DNA of 64,000 bases from Rhodanobacter sp. LX-99. GTDB lineage: Bacteria; Pseudomonadota; Gammaproteobacteria; Xanthomonadales; Rhodanobacteraceae. The notes beneath the pieces are model-generated. The model was not told the DNA's origin. It ran no database searches and saw only the letters and a program-made list of their open reading frames with translations. Position 1 is the stretch's first letter. Each line of letters begins with the position of its first letter. A program made the translations under genes and the position numbers. The stretch lies in NCBI RefSeq assembly GCF_018599185.1, contig NZ_JAHFVL010000001.1:1-64000 (forward strand), read 5' to 3'. Below are positions 1 to 64,000 of this stretch, one piece after another.

Positions 1-334
1 GCAGCTCGGCGCGCAGGCGGGCGTGGTTCTCGATGATGCCGTTGTGCACGATGGCCACGCGGCCGGCGATGTGCGGGTGCGCGTTCGCCTCGTTCGGCAC
101 GCCGTGCGTGGCCCAGCGGGTATGCGCAATGCCGGTGCCGCCGGGCAGCGGATCGGCCAGGTACAACGCCTCCATCTCGCGCACCTTGCCCTTGGCGCGC
201 ACGCGGCGAACCTGGCCGCCGTCCAGCACGGCCAGGCCGGCCGAGTCGTAGCCGCGGTATTCCAGCGCCTTCAGGCCGGCGATCAGCAGCGGCGCGACAT
301 CCCGCTGGGCGACGGCAGCAACGATTCCACACAT
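1..334 (-). CDS. glmS: GlmS N-terminus (glutamine-fructose-6-phosphate aminotransferase), partial
   Basis: Minus-strand frame beginning [12 protein letters not shown] and continuing [13 protein letters not shown] and [11 protein letters not shown], the hallmark of the class II glutamine amidotransferase domain of GlmS. Cys2 becomes the N-terminal nucleophile after Met removal and hydrolyses glutamine; the released ammonia is channelled to fructose-6-P to make glucosamine-6-P, the entry to UDP-GlcNAc for peptidoglycan and LPS. Only about 111 N-terminal codons are inside the window; the isomerase domains lie beyond position 1. The start is fixed because Cys must be residue 2. glmM, which acts next in the pathway, is encoded separately at 19681. 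Confidence 0.95.
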
Positions 335-804
335 GGCAACGCTTCCTTATGCTGGGTACGAAGTTCGAGTCTCGTCACGGCCGGCCATTTTGAGGTGGCC
401 GCATTGCGGCCAGCTTTCGCGACACGAGCCCGCAGCCATCGCGGCGCAGCCGCCGGATCAACCGCTTAGTTCGCCTTGCGGCGCAAATAGTTCAACGAGC
501 CGATGCGGGAACGCGGGCCATCGCGGCGGTGGAAGGCGGGGCGCGGCAACGCGTCGCGACTTCACCCGCCTCATCGACGATGCCGACCGGTTTGTGGCCA
601 TCCGTGATCGGCGGCCGTCATACAGCCGGATGCGTGTACAGGCAGTGATCGACCATGCGAACGGGCCATCGCCACGGCGCCGCACAGGTGCCGATCGCCG
701 AGTGACCGGCACCGGCCATGTTGCCGTACAACATGCGACGGGCATCGTTTGCATCCATGATCGCCCGGGTTTCCCCTTCCCAAGGCAACCGGAATCGCCC
801 CCGC
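335..804. other. Intergenic region between glmS and the MFS transporter
   Basis: About 470 bases with no convincing gene. It must hold the glmS promoter (minus) and the transporter promoter (plus). One clear structure is a 7-bp hairpin at 396-412 (TGGCCGC, loop ATT, GCGGCCA) in the presumed glmS leader. Reading frames crossing the region are GC-driven and do not resemble proteins. No regulator-binding palindrome stood out. Confidence 0.5.
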
Positions 805-2265
805 ATGAAGGCAAAACCCGAACTGTCGTTCTGGCAGATATGGAACATGTGTTTCGGATTCCTCGGCATCCAGTTCGGCTTTGCGCTGCAGACGGCGGAC
901 GTCAGCCGCATCTTCCAGACACTCGGCGCGTCGCTGGAGCAGATCCCGGTGCTGTGGATCGCCGCGCCGATCACCGGGCTGATCGTGCAGCCGATCGTCG
1001 GGCATCTGTCCGACCGCACCTGGACGCGGCTGGGGCGCCGGCGTCCGTATTTCCTGGTCGGCGCGGTGCTTGCCTCGCTGTCCCTGCTGTGGATGCCGAA
1101 TGCGTCGGAGCTGTGGATCGCGGCGGCCCTGCTGTGGCTGATGGATGCGTCGATCAATGTCTCGATGGAGCCGTTCCGCGCCTTTGTCGGCGACCAGCTT
1201 CCGGTTCGCCAGCGTCCGCTGGGTTACTCGATGCAGAGCTTCTTCATCGGCATCGGGGCAGTGGTTGCCTCCGCCATGCCCTGGCTGCTGGCCAGGTTCG
1301 GATTCGGCAATGTCGCGCCGGATGGCGGCATTCCGGACACGGTGAAGTATTCGTTCTACGCCGGCGGCGCGGTCCTGTTGGGCGCGGTGCTGTGGACCGT
1401 GCTCAGCACGCGCGAATATGCGCCCGAGCAGTTGCGGGCATTCGACCCCGTGCCGATCGACGAACAGGATCCACGCGCCACGGGCGGCACGCGCAGCGGA
1501 ATCGCCTGGGCCATGGCCGGTGTGGCCGGCGCCGTGCTGGTCGGCCACTATCATCTGCAGCAGGAACTCTACCTGCTGGCCGGCGGGCTCCTGGCGTATG
1601 GCGTTTCGCTGCTGTGGCTGGCGCGGACCCGCAGCCGCGGCATGCTCGCGCAGGTGCTCGGCGACTTGCGCGCGATGCCCGACGTGATGCGCCGGCTGGC
1701 ATGGGTGCAGCTGTTCTCGTGGTTCGCGCTGTTCGCGATGTGGATCTACGCCACCGCCGCGGTCACCCAGGTGCATTTCGGCAGCGGCGATCCGCGCTCG
1801 GCGGCGTACAACGACGGGGCCAACTGGGTCGGCGTGCTGTTTGCCGCCTACAACGGCTTTGCCGCACTCGCCGCGTTGGCCATCCCGCTGATGGTGCGCC
1901 GCTGGGGGTTGCGTGCCAGCCATCTGGTCAACCTGTGGCTGGGCGGCGCGGGGCTGCTTTCCTTCCTGCTCATCCGCGATCCGCACTGGCTGCTGCTGTC
2001 GATGCTCGGGGTCGGCTTTGCCTGGGCGTCGATCCTGTCGCTGCCTTACGCCATGCTGTCCGACAGCGTGCCGTCGGCCAAGATGGGCGTGTACATGGGC
2101 ATCTTCAATTTCTTCATCGTCATTCCGCAGCTGGTGGCCGCGAGCGTGCTGGGCCAACTGCTGAAGCTGTTCTTCCACGGCCAGCCGATGTGGGCGCTGG
2201 CGCTGGGCGGGGCGAGCCTGCTGGTCGCCGGGCTGTGCACGCTGCGCGTGCGGATCGCGCTCTGA
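805..2265 (+). CDS. MFS glycoside/maltose-type transporter (GPH/SLC45-like)
   Basis: 486-residue inner-membrane protein with about 12 hydrophobic segments. It opens with [22 protein letters not shown] and carries [17 protein letters not shown] and [11 protein letters not shown], motifs shared with the sucrose/maltose-type H+ symporters of the GPH/SLC45 group found in Xanthomonas alpha-glucoside loci. The ATG at 805 fits the family N-terminus; the frame is open from 718, but the extra 29 residues are non-conserved-looking. It lies 150 bp upstream of the dioxygenase-to-GH13 gene set and probably imports the oligosaccharide or glycoside that this cluster handles. The substrate is inferred from family and context only. 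Confidence 0.85.
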
Positions 2266-2415
2266 ACCGAGGTCATGAATCCGATAGTCCGGCCGGCTCG
2301 TTCGACACATGTCGCCGATGTGCGGTGATGCGCCGGTTCCTACCATGGCGGTCGACATGAACCCGCCTGGCGTCGCGCCTGCTGCGGATACGCTGGGAAC
2401 CGTGGAGACGCCGGC

Positions 2416-3228
2416 ATGACGCTCGACCTTGCTCGACCTTACCTTCTGTCGGAACGGCAGGTCGCCGATTTCCGCCGCGACGGTTTCATCAAGCTCAAGG
2501 ACGTGTTCAACGCCGACGAGCTGCGCCACTACGGCGAAGAAATCACGCGACTGACCATCGCGCTGAATACCCAGACGCTGCCGCTGGAGCAGCGCAGCAC
2601 CTACGACCGCGCCTTCCTGCAGGTGATGAACCTGTGGGAGGAAAGCGAACGGGTGCGCGAATTCGTGTCCGGCCGCCGCCTCGCCGGCCTGGCCGCGGCG
2701 CTGCTGCAGGTCGACGGCGTGCGCCTGTATCACGACCAGTCGCTGTACAAGGAGCCGGGCGGCGGCATCACGCCGGCGCATGCCGACCAGTACTACTGGC
2801 CGGTCGACAGCGACCGCACGATCACGGCATGGGTGCCGCTGCAGGCGGTGCCGCAGGAGATGGGGCCGCTCGCGTTCTTCGCCGGCAGCCAGGCGGTGGA
2901 GTTCGGCCGCGACCTGGGCATCTCCGACGAGAGCGAGCGGGCGATCACGGCGAACATGGAGGCGCAGGGTTTCCGCGTGGTGGACGAGCCTTTCGCGCTG
3001 GGCGAGGTGAGCTTCCACCTCGGCTGGACCTTCCATCGCGCCGGCCCGAACCGCTCGGCGCGGCCGCGTTCGGTGATGACCGTGATCTACATGGATCGCG
3101 ACATGAAGCTGAAGGCGCCCAGCAACGCCATGCAGCAGGCGGACTGGGAGCGCTGGTGTCCCGGCGCGAAAGTCGGCGCGGTCATCGACACGCCGAAGAA
3201 TCCGCTGTTGTTCGAACGCGCGACATGA
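2416..3228 (+). CDS. Phytanoyl-CoA dioxygenase (PhyH) family Fe(II)/2OG oxygenase
   Basis: 270 residues. The iron facial triad is visible as H122-A-D124 (AHADQYYW) and H207 (LGWTFHRAGPN), with arginines following that could bind 2-oxoglutarate. PhyH enzymes hydroxylate C-H bonds using O2, Fe(II) and 2-oxoglutarate; bacterial members act on many small molecules, so the substrate cannot be named. GGAGA at 2404 gives a ribosome site 7 bases before the ATG. The stop overlaps the next start (ATGA at 3225), so it is translationally coupled to the alcohol dehydrogenase. A 10-bp tandem repeat (gctcgacctt) falls in its first codons. Confidence 0.85.
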   Translation: MTLDLARPYLLSERQVADFRRDGFIKLKDVFNADELRHYGEEITRLTIALNTQTLPLEQRSTYDRAFLQVMNLWEESERVREFVSGRRLAGLAAALLQVDGVRLYHDQSLYKEPGGGITPAHADQYYWPVDSDRTITAWVPLQAVPQEMGPLAFFAGSQAVEFGRDLGISDESERAITANMEAQGFRVVDEPFALGEVSFHLGWTFHRAGPNRSARPRSVMTVIYMDRDMKLKAPSNAMQQADWERWCPGAKVGAVIDTPKNPLLFERAT

Positions 3229-4343
3229 GCGCCGGCATCGCCAGCGGGCCGGCGCTCATCGCCGACGGCAGGGGCGGATTCGCGATCGGGACGATCGAGG
3301 TCGAGCCGCCCGGCCCGGGCGAAGTGCGCGTCGCCATCGCTGCGGCCGGCATCTGCCATACCGACCATGCCTCGCTGCACTGGCCCGGCCCGCTGGTGAT
3401 GGGCCACGAGGGTGCCGGGCATGTCGAACAGGTCGGCGAGGGCGTGCGCGGACTCGAGCCAGGGCAACCGGTGCTGCTGAACTGGGCGATCCCCTGCGGC
3501 AGATGCTTCCAGTGCGCCCGTGGCGCCGCGACCCTGTGCGAGCGGACCCACGAACTCGACGTGCCGCGGCTGGGCAACAGCCGTGCCCACGCCGGCGCGA
3601 CACGCTGGCATGGGCGCCCGATCGAGCGCTCGTTCCACCTCGGGACATTCGCGCGGCATACGCTGGTGCGCGCCGAGGCGGTGACGCCGTTGCCGGCGGA
3701 GCTGCCGGTGGACGTGGCCTGCATCCTCGGCTGCGCGGTGATGACCGGCGTCGGTTCGGCGGTGAACGTGGCTGCGGTCGCGCCGGGCGCGTCGGTGGCG
3801 GTGCTGGGTTGCGGCGGGGTAGGGCTCAACGTGATCCAGGGCGCGCGGATCGGCGGCGCCCGCATCATCATCGCCATCGATCGCGTGCAGGCCCGGCTCG
3901 AGCGCGCCCGCGAGCTGGGCGCCACCCACCTGCTGCCGGCCGCCGACGACGATCCGCAGCATGCGCAGCTGGTCGCCGCGGTACGCGCGCTGACCGAAGG
4001 CCGCGGCGTGGATCATGCCTTCGAAGCCACCGGCACGGCCGCGCTCGCCCTGCTGCCGCTGCAGCTTGCGCGCAACGGTGGCGACGCGCTGCAGGTCAGC
4101 GGCGCGCACGGAACGGCCACGTTCGAACTGCCGCAGCTGTTCTGGAACAAGCGCTACATGGCGCCGCTGTATGGCGACTGCGTGCCCGACCGCGATTTCC
4201 CGCGCCTGTTCGACTGGGTCGCCCGTGGCCGGCTCGAACTCGCCTCGCTGGTCAGCCATCGCTATCCGATGGACGCGCTGGGCCGCGCCTTCGACGACAT
4301 GCTGGCCGGGCGCAGCATGAAAGGAGTGTTGCGCATCGCATGA
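3225..4343 (+). CDS. Zinc-dependent alcohol dehydrogenase (MDR, class III-like)
   Basis: 372 residues. Catalytic-zinc motifs GICHTDH and GHEGAG, a structural-zinc cysteine cluster (C-x2-C-x2-C-x7-C in CGRCFQCARGAATLC) and the Rossmann motif GCGGVGLN mark a medium-chain dehydrogenase close to class III/aryl-alcohol enzymes, which oxidise alcohols, or S-hydroxymethyl-glutathione, with NAD+. Overlaps both neighbours by 4 bp (ATGA), so it is co-translated with the PhyH oxygenase and the esterase. The order oxygenase, dehydrogenase, esterase suggests sequential oxidation of an oxygenase product or of released formaldehyde. This is inference; no glutathione-specific residue set was checked. Confidence 0.88.
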   Translation: MSAGIASGPALIADGRGGFAIGTIEVEPPGPGEVRVAIAAAGICHTDHASLHWPGPLVMGHEGAGHVEQVGEGVRGLEPGQPVLLNWAIPCGRCFQCARGAATLCERTHELDVPRLGNSRAHAGATRWHGRPIERSFHLGTFARHTLVRAEAVTPLPAELPVDVACILGCAVMTGVGSAVNVAAVAPGASVAVLGCGGVGLNVIQGARIGGARIIIAIDRVQARLERARELGATHLLPAADDDPQHAQLVAAVRALTEGRGVDHAFEATGTAALALLPLQLARNGGDALQVSGAHGTATFELPQLFWNKRYMAPLYGDCVPDRDFPRLFDWVARGRLELASLVSHRYPMDALGRAFDDMLAGRSMKGVLRIA

Positions 4344-5179
4344 ATACCGGCCGGCCGACCTTTCGCACCATCGAGCAGTCCGATCCCGCCATCGCGGCGG
4401 CCGGGCTGGAGTTCGCCACCGCCAAGAGCCGCGCGCTCGGCCGACGCGTCGACGTCACCCTGTTCGTGCCGCCCGCGGCGCGCGGCGTGGCGAACCTGCC
4501 GATGGTGATGCTGCTGCATGGCGTGTTCGGTTCGCACTGGGCATGGGCGCTGAAAGGCGCGGCCCACCTCACCGCCGCGCGGCTGATCGCCGAAGGCGCG
4601 TTGCCGCCGGTCGCGCTGCTGATGCCGTCGGATGGCCTGTGGGGCGACGGATCGGGCTATGTGGCGCAGGCGGGCCAGGATGCCGAGCGCTGGATCATGG
4701 ACGAGGTGCCGGCGCTGGCGCGCGAGGTGATCGAAGGCTGCACGACGCGCTCGCCACTGCTGCTGGCGGGCCTGAGCATGGGCGGCTTCGGCGCCTTGCG
4801 GCTGGCGGGAAAGTATCCGCAGCGCATCGCCGCTGCCGCCGCGCTGTCGACGGTGACCGACGTCGCACAGTTCGACGGGCTCATCGAAGAGGGCCGGACC
4901 GGCTGGAGCGAGGCCCCGGCCGATCGCAGCGTCCTGGCCGCACTGGCCGGCGCCACCGATGTGCTGCCGCCGGTCCGCCTGGCCTGCGGTCGCGACGATC
5001 CGTATCTGGACGCGAACCGCGCGCTGCACCGCGCGCTGCAGCGGGCCGGCATCCCCCATCAGTACGCCGAAGGCGAGGGCGGGCACGACTGGCCTTACTG
5101 GGCCGCCGCACTGGACGACACGCTGCGCTTCTTCGGCCAGATGCTGCATGCCCACACCGAAGAAGGGGACGACGCATGA
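4340..5179 (+). CDS. Alpha/beta hydrolase, esterase D-like
   Basis: 279 residues with the alpha/beta-hydrolase fold: HGVFGSHW oxyanion region, nucleophile elbow GLSMGGFGALRLA (Ser in G-x-S-x-G), acid Asp probably in CGRDDPYLDANR, and His in GGHDWPYW. This arrangement matches the putative-esterase family that includes S-formylglutathione hydrolase and acetyl-xylan/feruloyl esterases. No signal peptide is apparent, so it is probably cytoplasmic. Start at 4340 overlaps the dehydrogenase stop, and its own stop overlaps the GH13 start. Next to a class III-like dehydrogenase it could be a FrmB-type enzyme or deacylate a sugar ester; the sequence alone does not decide. Confidence 0.85.
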   Translation: MNTGRPTFRTIEQSDPAIAAAGLEFATAKSRALGRRVDVTLFVPPAARGVANLPMVMLLHGVFGSHWAWALKGAAHLTAARLIAEGALPPVALLMPSDGLWGDGSGYVAQAGQDAERWIMDEVPALAREVIEGCTTRSPLLLAGLSMGGFGALRLAGKYPQRIAAAAALSTVTDVAQFDGLIEEGRTGWSEAPADRSVLAALAGATDVLPPVRLACGRDDPYLDANRALHRALQRAGIPHQYAEGEGGHDWPYWAAALDDTLRFFGQMLHAHTEEGDDA

Positions 5180-6756
5180 ACCTGATGAAGTCCACGCTCG
5201 CCTGGGCCGCCACGATCATGCTCGCGATGGCGGCGTGCTCCACCCGGGCCGCGACCGCGACCACACCGCCGCGGGCGCAGCCGGCCGACGAAGTGTTCTA
5301 TCAGATCTTCGAGCGCAGCTTCCGCGACAGCAACGGCGACCGCATCGGCGATCTCGAGGGCCTGACGTCCCAGCTCGACTACCTCAAGCAGCTGGGCATC
5401 ACCTCGATCCTGCTCACGCCGCTGCAGCCTTCGCCGTACTACCACAATTATTTCGCCACCGACTTCAAGGCGATCGAACCGGCCTACGGTTCGATGGACG
5501 ATTACTTCGCGTTCGTCCGCGCCGCGCACGCGCGCGGGCTGAAGGTCTATCTGGACGAGGAGTTCCAGTACGTCGCCGAGGGCCACCCGTGGTGGCGCGA
5601 ATCGATCGGCAGGCCGCACGCGAAGTACGCCGATTACCTGCTGTGGCGCGACCCGGGGCATCGCATCGCCGAGCCGTTCCTCGACCGCGCCACGTGGGCC
5701 GGCTATGACGGCCGCCAGATCGGCATCGCCATGGTCGACCTGAACCAGCCGGCGGTGAAACGCTATTTCCTGGACCTGTTGCTGTTCTGGGCCGACCCCC
5801 ACGGCGACGGCAGCGGCCGCGACGGCGTCGACGGTTTCCGCATCGATCACATGATGGACGACCTCGACCACAAGGGCCTGGACAAGAACCTGTTCGCGGA
5901 TTTCTGGACGCCGATGTTCCGCGCGCTGAAGGCACGGCGGCCGGAGCTGCGCATCCTCGCCGAACAAGCCGGCTGGGGCTACGGCCAGGAATTCCTGACG
6001 CGAGGCCACGCCGACCTGGTGTTCGCGTTTCCGCTGCGCGGTGCGCTGGTGCAGCTCGACAAGCACGCCATCGTCAAGGCGCTGCGGGCCACGGCCGCCG
6101 CCACGCCGCCGGGCAAGGGCCAGGTGATCATGCTGGAAAACCACGACATCGACCGCTTCATGTCGCTGGTCGACGGCGACCCGGCACGGGCCCGCGCCGG
6201 TGCCGCCATCGCGCTGATGCTGAAGGGCGAGCCGCTGATCTACTACGGGCAGGAACTGGGCATGCGCGGGCGCCCGCTGCAAAACGCCCCGGTATCCGAC
6301 GGCATCCAGATCCCCATGCGCGAGGCGTTCCGCTGGAAAGCCGACCTCGCCGCCCCGGGCTCGGCCACCTGGTATCAGGGCCCGCAGCGCTGGTGGACCG
6401 AGCGCTACAACCGCTCGAACGACGGCGTATCGCTGGAGGAAGAACAGGCGCGGCCGGATTCGCTGTACCACTGGTACCGGAAACTGCTGGCGCTGCGCCG
6501 CGCACGACCCGAGCTGCGCGAAGGCAGCCAGCGCATCCTGTGCGACGATGCTTCCGCGGTGCTGTGCATCCTGCGCGAGCAGGGGACACGGCGTACGCTG
6601 CTGCTCGTCAACCTCGGCCATACTGATGCGCGGCCGGTGCTCGAACCCGCATTGACCGGCGATACGCCGTGGGTCGACCTGCTGGATGGTGGCACGGGCG
6701 CAGCGGTCGACACGGTCCTGCACCCGATGCAGGTGCGCGTGCTCGGCACGCGCTGA
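5176..6756 (+). CDS. Exported GH13 (alpha-amylase family) glycoside hydrolase, probable lipoprotein
   Basis: 526 residues. An N-terminal signal sequence ends in a lipobox-like MAAC (Cys21). The (beta/alpha)8 GH13 domain follows: GFRID with nucleophile D224, RILAEQ with acid/base E263, and ENHD with D324. Conserved region I, usually D-x3-N-H, reads D127-EEF-Q131-Y132, so the usual Asn and substrate-binding His are replaced, while HPWW typical of glucosidase-like members is kept. It is therefore likely a periplasmic or outer-membrane-facing enzyme with altered subsite -1 chemistry (glucosidase, transglycosidase or trehalose-type). Last gene of the ATGA-coupled set; the AraC gene starts 41 bp later. 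Confidence 0.88.
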   Translation: MNLMKSTLAWAATIMLAMAACSTRAATATTPPRAQPADEVFYQIFERSFRDSNGDRIGDLEGLTSQLDYLKQLGITSILLTPLQPSPYYHNYFATDFKAIEPAYGSMDDYFAFVRAAHARGLKVYLDEEFQYVAEGHPWWRESIGRPHAKYADYLLWRDPGHRIAEPFLDRATWAGYDGRQIGIAMVDLNQPAVKRYFLDLLLFWADPHGDGSGRDGVDGFRIDHMMDDLDHKGLDKNLFADFWTPMFRALKARRPELRILAEQAGWGYGQEFLTRGHADLVFAFPLRGALVQLDKHAIVKALRATAAATPPGKGQVIMLENHDIDRFMSLVDGDPARARAGAAIALMLKGEPLIYYGQELGMRGRPLQNAPVSDGIQIPMREAFRWKADLAAPGSATWYQGPQRWWTERYNRSNDGVSLEEEQARPDSLYHWYRKLLALRRARPELREGSQRILCDDASAVLCILREQGTRRTLLLVNLGHTDARPVLEPALTGDTPWVDLLDGGTGAAVDTVLHPMQVRVLGTR

Positions 6757-6797
6757 GGCGACGCACGACCGGTGGAACGCCGGGGGAGGAACTCGAC

Positions 6798-7655
6798 ATG
6801 GCGCTGCCGCATCTCGACCGCCCGATCTGCGAACCGGTCGAACTGCGCCCGGGCGCCACGGTGCGCGCGGAGCGCATCCGGCAGGGGCGCGAGGCCACCG
6901 CATCCGAGCCGTTCGTGCATTTCCACGACGTGCACGAACTGGTGCTGTTCGGCAAGGTATCCGGGCATTTCGTCGCCGACGACCGGCGCTACACGCTGGC
7001 TCCCCGCTGCATCGCCTTCGTGCCCTCGATGGTCCATCACGACTTTGCGCTGGGCGCGGGGCCGCGCGACTGGGTGCTGGTGCAGGTCGAAGCGGACGCC
7101 GGCGAGACGCTGGCGCGCACCGCCGGCCTGGAGCGCCTGCAGCACCCGTTCTGTGCCCGGCCCGACCGCGCAACGTATCGCCGCCTGTTGCTGCTCGCCG
7201 ACTGGCTCACCGGGCTGGATGCGGCGGACCCGCTGGCGTTGCCGCTGATCGAACTGCTGCTGCGTGCGGCCGTCCGCGCCCCCGCCATCGAGGGCCGGAA
7301 ACTGGCCGCGGACGCCGGCGGCCTGCAGCGCCTGCGCCCGGCGATCGACCGCCTGCGCAGCAATCCGGCCGACGCGCCCGGCGCGGAACAGGCCGCGGCG
7401 CTGTGCGCGCTGTCACCGGCCTATTTCAGCCGCCGCTTCAAGCAGCAGGTCGGCATGAGCTGGAGCGACTACGTCCGCACGCACCGCCTGCACCTGGCCA
7501 GCCGGCGCCTGCTGGAATCCAGGCAAAGCGTCGCCGCCATCGCCGACAGCCTGGGCTTCTCCACCCCATCGCATTTCGGCGAACTGTTCCATCGCCGCTT
7601 CGGCATGACGCCAGGGGATTACCGCCGCGCCGGACACGGTAGGTCCACGCTGTAA
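6798..7655 (+). CDS. AraC-family transcriptional regulator
   Basis: 285 residues. An N-terminal cupin-like sensing region (HFHDVHELVLFG, then FVPSMVHHDF) is followed by a C-terminal double helix-turn-helix from about residue 200: ALSPAYFSRRFKQQVG, then SVAAIADSLGFSTPSHFGELFHRRFG-type second helix motif. A strong Shine-Dalgarno (GGGGAGGA, 6783) precedes the ATG at 6798. Immediately downstream of the GH13 gene on the same strand, it probably controls the transporter-to-GH13 cluster in response to a sugar or its derivative; the ligand is unknown. Confidence 0.88.
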   Translation: MALPHLDRPICEPVELRPGATVRAERIRQGREATASEPFVHFHDVHELVLFGKVSGHFVADDRRYTLAPRCIAFVPSMVHHDFALGAGPRDWVLVQVEADAGETLARTAGLERLQHPFCARPDRATYRRLLLLADWLTGLDAADPLALPLIELLLRAAVRAPAIEGRKLAADAGGLQRLRPAIDRLRSNPADAPGAEQAAALCALSPAYFSRRFKQQVGMSWSDYVRTHRLHLASRRLLESRQSVAAIADSLGFSTPSHFGELFHRRFGMTPGDYRRAGHGRSTL

Positions 7656-7742
7656 CGGATGTTTTCACTTTCGGGAAGGTCTCGCAGGCGTTCTGCAAGC
7701 CCGGCGAGCAGGAGCCGAGGTGCTGACAAGCCGAGTGCTCCT

Positions 7743-8951
7743 TCAGCCTTTCACATCAGGCACCACGACGGCGGATTCTCCGTTGCCGGATCGCTTCAGC
7801 AGCCAGGCCAATACCGGCGGCGTGACCATCGCGGTGAGCAGCGACATCGCCACGATGATGGCGTAGATGCGGTTGTCGAACACGCCGGCGGCGAGGCCCA
7901 GGGTGGCCACGACGATGCCCACTTCGCCGCGCGGCACCATGCCGAAACCGATGATGGTGGCGCTGCGCCGGCCCAGCGACAGCGAGCCGAGCCAGCCGCC
8001 GATGAACTTGGAGACGATCGCGATCGCGGTGACCACGGCGAGCATCAGCAGGGCGTCCGCGCTGGCCAGCTCGTGCAGGTCGACCTTGCTGCCGGTGACC
8101 ACGAAGAAGAACGGCGTGAGCAGGGCCAGCAGCGGCTGGGTCTGTTTTTCCAGGGTGTGCTGCTGGCGGGTTTCCGAGGCGATCATGCCGGCCAGGAACG
8201 CGCCGATGATCGCGGCCAGGCCGAACTGGGTGGACAGCCAGGCCAGGCCCAGGCACAGCGCCAGCACGATCATCAGCGGCGAATGCGGGCCCAGCGGCTT
8301 GTCCAGCCAGGCGGAGTTCCAGCGCATCACCCGCGCGCCGCCCCAGCCGATCACCGCGATGAAGCCGACCGCGCCGGCCAGCACCACCAGCAGGTGCGAG
8401 GCGTTGATGCTGCCGCCGCCCTGCAGCGACACCACCACGCCGAGCAGCAGCATGGCCAGGATGTCGTCGATCACCGCGGCGCCCAGGATCACCTTGCTCT
8501 CGATGCGTTGCAGCGCGTTCAGTTCCTGCAGCACGCGGGCGGTGATGCCGGCCGAGGTGGCCACGAACGCGGCGGCGACGAACAGCGAGCGGTCCCAGTC
8601 GAAGCCGTTGCCGTGGGCCCACACGCTGCCCATGCCGAACGGCACCAGCACGCCGACCACGCCGACCACGAACGCCACCTTGCCGACCTTCTTCAGGTCT
8701 TCCAGCCGCGTTTCCAGGCCCACCGCGAACAGCAGCAGGATCACGCCGATCTCGGCCAGTACGTCGAGCGGGGTGCCGGTGGCGATCTGTTCCGGGGTGA
8801 TCCAGCCCAGCAGCGAGGGGCCGATCGCGCAGCCGGCGGCGATCTCGCCGACCACGCCGGGCAGCTTCAGCCGCTGCGCGATCTCGCCGCCGATCTGGGC
8901 GGCAACGAACACGACGAACAGGGTGAACAGGATCTCGCTGGCGTGGTGCAT
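7743..8951 (-). CDS. Cation/proton antiporter, CPA2 (KefB/NapA-like) membrane domain
   Basis: 402 residues, about 12 transmembrane segments and no soluble TrkA-N domain, so shorter than KefB/KefC. Motifs include LPGVVGEIAAG near the N-terminus, ILLLFAVGLETRLEDL, GAAVIDDILAMLLLGV (the paired acidic residues of the ion site) and the MVPRGEVGIVVA loop. The family exchanges Na+ or K+ for H+ across the inner membrane for pH and salt homeostasis. A stand-alone gene on the minus strand, 55 bp downstream of the DHA2 exporter gene. Confidence 0.88.
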   Translation of the reverse strand: MHHASEILFTLFVVFVAAQIGGEIAQRLKLPGVVGEIAAGCAIGPSLLGWITPEQIATGTPLDVLAEIGVILLLFAVGLETRLEDLKKVGKVAFVVGVVGVLVPFGMGSVWAHGNGFDWDRSLFVAAAFVATSAGITARVLQELNALQRIESKVILGAAVIDDILAMLLLGVVVSLQGGGSINASHLLVVLAGAVGFIAVIGWGGARVMRWNSAWLDKPLGPHSPLMIVLALCLGLAWLSTQFGLAAIIGAFLAGMIASETRQQHTLEKQTQPLLALLTPFFFVVTGSKVDLHELASADALLMLAVVTAIAIVSKFIGGWLGSLSLGRRSATIIGFGMVPRGEVGIVVATLGLAAGVFDNRIYAIIVAMSLLTAMVTPPVLAWLLKRSGNGESAVVVPDVKG

Positions 8952-9006
8952 GCGGCGCGTGCCCGGACTTTCGACAAAGACTGCATGCTACATGCAGCCT
9001 CCCGCG

Positions 9007-10482
9007 TCATGCAGCGCCGGGCAACGGGCGATCGTGCCGCAGCCGGCCGAACACGCGGCTGGCCACTGCGGTGATCGCCGCCAGCAGGATCACCGTCCAG
9101 CGGAACGCCACGACATAATCTTCATGGGCGTGGCCCTGCAGCATCGCTTCCATCAGCAAGGTGGACAGTGCGATGCCGAAGCTCATCGCGAGGTATTGCA
9201 CGGTCGAGGCCATCGACGAGGCCATCGAGGCGTGCTTGATGTCGAGGTCGGTGTAGATCAGCGTGTTCATCGTGGTGTATTGCAGGCCGGCGAAGGCGCC
9301 GTAGGCGAACGTCAGCAAGGCGATCACCCACACCGGCGAGCCCGGGCCGAGCAAGGCGAACGTGGCCAGCAGCGCGGCCACGATCAGCGTGTTGCCCAGC
9401 AGCAGGCGGCGGTAGCCGTAGTGCACCAGGGCGCGGTTGACCGCCCACTTCGCGATGATCGAACCCAGCGCCTGCGGCACCATCATCAGGCCGGCCATCA
9501 GCGGCGACCAGCCGCAACCGACCTGCAGGAACAGCACCAGCAGCAGGAACATGCCGGAAATGCCGAGCCGGGTGAACAGCCCGCCGGCCAGCGACACCCA
9601 CACGCTGCGCACGCGCAGCAGTTGCAGGTCCGCCACCGGATACGGGATACGCCGGCTGTGCCACACGTAGACCGCGCCGAGCAGCACGGCGACCAGCGCG
9701 CACAGACCCATCCGCAGCCACGGTACCGGCGCACTGCCGGCCAGTTCCGAAGCGGTGAGCAGCAGGGCCGAGGCGGCGCCGAACAGCAGGAAGCCGGACA
9801 GGTCGAAGCGGTTCGCCCGGTCGAGCCGGTAATCGGGCATGTCGCGCAGGTTCATCCACACCCCGGCGACCGCCACCGGCACGTTGATCAGGAAGATCAG
9901 CCGCCACGAGGTGAACTCGACGATCGCGCCGCCCAGCAACGGGCCGAGCACCGAACCGAGCAGGCCGAACGTGGCCACCGTGCTCATCGCCCGCACGAAC
10001 TCGCGCTTGTCGATGCTGCGCACCAGCACGTAGCGGCCCACCGGCATCAGCGCGGCGCCGCCGATGCCCTGCACCACGCGCGCGGCGACCAGCTGCGGCA
10101 GCGTCTGCGCCACGCCGCACAGCAGAGAGCCCAGGCCGAACACCACGATCGCCGCGCCGAACACGCGCCGCGTGCCGAAGCGGTCGCACAGCCACGGGCT
10201 GGCCGGGATCAGGATCGCCAGGGTCAGCACGTAGCTGGTCAGCGCGGTGCGCATGCCCAGCGGGGTCACCGCGAGCGCTTCGGCCATCGCCGGCACCGCG
10301 GTGTTGACCACGGTGGAATCCAGTGCCTGCATGAAAAATGCGGCGGCCACCAGCCACAGCAGTCCGCGGAAGCGCTCACGCGTGGAAATTTCACGCAAAT
10401 CAGCCGCATCCGTCGTTGGCACGGGGGCGTCAGAGGCGACGGCGTGGGTGTCCGCGGCAGTGTGGGGAGGCATTTCCCGCAT
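9007..10482 (-). CDS. MFS multidrug transporter, DHA2 (EmrB/QacA) family
   Basis: 491 residues with about 14 hydrophobic segments. DHA2 signatures: ALDSTVVNTAVPAMAEAL in the first helix, WLCDRFGTRRVFG loop, QGIGGAALMPVGR (motif C-like) and GSVLGPLLGGAIVEFTSWRLIFLINVP-type segment split by an antiporter motif. These proton antiporters export drugs, often with an EmrA-type periplasmic adaptor; none is encoded beside it. The N-terminal 35 residues are hydrophilic and variable. Divergent from rnk, with 174 bp between them that must hold both promoters. Confidence 0.88.
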   Translation of the reverse strand: MREMPPHTAADTHAVASDAPVPTTDAADLREISTRERFRGLLWLVAAAFFMQALDSTVVNTAVPAMAEALAVTPLGMRTALTSYVLTLAILIPASPWLCDRFGTRRVFGAAIVVFGLGSLLCGVAQTLPQLVAARVVQGIGGAALMPVGRYVLVRSIDKREFVRAMSTVATFGLLGSVLGPLLGGAIVEFTSWRLIFLINVPVAVAGVWMNLRDMPDYRLDRANRFDLSGFLLFGAASALLLTASELAGSAPVPWLRMGLCALVAVLLGAVYVWHSRRIPYPVADLQLLRVRSVWVSLAGGLFTRLGISGMFLLLVLFLQVGCGWSPLMAGLMMVPQALGSIIAKWAVNRALVHYGYRRLLLGNTLIVAALLATFALLGPGSPVWVIALLTFAYGAFAGLQYTTMNTLIYTDLDIKHASMASSMASTVQYLAMSFGIALSTLLMEAMLQGHAHEDYVVAFRWTVILLAAITAVASRVFGRLRHDRPLPGAA

Positions 10483-10656
10483 GGTAGCTGCTATGACAGC
10501 TTGATTTTCGCCCGTGGTATCCGCACAGTGGACGCTGTTTCACCTGCCAGTCATGCCCAGATAGGCATAACGGCCACTAACAACCACACGCGCCGGGGCG
10601 TCTTCGTTCCGGCGTGTGCTTTTGTGCGGCAGGAGCCGCGAGTATCAGGAAAAGCC

Positions 10657-13509
<2,853 letters not shown>

Positions 13510-13510
<1 letters not shown>

Positions 13511-14466
13511 TGGGCGTCGAGCCGCTCGCCGCCCTGCAACTGCGCGCACGGCTGTACGCGCTGATCCGCGCCTTTTTCGCCGAGCGCCAGGTGCTTGAAG
13601 TGGAAACGCCGATCCTGTCGGCAGCCGGCAATACCGAGCCGAACATCGAGAGCTTCAGCGCGCGCTTCAGTGGCCATGTCGACGCCGGCGCGCGCGAACG
13701 CTGGCTGCGCACCTCGCCGGAGTATCCGCTGAAGCGGCTGCTCGCGGCGGGCGTCGGCGACTGCTACGAGCTAGGCCGGGTGTTCCGCAACGGCGAGGCG
13801 GGCGGGCGGCACAACCCCGAGTTCACCATGCTGGAGTGGTACCGGGTCGGCTGGGACCATCGCCGGCTGATGCAGGAAACCGTTGCGCTGGTCGAGGCGG
13901 CACTGTCGATGGTGGGGCGGCGCGCCGAGGTGGTGGTGACGAGTTACCGGCAACTGTTCCTCGACGGGCTGGGCATCGACCCCGCACACGCCACGATCGA
14001 CGAGCTGCGCACGCCGCTGGCCGAGTACGGCATCGGCCCGGACGGCCTCGGCCGCGACGACTGGCTCGATCTGCTGATCACGCACAAGCTGCAACCGGCG
14101 TTTCCGCGCGATCGCATCACGGTGATCCACGATTACCCGGCCAGCCAGTGCGCACTGGCGAAGATCCGTCCCGGCGAGCCGCCGCTGGCCGAGCGCTTCG
14201 AGCTGTACCTGGGCTGCCACGAGCTGGCCAACGGCTATCACGAGTTGAACGACGCCGCGGAACAGCGTCGGCGTTTCGAGCGCGACAACGCGGTGCGCCG
14301 CACACGCGGCCTGCGCGAGATCCCGCTCGACGAACACCTGCTCGGCGTACTCGACGCGCTGCCCGACTGCGCCGGCGTGGCGCTGGGCGTGGAGCGTCTG
14401 CTGATGTGCCTGGCCGACACCGACGCGATCGCCGACGTGCTGGCCTTTCCGTTTTCCGAAGCCTGA
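13510..14466 (+). CDS. epmA: EpmA, EF-P beta-lysine ligase (PoxA/GenX)
   Basis: 318 residues matching the class II lysyl-tRNA-synthetase-like ligase that attaches (R)-beta-lysine to elongation factor P. Class II motif 2 (VFRNGEAGGRHNPEFTMLEWY) and motif 3 (GVALGVERLLM) are present; there is no N-terminal anticodon-binding OB domain, which separates it from LysS. The beginning LYALIRAFFAERQVLEVETPIL is typical. Its partners EpmB and EF-P are not in the window. The start codon overlaps the ligA stop. Confidence 0.93.
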
Positions 14467-14587
14467 TCCGGCAGGGCTGAAACCGACGGCCTGCACCGGA
14501 CGCGGATCCCTGACGCGGTTGCACCATGGCAGCGGCTGACGGGGCTGCTAAGGTTGCGCGCTTGTCATTGGCAGGAACGCCCACGCG

Positions 14588-15892
14588 ATGCAGATCCCAC
14601 TGATTGACAACTTTCCGTCCGATCGTCTGCGCCCGCACGACGTGAAGACCTTGCTGCTGTCCGCGCTGGGCGGTGCGCTGGAGTTCTACGACTTCGTCGT
14701 ATTCGTGTTCTTCGCGATCCCGTTGAGCCATCTGTTCTTTCCGCCCGACACCGCGCCGTGGCTGGCCCAGTTGCAAGTATTCGGCATCTTCGCGGCGGGC
14801 TACCTGGCGCGGCCGCTGGGCGGCATCGTGATGGCGCACTATGGCGACAAGCTGGGGCGCAAGAAGATGTTCGCGCTCAGCGTGTTCCTGATGGCGGTGC
14901 CGACCCTGGCCATCGGCCTGCTGCCGGTGTACGCACAGATCGGCATGCTGGCGCCGCTGCTGCTGCTTTTGCTGCGTGTGGTGCAGGGCATTGCGGTGGG
15001 CGGCGAGGTACCGGGCGCGTGGGTGTTCGTGGCCGAGCACGTGCCGCCGAAGCGGATCGGTTTTGCCTGCGCCAGTCTTACCTCGGGACTCACCGTGGGC
15101 ATCCTGATCGGTTCGCTGGTGGCCGCGGCAATCAACAGCCGGATGACTCCGGCCGAGGTGCTCGACCACGGCTGGCGGCTGCCGTTCCTGGCCGGCGGCG
15201 TGTTCGGTTTCTTCGCGGTGTGGCTGCGCCGCTGGCTCAGCGAGACGCCGGTATTCGAGGCGATGCATGCGCGCAAGGAGCTGGCCTCGGGGCTGCCGCT
15301 GCGGCGGGTGTTCGAACGGCACCTGCCCAGCGTGCTGCTGTCGATGCTGGTGACCTGGATGCTCACCGCCGCGATCGTGGTGCTGATCCTGATGACGCCG
15401 ACGCTGGTGCAATCGGCGTTCCATGTCGCGCCGGCGCGCGCGTTCTTCGGCAACAGCGTGGCCTCGTTAGCGCTGGCGCTGGGCTGCCTTTTCCACGGTT
15501 GGCTGGCCGACCGCACCGGTTACGCGCGGGCGCTGCTGGCCGGTGCGATCGGGTTGCTGGTGTGCGGCTACGCGTTGTATTTCGACCTGCGGGCCGGTGC
15601 CGCGCATTTCGTCGCGCTGTATGCGCTGGCGGGTTTCGCCGTGGGCGTGGTCGGCGTGGTGCCGGCGCTGATGGTGGTGGCGTTTCCGCCGGCGGTGCGT
15701 TTCTCCGGCCTGTCGTTCTCGTACAACGTCGCCTATGCGCTGTTCGGCGGATTGACGCCGCCGCTGATCGGCCTGTTGGTGAAGCGGTTCGGCGTGCTCG
15801 CACCGGCGCACTACGTGGCGTTCACTGCCCTGATCGGTATCGCCGTGGCGGCCTGGCTGCTGACCGCGCGGCGCGCGGCGGTTCCTGCCTAG
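14588..15892 (+). CDS. MFS transporter, metabolite:H+ symporter (ShiA/ProP-like) family
   Basis: 434 residues, about 12 membrane segments. Family marks: LGGALEFYDFVVFVFFA in helix 1, GYLARPLGGIVMAHYGDKLGRKK (MFS motif A) and RVVQGIAVGGEVPGAWVFVAEHVP in helix 4. The family moves small organic acids, proline/betaine or shikimate with protons; the substrate cannot be told. The stop at 15892 overlaps by four bases the convergent stop of the DUF2461 gene. Confidence 0.87.
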   Translation: MQIPLIDNFPSDRLRPHDVKTLLLSALGGALEFYDFVVFVFFAIPLSHLFFPPDTAPWLAQLQVFGIFAAGYLARPLGGIVMAHYGDKLGRKKMFALSVFLMAVPTLAIGLLPVYAQIGMLAPLLLLLLRVVQGIAVGGEVPGAWVFVAEHVPPKRIGFACASLTSGLTVGILIGSLVAAAINSRMTPAEVLDHGWRLPFLAGGVFGFFAVWLRRWLSETPVFEAMHARKELASGLPLRRVFERHLPSVLLSMLVTWMLTAAIVVLILMTPTLVQSAFHVAPARAFFGNSVASLALALGCLFHGWLADRTGYARALLAGAIGLLVCGYALYFDLRAGAAHFVALYALAGFAVGVVGVVPALMVVAFPPAVRFSGLSFSYNVAYALFGGLTPPLIGLLVKRFGVLAPAHYVAFTALIGIAVAAWLLTARRAAVPA

Positions 15893-16575
15893 AACTCCAG
15901 TTCCTGCGCCGCGCACAGGTAGTCGACCAGCGGCGCGACCTGCTTGAACGTGGCCACCGTCCACGGCAGCAGCTCGTCCGAGCAGGCCAGCGCTTCGCTG
16001 AAGGCGGTGGTGGCGACGAAGTCCTTGCGCTTGAGGTCTTCGATCAGCTCGTGCGCAGGGTCGTAGCCGCGCGGCGGGCGGACCAGCGATTCGCCGCCCA
16101 GCTGCAGGTGCTCGCGAAACGCCTTGCCCTGGGTGGCGCGCTTCCACGCGGCCGGGTTGTCGACCAGGAACTCGCGGATGTGCTTCAGCGCCTCCGGTTC
16201 CGGGTGCCACATGCCGCCGCCGGCGAAGCACTCGCCGGGTTCGATGTGCAGGTAGAACCCGGGCGCCTGGATCTCGTGCCGGCGCTGGTGGAAGAAACGC
16301 GAACCCTGCCACGACTTGTACGGCAGCTTGTTGTTGGAGTAGCGGGTGTCGCGGTAGATGCGGTACAGCGAGCCGCCGTTCCTGCGCGGATCGGCGCGGT
16401 AGTGCGGGCTGATCTTCGCCAGCGGCGCCTGCAGGTCGGTGATCAGCTGCAGGAACGGCTCGCGCACGTGGCGTTCGTAGTCGTCCTTGTGCGCGTGGAA
16501 CCATTCGCGGTTGTTGTTGCGCTCGACCGCGCGCAGGAAGCGGAAGGTGGCGTGGGTGAAATAGTTCTGGGGCAT
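15889..16575 (-). CDS. DUF2461 (TIGR02453) family protein
   Basis: 228 residues starting MPQNYFTHATFRFLRAVERNNNREWF, the usual N-terminus of the DUF2461/TIGR02453 family, followed by RYSNNKLPYKSWQG and PGFYLHIEPGECFAGGG. Members are cytosolic proteins found across bacteria and some eukaryotes, with no established biochemical role. The ATG at 16575 was chosen because the conserved start begins there; the frame is open to 16704. It lies 28 bp downstream of sbcB on the same strand and may be co-transcribed with it. Confidence 0.85.
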   Translation of the reverse strand: MPQNYFTHATFRFLRAVERNNNREWFHAHKDDYERHVREPFLQLITDLQAPLAKISPHYRADPRRNGGSLYRIYRDTRYSNNKLPYKSWQGSRFFHQRRHEIQAPGFYLHIEPGECFAGGGMWHPEPEALKHIREFLVDNPAAWKRATQGKAFREHLQLGGESLVRPPRGYDPAHELIEDLKRKDFVATTAFSEALACSDELLPWTVATFKQVAPLVDYLCAAQELEF

Positions 16576-16603
16576 GGCGGGTCTTGAGGGCGGATCGGAT
16601 GGG

Positions 16604-18049
16604 TCAGAGGGGTTCGACGCTGGCGGCGAGCTGTTCGCCCCACGCCTGCAACTGGTCGAGCAGGGCCAGCTTGTGCTGCGCCTGCGGATCGTGGCGCAGT
16701 TCATCGAGGCGGGCGAAATAGTCGTCGAGGGTGAGCCCGGTCAACGGCGTGTGCCGGGTGAGGCGTGCCTGGCGGAAGCTTTCCCAGCGCGCGTGTTCCC
16801 CGGCATCCAGCGTCTCGGGCCAGTTGCGCGCACGGTAGCGGAACAGCAGCTCCGCATAGCGCGGATCGCGGAACGGGAACGCGCGCGTGCCCAGTTCCCG
16901 CGGCGGCGTGGCGCGCACCTGGGCCAGCAGGCGCTTGTCCGCGTCGGGCAGGAAGCCGCCACCGTACAAGGCCAGTTCGGGGTCTTCCGGCGGCGGCAGT
17001 TCGGCGGCGCGCTGGAACACGCGGCGCAGTTTCTCGGCGAGCCCGTCGACGGCATGCAGCACGTCGCGATGGGCCTGGCAGCGGGCCAGGTCCAACTGCA
17101 GGCGTTCCAGGTCCACGCCTTGCAGCACCGACAGCGGCGCCAGCGCCGGCGCGTGGTTCGCGCGCACGGTGCGCAGCGGGATGCGTTCGACGTCCTCGGG
17201 CAGGTCGGCGCGCGCGGTGAAGATGCGGTCGGCGATCTCGTCCTCGTCCAGCGCCAGCCATGTGGCCGGGTCGGTGGCGAGGTCGTACACGATCACCTCG
17301 CCGGGGCGGCTCGGGTGCGGCGCCAGCGGCGCGATCACGGCCAGGCAGTGGCGGCTGGCCGGATAGCGCGAGGAAACGTGCACCAGCGGCGTCATGTTCA
17401 CCACGTCGAGCAGTTCGAACACCTTCTGCTTGCGGCGCAGGCCGTAGTACCAGTCCCACAGCCGTGGCTGGCGCACGCGGATCAGCCGGGCCAGCTCGAT
17501 CAGCGCATGGACGTCCGACAAGGCATCGTGGGCGCGCTCCTGGGTAAGCCGGTTCGCGCCGGCCAGGTGTTCTAGCTTGAAGCTGGGCGAGCCGTCCTCG
17601 CGGGTCGGCCAGGCGATGCCCTCGGGCCGCAGCGCCTGGCACAGGCGCACCAGGTCGATCAGGTCCCAGCGCGAATTGCCGTTCTCCCACTCGCGGCCGT
17701 ACGGCTCGTAGAAGTTGCGGTACAGCATCTGCCGGGTGAACTCGTCGTCGAAGCGCAGCGAGTTGTAGCCCACGCCGCAGGTGCCCGGCGCCGCCAGTTG
17801 TTCGTGCACGCGGGCGGCGAATTCGGCCTCGCTGACGCCTTCGCGTTCGGCCTGTTGCGGGGCGATGCCGGTGACCAGGCAGGCGTCGGGGTGGGGCGGC
17901 ATCTCCAGCGGCGGCTTGCCGTAGAACATCACCGGCTCGCCGATGACCTCCAGTTCGAGGGTGGTGCGGATGCCGGCGAACTGCAGGGGGCGGTCGCGCC
18001 GCGGGTCGGCGCCGGAGGTCTCGTAGTCGTGCCAGAAGAAGGTCTGCAT
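16604..18049 (-). CDS. sbcB: Exodeoxyribonuclease I
   Basis: 481 residues. DnaQ-like 3'-5' exonuclease domain first: [13 protein letters not shown] (Exo I Asp/Glu), [14 protein letters not shown] (Exo II) and [14 protein letters not shown] (Exo III, DEDDh). The ExoI SH3-like and C-terminal helical domains follow ([21 protein letters not shown]). It degrades single-stranded DNA 3' to 5' in mismatch repair and recombination. Start at 18049 chosen because [10 protein letters not shown] begins three residues in; the upstream extension to 18109 is non-conserved. Divergent from orn, 71 bp apart. Confidence 0.95.
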
Positions 18050-18120
18050 CGGGCCATGATCGCATGGCCGAAAGCCGGGCCGGCATGGGGCTGATAAACT
18101 CCGGCCCACAAGGAGAGCCC

Positions 18121-18687
18121 ATGAGCCAAGTACACGAAGACAACCTGATCTGGATCGATCTGGAGATGACCGGCCTCGACACCGACAACGACTCGATCCT
18201 GGAGATCGCCACGGTGGTTACCGACAAGGACCTGAACGTGCTGGCCGAAGGGCCGGTATTCGCCATGCGCCACGAAATCGACCGGCTGGAGTCGATGGAC
18301 AGCTGGAATACCAACCAGCACCACAAGTCGGGCCTGTGGCGGCAGGTGCTGATCTCGGAAACCGATCACGCGATGGCCGAGCAGGCCACGGTGGATTTCC
18401 TGCGTGCGTGGGTGCCGCCGGGCAAGTCGCCGATGTGCGGCAACTCGATCTGCCAGGACCGCCGCTTCCTGCACCGGCAGATGCCGCGACTGGAACGCTA
18501 TTTCCACTACCGCAACCTGGACGTCTCCACGATCAAGGAACTGGCCCGACGCTGGGCGCCGGAGATCGCCAAGAGCGTCGGCAAGGAATCGGCGCATACC
18601 GCGCTGTCGGATATCCGCGACTCCATCGCCGAGCTGCGCCATTATCGCCGCTACATGGGTGAACTGGGCGGCAGGATCGAAGCCTGA
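18121..18687 (+). CDS. orn: Oligoribonuclease
   Basis: 188 residues with DEDDh exonuclease motifs [22 protein letters not shown] and [18 protein letters not shown]. Orn degrades 2-5-nt RNAs, including pGpG from cyclic-di-GMP breakdown, to mononucleotides in the cytosol and is essential in many gammaproteobacteria. AAGGAGAG lies directly before the ATG at 18121. It is the first gene of a probable orn-folP-glmM transcription unit (31-bp and 47-bp gaps). Confidence 0.97.
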
Positions 18688-18718
18688 GCGCCGCGCCGTT
18701 CCTGAAATTGACGAGGCC

Positions 18719-19633
18719 ATGAGCATGTCGAACGATCTGTTTTCGCCGGTGCTGGATTGCGCCGGGCGCCCGTTGCGGCTCGATCGCGCGCGGGTGGTCG
18801 GCATCCTCAACGTCACCCCCGATTCGTTTTCCGACGGCGGCATGCACGCCAGCACGGAGGCCGCCGTGGCGCATGGCTTGCGCATGGCGGAAGAGGGCGC
18901 CGACATGCTCGATGTCGGCGGCGAATCGACCCGTCCCGGCGCGGCCGACGTGCCAGCCGAGGAAGAACTGCGCCGGGTGCTGCCGGTGATCGAGCAGCTG
19001 ATCGCGCGCACCACGCTGCCGATCGCGATCGACACCTCCAAGCCGGAGGTGATGCGCGCGGCGGTGGCAGCCGGCGCCGGCATGATCAACGACGTGTATG
19101 CGCTGCGTCGCGACGGTGCGATGGAGGCCGCGGCGGAACTGGGCGTGCCGGTATGCCTGATGCACATGCAGGGCGAACCGCGCAGCATGCAGGCCGAGCC
19201 GCATTACGACGACGTGGTCGGCGAGGTGCATCGGTTCCTCACCGACCGGCTGTTCGCCTGCGAACTGGCCGGGATCGACCGGCGCAAGGTGATGGTCGAC
19301 GTCGGCTTCGGTTTCGGCAAGACGCTGGAACACAACCTGGCGCTGCTGTGCGCGCTGGAGCGTTTCGCCAACCTCGGCAGCGGGGTGTACGCCGGGCTGT
19401 CGCGCAAGTCGATGATCGGCATGCTGACCGGCCGCGGCGTACCCGCCGAACGTGCGGCCGGCTCGGCCGCGGCCGCGTTGATCGCGGTTCAGCGTGGCGC
19501 CCGCATGGTGCGCGTGCATGACGTGGCCGCCACCGTGGATGCGCTGGCGGTATGGCAGGCGGTGCATGCGCTCGACACCGTGCCGCGGCGCGAGGAAAAA
19601 TCCAGCGCACCGCGCTGGCCCGACGACGACTGA
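18719..19633 (+). CDS. folP: Dihydropteroate synthase
   Basis: 304 residues. TIM-barrel DHPS signatures: [41 protein letters not shown], and GLSRKSMIG. It condenses p-aminobenzoate with dihydropterin pyrophosphate in folate synthesis and is the sulfonamide target. Two in-frame ATGs (18719, 18725) are possible starts. folP next to glmM is the usual gammaproteobacterial order; here orn precedes them rather than ftsH. Confidence 0.96.
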
Positions 19634-19680
19634 TCGGCCGGGCGGAGCGGCGGCGGGGACGGGAAAAACCTTTCGGAACG

Positions 19681-21042
19681 ATGGACACGATGACCCAACG
19701 CAAATATTTCGGTACGGACGGCATTCGCGGCCTGGTCGGACAATGGCCGATCAGCGCGGACTTCATGCTGCGGCTGGGCCGCGCCGCCGGCAGCGTACTG
19801 GCGCGCGACGGCAGGGAGCGGCCGAATGTGCTGATCGGCAAGGACACCCGCATTTCGGGCTACATGTTCGAGGCCGCGCTGGAGGCTGGCCTGGTGGCCG
19901 CCGGTGCCGACGTGGGCCTGCTCGGCCCGATGCCGACGCCGGCAGTGGCGTACCTGACCCGCTCCATGCGCGCGCAGACCGGCATCGTGATCAGCGCCTC
20001 GCACAACCCGCACCACGACAACGGCATCAAGTTCTTCTCCGCCAACGGCGAGAAACTGTCCGACGAGGTCGAGCTGGCGATCGAGCGGGAGATCGACGCC
20101 GAGTTCGTCACGGTGCCGTCCGAACGGCTCGGCAGGGCCCGCCGGATCGACGATGCGGTGGCCCGTTACGCAGAGTACTGCAAGGGCACCGTGGCGGAGG
20201 ATTTCAGCCTGCACGGGCTCAAGCTGGTGCTGGATTGCGCGCATGGCGCGACCTACCAGGTGGCGCCGAAAGTGTTTGCCGAACTGGGCGCCGAGGTGAT
20301 CGCGATCGGCGACAAGCCGGACGGCTTCAACATCAACCGCGAAGTCGGCTCGACCCACCCGCAGACCCTGCAGCAGGCAGTGCTGGCGCACGGCGCCGAC
20401 ATCGGCATCGCGTTCGACGGCGACGGCGATCGCGTACAGCTGGTCGACCGGCATGGCGTACTGGCCGACGGCGACGACATCCTCTATGTGCTGGCGCGCA
20501 GCTGGCATGCGCAGGGAACGCTGAAGGGGCCAGTGGTCGGCACCCTGATGAGCAACTACGGCCTGCAGCTTGCGCTGGCCGAGTTCGAGGTGCCGCTGAT
20601 CCGCGCCAACGTGGGCGATCGCTACGTACTGCAGCAGCTGAAGGAGCATGGCGGCGTGCTCGGCGGCGAAACTTCCGGCCACGTCCTGTGCCTGGACCGT
20701 GCCACCACCGGCGACGGCATCGTCGTCGCGCTGGCCGTGCTGGAGGCGCTGGCGCACTCGGGGGTGGACCTGGCCGCAGCGCGGCAGGGTCTGCAGAAGA
20801 TGCCGCAGGTGATGCTCAACGTGCGTGCCGCCGGCGCACGCGAAGCACTGGCGAGCAACGAGGTAAAACGGGCACTGGCCGAGGCGGAGCAGGTCCTGCA
20901 CGGCCGCGGCCGGGTGGTGCTGCGTGCTTCCGGTACCGAACCGCTGGTGCGCGTCACCATCGAGGGGGCCGATGCGGCGGAAGTGCAGCGGTTGGCGGAG
21001 AAGCTCGCGGGGACTGTAAAATCCGCAGCCGAACGCTCGTGA
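19681..21042 (+). CDS. glmM: Phosphoglucosamine mutase
   Basis: 453 residues. [10 protein letters not shown] start motif, phosphoserine loop ISASHNP (catalytic Ser at about 107), metal loop AFDGDGDR and sugar loop GETSGH, with [12 protein letters not shown] at the C-terminus. It converts glucosamine-6-P to glucosamine-1-P for UDP-GlcNAc, downstream of GlmS at the window's left end. An alternative in-frame ATG at 19690 (MTQRKYF) would give a start more like the family's usual length. Confidence 0.97.
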
Positions 21043-21140
21043 ACCTGTAGTGGTATTGGGTCGCCATGGACTGGCCCGACGTGCCCCGCCCTTGCGGTGG
21101 CGGATGAATCGACCGCACGCCCAACCTGGTGACTACAGCC

Positions 21141-22076
21141 ATGAAAAACGTTCCCACCCTCGACATCCGCCGTTACGGCACCGACCGCGACGCCTTCGTC
21201 GCCGAGATCGGCGCGGCTTACCGCGAATTCGGTTTCTGCTGCATCAGCGGCCACGGCATTGCGCGCGAACTGATCGAAGGCTCGTACGACGTGTTCCAGC
21301 GCTTCTTCGCGCTGCCGACCGAAACCAAGATGAAGTACCACATCGCCGGTGCCGGCGGCGCGCGCGGCTACACGCCGTTCAAGGTGGAGACCGCCAAGGA
21401 CAGCCAGTACGCCGACCTCAAGGAGTTCTGGCACATCGGCCGCGAGATCCCGCGCGATTCGAAGTTCGCCGACGTGATGCCGCCGAACATCTGGCCGAGC
21501 GAAGTGCCGGATTTCAGGCAGTACGGCTACGGCCTGTACGAGGCGCTGGACCAGCTCGGCACCCGCGTGCTGCGTGCGCTGGCCTTGCATATCGGCGAGC
21601 CGGAGAACTTCTTCGAGGACAAGACCGACGTCGGCAATTCGATCCTGCGCCCGATCCACTATCCGCCGATCACCCAGGACAATATTCCGAACGTTCGCGC
21701 CGGCGCGCATGAGGACATCAACTTCATCACCCTGCTGGTCGGCGCCAGCGCGGAAGGGCTGGAAGTGCTCACCCGCGAGGGCGAGTGGCTGCCGATCACC
21801 ACCGAGGGCGACGCGATCGTGGTGAACATCGGCGACATGCTGCAGCGGCTGAGCAACCACGTGTACCCGTCCACCACGCACCGGGTGGTCAACCCGAAGA
21901 ATGAAAACGCGCGCAAGCCGCGCTATTCGGTGCCGTTCTTCCTGCACCCGAATCCGGACGTGGTGCTGGACCCGCTCGACTCATGCATCACGCCGGACAA
22001 CCCGCGCCACTACGACACCTCGATCACCTCGCACGAGTATCTGCTGCAGCGCCTGCGCGAGATCAAGCTGATCTAG
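21141..22076 (+). CDS. Isopenicillin N synthase-like Fe(II)/2OG oxygenase
   Basis: 311 residues. A DIOX_N region (VPTLDIRRYG, FGFCCISGHGIARELI) is followed by the double-stranded beta-helix with iron ligands AHEDINFITLL (His, Asp) and STTHRVVNP (His), and the 2OG/substrate Arg in KPRYSVPFF. Bacterial members of this superfamily are widespread and mostly uncharacterised; they are not evidence of beta-lactam synthesis. The ATG at 21141 was taken in preference to a GTG at 21129. It is 98 bp after glmM and convergent with the DUF6445-type gene. Confidence 0.85.
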   Translation: MKNVPTLDIRRYGTDRDAFVAEIGAAYREFGFCCISGHGIARELIEGSYDVFQRFFALPTETKMKYHIAGAGGARGYTPFKVETAKDSQYADLKEFWHIGREIPRDSKFADVMPPNIWPSEVPDFRQYGYGLYEALDQLGTRVLRALALHIGEPENFFEDKTDVGNSILRPIHYPPITQDNIPNVRAGAHEDINFITLLVGASAEGLEVLTREGEWLPITTEGDAIVVNIGDMLQRLSNHVYPSTTHRVVNPKNENARKPRYSVPFFLHPNPDVVLDPLDSCITPDNPRHYDTSITSHEYLLQRLREIKLI

Positions 22077-22126
22077 CCGGGATTCGGGATGCGGGATTCG
22101 GAAGAGCCGCGAATCTGGAGCACCGA

Positions 22127-22798
22127 TCAGGCCATCCAGAAGAATACGGCGGTCATGCGTTTGGCCGCCGTTTCCAGTCCCCAGTACGCGCTGGCGCTGT
22201 GGATCAGGTTGGCCTTGTAGACCAGCAGCCGGTTGTAGCGATGCGCCACGCGCACGTCTTCGACAAACGAATTCGGCTGCACGAAGCGATTGCCCAGCGC
22301 CTCGGCCAGGTTGCGGTGCGGCGGCAGCACGATATTGCCGCCGAGCTGGCCGCCGGGCATGCGCTGGCGGAAGAAACTGGTGCCGCACTGCTCCGGCACG
22401 TCGGGGTTGAGATACAGCACGGCGGCGTAGCGACACAGGTTCGATGAATCGGTATGCGGCTTGACCGCGCCTTCGACCGAGCCGACCACCTGCACGCAAT
22501 TGTGGTTGAGCCGGATGCCGGTCTCGGCCTGCTCGATCCAGACTTTCTTCGCGCCGGTCAGCCGGCACACCCGTGCATCCAGTGCGGCCAGCTCTTCGTC
22601 GAGCAAGGCGGGCATGGCGCGCATGCCCGGCCATACCTCGCCGGTGTACGGATAGCCCATTTCCCAGTCGGTCTTGGCCAGGCAGCGCGCGCGCACCTCG
22701 TCGGCGTTCGGCAGCGCGTCGTCGACCACCCAGTAATCGCGGCCTTCGACAGGCTTGCGATAAGGCAACGGGTGCATCCGGGTAGGGAACAGGGACAT
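22127..22798 (-). CDS. DUF6445-like protein with 2OG-oxygenase-like His/Asp pattern
   Basis: 223 residues; conserved-looking stretches are YWVVDDALPNADEVRA, GYPYTGEVWPGMRA, NHNCVQVVGSVEGAVKPHTDSS and HRYNRLLVYKANLIHSASAYWG. The HTD and later HSA pattern in beta-rich sequence resembles the iron site of prolyl-hydroxylase-like enzymes, and the length fits the DUF6445 family as I recall it. Function unknown. The ATG at 22798 is preferred over a TTG at 22846. Lies 58 bp downstream of the SDR gene on the same strand, possibly one transcript. Confidence 0.6.
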   Translation of the reverse strand: MSLFPTRMHPLPYRKPVEGRDYWVVDDALPNADEVRARCLAKTDWEMGYPYTGEVWPGMRAMPALLDEELAALDARVCRLTGAKKVWIEQAETGIRLNHNCVQVVGSVEGAVKPHTDSSNLCRYAAVLYLNPDVPEQCGTSFFRQRMPGGQLGGNIVLPPHRNLAEALGNRFVQPNSFVEDVRVAHRYNRLLVYKANLIHSASAYWGLETAAKRMTAVFFWMA

Positions 22799-22856
22799 GC
22801 GATGAAGGCCGATGGTGTGTGCGGAGAACAGTAGCCGATGGCACAAATCCGCGAAG

Positions 22857-23666
22857 CTAGATCTGGGTATTCCGGTAGCGTTTCGATTCGCGCGCGGAAA
22901 GCCACATGGCCAGCCGGTCCGGCAGCAACTGGATGACGGCCTTGATGGTGCGGTTGACCCGGCCCGGGATGTACACGGCGTCGCCGCGTTCGACCGCCGC
23001 GATGCCCTGGTGCACCACTTCCTCCGCGCTCAGCCACATGAAGCCGGGCAGTTTGTTCATCTTGTCGCGGGTGCGGGTGACGTCGTGGAATTCCGACCAG
23101 GTGAAACCAGGGCAGAGGGCGCAGACGTTCACCCCGGCCGTGCGGTTTTCCAGCGCCAGCGACTGCGAGAACTTGATCAGGTAGGCCTTGCTGGCGGCGT
23201 ACAAGGTATGCCCGGCCGGCCCCGGGACGTGCCCGGCGAGCGAGGCGACGTTGACGATGCGGCCATGACCGCGCCGGCGCATGCCGGGCAGCAACCGCCA
23301 AGCCAGTTCGGTGGGCGCGGTCAGCAATACCTGCAGGAAGTCCGCGTGGGCCACCCAGCCGTTGGCGACGAAGGTGCCGGGTACGCCGTAACCGGCGTTG
23401 TTGATCAACCAGTCGACCTGCAGGCCACGCTGCTCCAGTGCATCGCACAGTGCCTGTGGCGTGGTCGGGTCCGCGAGGTCGTGCGCCAGCACGGTCACCT
23501 GGACGGCATGTTGTCCGCGGAGTTCAGTGGCGAGAGCTTCCAGCCGGTCGGCGCGGCGCGCGGTCAGCACCAGGTCATGGCCCATTGCGGCGAGTTGCCG
23601 GGCAAATGCGGCACCGATGCCGGATGAGGCGCCGGTGATCAGGCTGAGCGGGCGGGGAGGCGTCAT
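22857..23666 (-). CDS. Short-chain dehydrogenase/reductase (SDR)
   Basis: 269 residues of classical SDR: cofactor motif TGASSGIGAAFARQ, LINNAGYG, catalytic Ser in VNVASLAGH and Y-x3-K in LYAASKAYL. The arginines in TARRADRL after beta-2 suggest NADP(H). The C-terminus IQLLPDRLAMWLSARESKRYR resembles SDRs acting near membranes on lipid or ketone substrates. Substrate unknown. Divergent from tpiA with 126 bp between them. Confidence 0.88.
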   Translation of the reverse strand: MTPPRPLSLITGASSGIGAAFARQLAAMGHDLVLTARRADRLEALATELRGQHAVQVTVLAHDLADPTTPQALCDALEQRGLQVDWLINNAGYGVPGTFVANGWVAHADFLQVLLTAPTELAWRLLPGMRRRGHGRIVNVASLAGHVPGPAGHTLYAASKAYLIKFSQSLALENRTAGVNVCALCPGFTWSEFHDVTRTRDKMNKLPGFMWLSAEEVVHQGIAAVERGDAVYIPGRVNRTIKAVIQLLPDRLAMWLSARESKRYRNTQI

Positions 23667-23792
23667 GCGGCATTCCGTGAACGAAACGTCATTCTTGACC
23701 GACCCGGCCGACCGGCGCCAGTAGTCTGCGCAGGTTTGCCCATATCCTGGGCCATCGGTAAGCTTGCCGTTTGACCGCAACGGAAGCAGCAC

Positions 23793-24560
23793 ATGCGCAA
23801 GAAATTCGTCGCCGGCAACTGGAAAATGCACGGCAGCCGTTCGATGGCCAAGGCCCTGGTGAACGACGTCGCCGCAGGCATGCCGGACGATATCGATGTG
23901 GCCGTATTCCCGCCGTTTCCCTACGTGGCCGAACTGGCTTGGCAGCACGCCGATTCCGGCCTGGGCGTTGGCGCGCAGGACGTCAGCGAGCATGAGGGGC
24001 AGGGCGCGTATACCGGCGAAGTCTCCGCCGCCATGCTGGCGGATGTTGGCGCGCGCTGGGTGCTGGTCGGCCATTCCGAGCGCCGCCAGTACCACGGCGA
24101 GGGCGACGAACTGGTCGCGCGCAAATTTGCCGCAGCCCGTGCCGGCGGCCTGACGCCGATCCTGTGCCTGGGCGAAACCCTGGAGCAGCGTAAAACTGGT
24201 GAAACCGAAGCGGTCATCGCACGGCAGCTGCAGGCGGTGCTGGCGCTCAATGGCGTGGCCAGTTTCGACACCGCGGTAATCGCCTACGAACCGGTCTGGG
24301 CGATCGGCAGCGGCCATACCGCCAGTCCGGAGCAGGCGCAGCAGGTGCATGCCTTCATTCGTAGCCAACTGGAAAAGGAAGATGTTATGATTGCCCGTCT
24401 GACCCGACTGCTTTACGGCGGCAGCGTCAAGGCGGCCAATGCCGCGGAATTGTTCGCGCAGGCGGACGTGGATGGAGGGCTGATCGGCGGTGCCTCTCTG
24501 ACCGCATCCGACTTCCTTGGAATCTGCGCCGCGGCGCATCAGTCGCTACAGGCTCAATAG
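23793..24560 (+). CDS. tpiA: Triosephosphate isomerase
   Basis: 255 residues. Catalytic Lys in GNWKMHG, electrophilic His in LVGHSERRQ, catalytic Glu in AYEPVWAIGSG and the phosphate loop LYGGSVKAANA. It interconverts DHAP and glyceraldehyde-3-P in glycolysis and gluconeogenesis. The last residues come 7 bp before secG, so the two form an operon, the usual order in Xanthomonadales. Confidence 0.97.
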   Translation: MRKKFVAGNWKMHGSRSMAKALVNDVAAGMPDDIDVAVFPPFPYVAELAWQHADSGLGVGAQDVSEHEGQGAYTGEVSAAMLADVGARWVLVGHSERRQYHGEGDELVARKFAAARAGGLTPILCLGETLEQRKTGETEAVIARQLQAVLALNGVASFDTAVIAYEPVWAIGSGHTASPEQAQQVHAFIRSQLEKEDVMIARLTRLLYGGSVKAANAAELFAQADVDGGLIGGASLTASDFLGICAAAHQSLQAQ

Positions 24561-24567
24561 AAACCTT

Positions 24568-25029
24568 ATGTTCGTCATTTTCAGCGTGTTTTACATTCTG
24601 ATCGCTGCGGCGATGATCGTGCTGATCCTGCTGCAGAACGGCGCGGGTGCCGACGCCGGTTCGGGCTTCGGTGGCGGCGCATCGGCCACGGTGTTTGGCG
24701 CACGTGGTTCGTCCACGTTCCTGACGCGTGCCACCGGCGTGCTTGCGGGTTTGTTCTTCCTGCTCAGCCTCGGCATGGGTATCTACCTGCATGGCAACGG
24801 CGCACCGCATACCAATGCGGAAGATCTGGGCGTGATGGCCGCGCTCGCCGACAAACCGGCTGCCGGCAAGACGACCCCGGCCGCACCGGCGGCCGGCTCG
24901 GAAGTGCCAGCGGCGGCCCCCGGTGCAACCAACAACGCCGTCCCGGCCGCACAGCCGGCGGCAACCCCCGCCCCGACCCAGAGTCAGGGCGAGGTACCGG
25001 CAGCCACCAAGCCGCCGGCCAAGCACTGA
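24568..25029 (+). CDS. secG: SecG, preprotein translocase subunit, with long Ala/Pro tail
   Basis: 153 residues. Two membrane segments (about 2-22 and 52-74) flank the conserved LLQNGAGADAGSGFGGGASATVFGARG loop region typical of SecG. It joins SecYE in the inner membrane and aids SecA-driven export. The C-terminal 60 residues are a low-complexity Ala/Pro/Thr tail, making it longer than E. coli SecG (110). ATG at 24568. tRNA-Leu follows after 11 bp. Confidence 0.95.
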   Translation: MFVIFSVFYILIAAAMIVLILLQNGAGADAGSGFGGGASATVFGARGSSTFLTRATGVLAGLFFLLSLGMGIYLHGNGAPHTNAEDLGVMAALADKPAAGKTTPAAPAAGSEVPAAAPGATNNAVPAAQPAATPAPTQSQGEVPAATKPPAKH

Positions 25030-25040
25030 GCAACACACCT

Positions 25041-25125
25041 GCCCAGGTGGCGGAACTGGTAGACGCACTACCTTGAGGTGGTAGCGACGCAAGTCGTAGG
25101 GGTTCGAGTCCCCTCTTGGGCACCA
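25041..25125 (+). tRNA. tRNA-Leu (GAG)
   Basis: 85 nt including an encoded CCA. Acceptor GCCCAGG pairs with CTTGGGC (one G-T pair), anticodon stem CTACC/GGTAG with loop TTGAGGT gives anticodon GAG (25075-25077), and the T-arm is GGGG-TTCGAGT-CCCC. The variable arm makes it a class II tRNA, as expected for leucine. It sits 11 bp after secG and is probably co-transcribed with tpiA-secG. Confidence 0.97.
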
Positions 25126-25158
25126 ATAGACGTTTCAGGAAGTCTCTGAAGCACACGG

Positions 25159-25184
25159 AACCCCGCATAACAGCGGGGTTTTTT
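25159..25184 (+). terminator. Rho-independent terminator after tRNA-Leu
   Basis: 8-bp stem AACCCCGC / GCGGGGTT with loop ATAACA, followed by a T-run. It ends the tpiA-secG-tRNA unit and isolates it from the accessory genes downstream. Confidence 0.9.
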
Positions 25185-25558
25185 GTGTCTGAATGTCTGA
25201 TTCAATGCGTTGCTGCAACCCGACAAGATTCGCTCAACATTGCGGGGTTCGATGACATGAAGTTTGCAGGTTACGGCTGATCAGAAATCGGATTCGATTG
25301 GGTCGAGCTGTTCTTCATTCAGATCGTCGTAGAACACCACTTCGAGTAACTGCAGCAATCCCTTGGCGCGCGGGTCTGGACAAACTCCCTGCAGCACGGT
25401 GCTGATCATCCTTCGCCTACACGCCGTGGCGCGATCTGCCGATCCCGTCCAAGTGCGGGCGCCGCCAATATGCCGGTGCCCCGTGAGTCAGGCTCGGACT
25501 GCCCTCTGTCAGCACGGACCTACGATCGGGGCAACCTTTCCTGCATAGGGTGCCGCGC
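25185..25558. other. Region downstream of the tRNA, mostly gene-free
   Basis: About 370 bases of lower coding density than the rest of the window. No integrase gene, and no repeat of the tRNA 3' end that would mark an attachment site, was seen. The only candidate is the short minus-strand frame at 25281-25409, listed separately. In Xanthomonas genomes the nuoA promoter and gene lie in this position. Confidence 0.5.
25281..25409 (-). CDS. Possible 42-codon ORF or gene remnant
   Basis: The minus-strand frame MISTVLQGVCPDPRAKG... ends in acidic LNEEQLDPIESDF. The C-terminal half looks like real protein (amphipathic, acidic, balanced composition) and an AAGG lies before the ATG, but the length is small and I recognise no family. 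It may be the C-terminal remnant of a decayed gene, since the frame stays open upstream with poor composition. Confidence 0.25.
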   Translation of the reverse strand: MISTVLQGVCPDPRAKGLLQLLEVVFYDDLNEEQLDPIESDF

Positions 25559-25801
25559 ATGATCGTCTACGCCATCAAGCAGAACGAAAGCGGGCTGTGG
25601 AGCGTCTCCTACATGGGCATCACGCTCGCGGACGGACTGCACCTCGGCCCCGCCATCACGCGGGCGAGGGATGCCGCTCGAGCTGAACACCTGGACTCTG
25701 GCCTCACCACACGGGTAGAGATGCATGACGCTGGCGCGATCGTGCCCCTGGCCAGCTACTACCAGAAGCCGCAGGGTAACTGGACGGGCGCCACGGCGTG
25801 A
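25559..25801 (+). CDS. Small conserved-looking protein, paralogue of the protein at 26583
   Basis: 80 residues, MIVYAIKQNESGLWSVSYMG..., predicted beta-beta-helix-beta. Side by side with the first 70 residues of the protein at 26583 it shares KQ-x3-G-x-W-x-V, ITL-x2-(G/L)-L-x-LG-x-AI, AR-x2-AR-x-EH and RVEM. The fold pattern recalls DUF2188-type domains, but I do not claim membership. Function unknown. An alternative GTG start lies at 25550. It overlaps the next small gene by GTGA, so the pair is probably co-translated. Confidence 0.6.
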   Translation: MIVYAIKQNESGLWSVSYMGITLADGLHLGPAITRARDAARAEHLDSGLTTRVEMHDAGAIVPLASYYQKPQGNWTGATA

Positions 25802-25977
25802 GGGCGAGCGCGCCCGAGCGGATAAATCTTCGCGACCGGCTGAGCCGCGCCCACTGGTGCGGTTGCTTCAGTTGCAGCGACCGCGAGCTGGTCGAAGCGG
25901 TGCGCGCCACCGGCAGCACCGAGGTCGGCGTGGTGGGGCTGTATCTTCCGTGGCTTGATTCCAACCCCCGGACCTGA
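25798..25977 (+). CDS. Small DUF3606-like protein
   Basis: 59 residues from a GTG that overlaps the preceding stop (GTGA). The central pattern ERINL-x8-HW-x8-ELVEAVRATG-x8-LYL matches the layout of DUF3606 proteins (R-I-N-L, a Trp, then a helix with EL-x-AV and a final YL), which are small proteins of unknown role often found in plasmids and accessory regions. Three cysteines in CGCFSC are unusual for that family. The overlap with 25559-25801 supports it being real. Confidence 0.5.
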   Translation: MRASAPERINLRDRLSRAHWCGCFSCSDRELVEAVRATGSTEVGVVGLYLPWLDSNPRT

Positions 25978-26144
25978 CTGATTTGACTCCGCAGCATTTC
26001 CCGCTGACTTGCCACGATTCACGGCACCCGATCTGGACAAGCTCTCCGTCCATCCGGATCCCTGCCTGGACACCCCAAATTTTCACGGTCAGATCATGGT
26101 CGGGGCATGTAAAAAAGGGGGAACAGGATGGCGGGAAGGCTCAA

Positions 26145-26381
26145 ATGCAGGTGGTGGCCGAACTCGATAAACGCATCGAGGAAGCTCGTCGACTTTTGGT
26201 TCTGGACGAGCTGCATTTGCAACGCGTATCGCAAGCCGGTCTCAGCACCGTGACCGCGCGTGACCTTGTTGAACGGCAGAAACGCTACCTGGACCGCCTG
26301 ATCGTCCATCACGACCGGGTTGTGGCGCACCGGCTCGCCCTTCATGCGCATGATCAGACAGATCCGACTGCGGGAACATGA
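26145..26381 (+). CDS. Small helical hypothetical protein
   Basis: 78 residues beginning MQVVAELDKRIEEARRLLVLDE. It is almost entirely alpha-helical and rich in Arg, Leu and His, with a coiled-coil-like middle (ARDLVERQKRYLDRLIVHHDRVV). GGGAAGG at 26133-26139 is a good ribosome site for the ATG at 26145. The frame is open upstream to 25983, but that part looks non-coding. I do not recognise a family. Confidence 0.5.
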   Translation: MQVVAELDKRIEEARRLLVLDELHLQRVSQAGLSTVTARDLVERQKRYLDRLIVHHDRVVAHRLALHAHDQTDPTAGT

Positions 26382-26497
26382 CGCGTGAAGTCAGTCTCGG
26401 CGGGTTCGCCATGGACTCGAACCCGCAGGATGTCGCACCGCGCTTCCCGCACAACGAGTGTGGGTGGCGGCCGACATATCGAGCCTTCCGGCCGTGA
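26378..26497 (+). CDS. Possible 39-codon ORF
   Basis: ATG overlaps the stop of the previous small gene (ATGA) and reads MTREVSLGGFAMDSNPQDV..., ending FRP. The overlap is the only supporting signal; composition is unremarkable and no family is recognised. It may be chance. Confidence 0.2.
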   Translation: MTREVSLGGFAMDSNPQDVAPRFPHNECGWRPTYRAFRP

Positions 26498-26582
26498 CAC
26501 ATTGTGTCCGGACGGCGAAGGTATTGAACGGCTGGCTGGTCGTGTCGCTACCAGGTTCCTCACCAGAAGGGGAGTGGGTGTC

Positions 26583-26972
26583 ATGGTGACGATTTCGCTG
26601 AAGCAATCGGCTGCGGGCGGCTGGCGTGTTTGCCGCTGCCGGATCACGTTGTTCAGTGACCTGCAGCTGGGGGCGGCGATCAAGCTTGCCCGGGAAATGG
26701 CTCGCGACGAGCATCAGCGCCTCGGGCGCCGGGTTCGCGTGGAAATGCCGGGGCCGATTTCCACGATCCTGCTGGCGCGTTATGCCGACGACGGCACCGA
26801 AAGCGAAGCCAATACCCGCGACACGCCGGCTGCCCGAGCATTGTTCGGCCAGGCGCCGAAACCGCGCCTGAGGCATTTCTGCATGTTGCCGGCACGGCAC
26901 GTCACGGCCAGCATCTCATGGGCGGACAACGGAAGCACCGAACTGCTTGCAATGGGGCGCTGTGCGGCCTAA
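26583..26972 (+). CDS. Small conserved-looking protein, paralogue of the protein at 25559
   Basis: 129 residues from ATG 26583, preceded by AGAAGGGGAG at good spacing. The first 70 residues match the protein at 25559 (KQ..AGGWRV, RITLFSDLQLGAAIKLAR, ARDEHQRLG, RVRVEM). The extra 60-residue tail (DTPAARALFGQAPKPRLRHFC...) has no counterpart there. Function unknown. It lies 31 bp upstream of the GacA/UvrY-type regulator gene and could share its transcript. Confidence 0.6.
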   Translation: MVTISLKQSAAGGWRVCRCRITLFSDLQLGAAIKLAREMARDEHQRLGRRVRVEMPGPISTILLARYADDGTESEANTRDTPAARALFGQAPKPRLRHFCMLPARHVTASISWADNGSTELLAMGRCAA

Positions 26973-27003
26973 TTTCATGCAGCCCAACCAAGGAGGGCGT
27001 CAA

Positions 27004-27657
27004 GTGATCAATGTGGTTCTGGTGGACGATCACGAGCTGGTTCGCACCGGCTTTCGAATGATCCTGCAGCAACAGCCGGACATCAATGTCAGCGGCGAAG
27101 CGGGCAGTGCCGAAGAGGGCCTGCACCTGATCCGGACGCTGGCGCCGGACATCGCCCTGGTCGACGTGCACATGCCCGGCATGAGCGGGATCGAACTCAC
27201 CGAGCGCGTCTGCCGCTCGAAAATGTCCACGCATGTCGTCATCGTGACGGTGGTCGATGACGCACGCTTTCCCAAGCGCCTGCTCGATGCCGGCGCGCTT
27301 GGTTACCTGACCAAGGGCTGCAGTGCCGATGAGCTGGTATCTGCAGTGCGCCAGGTGGCCGGCGGCCGTCGCTATCTTGCCCCGGCAGTTGCGCAGCAGC
27401 TTGCATTGGCCACCCTCGACGGCAGCGCCTCGCCGTTCGACGTGCTGTCCAGCCGCGAACTTGAGGTGGCGATGATGCTGGTACGCGGCAAGCCGCTGAC
27501 CATCATCGGCGAGCAGCTCAATCTGAGCCCGAAAACCGTATCCACCTACAAGCAACGCCTGATGGAAAAGCTGCATGTGGACCATGTGCTCAGCCTGGCC
27601 CATCTGATGACGGTGCACGGTCTGATCGATACACCGAATCACCACGTCGGCAACTGA
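27004..27657 (+). CDS. GacA/UvrY-type LuxR response regulator
   Basis: 217 residues from a GTG with an excellent AGGAGG (26991) 7 bases before it. Receiver domain: VVLVDDHELVRTG acidic pocket, phospho-Asp in PDIALVDVHMPGMSG, Lys in GYLTKG. C-terminal LuxR HTH: SSRELEVAMMLVRG, LNLSPKTVSTYKQRLMEKL. The linker RRYLAPAVAQQLALATLDG...SPFDVLSSRE is characteristic of GacA/UvrY, regulators that with a BarA/GacS kinase drive CsrB/RsmZ-type sRNAs. The partner kinase is not nearby. Note the structured RNA at 37141-37345. Confidence 0.9.
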   Translation: MINVVLVDDHELVRTGFRMILQQQPDINVSGEAGSAEEGLHLIRTLAPDIALVDVHMPGMSGIELTERVCRSKMSTHVVIVTVVDDARFPKRLLDAGALGYLTKGCSADELVSAVRQVAGGRRYLAPAVAQQLALATLDGSASPFDVLSSRELEVAMMLVRGKPLTIIGEQLNLSPKTVSTYKQRLMEKLHVDHVLSLAHLMTVHGLIDTPNHHVGN

Positions 27658-27680
27658 TCGCGTTGCCGCGTGGCTCGAGG

Positions 27681-27716
27681 CAATAAAAAACCGGACGCGC
27701 GTCCGGTTTTTTATTG
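27681..27716. terminator. Bidirectional terminator between the response regulator gene and rne
   Basis: A perfect 36-bp palindrome: CCGGACGC/GCGTCCGG core flanked by A6 on the left and T6 on the right. It gives a U-tract in both directions and can end both the plus-strand regulator gene and the minus-strand rne transcript. Confidence 0.93.
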
Positions 27717-27738
27717 TGTTGCCCGGTGCCGCGGCGGC

Positions 27739-30700
27739 TCAGCCGTGCGAGTCGTTCTTGTGTGCGTCAGGCTCGTCGTGCGACAGCGACGATGCCGGCT
27801 TGCCTGCTTCGTCAGCCGACGGTGTCGGCTTTGCCGGGGCCAGCAAGTCGCCTTGCTTGGGCAGCGGCAGCGAAGCTATCGGGCTGGCAACCATCGGTTT
27901 TTCCGAAACGTCGACCGTGGCTGCAGGTATCGCCGCGCTGGCTGGATGGTCTTCCTGCCGGGCGGGGACCGGAGTTGTCCCCGTCGGGGACGTCGCTGCA
28001 GACGATGCAGCAATTGGCGTTGCAATCGGGGCGGGAGTCACAGAAGCAACGACTGTCGGGCCTGCTGCCGGAGTCGCTGCTACCGGGGCGGCCCGCACCG
28101 CCGCTAGTTCCTCGGCGAAGGCCCGTCCATCGATCGTCGTCGGCGTCACCGTGGTCGTAGCGATGGTTGCTGGTGCGACGGGGGCGGATTCTACCCCTTC
28201 CACCTGGTGCACATTGGTCGAAGTGACTTGAGGCTTCGGTGCAGCGGGAACAGCCGTGGGGGTGACCCTGACGATATCCTGCTCATCAGCGGCGTTCGTT
28301 GCCGCCGCAGACTTCACCTGATCGGGGATCGGCGGCAGGGTAGGCAGGTTGAACGCCGTGGCGGCGGGCATGGCGGCACTGACTGCCGCCGCAACCGTGG
28401 TAGCGGCGGGCTTTTCGATCGGCTGGGCGGCCATCGGTTGGCGAACTGCCGGCATAGGCATGGCATGGTCGGCCACGGCCACGGCCACGTCGCCTGAAGC
28501 CATGGTCGCGGACGACGATTCACGCGGCGGTTGTTCGTTGCGCACGACCGGGGTGACCGCCGTGGCAGAAGCAGCAGTGGTTTCGTCACGATCCTCGTCA
28601 TCGAGTGCCTGTGCCTGCTCGCTGTCGATGCTCACGCCGTTCGCGCCGGCTTCGTCATGACGGCGGCGGCGGCGACCACCGCGACGCCCGCGACGACGGC
28701 GCGACTGGCTGCCATCTGCATCCATGGCGTTCTCGGCGGACTCCGGTACGGTCGATGCGGCCGGCAGCGTGAGCAGAAGTTCGGCTTCTTTGGCCGCGTC
28801 GTCCAGCGGAGCGGCGATGGGGCGCTCATTCGTGGCGACCCGCGGCTGTCGTTCGGTTTTCGCCTGCTGCTGCGGGCCCGGCTTGCGCTCGCCCGCTCGT
28901 GCCTGATTGCTTTCGCCCGTGGCCGGCTTGGGCTGGCGCTCTGCCTTGGCAGTCTGTACTTGTGCCTGCTGAGGCGGACGCGATTGAGCCTCGTTGTTGC
29001 GCTGACGGTTGCTGCGGGCCTGCTGCTGGGCGGCGGATTTCGGCGAGCCTTGCTGGGTCGTTTCGCGCCGCGGCGGGCGCGACGATGACGCGTTCGTACT
29101 ATTGACCGCGCGATTGCCGCGTTCGTCGCGACGATTGCGGTTGCCGCCGTCGCTATTGTTGTCAGCGCGCTGCGGCGCCGGTGCCGGTGCCGCCGCTTCC
29201 GCGTTGCGGAACCAGCCCAGCAGGCGTGCGATGACGCCGCCGGTCGGTGCGGTACGTGCGGCCGGTGCCGCCACCGGCTGACGCCGCGCAGCGGGCTGTG
29301 CCGAGGCAACTGGTGCGACGATTTCTTCGCGCACCGGAGCGGGGCTGGCTGGCACGATACCGCTCACCGCAGGCTGTTCGCCGCTGCCCAGGGCCTGGCC
29401 CATCTTCGGCAGCTCGGCTGTTTCCACTGCAGTCAAGCGCTCGTAGCTGGGCTTGCTGTGTTCGCCCATGTCCGCTTCGCGGATGCGCTGAATCTCGATG
29501 TGCGGGGTTTCCAGCTTCTCGTCGGCGACGATCATCACGTGCACCTTGTGGCGCAATTCGATCTCGACCACGCTGGCACGCTTCTCGTTGAGCAGGAAGT
29601 TCGCGACGCTGCTCGGTGCCTGCACCAGCACTTGGCCGGTGTTGTCCTTCATCGCATGTTCTTCGATCAGGCGCAGGGTCGACAGCGACAGCGATTCCAC
29701 GCCGCGGATGTGGCCGTGACCTTCGCAGCGCGGGCAGGTGATCTGGGTCGCCTCACCAAGGCTCGGGCGCAGCCGCTGGCGCGACATCTCGAGCAGACCG
29801 AAGCGCGAAATGCGGCCGATCTGTACGCGGGCGCGGTCCAGTTTCAGCGCATCCTTCAGGCGATCTTCCACTTCACGCTGGTGCTTCGGGCTGTCCATGT
29901 CGATGAAGTCGATCACCAGCAGGCCGCCGGCATCGCGGATGCGCGCCTGGCGGGCGATTTCCACCGCTGCCTCGCAATTGGTGTTGAACGCCGTTTCCTC
30001 GATGTCGCTGCCCTTGGTCGCCTTGGACGAGTTGACGTCGATCGCGGTCAGCGCTTCGGTCTGGTCGATCACGATCGAACCGCCCGACGGCAGGCGTACC
30101 TGGCGGTCGAACGCGCTCTCGATCTGCGTCTCGATCTGGTAGCGGGTGAACAACGGGGTGTCGTCGCGGTACAGCTTGAGCTTGCGCAGCGCGTTCGGCA
30201 TCACCTGCTGCATGAAGTCGCGGGCGTCGTTGTACAGCGATTCGTCGTCGATCAGGATTTCGCCGATGTCGCTGCGCAGGTAGTCGCGCAGGGCACGGAT
30301 GAACAGCTTCGACTCCTGATAGATCAGGAACGGCGCCTTCTGCTTGCTGGCCGCTTCGGAGATCGACTTCCACAGCTGCAGCAGGTAGTCCAGGTCCCAC
30401 TGCAGTTCTTCGGCGTCGCGGCCGAGGCCGGCGGTGCGCACGATCAGGCCGACGTCGTCAGGCACGGTGACGTGGTCGAGCGCTTCCTTCAGCGCCTGCC
30501 GATCCTCGCCCTCGATCCGGCGCGAGACGCCGCCGGCCTTCGGGTTGTTCGGCATCAGCACCATGTAGCGGCCGGCCAGGCTGATGAACGTGGTCAGGGC
30601 AGCGCCCTTGTTGCCGCGTTCTTCCTTTTCCACCTGCACGACGACTTCCTGACCTTCCTTGATCAGTTCGCGGATGTTCGCCTTGTGCGGGTCCAGGCCA

Positions 30701-30939
30701 GGGGTGAAGTAATCGCGGGAGATTTCCTTCAGCGGCAGGAAGCCGTGGCGTTCGGCGCCATACTCGACGAAGCAGGCTTCGAGTGAAGCCTCAACTCGAG
30801 TGATTCGACCCTTGTAAATATTGGACTTTTTCTGTTCCCGCGAAGGGATTTCGATGTCCAGGTCGTACAGATTCTGGCCATCGACAATGGCCACGCGCAA
30901 CTCTTCACGCTGAGTCGCGTTGATCAACATACGTTTCAT
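27739..30939 (-). CDS. rne: Ribonuclease E
   Basis: 1066 residues. N-terminal catalytic half begins [22 protein letters not shown]1 domain around 35-120; catalytic Asp pair in [10 protein letters not shown] and [11 protein letters not shown]; Zn-link CPRC. The C-terminal half is low-complexity with Arg/Gln-rich RNA-binding stretches ([15 protein letters not shown]) and an Ala/Pro/Thr-rich tail, the scaffold for the degradosome. It cleaves AU-rich single-stranded RNA, matures rRNA/tRNA and cooperates with sRNAs. Start at 30939 chosen from the family start; GAGG lies just upstream. Divergent from rluC, the standard gammaproteobacterial arrangement. Confidence 0.97.
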
Positions 30940-31273
30940 GGTGGTAATCCTCGGCTTGGCCGCGCGTCGCGCGCCACGGTGGCGCCACAATGGCGGCCTG
31001 CCGGGGATCGCGCCGCTGCGGTTAAGCGGCAAAAAAACGGCACCGTTTCCGGCGTCGGGATGATTCGGTCAGCTGCGCCCGCCGCCCCGACACCGCAATG
31101 GCATCGGACAAACAGCGGCCCAAACCGTTACGATGAAAGGGAGTCGCGACCGGCCGCCCGAAGGCACCGGAGCAATCCTCGCCGACGTTACGGGCGGGCA
31201 TTCGACCCGATCCAGACTTCGATGGGCAGAATGTAGCGCCCGCCGAGTATCCTATTTAAGCAGGTTTTTTTCA
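30940..31273 (-). promoter_or_regulatory. rne leader / rne-rluC divergent promoter region
   Basis: 334 bp between divergent rne and rluC. In E. coli the long rne leader lets RNase E autoregulate its mRNA, so a long untranslated region here is expected. On the minus strand a short inverted repeat AAACG/CGTTT followed by T7 (31031-31048) resembles a weak intrinsic terminator inside the leader. On the plus side TATTTA at 31251 could be an rluC -10. Promoters were not firmly located. Confidence 0.4.
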
Positions 31274-32272
31274 ATGCAGACGGCAACTTCCCATGACGCA
31301 CCTCACGGTGTACGTCAAGTCGAGATCGGCCCCGAGCGGGACGGTCAGCGCATCGACAATGCGCTGGTGACCCTGCTCAAGGGCGTGCCCAAGAGCATGA
31401 TTTACCGGCTTTTGCGTACCGGCCAGGTACGCGTGAACGGCAAGCGGGCCAAGCCGGATACGCGTCTCGCTGATGGTGATACGCTGCGAATTCCCCCTGT
31501 GCGGGTGGCGGAAAGGCCAGAGGGCCGTATGCCCGCCAGCGGCCTGGTGGCATCCGTGGCCGATTCGGTCATTTTCGAGGACAAGCACTTTCTGGTCATC
31601 GACAAACCCGCCGGCGTGGCCAGCCACGGCGGCAGCGGGGTCAGCCATGGCACGATCGAGCTGCTGCGCGCGGCCCGACCGCAGGAACACCTGGAACTGG
31701 TGCACCGGCTCGACCGCGATACCAGCGGCGTGCTGGTGTTTGCCCGTACGCGGGCCGGGCTGACCGGCCTGCAGGCGGCGATCCGCGCCGGCGAAGTCAC
31801 CAAACAGTATCTGTGCCTGATGCTCGGCCACCCGTCCAAGGCGAAGTTCGACGTCAACGCACCGTTGTTGAAATCGGTCATGCAGGGCGGCGAGCGGATG
31901 GTGCGAGTAGCCGACAACGGCAAGCCATCGCTGACGTTTTTCCGTGAAATGGAACAGTACCCCAGCGCCCGCCTGATGCAGGCCACGCTGGGCACCGGCC
32001 GCACCCACCAGATCCGCGTGCATGCGGCACATATCGGCCACCCGCTGGCCGGCGACCCGAAATACGGCGATCGCGAGATGAACAAGCGCTTCCGCGAAAT
32101 GGGCCTGAACCGGATGTTCCTGCACGCCTCGCACATGAGCTTCGACCTGGACGGGCGCTCTTACAGCTTTTCCGCGCCGCTGCCGGACGATCTGAAGGAT
32201 TTCCTCGACGTGCTGTCGGTGAAAGGCAAGCGGCTGCTCTGGATGAAGGAAAAGTCGCGCACCGACTTCTGA
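31274..32272 (+). CDS. rluC: 23S rRNA pseudouridine synthase RluC
   Basis: 332 residues. N-terminal S4 RNA-binding domain (GQRIDNALVTLLKGVPKSMIYRLLRTGQVRVNGKRA) and the RluA-type catalytic domain with the nucleophile Asp in HRLDRDTSGVLVFA; the late KYGDREMN and RMFLHASHM stretches fit RluC. It makes pseudouridines 955, 2504 and 2580 (E. coli numbering) in 23S rRNA. ATG at 31274 follows a T-rich segment. Confidence 0.93.
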   Translation: MQTATSHDAPHGVRQVEIGPERDGQRIDNALVTLLKGVPKSMIYRLLRTGQVRVNGKRAKPDTRLADGDTLRIPPVRVAERPEGRMPASGLVASVADSVIFEDKHFLVIDKPAGVASHGGSGVSHGTIELLRAARPQEHLELVHRLDRDTSGVLVFARTRAGLTGLQAAIRAGEVTKQYLCLMLGHPSKAKFDVNAPLLKSVMQGGERMVRVADNGKPSLTFFREMEQYPSARLMQATLGTGRTHQIRVHAAHIGHPLAGDPKYGDREMNKRFREMGLNRMFLHASHMSFDLDGRSYSFSAPLPDDLKDFLDVLSVKGKRLLWMKEKSRTDF

Positions 32273-32617
32273 TCAGCGCGCCAGCAAAGCCTCGACCCGC
32301 GCGGCGCAGATGAAATCGTTCAGCGACAGTCCGCCAACGTCGTGAGTCGACCACAACACCTGGCAATGGCCGTAGCCGGCTTCGAGGTCCGGGTGATGGT
32401 CTTCCTGATTGGCCATGAAGCCCACCGCGTTGATGAAGCCCAGCGTGTGATGGAAGTCGGCAAACCTGAAATCCTTGACGATGGCTGCACCGTCACTGCG
32501 CAACTGCCAGCCCGACGGCAGTTGCTGCAACAGCTCGGCCACCTGCGCACCGCCCAGCGCATGCTCCTTGCCCTTGCGCGGCTGACAGTGCCGGGTGGCC
32601 AGATCGTTTACGTTCAT
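32273..32617 (-). CDS. phhB: Pterin-4a-carbinolamine dehydratase
   Basis: 114 residues. Active-site histidine motif EDHHPDLEAGYGHCQVLW and C-terminal THDVGGLSLNDF are diagnostic. It regenerates the tetrahydrobiopterin-type cofactor after phenylalanine hydroxylase turnover; a phhA gene is not in the window. GGAGATCCC precedes the ATG at 32617. Convergent with rluC; the two stop codons are adjacent (rluC ends at 32272). Confidence 0.92.
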   Translation of the reverse strand: MNVNDLATRHCQPRKGKEHALGGAQVAELLQQLPSGWQLRSDGAAIVKDFRFADFHHTLGFINAVGFMANQEDHHPDLEAGYGHCQVLWSTHDVGGLSLNDFICAARVEALLAR

Positions 32618-32771
32618 GGGATCTCCGTCGGGGCTGAAAGTCTTGAGGATGCGAAGCGTCGAAGTTGTGCGCGCAAAAGTCAAAGCGCGCATGGAACTCG
32701 AAACAGGACTAAAATGGTGCTGTTTCGCCGGTAAGGCCTACCGGCACCCGTTGGGCGATACTGGAGCAGGC

Positions 32772-33380
32772 ATGATCGACATTTCCGAACGCGCGCAGCA
32801 GCATTTTCTGCGGCTTCTCTCACAGCAGGGCATCGACGGGCTGGGTATCCGCCTGCGGGTGACTTCGCCGGGCACGCCGGCGGCCAACTGCGAACTGGAA
32901 TTCTGCGAGCCCGCGGACCTGGCCGGCGGGGAGTGGACGATCGAGTGCGCCGGCTTCGACTTCCATGTCGACGGCGACAGCGCCAGTTGGCTGGACCACG
33001 CCAGCATCGACTTCGAGCCGAATGCCACCGGCGGCCAGCTCAACATCCGCGCGCCGAAGATCAAGGGCGATGTGCCTGGGGCGGAAGCGGGCCTGATCGA
33101 GCGTGTGCGCTACGTGCTGGAGGCGGAGATCAACCCGAAGCTGGCCTCGCACGGCGGCCGCGTCAGCCTGCTGGAGATCGATGCCGACGGTGCGGTGCTG
33201 CTGCAGTTCGGCGGCGGCTGCCACGGCTGCGGCATGGTCGACGTGACGCTGAAGCAGGGCGTGGAAAAGACCTTGCGCGAGCGGGTGCCGGAAATCACCG
33301 CAGTGCGCGACGCCACCAACCACGCCGTCGGCGAAAAGCCTTACTACAGCAAGGCCGAGGGCAAGTCGGCAATTGCCTGA
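32772..33380 (+). CDS. nfuA: Fe/S biogenesis protein NfuA
   Basis: 202 residues. N-terminal degenerate A-type carrier domain (ISERAQQHFLRLLSQQ) and a C-terminal NifU-like domain with the cluster-binding CxxC in GGGCHGCGMVDVTLKQGVEKTL. It carries [4Fe-4S] clusters to apoproteins, particularly under oxidative stress or iron limitation. Preceded by TGGAGCAGG. Followed by a strong terminator. Confidence 0.95.
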   Translation: MIDISERAQQHFLRLLSQQGIDGLGIRLRVTSPGTPAANCELEFCEPADLAGGEWTIECAGFDFHVDGDSASWLDHASIDFEPNATGGQLNIRAPKIKGDVPGAEAGLIERVRYVLEAEINPKLASHGGRVSLLEIDADGAVLLQFGGGCHGCGMVDVTLKQGVEKTLRERVPEITAVRDATNHAVGEKPYYSKAEGKSAIA

Positions 33381-33405
33381 ACCTGGTCCGGATCGCGCAA
33401 AAACT

Positions 33406-33435
33406 AAAGGCCCGCCGAAGCGGGCCTTTGTTTTC
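33406..33435. terminator. Terminator between nfuA and the cytochrome c genes
   Basis: 9-bp stem AAAGGCCCG / CGGGCCTTT with loop CCGAAG, followed on the plus strand by TGTTTTCC and on the minus strand by AGTTTTT. It probably serves both converging transcripts. Confidence 0.88.
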
Positions 33436-33454
33436 CTGCAACGCGGCAGCGGGT

Positions 33455-33808
33455 TTACTTGTCGCCGCTGACGTGGCCCTTCAGCGTATCGAGCTTGCTC
33501 GGCAGGCCGGAGAAATACGCGGCGACGTCCTCGATGTCCTGGTCGGACAGCGTGGCTACCATGCCTTTCATGATCGGATTATTGCGCTGGCCATCCTTGT
33601 ACTCGTGCAGCACTTGCTGCAGATACAGGCTGTACTGGCCAGCGAGGCGTGGGTACTGCGGATCGATCGAATTGCCGTCGACACCATGGCAGGCGAAGCA
33701 GGTGGCTGCCTTCTGCTTGCCGTTCTCGGCGTTGCCGGTGGCAAGCAGCTGGGTGGAAGCGAACGCCAGGATGGCGCCGAATGAAAGCAGGGTAATCGCA
33801 CGTTTCAT
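33455..33808 (-). CDS. Periplasmic cytochrome c (c553/c4-like)
   Basis: 117 residues. Sec signal peptide MKRAITLLSFGAILAFASTQLLA, one haem site CFACH and a distal Met probably in PIMKGMVATLSD. Monohaem class I c-type cytochromes of this size pass electrons to terminal oxidases. It lies directly downstream of a second cytochrome gene (19-bp gap); the pair resembles a split dihaem cytochrome c4. Confidence 0.9.
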   Translation of the reverse strand: MKRAITLLSFGAILAFASTQLLATGNAENGKQKAATCFACHGVDGNSIDPQYPRLAGQYSLYLQQVLHEYKDGQRNNPIMKGMVATLSDQDIEDVAAYFSGLPSKLDTLKGHVSGDK

Positions 33809-33827
33809 GCGGGAAGTCCTTGGCAGC

Positions 33828-34160
33828 TTACTTGGCGAGACTGGAAAGATAGGCGGCAATGTTCTGGATGTCCGTCGCGGACAGGCTCTGCGCCTGCGCA
33901 TCCATGGTCGGGTGCTTGCGGTCGCCGCTCTGGTAACCCTGCAGCGCATTGACGATGTACTGCTCGTTCTGGCCAGCGATCTTCGGCACCGGGTACTGCG
34001 GGTAGGCGTTGGTGTAGCCAGGTATCCCATGGCAACCAGCGCACGTATAAATGAGTTTGCGTCCGGCGGCCTTGTCGCCTTCAGCGTGAACGCTGGTGGT
34101 GGCGAAGAAGGCTGTGGCCACGGCCAGGCCAAGCAATTGCAATCGAGTCATCGAGATCAT
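33828..34160 (-). CDS. Periplasmic cytochrome c (c4-like partner)
   Basis: About 110 residues: signal peptide ending FFATTSVHA, haem motif CAGCHG, C-terminal Met ligand probably in HPTMDAQAQSLS. The start is uncertain: ATG at 34160, ATG at 34151 or GTG at 34166 are all in frame; 34160 is a compromise. First gene of the two-cytochrome unit. Electron partners are unknown. Confidence 0.88.
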   Translation of the reverse strand: MISMTRLQLLGLAVATAFFATTSVHAEGDKAAGRKLIYTCAGCHGIPGYTNAYPQYPVPKIAGQNEQYIVNALQGYQSGDRKHPTMDAQAQSLSATDIQNIAAYLSSLAK

Positions 34161-34299
34161 TCCCACGAGTGCGACAGGTACAGGGTCATGTAAGCCACCA
34201 AGTATAGACGTTGCTTTAACGCGTGAACAACACTCCGCTCAGGAATGGTCAATGTTTGCGCAGCCCATCGGGCACTCGTGCCGACTGCATCGACCGACA

Positions 34300-34329
34300 T
34301 TGCCGTTGTGACCATCGCCCCCATATACT
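34300..34329 (+). promoter_or_regulatory. Probable sigma70 promoter of ssrA
   Basis: TTGCCG (34300-34305), an 18-bp spacer, then TATACT (34324-34329), ending 23 bases before the mature tmRNA 5' end. It is the best promoter-like match upstream of ssrA. Confidence 0.6.
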
Positions 34330-34352
34330 GGCGTGGTCATATCGTTTTCCCC

Positions 34353-34707
<355 letters not shown>

Positions 34708-34711
34708 ACGC

Positions 34712-34740
34712 AAAACCCCCGAGCGATCGGGGGTTTTTTT
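34712..34740. terminator. Terminator between ssrA and smpB
   Basis: 11-bp stem AAAACCCCCGA / TCGGGGGTTTT with a GCGA loop and a T7 run on the plus strand. The A4 on the other side lets it also serve smpB. Confidence 0.92.
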
Positions 34741-34760
34741 ATGGTTAGACTGCGGCGGAT

Positions 34761-35252
34761 TCAGGCGGCGCGATTGTGCGAACGCATGGTGCGTTGCTTC
34801 TCGATCTGCCAGTCGCGCTGCTTTTCGGTGTCGCGCTTGTCGTGTTCCTGCTTGCCGCGGGCGAGGCCGATCTCGACCTTCACCTTGTTGCCTTTCCAGT
34901 ACATGGCGGTGGGCACCAGGGTGTAGCCCTTGCGCTCGACGGCGCCGACCAGTTGGTCGATCTCCTTGCGGTGCAGCAGCAGCTTGCGGGTGCGCCGGTC
35001 CTCGGCGATGACGTGGGTGGAGGCGCTGATCAATGGCGGAATCGATGCGCCGACCAGGAAGATCTCGTTCTTCAGGACGACCGCGTAACTGTCGCCGAAA
35101 TTGATCCGCCCCGCACGCAATGCTTTCAGCTCCCAGCCCTGCAGCGCGACGCCGGCCTCGAAGCGCTGGTCGATGTGGTACTCGAAGCGCGCACGCTTGT
35201 TGAGCGCGATGGTGCCGCCGCCCTTGTTGTCCTTGTCCTTTGTCTTGGCCAT
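34761..35252 (-). CDS. smpB: SsrA-binding protein SmpB
   Basis: 163 residues. OB-fold core with [32 protein letters not shown] and [24 protein letters not shown], plus a basic C-terminal tail ([20 protein letters not shown]) that reads the empty mRNA channel. It binds the tRNA-like part of tmRNA. Convergent with ssrA; divergent from ratA with 138 bp between. Confidence 0.97.
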
Positions 35253-35390
35253 GTCCGTTAAACTCGGGCGCGTCGCCCTGTGGTCTGCCCTGTTCCGTTG
35301 GGAACGGGCTCATTCAATAGGTGCAGCCATGGATGGCTGCTTCTTGATCCTCGCACTCAGGGATGAATGCAAGAACCATCGAGGGTTGCC

Positions 35391-35822
35391 GTGATCGAAA
35401 TTCGTCGCAGCGCGTTGGTGAAGTATTCGCCAGCGCAGATGTTCGACCTGGTCAATGACGTTGAAGCATACCCAAAGCGCTTCTCTTGGTGTGCCGCCGC
35501 CGAGGTCACCGAGCGCAAGGAGGATGTGCTGGTGGCACGACTGGATCTCAAGTTTGCAGGGCTCCACCAGAGCTTCACAACGCGCAATACGATCGATCCG
35601 CCGCGGCGCCTGCGGATGGACCTGGTCGACGGCCCGTTCCGCAGCCTTGAGGGCGTGTGGGACTTCATCGCCCTCGGCGATGCCGGCTGCAAGGTCGCGT
35701 TTGCGCTGGATTTCGACTACGCCGGCCGGCTCGGTGGTGGTGCGCTGAAGCTGGGTTTCCAGGGACTGGCCGGACGCATGGTGGACGACTTCTGCCGAGA
35801 GGCCGAGCGTGTCTATGGCTGA
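35391..35822 (+). CDS. ratA: RatA-family protein (START-like; ribosome association toxin / CoqJ-like)
   Basis: 143 residues, the usual family length. VIEIRRSALVKYSPAQMFDLVNDVEAYPKRF is the classic start, and WDFIALGDAGCKVAFALDFDYAG and FCREAERVYG follow. In E. coli RatA was reported to block 70S association; the same fold (polyketide cyclase/START) in Coq10 binds ubiquinone, so a lipid-carrier role is also possible. GTG at 35391 preferred (GAGGG 6 bases upstream); an in-frame ATG is at 35367. The stop overlaps ratB by 8 bp. Confidence 0.9.
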   Translation: MIEIRRSALVKYSPAQMFDLVNDVEAYPKRFSWCAAAEVTERKEDVLVARLDLKFAGLHQSFTTRNTIDPPRRLRMDLVDGPFRSLEGVWDFIALGDAGCKVAFALDFDYAGRLGGGALKLGFQGLAGRMVDDFCREAERVYG

Positions 35823-36093
35823 GCGTACGATCCGCGTCGAAGTGGTTTACGCGGGGACGGAACGGCCGATCCGGCGTCGGGTCGAACTGGCCGATGGCTG
35901 CACGGTGATGCAGGCCATCGACGCCTCGGGGATCGTCACCATGCTTCCGGGCGGTGCGGTCGATCCGGCCCGCCTAGGCGTCTTCGCTCGAAAAGTGGCG
36001 CCGGACCGGCTTGTGCGGGAAGGCGACCGGATCGAGATCTACCGGCCGCTGCTGCTTGATCCGATGGAAGCGCGTCGCCGGCGTGCCCGTTAG
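35815..36093 (+). CDS. ratB: RatB / RnfH-family protein
   Basis: 92 residues with a ubiquitin-like beta-grasp pattern: IRVEVVYAGTERPIRRRVEL, GCTVMQAIDASGI, then DRIEIYRPLLLDPMEARRRRAR. The family (UPF0125/RnfH) accompanies ratA almost everywhere; its role is unsettled. It overlaps ratA, giving translational coupling. A basic Arg-rich C-terminus is typical. Confidence 0.92.
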   Translation: MAERTIRVEVVYAGTERPIRRRVELADGCTVMQAIDASGIVTMLPGGAVDPARLGVFARKVAPDRLVREGDRIEIYRPLLLDPMEARRRRAR

Positions 36094-36113
36094 GGCAGGG
36101 CGAGCCGCCCCGA

Positions 36114-36584
36114 TCAATGGCCGTCGTTGCTGCCCGGGTTGTCGCCCTGGCCGAAACCGCCGTCATTCTTCTTGTCGTCCGGCGACGTGCTCTTGTCGCC
36201 CTGGGTCTCGTTGACCGGATAGCCGGCGTTGTACTTCTTGCTGTCCTTGACCAGTTGCTGGGCATCCTGCGCAAAGAAGTCGCCCTCGGTGCGCACCAGC
36301 GTGTCATTGTTGAAGGTCAGGGTGAACGTGCGCACTTTCATGGCGCTGCCACGGTGCGACAGGGTCGACACGTAGTCCCAACGGCTCTGGTCGAACGGCG
36401 TGCTCACCGAAGGCGTACCCATCAGCACCAGCACCTGGCGCTTGGTCATGCCGGGCTTGAGCTGATCCACCGTTTTCTTGTCGAGCAGGTTGCCTTGCTG
36501 CACGTCGGGTTTGTAGACGATATGGCAACCGGCAATGGAAAGCGCCAGCACGGCGAAAACCAGCAGGGTGATCAGCTTTTGCAT
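36114..36584 (-). CDS. bamE: Outer-membrane assembly lipoprotein BamE (SmpA/OmlA)
   Basis: 156 residues. Lipoprotein signal with lipobox SIAGC (Cys20), then VQQGNLLDKKTVDQLKPGMTKRQVLVLMGTPSV and FDQSRWDYVSTL, the BamE core. It anchors in the inner leaflet of the outer membrane and stabilises the BAM complex that inserts beta-barrels. A hydrophilic Asp/Gly/Lys-rich C-terminal tail extends past the E. coli length. Divergent from fur across 75 bp, as in many gammaproteobacteria. Confidence 0.95.
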   Translation of the reverse strand: MQKLITLLVFAVLALSIAGCHIVYKPDVQQGNLLDKKTVDQLKPGMTKRQVLVLMGTPSVSTPFDQSRWDYVSTLSHRGSAMKVRTFTLTFNNDTLVRTEGDFFAQDAQQLVKDSKKYNAGYPVNETQGDKSTSPDDKKNDGGFGQGDNPGSNDGH

Positions 36585-36659
36585 GCGTGTTGCGTCCGGA
36601 TCATGAAGGTGTCGGATGATACACTACCGGCTCGGAATCGCCGTGTGCGGGGGTGGGTC

Positions 36660-37085
36660 ATGGAACAGGAAACCAAAGAGCTGCGCAGGGTTGGCCTCAA
36701 GGTGACCCACCCGCGCATGCGCATCCTGCAGATCTTCGACGAGGAGGGCGTCCAGCACCTCACCGCCGAAGACGTCTACAAGAAACTGCTTGCCCACCAG
36801 GAAGACATCGGCCTGGCCACGGTGTACCGCGTGCTGACCCAGTTCGAGGCGGCAGGCATCATCGTCAAGCACAATTTCGAAGGTGGCCAGGCTGTCTACG
36901 AACTGGACCGCGGCAAGCATCACGATCACATGATCGATGTGGACAGCGGGAAAGTGATTGAGTTCGTCAGCGAGGAGATCGAGCGCCTGCAGCACGAGAT
37001 CGCGGCGAAGCACGGCTATGTGATCGAGGATCACAGTCTGGTGCTGTACGTGCGGCCGAAGCAGCGCGCTCCTCGCAAAGGCTAG
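36660..37085 (+). CDS. fur: Ferric uptake regulator Fur, cysteine-free form
   Basis: 141 residues. Winged-helix DNA-binding domain (LRRVGLKVTHPRMRILQIF, IGLATVYRVLTQFEAAG) and metal/dimer domain with HHDHM at 87-91. Where E. coli Fur has the zinc cysteines (C-x2-C just after HHDH), this protein has D93 and S96, and there is no cysteine anywhere in the chain, so the structural Cys4-zinc site is absent. Fur with Fe(II) represses iron uptake genes. ATG at 36660. Divergent from bamE. Confidence 0.95.
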   Translation: MEQETKELRRVGLKVTHPRMRILQIFDEEGVQHLTAEDVYKKLLAHQEDIGLATVYRVLTQFEAAGIIVKHNFEGGQAVYELDRGKHHDHMIDVDSGKVIEFVSEEIERLQHEIAAKHGYVIEDHSLVLYVRPKQRAPRKG

Positions 37086-37140
37086 AAGAGTCGCGACTAT
37101 CTTGGGCTCCGCCAGGAATGCCAGACGGTAAAACGGGCAT

Positions 37141-37345
37141 AAAAAAGCCGCGAGGAGGACTCCTGTCCGCCCGCGGCTGCTCCCCTACCTGTCGGTTGGC
37201 AACGCGAATGGCTCGCTGTTGCCTTTTGACTCTCGCCAGGTAGCGGCGAAACGGCCTCCTGCCGTTGTTTCAGAGCCCCCGTCCCCACGGTGACTCTGAT
37301 CCACCATCTTGCGATGGTGGCTCCCCCACATCGATGGACAGATGC
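37141..37345 (-). ncRNA. Candidate structured small RNA (minus strand)
   Basis: A chain of helices read on the minus strand. Stem CCACCATC/GATGGTGG closes a GCAA tetraloop (37301-37320). TCAGAG/CTCTGA encloses CCGT/ACGG (37270-37299). AACGGC/GCCGTT has loop AGGAG (37250-37266). CTACCTG/CAGGTAG (37185-37243) encloses GGCAAC/GTTGCC plus GCGA/TCGC. A final stem AGCCGCG/CGCGGCT encloses GGAC/GTCC with loop AGGA and is followed by U6 (37141-37178). The GNRA loop and the U-tract only make sense on this strand. It lies between fur and the histidine kinase stop. It could be an independent sRNA or a long 3' UTR of the kinase gene. No convincing promoter found. Confidence 0.6.
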
Positions 37346-37382
37346 TAACGACGGCTTCACGTTTCCGGTATCGGAAAAATTC

Positions 37383-38981
37383 CTAGTTTTGCCGACCAAT
37401 CTCGGGAGGATTGTTGTTGCCCCGCAGCAAAATCCGCAGGTGCACACCGGCCGGAGCGGGACGCAGTCGGAACTGTCCGCCGAGCGAGGTGACCCTGTCG
37501 CGCATGCCTTGCAGGCCGCGACCACCGCGGGGCAGGCGGCTGGGCAGGCCGGTGCCGTCGTCGCGCAGGTCGAGCAGGGCCACCGCGATGCCCTGGCGCT
37601 CGCCGATACGCAGGCGCAGCCTGAACTCGCTGGCCTTGGCATGCTTGACGGCATTGGTCGCGCTTTCCTGCACCAGCCGGTAGATCGCGGTGCGGGTGTC
37701 GTCGTCCAGCAGGCGGGGGTCGCCGTGCAGTTCGGTGTGGTAGGTCATCCCGGCGGTGTTCAGCAGATCGCGGATGGGGCCTTCATCAAGGGCGCGCAGC
37801 AACCCGAACTCATCGAGCACGGCGGGGCGCAAGTCGTCCAGCAGGCGGTGCAGGGCGCGCCGCATATGCGCCAGGATGGTATTGATCGAAGTGCTGATGT
37901 CCTCCATGCCGGCTTGGTGCAGGCGCGCCTGGGCCAGCTTCACATGGGTCTGGATCGCGGTAATGTTCTGGCCCAGTTCGTCGTGCAGTTCGGCGGCCAG
38001 GTGGCGACGCTGGTTTTCGTCCGCCTGCAGGTTGCCGCGGGCGGCGTCGCGCAGTTGATGGGCCAGTTGGTCCAGCCGACGGTTGACCGCGCCCAGGTAG
38101 ATGTTCTGCTCGGCCACGCGTTCGCTGCTTCGACGCAACGCATCGGTGGCCGACCCCAGCATCAGCGCACCGGTTCCGGCCACCGCAAGAAACAGGTAGG
38201 CCGCGGCGTTCGACGGGGCATGACCCAGATGCTGGTCAACCAGGGTCATGCCGAGACTGGTGATGAGCATGGCCAGACTGGCGCCGCGCCAGCCGTGGCG
38301 GAAAGCGAAGAACAGCACCGGCGCCAGCGACAGCACGCGGGCGAATTGCGGCTGGGGCGCGGCCTGCTCGGACAGCACCAGCAGGATCGTCATGGAAGGC
38401 AGCATCACCAGCAGCCCATCCATGAACAGGCTGGCCAGGGCGCGCTGCTCGATCCGGGTACGCAACAGCATGATCATCAACGGCACGATCAGCAGGATGC
38501 CCAGGTAATGGCTGAGCAGTTCCTCGCCGAGCACGCGGATCATCAGTTCGGGCGAGCTCGGCGTGCTGACCAGCGCCAGCAGTGCGGCATCGACGGCGGT
38601 GGTGGCGGTCACCACCAGCACCACGGAAAGCAGCAGACGGGTGACCTCCTGCGGGCTGTGCAGGCTGGCATGCAGGTTGAATCGCCGCAGCAGCCACAGG
38701 CCGGCGGCCATCACCAGCGGCTCAGGCAACTCGTCGACGGCGAAACCGAACCAGCCCAGTGGCAGGCCATGGGCCAGGCTGATGCCGGCAGTGGCGACAA
38801 GTTCGGCGCCCAGCAACCAGCCCCAGTACCGGACCGGGGTGAGCAGCAGGGCGCCGAAGCGCAACCCGTACGGCAGCATCCAGTACGGCTGCACGGTCAG
38901 CCACAGCAGCAGCCACAACAGCAGGTAGCCGGCGGCGAGCACGGGGCCGGAGTCGGGCAGGCGTAGGGGTTTCAGGCGCAT
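37383..38981 (-). CDS. MASE1-type sensor histidine kinase (UhpB/NarX-like)
   Basis: 532 residues. The N-terminal half has about 8-10 membrane segments of MASE1 type (YGLRFGALLLTPVRYWGWLLGAELVATAG, FLAVAGTGALML), then a HisKA_3 dimerisation domain with phospho-His in LAAELHDELGQN (around residue 330) and a HATPase_c domain (QESATNAVKHAKASE, LRDDGTGLP, GGRGLQGMRDR). UhpB of E. coli has the same architecture and senses glucose-6-P through UhpC. It is divergent from a LuxR regulator gene (96 bp), its likely partner. The membrane domain presumably senses the signal; ligand unknown. Confidence 0.9.
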   Translation of the reverse strand: MRLKPLRLPDSGPVLAAGYLLLWLLLWLTVQPYWMLPYGLRFGALLLTPVRYWGWLLGAELVATAGISLAHGLPLGWFGFAVDELPEPLVMAAGLWLLRRFNLHASLHSPQEVTRLLLSVVLVVTATTAVDAALLALVSTPSSPELMIRVLGEELLSHYLGILLIVPLMIMLLRTRIEQRALASLFMDGLLVMLPSMTILLVLSEQAAPQPQFARVLSLAPVLFFAFRHGWRGASLAMLITSLGMTLVDQHLGHAPSNAAAYLFLAVAGTGALMLGSATDALRRSSERVAEQNIYLGAVNRRLDQLAHQLRDAARGNLQADENQRRHLAAELHDELGQNITAIQTHVKLAQARLHQAGMEDISTSINTILAHMRRALHRLLDDLRPAVLDEFGLLRALDEGPIRDLLNTAGMTYHTELHGDPRLLDDDTRTAIYRLVQESATNAVKHAKASEFRLRLRIGERQGIAVALLDLRDDGTGLPSRLPRGGRGLQGMRDRVTSLGGQFRLRPAPAGVHLRILLRGNNNPPEIGRQN

Positions 38982-39077
38982 GCGCGGATGTTACATGTGC
39001 GCCGTGCAACGGTGGTCGGCCATGCCGTCGGCAAGCCGGATGTGCATAACGGCGGGGTCCCTGTGTAAAGTAGCGGG

Positions 39078-39713
39078 ATGTACAGCATTGTTCTGGTCGA
39101 TGACCATGCCATCGTTCGCGAGGGCTTCAAGCGGCTGATCGAGATGGAGTCGGATCTCGACGTGGTAGCCGAGTGCCGCAGCGCCGACGATGCGGTCGAG
39201 GCGGTCAGCCACTGGCGCCCCGACCTGGTCGCGCTGGATCTGTCCCTGCCCGACGGCAGTGGGCTGCCGCTGATCGAGCACCTGCTCAGCGTCCACGCGC
39301 AAACCCACATCGTGGTGTTGAGCATGCATGATGGCGAGCCGTACGTGTCCGAGGCGTTGCGCCGCGGCGCCAGCGGTTACGTCACCAAGGGCGTGGCGCC
39401 AGAGGAACTGGTGGCGGGCCTGCGCGCGGTGATGCAGGGCGAATGTTTCCTCAGTTCGGATTTGCGCCAACGCCGGGCCGACCGGCCGAATGCGGCGCTG
39501 GACCCTCTCAACCGGCTGACCGCACGCGAGCGCGAGGTTTTCCTGCTGCTGGCCGGGGGCCGCGCCCCGAAGCAGGTGGCGGCGGAGCTGGGGATCGGGC
39601 AGAAGACGGTCTACATCCATCGCGCCAGCCTGATGGGCAAGCTGGGTGCCGGCTCGGAACTCGACCTGTACCGGATGGCGACCGAGCGCGGGATGTTGTC
39701 GCCGGCCGGGTGA
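39078..39713 (+). CDS. LuxR-type response regulator (UhpA/NarL-like)
   Basis: 211 residues. Receiver: IVLVDDHAIVREGFKRL, phospho-Asp in PDLVALDLSLPDGSG, conserved Lys in GYVTKG. DNA-binding domain: LTAREREVFLLLAGG and ELGIGQKTVYIHRASLMGKLG. The pairing with the divergent MASE1 kinase gene is inferred from position. Its stop lies 15 bp from the convergent recN stop. Confidence 0.92.
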   Translation: MYSIVLVDDHAIVREGFKRLIEMESDLDVVAECRSADDAVEAVSHWRPDLVALDLSLPDGSGLPLIEHLLSVHAQTHIVVLSMHDGEPYVSEALRRGASGYVTKGVAPEELVAGLRAVMQGECFLSSDLRQRRADRPNAALDPLNRLTAREREVFLLLAGGRAPKQVAAELGIGQKTVYIHRASLMGKLGAGSELDLYRMATERGMLSPAG

Positions 39714-39728
39714 CACGGCCTCGTCGAA

Positions 39729-41402
39729 TCAGGCGATCTGTGCCCGCTCCAGCATCTGCTTCGCGTGAGCCCGCGTTTCGCGGGTGATCTCGACGCCGCC
39801 CAGCATGCGCGCCAGCTCGTCGCGGCGACCGGCGGCGTCGAGCCTTTCGATCTGCGTGCGGGTGGAATCGCCGTCGCTGTGCTTGCTGACGCGCAGGTGC
39901 GCATGGCCCTGGGCAGCCACCTGCGGCAGGTGGGTGACGCACAGCACCTGGCGCTGGGCGCCCAGCGCGCGCAGTTTCTGCCCGACCACTTCGGCGACGG
40001 CGCCGCCGATGCCGGTGTCGACCTCGTCGAAGATCATGCTGCCGACGGTGTCCTTGCCCAGGGTGGCGACTTCGATCGCCAGGCTGATGCGTGCCAGTTC
40101 GCCGCCGGAGGCAACCTTGCGCAGCGGGCGCGGCGGCTGGCCGGGATTGGCGCTTACCAGCAGTTCGCAGCGTTCGAGTCCTTGCGGGTCCGGTTCGCTG
40201 CCGGCAGCCGGTTCCAGCTCGACGCGCAAGAGGCCGCCGGCCATGCCCAGTTCGGCCATCAGCGCGCTGACCTCGTCGCCAAGCCTGGCGGCGGCCATCG
40301 CACGCGCGCCGCTGAGCCGGGCCGCCGCGCTGGCGTAATCGTCCTGCAAGCGTTGGCGTTGTGCCGCCAGCTGTTCCAGTGCGTCACCGGCACCTTCGAG
40401 CTCGACCAGCTCGGCGTGCAAGGCGGCCAACCGGTCGTGCAACTCGGCCACCGGCAGCCGATGCCGGCGTGACAGCTCGTGCAGGCGGGCCAGATGATTG
40501 TCGACTTCGGTGTAGCGCTCCGGGTCGAGGTCGACGTCCTGCGCATAGCGTGCCAGGCCGTCGGCGGCTTCGCCGAGTTCGATGCCGGCGTTGTCCAGCA
40601 GTTCCAGCAGCGGGGCAAGCTGGCCGTCGAGCGCGGCAAGCTTGCCCAGTTCGGCATGCGCCCGGCCGAGTGCGCGGCGCAACGCGAATTCGCTGTCGCC
40701 ATCGAGCAGTTCGACCACGCCGGCGGTGCCTTCGGCCAGGCGGCCGGCGTTGGCGAGGCGCTTGTGGTTCGCTTCGAGTTCGTCCAGTTCGGCGGGCGGT
40801 AGCGTCCATTTTTCCAGTTCGCCGATTTCATGCCGCAGCAGTTCGATGCGCTGGCCGCGGTCATCGCCACCGCTGAGCTTGCGCATGCGCGCGCCCAGTT
40901 CGCGCCATTGCACGGCACCGTCGCGCACCTGCGCCAGCAAGTCGTCGTGACCGGCGTAGGCGTCCAGCAGGGCCAACTGGTGCGAGCGCGACAACAGCGC
41001 CTGATGCTCGTGCTGGCCGTGGATCTCGACCAGCAGCGCGGCCAGTTCGCCAAGCTGGCGGGCGTTCGCCGGGCGGCCGTTGATCCAGGCCTTGGAGCTG
41101 CCCTCGGCACGGATCACCCGGCGCAACTGGCAGCTGCCATCCTCGTCGAGTTCCTCGCGTTGCAGCCAGTCGCGGGCCTCGGGCAGGTCGGCCAGATCGA
41201 ACTCGGCCGCCAGTTCCGCGCGGTCGTTGCCGGTGCGCACCATGCCACTGTCGGCGCGGGCGCCGGCCAGCAGCATCAGCGCGTCGACCAGCAGCGACTT
41301 GCCGGCGCCGGTTTCGCCGCTGACCACGGTCAGGCCCGGGCCGAACGCGACCTCGGCGGCTTCGACGACGGCAAAATGACGGACGTAGAGCGAAGTGAGC
41401 AT
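39729..41402 (-). CDS. recN: DNA repair protein RecN
   Basis: 557 residues. SMC-like: N-terminal MLTSLYVRHFAVVEAAEV with Walker A GETGAGKS (29-36), central coiled coils (about 160-350) rich in Leu, Glu and Ala, and C-terminal LLVSANPGQPPRPLRKVASGGELARISLA signature plus Walker B SMIFDEVDTGIGG. It gathers broken DNA ends for RecA repair and is usually SOS-induced. No clear LexA box was identified in the 120 bp upstream. Divergent from hrcA. Confidence 0.96.
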   Translation of the reverse strand: MLTSLYVRHFAVVEAAEVAFGPGLTVVSGETGAGKSLLVDALMLLAGARADSGMVRTGNDRAELAAEFDLADLPEARDWLQREELDEDGSCQLRRVIRAEGSSKAWINGRPANARQLGELAALLVEIHGQHEHQALLSRSHQLALLDAYAGHDDLLAQVRDGAVQWRELGARMRKLSGGDDRGQRIELLRHEIGELEKWTLPPAELDELEANHKRLANAGRLAEGTAGVVELLDGDSEFALRRALGRAHAELGKLAALDGQLAPLLELLDNAGIELGEAADGLARYAQDVDLDPERYTEVDNHLARLHELSRRHRLPVAELHDRLAALHAELVELEGAGDALEQLAAQRQRLQDDYASAAARLSGARAMAAARLGDEVSALMAELGMAGGLLRVELEPAAGSEPDPQGLERCELLVSANPGQPPRPLRKVASGGELARISLAIEVATLGKDTVGSMIFDEVDTGIGGAVAEVVGQKLRALGAQRQVLCVTHLPQVAAQGHAHLRVSKHSDGDSTRTQIERLDAAGRRDELARMLGGVEITRETRAHAKQMLERAQIA

Positions 41403-41466
41403 GGGCAGGCTGATGATGGGGTGGTGGGATTGTAGCGGCAGCCGGATGGCTCCTGGACACGTTCCA

Positions 41467-41495
41467 CTTGCAAGCCGCGCGCGCAGACCTTATTT
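41467..41495 (+). promoter_or_regulatory. Possible sigma32 heat-shock promoter of hrcA
   Basis: CTTGCAA (41467), 14 bases, then CCTTATT (41488), close to the sigma32 consensus CTTGAA - N13-15 - CCCCAT, lying 31 bp before the hrcA ATG. No CIRCE inverted repeat (TTAGCACTC-N9-GAGTGCTAA) is present before hrcA, grpE, dnaK or dnaJ. Confidence 0.5.
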
Positions 41496-41525
41496 CTGTC
41501 GGGTCTCAAGGACTGCTACAACAGC

Positions 41526-42596
41526 ATGATCAACCCGCATGGCCACGACCTCGACTCGCGCGCGCGCAGCCTGTTGCGCACGCTGATCGCCCAGTACCTG
41601 GTTGACGGCGAGCCGGTTGGCTCGCGCACGTTGTCGCGTTCGTCCGGCCTGGACGTGAGCCCGGCGACGATCCGCAACATCATGGCCGATCTCGAGGATG
41701 CCGGCCTGGTCGCCTCGCCGCACACCTCGGCCGGGCGCGTACCGACGCCGCGCGGCCTGCGCCTGTTCGTCGACAGTCTGATCGAACTGCAGCCGCTGCC
41801 GCGCGCGGAAATGGCCCGGCTGCAGCGCGAACTGCCGCCGGGGCCGACCACCACGCGCGACCTGCTCGGCAATGTCTCCACCCTGCTGTCGGCGATGACC
41901 CATTTCGCCGGGGTGGTCACGGTGCCGCGCCAGGCCGACTTTCCGCTGCGGCACATCGATTTCGTGGCATTGCCGGATGCGCGGGTGCTGGTGATCCTGG
42001 TGTTCAGCGACAACCAGGTGCAGAACCGCATCGTGCAACTGGCCCGGCCGCTCGACGGCCGCGAGCTGGAGCAGGCGGCGAACTACCTGAACAGCCACTT
42101 TGCCGGCCTGCGCGTGGACGACATCCGCGCCCACCTGCTGGCCGAAGTACGCAAGACCGGCAGCGAGCTGAACCAGCTGCTGGCCAGCACGATGGAACTG
42201 GCCACCGCCTCGTTCGCGCCGCCGGCGAATGGCTCCAGCGGTCCGGACGTGCTGGTCAGTGGCCAGACCAACCTGATGGGCTACTCCGAGCTGGCCGACA
42301 TGCAGCGCCTGCGCGAGTTGTTCGAGGCGTTCCAGCAGAAGAATGAATTGCTGCAGCTGATGGAAGTCTGCGCCCGGGCGCCGGGCGTGCGCCTGTTCAT
42401 CGGCGATGAATCCGGCTTTACCGCGCTTGATGGCTGCAGCGTGGTCACTGCCAGCTACGGCGCGCAGGGGCGTGTGCTCGGCGCGGTCGGCGTGATCGGC
42501 CCGACCCGGATGGCCTACGAGCGGGTGATCCCGGTGGTGCAGGCCACCGCCGGATTGCTCAGCGACGCCTTGAATCGCGCCGCCACGACCCTATAA
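41526..42596 (+). CDS. hrcA: Heat-shock repressor HrcA
   Basis: 356 residues. N-terminal winged helix (RSLLRTLIAQYLVDGEPVGSRTLSR, VSPATIRNIMADLEDAGLV, HTSAGRVPTPRGLRLFVD), a dimerisation core and C-terminal GAVGVIGPTRMAYERVIPVV. HrcA binds CIRCE operators, typically groESL, and is kept active by GroEL. First gene of hrcA-grpE-dnaK-dnaJ. Its own operon shows no CIRCE, so groESL elsewhere is the likely target. Confidence 0.96.
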   Translation: MINPHGHDLDSRARSLLRTLIAQYLVDGEPVGSRTLSRSSGLDVSPATIRNIMADLEDAGLVASPHTSAGRVPTPRGLRLFVDSLIELQPLPRAEMARLQRELPPGPTTTRDLLGNVSTLLSAMTHFAGVVTVPRQADFPLRHIDFVALPDARVLVILVFSDNQVQNRIVQLARPLDGRELEQAANYLNSHFAGLRVDDIRAHLLAEVRKTGSELNQLLASTMELATASFAPPANGSSGPDVLVSGQTNLMGYSELADMQRLRELFEAFQQKNELLQLMEVCARAPGVRLFIGDESGFTALDGCSVVTASYGAQGRVLGAVGVIGPTRMAYERVIPVVQATAGLLSDALNRAATTL

Positions 42597-42674
42597 CCGC
42601 AGCGGGAGGCGGGGTTTCTCGCAAATCTGGACGGTCGGCATGCATGCCGGCCATGACAATCGTTTGGAGTGAGC

Positions 42675-43208
42675 ATGCAGAACAACGATCCGCAGTCGCC
42701 GGGCGAGGCGCCGACCCAGGGCCAAGCCGCCGAGTCGACGACCACCGAACTGGCAGGCCTGCAGGCGCGCGTGGCCGAGCTGGAAGCCAGCAATGCCGAG
42801 TTGCGCGAGACGGTATTGCGCGAACACGCGGAACTGGAAAACCAGCGCCGCCGCCTGCATCGCGACCTGGAGCAGGCCCGTCGCTTCGCCAACGAGAAAC
42901 TGCTGAGCGAATTGCTGCCGGTCTATGACGGCCTGGAAAGCGGCCTGGCGATCGAGGGCGGCGACTTCGCCTCGATGCGCGAAGGCCTCGGCCTGACCCT
43001 GAAGGCGCTGCTGAAGGTGGCCGAGAACCACGGCATGGCGCAGGTCGACCCGCTGGGTCAGCCGCTCGATCCGGAACGCCACCACGCGGTGAGCATGGTC
43101 GAGGCGCCGGGCCAGGCGCCGGGCACCGTGGTCAGCGTGCTGCAGAAAGGTTATGTGCTGAACGACCGCCTGCTGCGCCCCGCGCTGGTCGCGGTGGCTA
43201 AGGACTGA
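42675..43208 (+). CDS. grpE: Nucleotide exchange factor GrpE
   Basis: 177 residues. Long N-terminal coiled coil (about 28-80; ELAGLQARVAELEASNAELRE), four-helix-bundle region and C-terminal beta-wing PERHHAVSMVEAPGQAPGTVVSVLQKGYVLNDRLLRPALV. It releases ADP from DnaK and acts as a thermosensor. TTGGAG lies 5 bases before the ATG at 42675. Confidence 0.97.
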   Translation: MQNNDPQSPGEAPTQGQAAESTTTELAGLQARVAELEASNAELRETVLREHAELENQRRRLHRDLEQARRFANEKLLSELLPVYDGLESGLAIEGGDFASMREGLGLTLKALLKVAENHGMAQVDPLGQPLDPERHHAVSMVEAPGQAPGTVVSVLQKGYVLNDRLLRPALVAVAKD

Positions 43209-43364
43209 GCGGCGTATCGCCTGGCGCCTGCCTGAATGGCGCGCCGGTCCGCGCGCAAGAAATCGCATCCGGGGCCTTGCCGGCATTGAATCGCCAGAGC
43301 AGGTCCCCATCTGAAAACCATCGCGGCCGCGGGGGCCGCAAGAAAAAATTTGGAGAGCTTACAC

Positions 43365-45284
<1,920 letters not shown>

Positions 45285-45316
45285 TTGGCCACCGTTGTCG
45301 GCACGGCCGATGAACC

Positions 45317-45346
45317 AGCCCGTGCCGGGAACCCCCGGTACGGGCT
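45317..45346 (+). promoter_or_regulatory. Hairpin in the dnaK-dnaJ gap
   Basis: AGCCCGT-G-CCGGG, loop AACC, CCCGG-T-ACGGGCT: a 12-bp stem with one G-T pair and no T-run. Without a U-tract it is unlikely to terminate fully; it may be an mRNA processing or stability element that lowers dnaJ relative to dnaK. Confidence 0.5.
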
Positions 45347-45416
45347 GTCTGTTGAGCGGAATACGGAACCGTCGACTTCTCCGGACAGGGCAGCGACAAG
45401 CAGTGTGGATGCATGA

Positions 45417-46544
45417 ATGAGCAAGCGTGACTACTACGAGGTGCTGGGCGTCGAGCGCAGCGTCGGCGAAGCCGAACTGAAGAAATCCTTCCGCCGGCTG
45501 GCGATGAAATACCATCCGGACCGCTGCCCGGACGATCCCACGGCACAGGACAAGTTCAAGGAGGCCAAGGAGGCCTACGAAGTACTGTCCGATGCCTCGA
45601 AGCGCGCGATGTACGACCAGCACGGCCACGCCGCCTTCGAGAACGGCATGGGCGGCCGCGGCGGTGCCGGTTTCGGCGACGTCGGCGACATCTTCGGTGA
45701 CATTTTCGGCGACATCTTCGGCCGCAGTGGCAGCGGGCGCGGCCGGCCGCGGCGCGGCGCCGACCTGCGCTACATCATGGAGCTGGACCTGGAGGAAGCC
45801 GTGTTCGGCGTCAGCCGGCAGATCGAGGTGCCGACCCAGGTCAACTGCCACCACTGCAACGGCAGCGGCTCGGAGGACGGCAAGGTCAGCAAGTGCAAGA
45901 CCTGCAACGGCCACGGCCAGGTGCGCATGCAGAACGGCATCTTCTCGATCCAGCAGTCCTGCCCGCACTGTGGCGGCAGCGGCCAGGCGATCGAGAAGCC
46001 GTGCAGGAAATGCCACGGTGAAGGCCGCATCGAGGAAACCCGCACGCTGTCCGTGCAAATCCCCGAGGGTGTCGACAACGGCGACCGCATCCGCCTGACC
46101 GGGCAGGGCGAGGCGGGCCCGGCCGGTGCGCCGGCCGGCGACCTGTACGTGGAAGTGCACGTGCGCGAGCACGCGATCTTCCAGCGCGACGGCAACGACC
46201 TTTACTGCGAATTGCCGATCCGCTTCTCGCAGGCGGCGCTGGGCGCCGAACTGCCGGTGCCGACGCTGGAAGGCGAAGTGCCGGTCAGCATTCCGCCGGA
46301 GACACAGACCGGCACCCAGTTCCGCCTGCGCGGCCGTGGCGTCAAGTCGGTGCGCAGCAGTCGCCACGGCGACCTGATCTGCCGCGTGGTGGTGGAGACG
46401 CCGGTGCGATTGACCAAGCAGCAGCGAGAATTGCTGGAGTCGCTGGAGGCCACCTTCGACAGCAGCGACGCAGGCAAGCACACCCCGCGCGCCAAGGGCT
46501 GGGTCGACGGCGTGAAGAAATTCTGGTCGCGGGTCACCGCGTAA
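45417..46544 (+). CDS. dnaJ: Chaperone DnaJ (Hsp40)
   Basis: 375 residues. J domain with HPD ([11 protein letters not shown]), Gly/Phe-rich linker ([21 protein letters not shown]), four zinc-finger repeats ([32 protein letters not shown]) and the C-terminal substrate domains. It delivers clients to DnaK and stimulates its ATPase. The start at 45417 overlaps a nearby out-of-frame ATG. Confidence 0.98.
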
Positions 46545-46596
46545 AAGCCATCGCCCCCGCTAGCATGTGCGGATCGACCACTGGAGAGCGCCGCCG

Positions 46597-47397
46597 ATGA
46601 CCCGACCCCTTCGCCTCGCCCTCAGCGGCGCCTCCGGCCGCATGGGCCATGCGTTGCTGAGCCTGCTCGGCGATGACGCCCGCTTCGAACTGGTGCATGC
46701 GGTGGTGGCGCCGGGTTCGCCCCACGATGGCCAGCCGGTGTCAGCCTGCACCACGGGTTCATTGCGGTACGCGCACGACTGGACACAGGCGCCGCCGATC
46801 GACGTCATCGTCGACTTCAGCAGCCCGGCCGCGCTGGCGCTGGCGCTCGATCATTGCCTGGCGCACGGCACGGCCCTGGTCAGCGGCACCACCGGTGTGG
46901 ACGCCGCGCTGGAAGCGCGCCTGGCCGATGCAGGTCAGCGCATCGCGATCCTGCGCGCCGCCAACTTCAGCCTCGGCGTGGCGGTGCTGGCGCGCCTGCT
47001 GCGCGAGGCGGCGGCGGCGCTGCCGGACTGGGACCTGGAAATCGTCGAGGCGCATCACGGCCGCAAGCAGGACGCGCCGTCCGGCACCGCGCTAGCGCTT
47101 GGCCAGGCGGCAGCGGCGGCACGCAACACCACGCTGGAAGCAACAGCGGTCTACGGCCGGGAAGGCCACACCGGCGAGCGGATCAACGGCAGCATCGGCT
47201 TCGCCGTGGTGCGCGGCGGCGACATCGTGGGCGAACACAGCGCCATGCTGGTCGGGCCGGGTGAACGACTGGAACTCGTGCATCGCGCCACCGACCGCTC
47301 GATCTTTGCGCGTGGCGCCTTGCACGCGGCGCATTGGCTGGCGGGTCGTGCGCCGGGGCAGTGGCAGCTGGACGACGTGATCGCGACGCTGCGCTGA
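46597..47397 (+). CDS. dapB: 4-hydroxy-tetrahydrodipicolinate reductase
   Basis: 266 residues. NAD(P) motif LALSGASGRMGHAL, active-site EIVEAHHGRKQDAPSGTALALG (His-His and Lys) and C-terminal ARGALHAAHWLAGRAPG. It reduces HTPA to tetrahydrodipicolinate on the way to meso-diaminopimelate and lysine. CTGGAGAG (46581) is its ribosome site. dnaJ-dapB-carA order is common in gammaproteobacteria; here an oxygenase gene is inserted before carA on the other strand. Confidence 0.96.
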   Translation: MTRPLRLALSGASGRMGHALLSLLGDDARFELVHAVVAPGSPHDGQPVSACTTGSLRYAHDWTQAPPIDVIVDFSSPAALALALDHCLAHGTALVSGTTGVDAALEARLADAGQRIAILRAANFSLGVAVLARLLREAAAALPDWDLEIVEAHHGRKQDAPSGTALALGQAAAAARNTTLEATAVYGREGHTGERINGSIGFAVVRGGDIVGEHSAMLVGPGERLELVHRATDRSIFARGALHAAHWLAGRAPGQWQLDDVIATLR

Positions 47398-47440
47398 TTC
47401 GCCCTGCGCCAAGCAGCGCAATCATGACGACGCAGTCGAT

Positions 47441-48136
47441 TCAGTCGCGGTGCGAGGCGTTGCGATCGCGGCCCGCGCCCAGTCGGGTATCGAAGCGGCC
47501 GAACAATTTCTTGAACGTGCGTGAGAAGTTTCCACGCTTCGTCTTGCGCAGTTTCTCTTCCTCGCTGATCAGCCAGGCGACCTGGATCACCCGCCGCTCA
47601 CCCTCGTAGGGAAGATGGCCGTGGAAGGAGTTCTCGCAGCGCTTGAATACGGCGAACTCGCCGTAGAGCGGCGCCAACTCCGGGGCGGCGATGCTGTCGA
47701 TGTCGTCGATCTTGTGCAGGAAGCGCAGGCAGCCATCGCTGGTGTCCGGCCACCGCGTATTCAGGTAGATCAGCGCGGTGGCTACCTTGGACTTGCTGTC
47801 GGTATGGATGGTGCCGTGGCGTTTGTTGAGCAGGCGGCACAGGGTCACCAGGGTCGGGTACTGGCCGAGATTGTCGATGCCCAACCGCTGGCCGATCGCG
47901 CCGGCAAATGCCGGCGAAGTCATGTTCTCGATCAGCGCATTGACGCTCGGGCCGCAATCGGCCGGGTCGTAGGGAAAGAAGCCGGCGCTGGTATAGCGCG
48001 GAAAATCGCGATCCAGGTCGCCACGCACCTCATCCGGCAGCTGGCCATGCGCGACCATGAACGGAAAGGGTTGGTGCTGCACCGTGGTATCCGGGCGATC
48101 GAGACGGGCGGGATCGAGCAGGACAGCAGCACTCAT
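47441..48136 (-). CDS. 2OG-Fe(II) oxygenase family protein (prolyl hydroxylase-like)
   Basis: 231 residues. PFPFMVAHGQLPDEVRGDLDRDFP start, iron ligands HTDSKSK (H-x-D) and ENSFHGHLPYEGERRVIQVAW (distal His and 2OG Arg). The family includes prolyl 4-hydroxylase-like and EPS-associated oxygenases; the substrate is unknown. ATG at 48136 preferred over the open extension to 48217. It sits between dapB and carA on the opposite strand. Confidence 0.82.
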   Translation of the reverse strand: MSAAVLLDPARLDRPDTTVQHQPFPFMVAHGQLPDEVRGDLDRDFPRYTSAGFFPYDPADCGPSVNALIENMTSPAFAGAIGQRLGIDNLGQYPTLVTLCRLLNKRHGTIHTDSKSKVATALIYLNTRWPDTSDGCLRFLHKIDDIDSIAAPELAPLYGEFAVFKRCENSFHGHLPYEGERRVIQVAWLISEEEKLRKTKRGNFSRTFKKLFGRFDTRLGAGRDRNASHRD

Positions 48137-48349
48137 GGGACATCGGACTCCGGCGAAATGTGGCCTAGTGTAGCGCCGACCGATCGGCGGAGATGGACCA
48201 AGAATCGCAAGATTCATGCGCCGTAAGGTGGACAGAAACGGCGTCGCCGCTTATCATTTCCACCCGCCCAGATCCTTTCCCTTCCAAGCTCCACAAGCCA
48301 GCAATCGTGCGGCTTGCGGACTTTGCTGCATCCAAAAGGCGGTTACCGT

Positions 48350-49486
48350 ATGCCTATTCCTGCCCTGCTGGCCCTCGAAGACGGCAGCGTGTTCCATGGT
48401 CACGCCGCCGGCGCCGTTGGCGAAACCGTTGGCGAGGTGGTTTTCAACACCGCCATGACCGGTTACCAGGAGATCCTCACCGATCCTTCCTACTCGCGCC
48501 AGATCGTCACGCTGACCTATCCGCATATCGGCAACACCGGGATCAACGCCGAGGATGTCGAATCCACCGCCGTGCACGCTGCCGGCCTGATCGTGCGTGA
48601 TGTGCCGCGCCGGGCCAGCAGCTGGCGCAGCACTGAAAGCCTGCCGGATTACCTGAAGCGCCACGGCACCGTGGCGATCGCCGGCATCGACACCCGTCGG
48701 CTGACCCGCATCCTGCGCGACAAGGGCGCGCTGGCCGGCTGCATCATGGCCGGCGAGCAGGTCGATACCGAAGCCGCGCTGGCCAAGGCGCGCGCGTTCC
48801 CCGGCCTGAACGGGATGGATCTGGCCAAGGTGGTCAGCACCGCCAAGCCGTATGTGTGGAATCAGGGCGTGTACGACCTCGACCGCACCGCGTTCAATCA
48901 GCCCGCGGCGCGTTTCAAGGTGGTCGCCTACGACTTCGGCACCAAGCTCAACATCCTGCGCCTGCTCGCCGAGCAGGGCTGCGAGGTCACCGTGGTGCCG
49001 GCGCAGACGCCTGCCGACGAGGTGCTGGCGATGCAGCCCGATGGCGTGTTCCTGTCCAACGGCCCCGGCGATCCGGCAGCCTGCGATTACGCCATCGCGG
49101 CGACCGGGCAATTCCTCGACGCGAAGATCCCGCTGTTCGGCATCTGCCTCGGCCATCAGCTGATGGGCCTGGCGCTGGGCGGCAAGACGCTGAAGATGAA
49201 GTTCGGCCACCACGGGGCGAATCACCCGGTCAAGGACCTGGACGACGGCCGCGTGCTGATCACCTCGCAGAACCACGGCTTCGCGGTGGACCCGGCCACG
49301 TTGCCGGCGAACGTGCGAGTCACGCATACCTCGCTGTTCGACGGTTCGCTGCAGGGTTTCGCGCTGACCGACCGCCCGGCGTTCTGCTTCCAGGGCCATC
49401 CCGAGGCGAGTCCGGGCCCACTCGACATCGGCTATCTGTTCAAACGTTTCGCCGCACTGATGCAGGAGGCCCGCACGCATGCCTAA
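48350..49486 (+). CDS. carA: Carbamoyl-phosphate synthase small subunit
   Basis: 378 residues. N-terminal CPSase domain ([35 protein letters not shown]) and class I glutamine amidotransferase with nucleophile Cys in [11 protein letters not shown] and His/Glu in GHPEASPGP. It makes ammonia from glutamine for CarB, feeding arginine and pyrimidine synthesis. Its stop overlaps the carB start by 8 bp. The 213-bp region before it holds the promoter and may carry arginine/pyrimidine control, but no clear ARG box was seen. Confidence 0.97.
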
Positions 49487-52400
49487 GCGTACCGATATCA
49501 AGAGCATCCTCATCATCGGCGCCGGCCCGATCGTGATCGGCCAGGCCTGCGAGTTCGACTATTCCGGCGCGCAGGCGTGCAAGGCGCTGAAGGAAGAGGG
49601 CTACCGGGTGATCCTGGTGAACTCCAACCCGGCCACGATCATGACCGACCCGGACACCGCCGACGCGGTGTACATCGAGCCGATCAACTGGCAGACGGTG
49701 GAACGCATCATCGCCAAGGAGCGCCCGGACGCGGTGCTGCCCACGATGGGTGGCCAAACCGGCCTGAATTGCGCGCTGGACCTCGCCGATCACGGCGTGC
49801 TGGAGAAGTACAACGTCGAGCTGATCGGCGCCAAGCGTGAAGCGATCCGCATGGCCGAGGACCGCGAACTGTTTCGCGTGGCGATGGGCGAGATCGGGCT
49901 GGAGTGCCCGAAGGCCGAGGTCGTGCGCACGTTCGAGCAGGCGCTGGAAACACAGGCCAAGGTGGGTTTTCCCACGGTCATCCGGCCCAGCTTCACGCTT
50001 GGCGGCTCCGGCGGCGGTATCGCGTACAACCGCGAGGAGTTCGAGGAGATCGTCAAGCGCGGCCTGGAACTGTCGCCGGTGGGCGAGGTACTGGTCGAGG
50101 AATCCGTGCTCGGCTGGAAGGAGTTCGAGATGGAAGTGGTCCGCGACACCGCGGACAACTGCATCATCGTGTGCTCGATCGAGAATCTCGACCCGATGGG
50201 CGTGCACACCGGCGACTCGATCACGGTGGCGCCGGCGCAGACGCTCACCGACAAGGAATACCAGCGCCTGCGCGACGCCTCGATCGCCGTGTTGCGCAAG
50301 ATCGGCGTGGACACCGGCGGCTCCAACGTGCAGTTCGGCATCAACGCCGAGGACGGCCGCGTGGTAGTGATCGAGATGAACCCGCGCGTGTCGCGCTCGT
50401 CGGCGCTGGCATCGAAGGCCACCGGTTTTCCGATCGCCAAGATCGCCGCCAAGCTGGCGGTCGGCTACACCCTGGACGAGCTGAAAAACGACATCACCGG
50501 CGGCCTCACGCCGGCGTCGTTCGAGCCGTCGATCGACTACGTGGTCACCAAGATCCCGCGTTTCGCGTTCGAGAAATTTCCCGCCGCCGACGCGCGCCTG
50601 ACTACCCAGATGAAGTCGGTGGGCGAGGTGATGGCGATCGGCCGCACGTTCCACGAGTCGCTGCAGAAGGCGCTGCGCGGACTGGAGATCGGCAAGACCG
50701 GGCTCAACCCGACCGGGCTGGACATCAGCACGGCGGACGGCCTGGCTTCGCTCAAGCGCGAGTTGCGCGAACCGCGCCCCGATCGCGTCTTCCATCTCGC
50801 CGACGCGTTCCGCGCCGGCCTGACGCTGGAGGAGGTGCACAGCCTCAGCCGGGTCGATCCGTGGTTCCTCGCGGCGTTCGAGGACATCGTGCTGACCGAG
50901 ACGGATGTCGTGGCGCAAGGCATCACCGCGCTCGACGAACCGCGCGTGCGCGAACTCAAGCGGCTCGGCTTTGCCGATGCTCGCCTGGCCGAACTGCTCA
51001 ATACCGACGAAGCCTCGTTGCGCCACCTGCGCCATACGCTGGGCGTGCGCCCGGTGTACAAGCGGGTGGATTCCTGCGCGGCCGAGTTCGCCACCAGCAC
51101 CGCCTACATGTATTCGACCTACGAGGAAGAGTGCGAGGCGGCGCCGACCGAGCGCGACAAGATCATCGTGCTCGGCGGCGGCCCGAACCGGATCGGGCAG
51201 GGCATCGAGTTCGACTATTGCTGCGTGCACGCGTCGCTGGCGCTGCGCGAGGATGGCTACGAGACCATCATGGTCAACTGCAACCCGGAAACCGTCTCCA
51301 CCGATTACGACACTTCCGACCGCTTGTACTTCGAGCCGCTGACGCTGGAGGACGTGCTGGAAATCGTCCACGTCGAGAAGCCGAAGGGCGTGATCGTGCA
51401 GTACGGCGGGCAGACTCCGCTGAAGCTGGCGCGCGCGCTGGAAGCGGCCGGCGTGCCGATCATCGGCACCAGCCCCGACTCGATCGACCTGGCCGAGGAC
51501 CGCGAGCGCTTCCAGCACATGATCGAGAAGATCGGCCTGAAGCAGCCGCCGAACCGCACCGCGCGCAACGCCGATGAGGCCTTGGCGCTGGCCCGCGAGA
51601 TCGGCTACCCGCTGGTGGTGCGGCCGAGCTACGTGCTCGGCGGCCGCGCGATGGAAGTGGTGCACGACGACGCCGACCTGTCGCGCTACATCCGCGATGC
51701 GGTGAAGGTGTCGAACGATTCGCCGGTGCTGCTGGACCGCTTCCTCGACCACGCGGTCGAGGTCGACGTGGACGTGATCGCCGACGCCGAGGGCAACGTG
51801 CTGATCGGCGGCATCATGGAACATATCGAGGAGGCCGGCGTGCATTCGGGCGATTCGTCCTGCTCGCTGCCGCCGTATTCGCTGAGCGCGGACATCCAGG
51901 ACGAAATGCGTCGCCAGGTCAGCGCAATGGCGAGGGAACTGAAGGTGATCGGCCTGATGAACACCCAGTTCGCGATTCAGGGCGACACGGTATTCATCCT
52001 GGAAGTGAACCCGCGTGCCTCGCGCACGGTGCCGTTCGTGTCCAAAGCCACCGGCGTGCCGCTGGCCAAGATCGCCGCGCGCGTCATGGCCGGTCGTTCG
52101 CTGGCCAGCCTGAACGCGACGCGCGAGGTGATCCCGGCGTACTACTCGGTGAAGGAGGCGATCTTCCCGTTCCTGAAATTCCAGAACGTCGATCCGATCC
52201 TCGGCCCCGAGATGCGCTCGACCGGTGAAGTGATGGGCGTGGGCCGCAGTTTCGGCGCGGCCTTCGCGCGTGGCCACGAAGCGGCCGGCATCAAGGCACC
52301 GATGATCGGCAAGGCATTCCTGTCGGTACGCGATGGCGACAAGGAACGCCTGTTGCCGGTGGCCAGGGAAATCATCGCGCGCGGTTTCAACGTAGTGGCG

Positions 52401-52706
52401 ACCTCCGGTACCGCCAGCTACCTGGCCGAGCACGGCGTGGCCTGCGAGCGGATCAACAAGGTGCTCGAAGGCCGCCCGCACATCGTCGATCTGATCAAGA
52501 ACGGCGAGATCGTCTACATCGTCAACACCACCGAGGGCAAGCAGGCGATCGCCGACTCGTTCTCGATACGGCGCGAGGCACTGCAGCACCGCGTCACGTA
52601 TTCCACTACCGTGGCAGGCGCCCGTGCGCTCGTGCATTCGCTGGATTTCCACAGCGATGGCGAGGTGCACAGCCTGCAGGAACTGCACAAGGAGCTCATC
52701 GCATGA
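49479..52706 (+). CDS. carB: Carbamoyl-phosphate synthase large subunit
   Basis: 1075 residues with two homologous ATP-grasp halves: [30 protein letters not shown] starts the carboxyphosphate half and [23 protein letters not shown] the carbamate half, followed by a C-terminal MGS-type allosteric domain ([29 protein letters not shown]). It uses bicarbonate, ammonia and 2 ATP. Overlaps carA (8 bp) and greA (ATGA), so all three are co-translated. Confidence 0.98.
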
Positions 52707-53179
52707 GTCGCCCCCCCATCACCAAGACCGGCGCAGAGCGTTTGCGCGCGGAACTGGAACGGCTGAAGTCCGCCGACCGCCCGCGCATCATCGCGGCGAT
52801 TGCCGAAGCGCGCGCACACGGTGATCTCAAGGAGAACGCGGAATACCACGCCGCCCGCGAACTGCAGAGTTTCACCGAAGGCCGCATTGCCCAACTGGAG
52901 GGCTTGCTGTCGACCGCCGAGGTGATCGATGTCGCCCGGCTGAAACCGGGCAACCGCATAGTGTTCGGCGCCACCGTGGACCTGGAGGACGAGGATTCCG
53001 GCGTGGCAGTGACCTATCAGATCGTCGGCGACCTGGAAGCGGACATCAAGCAGCGATTGATCGCGGTGTCCTCGCCGATCGCCCGCGCACTGATCGGCAA
53101 GAGTGCCGGCGACAGCTTCGAATTCACCGCACCGAACGGCGTCAAGCACTACGAAATCATCGACGTCCGTTACTCGTGA
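52703..53179 (+). CDS. greA: Transcription elongation factor GreA
   Basis: 158 residues. N-terminal coiled-coil hairpin with acidic tip ([22 protein letters not shown]: the D and E coordinate Mg2+ in the RNAP active site) and FKBP-like C-terminal domain ([19 protein letters not shown]). It stimulates cleavage of backtracked RNA. ATGA overlap with carB. A GGCTCCGG/CCGGAGCC hairpin at 53190-53216 follows the stop. Confidence 0.97.
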
Positions 53180-53231
53180 CTGTGGTCGAGGGCTCCGGGG
53201 CATTGTCGCCGGAGCCCTGATCAACGCCCAC

Positions 53232-53257
53232 AAAAAAGGCCGCCTGCGCGGCCTTTC
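53232..53257 (-). terminator. Terminator of rpmJ
   Basis: 9-bp stem AAAGGCCGC / GCGGCCTTT with loop GCAG, followed on the minus strand by a T6 tract. The plus-strand side has only T3-C-T, so it mainly ends rpmJ. Confidence 0.88.
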
Positions 53258-53279
53258 TCATGGCATCGCCAGACTGGAT

Positions 53280-53405
53280 TCAGCGCTGGCGAGCCTTGAA
53301 ACGAGGATTGCTCTTGCAGATCACGAACACCTTGCCGCGACGGCGCACAATCTTGCAGTCGCGATGCCGCGCCTTGGCGGACTTCAAAGAGTTAAGCACC
53401 TTCAC
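53280..53405 (-). CDS. rpmJ: Ribosomal protein bL36, 41-residue type
   Basis: 41 codons from a [25 protein letters not shown]..., ending NPRFKARQR. This is the longer alternative L36 (YkgO-like), with two cysteines (RDCK, VICK) instead of the full C-C-C-H zinc set. It completes the 50S subunit. AGGAG lies 8 bases before the GTG. Convergent with greA. The Xanthomonas bL36 has almost the same sequence, as I recall it. Confidence 0.93.
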
Positions 53406-53466
53406 GGCCAGCTCCTGACACTAAACGAAAATGTAAGCACGCAAGTGTAACGGCCCCAATGACTTA

Positions 53467-54378
53467 TCACAAGCCCGGTGCAACGGCCGTTTCCGCCACC
53501 GTGGCCAGGAATTGCTGCAGGGCCGGGGAATGGTCGTCGGCCCGACAGGCCACGGCCAGCAGCAGGTAGGCATCGGGATCTTCCAGCGGCACGTAGCAGA
53601 CCCCGGCCAGGCGCACGGTACGCATGCTGGCCGGCACCAGGGCCAACCCCAAGCCGGCGGCAACCAGGGCGAGCAAGCCGTTGATCTGTTGTGCGTGCTG
53701 GGTGATCGATGGCTGGAAGCCGGCCCGCGTCGCCAGTTTCACCAGCCGGTCGTACAGCGTGGAAGCCAGTTCGCGCGGTTGCGACACGAAGGCATCGCCG
53801 GCCACCTCGGCCAGGCGCAGGCTGTCGCGGCTGGCCATGGGATGGCCGGCGGGCAGGGCGAGCAGCAAGGGCTCGCGATCGATCATGCTCAGCCGCAGGC
53901 CGCGCGCGTCCTGTTCATGCGCTGGCTCATCGCGAACAAAGCCGACGTCGATCTGGCCGGCGAGCAGGGCGGCGAACTGCGGTTCGGTATACATCTCGCT
54001 GAGTTGCAGGCGCACGTTGGGCGCGATCTGGCCAAAACGCAGCAAGGCCTGCGGCATGGCCGGATGGAACGAGACCGAGACGGTATAGGCCAGCCGCAAC
54101 TGGCCGCTGTAACCTGCCGCCGCAGCCACTACCTGGCTGCGTGCTTCGTCGACCTTGGCCAGAATCTGCCGGGCCTGCTCCAGGAAAATCCGGCCCGGCT
54201 CGGTCAGCGCCACGCTGCGCTTGGTGCGCTCCAGCAGGCGCACCCCCAGATCCTGTTCCAGCGACTGGATCTGCTGCGACAGCGGCGGCTGGGAAAGGTG
54301 CAGGCGCAGCGCCGCCCGGGTGAAGCTGAGCTCCTCGGCGACGGCAACGAAATAGCGCAATTGGCGAAGATCAAACAT
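53467..54378 (-). CDS. LysR-family transcriptional regulator (BenM/CatM-like)
   Basis: 303 residues. N-terminal winged HTH MFDLRQLRYFVAVAEELSFTRAALRLHLSQPPLSQQIQSLE and a periplasmic-binding-like effector domain (LRLAYTVSVSFHPAMPQALLRF, AGQIDVGFVR, GLGLALVPASM). The DLRQLRYF start with LSQPPLSQQIQ resembles the BenM/CatM group, which sense aromatic acids; the ligand here is unknown. Its upstream region is AT-rich and shared with a divergent candidate sRNA at 54446, a plausible regulatory target. Confidence 0.92.
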   Translation of the reverse strand: MFDLRQLRYFVAVAEELSFTRAALRLHLSQPPLSQQIQSLEQDLGVRLLERTKRSVALTEPGRIFLEQARQILAKVDEARSQVVAAAAGYSGQLRLAYTVSVSFHPAMPQALLRFGQIAPNVRLQLSEMYTEPQFAALLAGQIDVGFVRDEPAHEQDARGLRLSMIDREPLLLALPAGHPMASRDSLRLAEVAGDAFVSQPRELASTLYDRLVKLATRAGFQPSITQHAQQINGLLALVAAGLGLALVPASMRTVRLAGVCYVPLEDPDAYLLLAVACRADDHSPALQQFLATVAETAVAPGL

Positions 54379-54445
54379 ATAGTGATTTCAAATTAATAAG
54401 GCGCTAAATATATATTAGATACTTTATTGCGTCGATCATAAAATC

Positions 54446-54583
54446 ACTCTCGTCCCGCCACTTCCCCTCCCCCCTAGTGGCGGCGGCCCTCGCCCCGCAG
54501 CGACGCTAAATACGACATCTGGTTCAACTCCCCCCCTGAACCCATGTCGATGCGTCTCCCCTGCGGGGCGCTTTCTTTTTTTG
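54446..54583 (+). ncRNA. Candidate small RNA with C-rich loops (plus strand)
   Basis: Hairpin 1: CCGCCACT/AGTGGCGG (54455-54483) with the 13-nt loop TCCCCTCCCCCCT. Hairpin 2: CGACAT and GGTTCA on one arm, TGAACC and ATGTCG on the other (54513-54549), closing the loop ACTCCCCCCC. This is enclosed by ACGC/GCGT and by a perfect 10-bp helix CGCCCCGCAG (54491-54500) / CTGCGGGGCG (54561-54570), followed at once by CTTTC and T7, an intrinsic terminator. CATAAAAT (54437) is a possible -10. Both flanking genes are on the minus strand, so the signal is not a gene's 3' end. Loops complementary to Shine-Dalgarno sequences are seen in Xanthomonas sX13 and alpha-r15 sRNAs. Confidence 0.7.
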
Positions 54584-54629
54584 CGATCGGCACCGCTGCC
54601 CACCTGGCAGTGGCGCCGCCGTGTCGGGC

Positions 54630-56735
<2,106 letters not shown>

Positions 56736-56993
56736 TCAGGCCAGCAACTGATGTACCAGCGCGATGTAGCGGCGCATGGCTTCCTCTTCGGGGACGCCGT
56801 TCAACTGCGCCCAAGCCTCGTGTTTGGCGGTGCCGACGAAGTCGAAGAAACCGGGCTGGGCGCGTTTCAGGTCGCCTTCCGAGCCCTGCTTGTAGAGCGC
56901 GTAGAGCTTCAGCAAGGTGTCGTTGTCGGGGCGCGTGGCCAATCGCTGGATGTCCTTGGCAGCCTGGTCGAACTCGCGGCGAAGGTCGGTCAT
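56736..56993 (-). CDS. Acyl-CoA-binding protein (ACBP)
   Basis: 85 residues, four-helix ACBP fold: LRREFDQAAKDIQRLATRPDNDTLLKLYALYKQGSEGD with conserved Tyr/Lys, and KHEAWAQLNGVPEEEAMRRYIALVHQLL. It binds long-chain acyl-CoA in the cytosol and buffers its supply. ATG at 56993 marks the family start; the open frame upstream crosses the cmk promoter and is not coding. Together with fadH it suggests a fatty-acid oxidation unit. Confidence 0.93.
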   Translation of the reverse strand: MTDLRREFDQAAKDIQRLATRPDNDTLLKLYALYKQGSEGDLKRAQPGFFDFVGTAKHEAWAQLNGVPEEEAMRRYIALVHQLLA

Positions 56994-57105
56994 GAGGCGG
57001 ATCGGACATGGCTTGCGGACAAGGAGACCGGCTAGATAGCACGCGTCCCCGGTGGGGTCAACGCGGTAAACTCCCTCGCTTTCGCCATTCAGCCAGGATC
57101 CTGTC

Positions 57106-57786
57106 ATGAGCCATGCTCCCTCCGTCCCCGTACTCACGATCGACGGGCCGTCGGGATCGGGCAAGGGCACCATCAGCGCGCTGGTGGCCGAACGGCTGGG
57201 TTGGCGGTTGCTGGATTCCGGCGCGCTGTACCGCGCTGTGGGCTACGCCGCCGGCATGGCCGGGCTTGACCTGTCGGACGTGGAAGCGGTAACCCGCTGC
57301 GCGCAGGGCACGAAGATCCATTTCCGCGCGGCCAGCGACGGCGGCGAGACCCGGGTGATCGTCAACGGGCACGACGCCACCGACGAATTGCGCACCGAAA
57401 CCGCCGGTGCGGCGGCCTCGGCGATCGCCTCGATGCCGCCGGTACGCGAAGCCCTGGTGGCGCTGCAGCTGGGCTTCCGCAAGGCGCCCGGCCTGGTCGC
57501 CGACGGGCGCGACATGGGCACGGTGATCTTCCCGGATGCCGCGCACAAGGTTTTCCTCACTGCGAGCGCCGCCGAGCGGGCGAAAAGGCGCTATAAGCAG
57601 TTGAAGGAAAAGGGGCTCAGCGTTACACTTGCGGGCCTTCAGCGAGAAATTGAGGCGCGTGACAGCCGCGATGCATCGCGGGCGGTTGCGCCGCTCAAGC
57701 CTGCCGAGGATGCCGTGCTGGTGGATACCACCGGGATGGGCATCGACGAGGTCGTCGCGAAAGTACTTGCCGTCGTGCAGTCCTGA
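57106..57786 (+). CDS. cmk: Cytidylate kinase
   Basis: 226 residues. P-loop [18 protein letters not shown]-binding [11 protein letters not shown] and [15 protein letters not shown], lid [13 protein letters not shown]. It phosphorylates CMP and dCMP. cmk-rpsA-ihfB order is conserved in gammaproteobacteria. Divergent from the ACBP gene, 112 bp apart. Confidence 0.97.
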
Positions 57787-57963
57787 CCGGAGTGCGCGGC
57801 GGTTTCTGTGCCCCTGCCGCGGCAGGGGGTTTTGGCCAATGGTGACGACGGTCGGTTCCGTGGAACCACCCGAACTCACCCTCAACCGGTGGACCGGAAA
57901 GTTCGTGCGCAACACCCAACCAAGGCGCAACGAACCACGGTCTTTTCCCACTATGGAATCAAC
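57787..57963 (+). promoter_or_regulatory. rpsA leader with terminator-like hairpin
   Basis: A perfect 18-bp palindrome CCCCTGCCG/CGGCAGGGG (57811-57828) followed by GTTTT looks like a partial terminator or attenuator after cmk. Two more short hairpins follow in the leader: GGTTCC/GGAACC (57854-57867) and CCGG-TGGA-CCGG (57886-57897). Structured rpsA leaders in gammaproteobacteria mediate translation autocontrol by S1; that role here is inferred. Confidence 0.55.
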
Positions 57964-59637
57964 ATGACTGAAAGTTTTGCCGAACTGTTTGAACAGAGCC
58001 AACAGGCTATCTCCAAGCTGAAGCCCGGCGCCATCGTCACCGGCATCGTTGTGGAAATCCGCAACGACGTCGTCGTGATCAATGCCGGCCTGAAGAGCGA
58101 AGGCATCGTCCCGATCGAGCAGTTCAAGAGCGAGGACGGCGTGCTGGAGGTGCAGGTAGGCGACGAGGTGAAGGTAGCCCTCGAAGCTTTGGAAGACGGT
58201 TTCGGCGAGACCAAGCTGTCGCGCGAGAAGGCCAAGCGCTCGATGGTGTGGGACGACCTGGAGCAGGCGTTCGACAAGGAAGAGACCATCGTCGGCATGA
58301 TTTCCGGCAAGGTCAAGGGCGGTTTCACCGTCGACATCAAGGACGTCCGCGCATTCCTGCCGGGCTCGCTGGTCGATGTGCGTCCGGTGCGCGACCCGGT
58401 TTACCTCGAGGGCAAGGAACTCGAGTTCAAGATCATCAAGCTCGACCGCAAGCGCAACAACGTGGTGGTCAGCCGCCGCGCCGTCGTCGAGACCGAGTTC
58501 TCCGAGGAGCGCGAGAAGCTGCTTGAGCGCCTGACCGAGGGCGCCGTGGTCAAGGGCACCGTCAAGAACCTCACCGACTACGGCGCGTTCGTGGACCTGG
58601 GCGGCATCGACGGCCTGCTGCACATCACCGACATGGCGTGGAAGCGTGTGCGTCATCCGTCCGAAGTGGTCAACGTCGGCGACGAGCTGGACGTGCGCGT
58701 GCTGAAGTACGACAAGGAGCGCAACCGCGTTTCGCTGGGCCTGAAGCAGCTGGGCGACGACCCGTGGGTCGCCATCGCCCGCCGCTACCCGGTCGGCAGC
58801 CGCCTGTTCGGCAAGGTCTCCAACGTCACCGATTACGGCTGCTTCGTCGAGATCGAGCCGGGCGTGGAAGGCCTGGTGCACGTGTCCGAGATGGACTGGA
58901 CCAACAAGAACGTCAACCCGGCCAAGGTGGTGCAGGTCGGCGACGAGACCGAAGTGACCGTGCTGGACGTAGACGAGGAGCGTCGCCGCATCTCGCTGGG
59001 CATCAAGCAGACGCGCTCCAATCCGTGGGAAGCGTTCGCCGCCATGCACAAGAAGGGCGACAAGGTCTCCGGCCAGATCAAGTCGATCACCGACTTCGGC
59101 GTGTTCATCGGCCTGGACGGCGGCATCGACGGTCTGGTGCACCTGTCCGACATCTCCTGGCAGATGTCCGGCGAAGACTTGGTCCGCAACTTCAAGAAGG
59201 GCGACGAGATCGAGGCCGTGGTGCTGGCGGTGGACCCGGAGCGCGAGCGCATCTCGCTCGGCATCAAGCAGATGGAGCAGGATCCGTTCGGCCAGTTCAT
59301 GGCGGCGAATCCGCGCGGCAGCATCGTCAACGGCACCGTCAAGGAAGTCGATGCGAAGGGCGCCGTGATCGATCTGGGCGAAGGCGTCGAGGGTTACCTG
59401 CGTGCCAACGACATCGCCAAGGAGCGTATCGACGATGCCACCCTGCACCTGAAGGTGGGCGACAAGGTCGAGGCCAAGTTCACCGGCATGGATCGCAAGG
59501 GTCGCCAGCTGGCGCTCTCGATTCGCGCCAAGGACGAGGAAGACGCGCCCGACACGTCGGCGGACTACTCGTCCGCTGCCAGCGGTACGACCAAGCTTGG
59601 TGCGCTGCTCAAGGAGCAGTTCAACAAGGCCGACTGA
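57964..59637 (+). CDS. rpsA: 30S ribosomal protein bS1
   Basis: 557 residues, six S1 RNA-binding repeats (for example [57 protein letters not shown]-type repeat, [30 protein letters not shown]). The first two anchor to the ribosome and the others bind mRNA leaders. ATG at 57964 begins the typical [31 protein letters not shown] hairpin (59659-59682) without a strong T-run follows before ihfB. Confidence 0.98.
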
Positions 59638-59711
59638 TCGCCTGCAGCGGTCTGATACGGGGCGGCGGCCCATCGCCGCCCCGTCGTTTCATGTCACGGA
59701 CATTGGGGCCC

Positions 59712-60011
59712 ATGACTAAATCCGAATTGATCGAGGCGCTCGCCAGGCGCCAGACCCACCTTGCGTTTGCCGATGTCGAGATGGCCGTCAAGAGCGTCAT
59801 CGAGCAGATGAGCCATGCCCTGGCTCACGGCGAACGTATCGAAGTGCGCGGTTTCGGCAGCTTCGCGCTGCACTACCGACCGCCGCGCATGGGGCGCAAC
59901 CCCAAGACGGGCGAAGCCGTGGCGCTGCCCGGCAAGCACGTCCCGCACTTCAAGCCAGGCAAGGAATTGCGCGAACGCGTCAACCAGGACCTGGAGCAGA
60001 AAACCGCCTGA
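59712..60011 (+). CDS. ihfB: Integration host factor beta subunit
   Basis: 99 residues. HU/IHF fold: [13 protein letters not shown], then [44 protein letters not shown], with the intercalating Pro of the beta-arm. With IhfA it bends DNA at specific sites. The closely following terminator separates it from lapA. Confidence 0.97.
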
Positions 60012-60042
60012 CGGATCGGTCGGCATGCAGGAAAACTGATCG

Positions 60043-60076
60043 AAGGCAGGCGGCGCAAGTCGTCCTGTCTTTTTTA
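60043..60076 (+). terminator. Terminator after ihfB
   Basis: Stem AAGGCAGG / CCTGTCTT (one G-T pair) around a 14-nt structured loop, followed by a T-run ending TTATT. Supports a separate promoter for lapA in 60077-60179. Confidence 0.75.
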
Positions 60077-60179
60077 TTGCGCGCCGTTCGCGGTGGCCGC
60101 GAGGCCGTCATGAATCGTTGCCGCATGGATTGCCCGCGTTGCCTGTGCCTGTCACGAGCAATCGGGTAAAGTCTCGGCC

Positions 60180-60428
60180 ATGCGCCCGCTCGCCATCATC
60201 GTCCTCGTGATCTTCATCGCCGCCGGCGTCGTGCTGGGCGCGCTCAATGCCGACCTGGTCGGCTACGACCTCGCGTTCGCCCAGGTGCAACTGCCCAAGG
60301 GCGCGGCCTTGCTGGGTGCGCTGGTGATCGGCTGGCTGCTGGGCGGGCTCACCGCCTGGGTGGGCGTAAGTACGCGCCAGCGCCGCCGTCAACCGCGCGC
60401 GGACAAGAAGCTGTCGGCCAAACCATGA
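60180..60428 (+). CDS. lapA: Lipopolysaccharide assembly protein A (LapA domain)
   Basis: 82 residues. Two membrane segments (about 4-24 and 42-62) with the LapA pattern LNADLVGYDLAFAQVQLPKGAALLGALVIGWLLGG and a basic Arg/Lys tail. LapA works with LapB at the inner membrane in controlling LPS synthesis through FtsH degradation of LpxC. Overlaps lapB by 4 bp (ATGA). Confidence 0.93.
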   Translation: MRPLAIIVLVIFIAAGVVLGALNADLVGYDLAFAQVQLPKGAALLGALVIGWLLGGLTAWVGVSTRQRRRQPRADKKLSAKP

Positions 60429-61597
60429 ATCTCCTGTATGTGCTGGTTCCGCTGGTGCCAGCCGCGTTCGTCCTGGGCTGGTGGGCCTCCCGCCGGATCG
60501 GTGCGCGCCGCTCCGGCGCCGAAGTCAGCGAGCTGTCCTCGGACTACTTCCGCGGTCTGAACTACCTGCTCAACGAGGAGCAGGACAAGGCGATCGAGGT
60601 CTTCCTCAAGCTGGCCGAATACAACCGCGACACGGTCGAAACGCACCTGGCGCTGGGCAACCTGTTCCGCCGCCGCGGCGAGGTGGACCGGGCCATCCGG
60701 CTGCACCAGCATCTGGTCTCGCGGCCGGGCCTGACCGACGCGATGAAGACGGTGGCCCTGCTGGAGCTGGGCGAGGACTACATGCGCGCCGGGCTGCTGG
60801 ATCGGGCCGAGGCGCTGTTCTCCGACCTGGTGGCGATGGACGCGCACGCGCCGTCGGCGCTGCGCCACCTGATCGCCATCTACCAGCACGAGCGCGACTG
60901 GCACAAGGCGATCGAGCATGCGCGCCGGCTGGAGGTGATGACCGGCGAGGACGAGGCACCGATGATCGCCCAGTTCTATTGCGAACTGGCCGACCGCTCG
61001 CGCCAGCATGGCGCCCGCGCCGAGGCGCGCGACTATCTGCGTCAGGCATTCGAGTGCCAGCCCAACTGCGTACGCGCCTTCATGTTGACCGGTCGCCTGC
61101 AGTCCGAAGACGGCCAGCATGCCGAAGCGGCGACGGCTTACGAGGCGGCGATCAAGGCCGATATCGCATTCACCCCGGATATCCTGCCGCCGCTGCTCAA
61201 CAGCTATGCCCGTTCGCAGCAGATGGAGCGCGCCGAGAGTTTCCTGCGCGACATGCTGGGGCGCTACCACGGCGTCTCGCCGGTGCTGGCGCTGACCCAG
61301 CTGTACCGGCAACGCGACGGCGAACGGGCGGCGATCGATTTCCTGACGGCGCAATTACGCCAGCGACCGTCGGTACGTGGTCTGATGGCCTTGATCGACG
61401 CCACCATGGACAAGATCGAGGGCGAGGCGCGCGAGAACTTCCTGATCCTGCGCGACCTGACCCGCAAGCTGCTGGAAGGCCAGGCGATGTATCGCTGCAG
61501 CCGCTGCGGCTTCGGCGCCAAGGCACATCATTGGCAATGCCCCAGTTGCAAGAGCTGGAGTACGATTCGACCGATCCACGGCGTCGCCAGCGAGTGA
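60425..61597 (+). CDS. lapB: Lipopolysaccharide assembly protein B (LapB/YciM)
   Basis: 390 residues. N-terminal membrane anchor (LLYVLVPLVPAAFVLGWW), about nine TPR repeats (YLLNEEQDKAIEVFLKLAE, THLALGNLFRRRGEVDRAIRL...) and a C-terminal rubredoxin-like metal site with two C-x2-C pairs (YRCSRCGF, WQCPSCKSW). It recruits LpxC to FtsH to balance LPS and phospholipid. Seven bases separate it from the next gene, which also makes surface polysaccharide. Confidence 0.96.
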   Translation: MNLLYVLVPLVPAAFVLGWWASRRIGARRSGAEVSELSSDYFRGLNYLLNEEQDKAIEVFLKLAEYNRDTVETHLALGNLFRRRGEVDRAIRLHQHLVSRPGLTDAMKTVALLELGEDYMRAGLLDRAEALFSDLVAMDAHAPSALRHLIAIYQHERDWHKAIEHARRLEVMTGEDEAPMIAQFYCELADRSRQHGARAEARDYLRQAFECQPNCVRAFMLTGRLQSEDGQHAEAATAYEAAIKADIAFTPDILPPLLNSYARSQQMERAESFLRDMLGRYHGVSPVLALTQLYRQRDGERAAIDFLTAQLRQRPSVRGLMALIDATMDKIEGEARENFLILRDLTRKLLEGQAMYRCSRCGFGAKAHHWQCPSCKSWSTIRPIHGVASE

Positions 61598-61604
61598 GCG
61601 GAGC

Positions 61605-62627
61605 ATGTACCTGACCACGGGATGGTTGCTGGCCAGCTTGTCGATCACCTTGCTGCTGGTGCGCGGCGCGATCGGCTACGCGCATCGACGCGGCATGCTC
61701 GACCAGCCCGGACAGCGCCGCTCGCATCATCTGCCGACCCCGCGCGGCGGCGGCGTCGGCGTGGTCGTGGCGATGCTGGTCTGCTTGCCTGGCGTGCTGT
61801 CGGGCTTGCCGGCAGCATGGCCGGCAAGCGTGATCGCGAGCCTGTCCGCTGCACTGGCACTGGTGGCGCTGGCCGGCTGGTGGGACGATCACCGCTCGTT
61901 GCCGGTGCTGCCACGACTGGGTGCCCAACTGCTCGCGGTTTGCCTGTTTTCGCTGAGCCTGTCGGCCACCGGCTTGTCATGGTGGTGGCTGCCGGTGTTG
62001 CTGATCGGCGGCGCGTGGAGCATCAACCTGCACAATTTCATGGACGGCATCGACGGCTTGCTGGCGCAACAGGCGATCTTCGTCGGCGCAGCTCTGGCCT
62101 TGCTGGCATGGGCGGCGGCCCAGCCCGCGCTGGCCATGGCGGCGGCAGCTCTCGCAGCATCGGCGCTGGGCTTCTGGTGGTTCAACCGGCCGCCGGCCCG
62201 GATCTTCATGGGCGATGTCGGCAGCGGCAGCGTCGGCCTGCTGATCTTTGCATTCAGCGCGATGCTGTGGCGCGTCGAGCATGCCCTGCTGTGGCCCGCA
62301 CTGATCCTGTCGTCGGCGTTCGTGGTCGATGCCAGCCTGACCTTGCTGACCCGCATGTGGCGTGGACGGCGCTGGTACACTGCGCACCGCGAACACCTGT
62401 ACCAGTGGGTGGTGCGCCGCGGGGGAACGCATGCACGGACGGGCGCCGCCTATATGGGCTGGAACCTGCTGGTCGCGGCGCCGTTGGCCTGGTTGGCCTG
62501 GAGTCATCTGCGAATGGCGCTGCCGATTACCATAACCGTTTATCTTGGAGCGGCAGTCGCATGGCTGGCGCTGAAACGTCGCTGCCTGCGACGCCATCCG
62601 CCAAGGACATCCCATGTCGCTGCGTAA
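61605..62627 (+). CDS. Undecaprenyl-phosphate sugar-1-phosphate transferase (WecA/MraY-like GT4)
   Basis: 340 residues, about 10 membrane segments. Superfamily motifs: RRSHHLPTPRGGGVGV, GWWDDHRSLP, NLHNFMDGIDGLLA (catalytic/Mg2+ Asp), PARIFMGDVGSGSVG and the C-terminal HREHLYQ. The enzyme transfers a HexNAc-1-P or related sugar phosphate from UDP to undecaprenyl phosphate, starting O-antigen or exopolysaccharide repeat units. The sugar is not determined. It overlaps the dehydratase gene by 14 bp. Confidence 0.92.
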   Translation: MYLTTGWLLASLSITLLLVRGAIGYAHRRGMLDQPGQRRSHHLPTPRGGGVGVVVAMLVCLPGVLSGLPAAWPASVIASLSAALALVALAGWWDDHRSLPVLPRLGAQLLAVCLFSLSLSATGLSWWWLPVLLIGGAWSINLHNFMDGIDGLLAQQAIFVGAALALLAWAAAQPALAMAAAALAASALGFWWFNRPPARIFMGDVGSGSVGLLIFAFSAMLWRVEHALLWPALILSSAFVVDASLTLLTRMWRGRRWYTAHREHLYQWVVRRGGTHARTGAAYMGWNLLVAAPLAWLAWSHLRMALPITITVYLGAAVAWLALKRRCLRRHPPRTSHVAA

Positions 62628-64000
62628 GCTCGTCGGCTTCATCCACCCGCGCATCGCCGTCGTGCTGCACGACCTTGGCATGGCCGCGCTCGCCTGGTGG
62701 ATAGCCAAACTGCTGAGATACGCGCTGAAACCGGACGAGATCGTCAATTTCGGCATGCTCGAATTCCCGATCGTGCTGCTGGTGCAAGGGTTGATCTTCC
62801 GCTGGACCGGGCTGTACAAGAGCGTCTGGCGCTTCGCCAGCTTGCCGGACCTGTGGAACATCGTGCGCGCCGTGGTGATCGGTTCGCTGCTCATCGGCGT
62901 GTCGCTGTTCCTGTACAACCGGTTGGAGGGCGTGCCGCGTACGGTACTGGTGCTCTATCCGCTGCTGCTCGCCACACTGCTCGGTGGGCCGCGGCTGGCC
63001 TACCGTTACTGGAAAGACAGTCGCAACGACCTGCTGCAGAACCAGACCGCGAAGCGGGTTCTGATCGTGGGTGCTGATCGCGCCGGCGAAGTGCTCGCGC
63101 GCGACCTGCGCCGCGACAACCGTTATGCCGTGGTCGGCTTCGTCGACGACAAGCCCGGCTTGCGCGGCGCCAGCATCAACGGCCATCCCGTACTGGGGCG
63201 CTTCGACCAGTTGCCCGAGGTCGCCCGCGAAGTGGCGGTCGACATGCTGCTGATTGCCCTGCCGGGTGCATCGACAACCGAGATGCGCCGGGTGGTGTCG
63301 CTGTGCGACGCCACCGACCTGCCGTACCGGACCGTGCCCAGGCTGGAGGACGTAGTGGCCGGCCGTGCCCAGTTCAACCAGATAAAGGAAGTGGCGATCG
63401 AGGACCTGCTCGGCCGCGACACGGTGGAGCTGGACTGGACCGCGATCCGCGAAACCCTCAGCGGGCGCCGCGTGCTGATCACGGGCGGCGGCGGTTCGAT
63501 CGGATCGGAGCTGTGCCGGCAGGTCGCCCGACTGGGCGCGCAGTCGCTCACCGTGGTCGAACAGAGCGAATTCAACCTGTACCGGATCAGCCAGGAACTG
63601 CGCGCGAATTTCCCCGAACTGATCCTCGACGGCATCCTCGCCAACTGCTGCGACCAGACCGCGATGCAGAAAGCGTTCGCGGATGCCCAGCCGCAAGTGG
63701 TGTTCCATGCGGCGGCCTACAAGCACGTGCCGATGCTGCAGGGGCAACTGCGCGCGGCATTCCGCAACAATGTGCTGGGCACGCGCACGGTGGCCGATGC
63801 GGCCCGCGAAACCGGGGTCGAGTGTTTCGTGCTGATCTCCACCGACAAGGCGGTCAACCCCACCAGCGTGATGGGCGCCTGCAAGCGCATCGCCGAGATC
63901 TACTGCCAGAACCTCGACGCGCATGCCGAGACCCGTTTCATGACGGTGCGCTTCGGCAACGTGCTGGATTCGGCCGGATCGGTGGTGCCGCTGTTCCGCC
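62614..64000 (+). CDS. WbpM/PglF/CapD-like UDP-sugar 4,6-dehydratase, partial
   Basis: 462 codons inside the window; the gene runs past position 64000. N-terminal membrane domain (about 4-5 segments, first 130 residues), a CoA-binding-like Rossmann region (RVLIVGADRAGEVLARDLRR) and the SDR dehydratase domain with VLITGGGGSIGSELCRQ, FHAAAYKHVPML and ISTDKAVNPTSVMGACKR. The S-M-K triad (Met in place of Tyr) is typical of WbpM/FlaA1-type UDP-GlcNAc 4,6-dehydratases, which start QuiNAc/FucNAc/bacillosamine-type sugars. ATG at 62614 lies inside the previous gene's end. Confidence 0.93.
   Translation, partial: MSLRKLVGFIHPRIAVVLHDLGMAALAWWIAKLLRYALKPDEIVNFGMLEFPIVLLVQGLIFRWTGLYKSVWRFASLPDLWNIVRAVVIGSLLIGVSLFLYNRLEGVPRTVLVLYPLLLATLLGGPRLAYRYWKDSRNDLLQNQTAKRVLIVGADRAGEVLARDLRRDNRYAVVGFVDDKPGLRGASINGHPVLGRFDQLPEVAREVAVDMLLIALPGASTTEMRRVVSLCDATDLPYRTVPRLEDVVAGRAQFNQIKEVAIEDLLGRDTVELDWTAIRETLSGRRVLITGGGGSIGSELCRQVARLGAQSLTVVEQSEFNLYRISQELRANFPELILDGILANCCDQTAMQKAFADAQPQVVFHAAAYKHVPMLQGQLRAAFRNNVLGTRTVADAARETGVECFVLISTDKAVNPTSVMGACKRIAEIYCQNLDAHAETRFMTVRFGNVLDSAGSVVPLFR

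Follow-up and report, generated by a model that had tools for sequence, protein, structure and literature searches.

Between a LysR-type regulator gene and a flavoenzyme gene of Rhodanobacter sp. LX-99 lies a segment (positions 54446 to 54583) that carries C-rich hairpin loops and ends in a terminator-like structure. This raises the question of whether the segment encodes a regulatory RNA and, if so, how such an RNA might act and which protein might control it. In this study, we analyzed the segment within a stretch of 64,000 nucleotides (the window, to which plain coordinates refer) and in related genomes.

Anatomy of the locus

The first-pass annotation of the window placed both flanking genes on the strand opposite to the proposed small RNA (sRNA), and this is the case. 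A gene for a LysR-type regulator with HTH_1 and LysR_substrate domains occupies positions 53467 to 54378 (-), divergent from the sRNA, and a gene for a FadH/OYE-like flavoenzyme occupies positions 54630 to 56657 (-) as its converging neighbor. The LysR protein has its closest named relative in Rhodanobacter (95% identity). Its best-scoring NCBIfam models are AlsR and HcaR, and none of the best 25 of 53 matches passes its own cutoff. The name fadH given earlier to the second gene is a loose label: the product passes the Pfam cutoff for Oxidored_FMN, but none of the best 25 of its 64 NCBIfam matches reaches a cutoff. Elsewhere in the window, carB followed by greA (49479 to 53179, +) converges on the LysR gene, and a tRNA gene (25041 to 25122, +) and a tmRNA (34353 to 34707, +) are ordinary.

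Direct reading of the sequence confirmed the C-rich loops, the perfect 10-bp helix and the U7 tract that had been described for the segment. The minimum free energy of positions 54446 to 54583 (+) is -58.4 kcal/mol, compared with -31.7 kcal/mol (standard deviation, 3.3) for 200 dinucleotide shuffles, none of which folded as well (z = -8.15). The putative sRNA extends from 54451 to 54582 (+), i.e., about 130 nt, with its start placed by a -10-like hexamer and its end by the U tract. It opens with a 5′ hairpin (54453 to 54486, +), in which 54453-54462 pairs with 54476-54486 with one bulged base and which presents loop 1 (54463 to 54475, +; TCCCCTCCCCCCT/UCCCCUCCCCCCU), an anti-Shine-Dalgarno-like sequence. 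A 4-nt linker joins this hairpin to a long interrupted stem (54491 to 54570, +) with loop 2 (54527 to 54536, +; ACTCCCCCCC/ACUCCCCCCC) at its tip. The stem is built from the perfect 10-bp helix, formed by CGCCCCGCAG (54491-54500) and CTGCGGGGCG (54561-54570), followed inward by the pairings 54502-54506/54552-54556, 54513-54517/54545-54549 and 54521-54526/54537-54542. Five bases (CTTTC; CUUUC in the RNA) separate the 10-bp helix from T7/U7 (54576 to 54582, +). The two elements with C-rich loops stand as first described, except that the second hairpin is not separate from the terminator: a single interrupted stem carries loop 2 at its apex. A simple terminator scan performed at chance level here (one found versus 0.9 expected) and reported a different pairing (54552-54571).

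Upstream of the sRNA, the -10-like hexamer TAAAAT (54439 to 54444, +) marks a candidate promoter. A promoter scan gave three sites versus 0.1 expected, and the -35 element of the putative sRNA promoter is weak. Furthermore, a near-palindromic box, AAATATATATT (54406 to 54416), lies between the sRNA and LysR genes and is a candidate LysR operator.

Conservation and covariation

Relatives of the locus were retrieved via the LysR protein, without use of the RNA as a query, which gave 66 loci. All 49 of the closest LysR loci (L038 to L086, 73 to 95% identity), titled Rhodanobacter, Dyella, Frateuria, Fulvimonas or unclassified MAGs, hold both the RNA and the FadH-like gene, a combination absent from the other 17, more distant loci. 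Stem loss in relatives retaining the flanking LysR and fadH genes had been named in advance as evidence against the RNA; the 49 close loci show no such loss.

Compensatory changes in the stems were found, as the earlier reading had anticipated. In a plain MAFFT alignment of 50 sequences, which was not fitted to the structure, both sides had changed in 17 of 30 pairs, a result reached by none of 500 shuffles, and standard pairs made up 98.6% of paired cells, compared with at most 57.2% in slid controls. An alignment of 72 loci (70 distinct), fitted to a covariance model and hence biased towards the structure, gave both-side changes in 23 of 30 pairs and 188 cells. By parsimony on the LysR tree, 79 both-side changes were counted. 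The 5′ hairpin alone had both-side changes in 8 of its 10 pairs in the 50-sequence alignment and in 10 of 10 in the model-fitted one.

Since G-U cells (88) outnumber A-C cells (5), the plus strand is favored as the one that is folded. A TANNNT hexamer begins 6 to 9 nt ahead of the model start in 65 of the 72 loci and is missing from the other 7, and the tail columns of the 72 sequences are 62% T. Taken with the covariation, this strand asymmetry, the conserved -10-like hexamer and the U-rich tail strongly support the original proposal of a plus-strand sRNA of about 130 nt. The segment is one structured RNA family in Rhodanobacteraceae. A coding reading is disfavored, because loop 1 varies in length while the pairs covary.

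The two loops are conserved in kind. Across the 72 sequences, loop 1 is 73% C and only 5% G, and each loop contains a run of at least four C in every sequence. The longest runs measure 4 to 7 C in loop 1 and 4 to 11 C in loop 2; those of the window RNA have 6 and 7. The motif CCCUCCC, which contains the anti-Shine-Dalgarno core CCUCC, occurs in loop 1 of 67/72 sequences, and CUCCC occurs in loop 2 of 62/72. They are nevertheless not the invariant C loops that the first-pass annotation had proposed to look for, given that loop 1 ranges from 8 to 16 nt. A loop of varying length that keeps its C content suits pairing to G-rich sites.

Distribution and linkage to the LysR gene

A covariance search with strict filters, by which some weak matches were lost, located the RNA in 144 of 233 Rhodanobacteraceae genomes (own genome included) from 17 of 26 genera, always as a single match. 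DNA similarity alone retrieved the RNA in 50 of 100 genomes, again with our own among them. In a sample covering the whole order, the RNA was present in 28 of 200 genomes, all 28 belonging to Rhodanobacteraceae. Within our own genome, the window RNA is the sole significant match of the model, and a distant-mode search of plasmids gave no match.

We then compared this distribution with that of the LysR protein, an ortholog of which (E ≤ 1e-80) is present in 145 of the 233 family genomes, our own among them. The two distributions coincide in 228 of these genomes, 142 of which match both the RNA and LysR and 86 neither. In one of the 142 (G144), the RNA is incomplete at a contig end and reaches 64.7 bits under truncated scoring. 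In the order-wide sample, too, the genomes with the RNA and those with a LysR match are the same 28. Wherever both are present (142/142), the RNA is divergent from LysR at a distance of 61 to 123 nt, which is exactly 67 nt in 87 of the 142.

Two genomes have the RNA without a LysR match: in G017, LysR is interrupted by a contig start, and in G255, the RNA match is weak (26.6 bits). The G255 locus (L164:1592-1679, -) shows a row of hairpins with C-rich loops ending in a terminator-like stem and looks like a different kind of element. Conversely, G232 has LysR without a strict RNA match, which appears at 54.6 bits with default filters, and in G045 and G228, where LysR is present, the RNA scores only 7.3 and 12.3 bits. 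C-rich hairpins remain at the same place in the latter two genomes, which also carry a ATTATATATT box at the equivalent position. Their loci (L160 and L161) have an enlarged region in which several hairpins with C-rich loops replace the standard fold, upstream of a LysR gene with 55 to 56% identity.

The FadH-like gene is present in 62 of the 72 loci; the ten misses include one short stretch (L162). It is absent from the fetched flanks of 9 of 20 diverged loci, in which LysR and the RNA are found together. FadH was therefore rejected as an essential partner and is regarded as a neighbor, and its gene probably lies outside the module.

The AAATATATATT box is present in 49 of 50 aligned loci, and some diverged loci carry one-base variants, e.g., AAAGATATATT and AAAAATATATT. 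In 12 of 12 genomes from seven genera, AAATATATATTNGNT has one perfect match per genome, always at the sRNA-LysR promoter. With two mismatches allowed, further sites appeared in all 12 genomes, and the reversed control also had some in 8 of 12. In our own genome, AAATATATATTNGAT has no second match even at one mismatch. As a GC-rich genome gives few chance copies, the single perfect box means the absence of another perfect site and not LysR binding, and there is room for a putative looser operator elsewhere in the genome. We infer that LysR may control the sRNA; the co-occurrence, the near-fixed divergent spacing and the single perfect box per genome strengthen this prediction.

Relation to known RNAs

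No Rfam family reached its gathering score for the window RNA or in the seven relatives scanned. For positions 54380 to 54620, 6C and suhB gave subthreshold matches at E values up to 10, and membership in either family was rejected. A search of the literature on small RNAs of Rhodanobacter, Luteibacter, Dyella and Rhodanobacteraceae, covering titles and abstract openings of open-license papers, returned no description of this RNA, and no such paper linked sX13 with Rhodanobacter.

6C RNAs (RF01066), which presumably include mycobacterial B11 as the same RNA, are defined by two loops with at least six C. The window RNA resembles them in loops with runs of about six C, although over the 72 sequences the longest run can be as short as 4 C in either loop. 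The RF01066 model, whose gathering score is 47, gives the window RNA 19.1 bits (E = 1.9), and 6C belongs to another phylum. B11 represses a reporter with six G in its 5′ untranslated region (PMC10470900).

A different likeness is offered by AbcR1 and AbcR2 of Sinorhizobium meliloti. These RNAs carry an anti-Shine-Dalgarno sequence, CUCCUCCC, in the loop of the 5′ hairpin, in addition to UUCCCCUC; their genes adjoin the LysR gene lsrB, and AbcR1 needs LsrB (PMC8844928). The window RNA likewise has UUCCCCUC (54462-54469) and an adjacent LysR gene, and CCUCC occurs in loop 1 of 67/72 sequences of its family. AbcR1/2 differ in being an alphaproteobacterial tandem pair that binds Hfq. We take AbcR1/AbcR2 to be alpha-r15, for which Rfam holds a model; up to E = 10, however, the Rfam families listed for the window RNA were 6C and suhB, with no AbcR/alpha-r15 family among them.

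sRNA genes adjoining LysR-type genes are also described for gcvB, which is divergently transcribed from the gene of its activator, gcvA (PMC1557403), and for oxyS, adjoined by oxyR (PMC11975290). The window pair is arranged divergently like gcvA/gcvB, but the regulators, RNAs and seeds of both systems are different ones; GcvB, for instance, targets C/A-rich elements (PMC3771888).

The C-rich loops of sX13 act on G-rich motifs near start codons (PMC3771888). The sX13 RNA (RF02232) of Xanthomonas is similar to the window RNA in size (its Rfam model has 115 nt), has apical C-rich loops and occurs in the same bacterial order. It has three hairpins with C4, C4 and C5 loops and lies at polA, whereas the window RNA has two loop-bearing elements. 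RF02232 (gathering score, 50) was not listed for positions 54380 to 54620 at E up to 10. In our own genome, polA is located at G000:C1:2240046-2242787, the window being G000:C1:1-64000, and an sX13-like RNA lies downstream of polA at G000:C1:2239794-2239907 (L159:1795-1908, -), with 41.6 bits against the gathering score of 50. The locus is thus separate from sX13, as the first-pass annotation had supposed, and identity with sX13 was rejected on the grounds of the missing RF02232 listing, the position away from polA and the number of loop elements.

At E up to 0.01, sX13 matches were found in 45 of 60 genomes, 5 of which exceeded the cutoff, compared with 1 of 14 controls, which stayed below it. 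Matches within the genus mostly fall below the cutoff, which is exceeded in 2 of 36 genomes (own included in the 36). A second, weaker sX13-like match occurs in many genomes of the genus (in our own at G000:C2:179812-179932, 30 bits) and is perhaps a further RNA with C-rich loops. The cell probably has at least two C-rich-loop RNAs. Applied to four sX13 loci (L159 and L166 to L168), the window-RNA model gave weak scores of 12 to 23 bits, for which a shared build or remote kinship may be responsible.

Proposed function and alternative explanations

We consider it likely that the locus encodes a trans-acting sRNA, about 130 nt in length and controlled by LysR, which covers G-rich ribosome-binding sites; in this model, transcription, regulation by LysR, pairing with mRNAs and repression are all predicted steps. 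Rightward transcription of the sRNA would use a promoter whose -10 element lies at 54439-54444 and would end at the sRNA's own long hairpin and U7. LysR would probably bind the AAATATATATT box and control the sRNA, and lysR itself, in response to a small-molecule signal. The transcript would display two C-rich loops on stable stems, of which loop 1 (CCCUCCC) would mimic the anti-Shine-Dalgarno sequence, with loop 2 acting as a C run. Either loop could then pair with G-rich or GGAGG-like ribosome-binding sites, by which the translation of several mRNAs would be blocked.

The structure could be assigned to the minus strand instead, as a 5′ leader or attenuator of lysR or as the 3′ end of the FadH transcript, given that its stems are readable on both strands and that, in the minus-strand direction, fadH precedes the segment and lysR follows it. 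On that strand, however, the G-U pairs would become A-C mismatches; moreover, the U-rich tail and the -10-like hexamer are both on the plus strand and FadH can be missing, which makes this assignment extremely improbable. A structure that only terminates transcription or belongs to the promoter region, with no regulatory function, would account for the long GC-rich hairpin followed by U7, and transcription is itself a prediction. It is nevertheless very unlikely: the neighbors are both on the other strand, and therefore no coding gene needs a terminator; the 5′ hairpin, dispensable for termination, covaries in 8/10 or 10/10 pairs; and the loops retain their sequence.

Two further readings accept a functional RNA. 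It might act as a sponge or scaffold that binds a protein at its C-rich loops, and not by base pairing; both the strongly conserved loop composition and the covarying stems, which hold the loops in a fixed frame, agree with this. CsrA/RsmA-type sponges, however, present GGA in their loops, whereas loop 1 is poor in G, and its variable length with constant C content suits pairing better than a shaped site. The C-rich-loop sRNAs cited above act by pairing with G-rich motifs, and we judge a sponge or scaffold to be distinctly unlikely. Somewhat less so, though still unlikely, is a genuine trans-acting sRNA of which LysR is not the controller, the linkage reflecting a shared divergent promoter and common descent. 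LysR binding is a prediction, and FadH, too, remains in 62/72 loci; but LysR and the RNA stay together in the 9 of 20 diverged loci from which FadH is gone, their matches agree in 228/233 genomes, and the box has one perfect copy per genome in 12/12 genomes.

An extension of the LysR-controlled sRNA model, which we put forward tentatively and rate at somewhat less than an even chance, is a switch of one regulator and one sRNA. LysR would serve chiefly the sRNA, its sole conserved high-quality operator would be the shared promoter, and a metabolite signal would be converted into wholly post-transcriptional silencing. The pair would have been inherited as a unit through Rhodanobacteraceae and enlarged in one diverged genus.

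The locus adds an RNA family without an Rfam match at gathering score, present in 144/233 genomes and adjoined by a candidate regulator. If the model holds, the Gammaproteobacteria would provide one more example of silencing through C-rich or anti-Shine-Dalgarno loops. Coexistence with an sX13-like RNA in one cell makes a division of labor testable, and the strict LysR-RNA pairing offers a handle on signal and regulon.

Screen for candidate targets

Candidate target sites were screened with the motif GGGGGAG-N3-10-ATG against a reversed control. Our own genome has 31 such sites, of which one falls on the strand complementary to the sRNA, versus 7 for the reversed motif. The corresponding counts are 34 versus 3 in G014, 45 versus 4 in G053, 60 versus 10 in G057 and 40 versus 11 in G166. 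The motif before ATG thus exceeds its control in five of five genomes, but since it is Shine-Dalgarno-like in itself, the screen neither supports nor refutes the proposed targeting. Duplex energies are uninformative because they ignore internal structure. These G-rich sites could also be targeted by the resident sX13-like RNA.

Open reading frames (ORFs) of at least 70 amino acids were compared from 30 of the 31 sites of our own genome, 59 of 60 in G057 (where two places overlapped), 40 of 40 in G166, 7 of 45 in G053 and 7 of 34 in G014. This gave 23, 30, 16, 5 and 4 ORFs, respectively. Among the ORFs compared from these five genomes, a conserved regulon was not found; one orthologous pair (L185/L276) recurs. 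Pfam labels were sought for 20 of the 23 ORFs of our own genome; among the products so labeled are a PilN-like protein, a response regulator and a VgrG-like protein, which we regard as leads.
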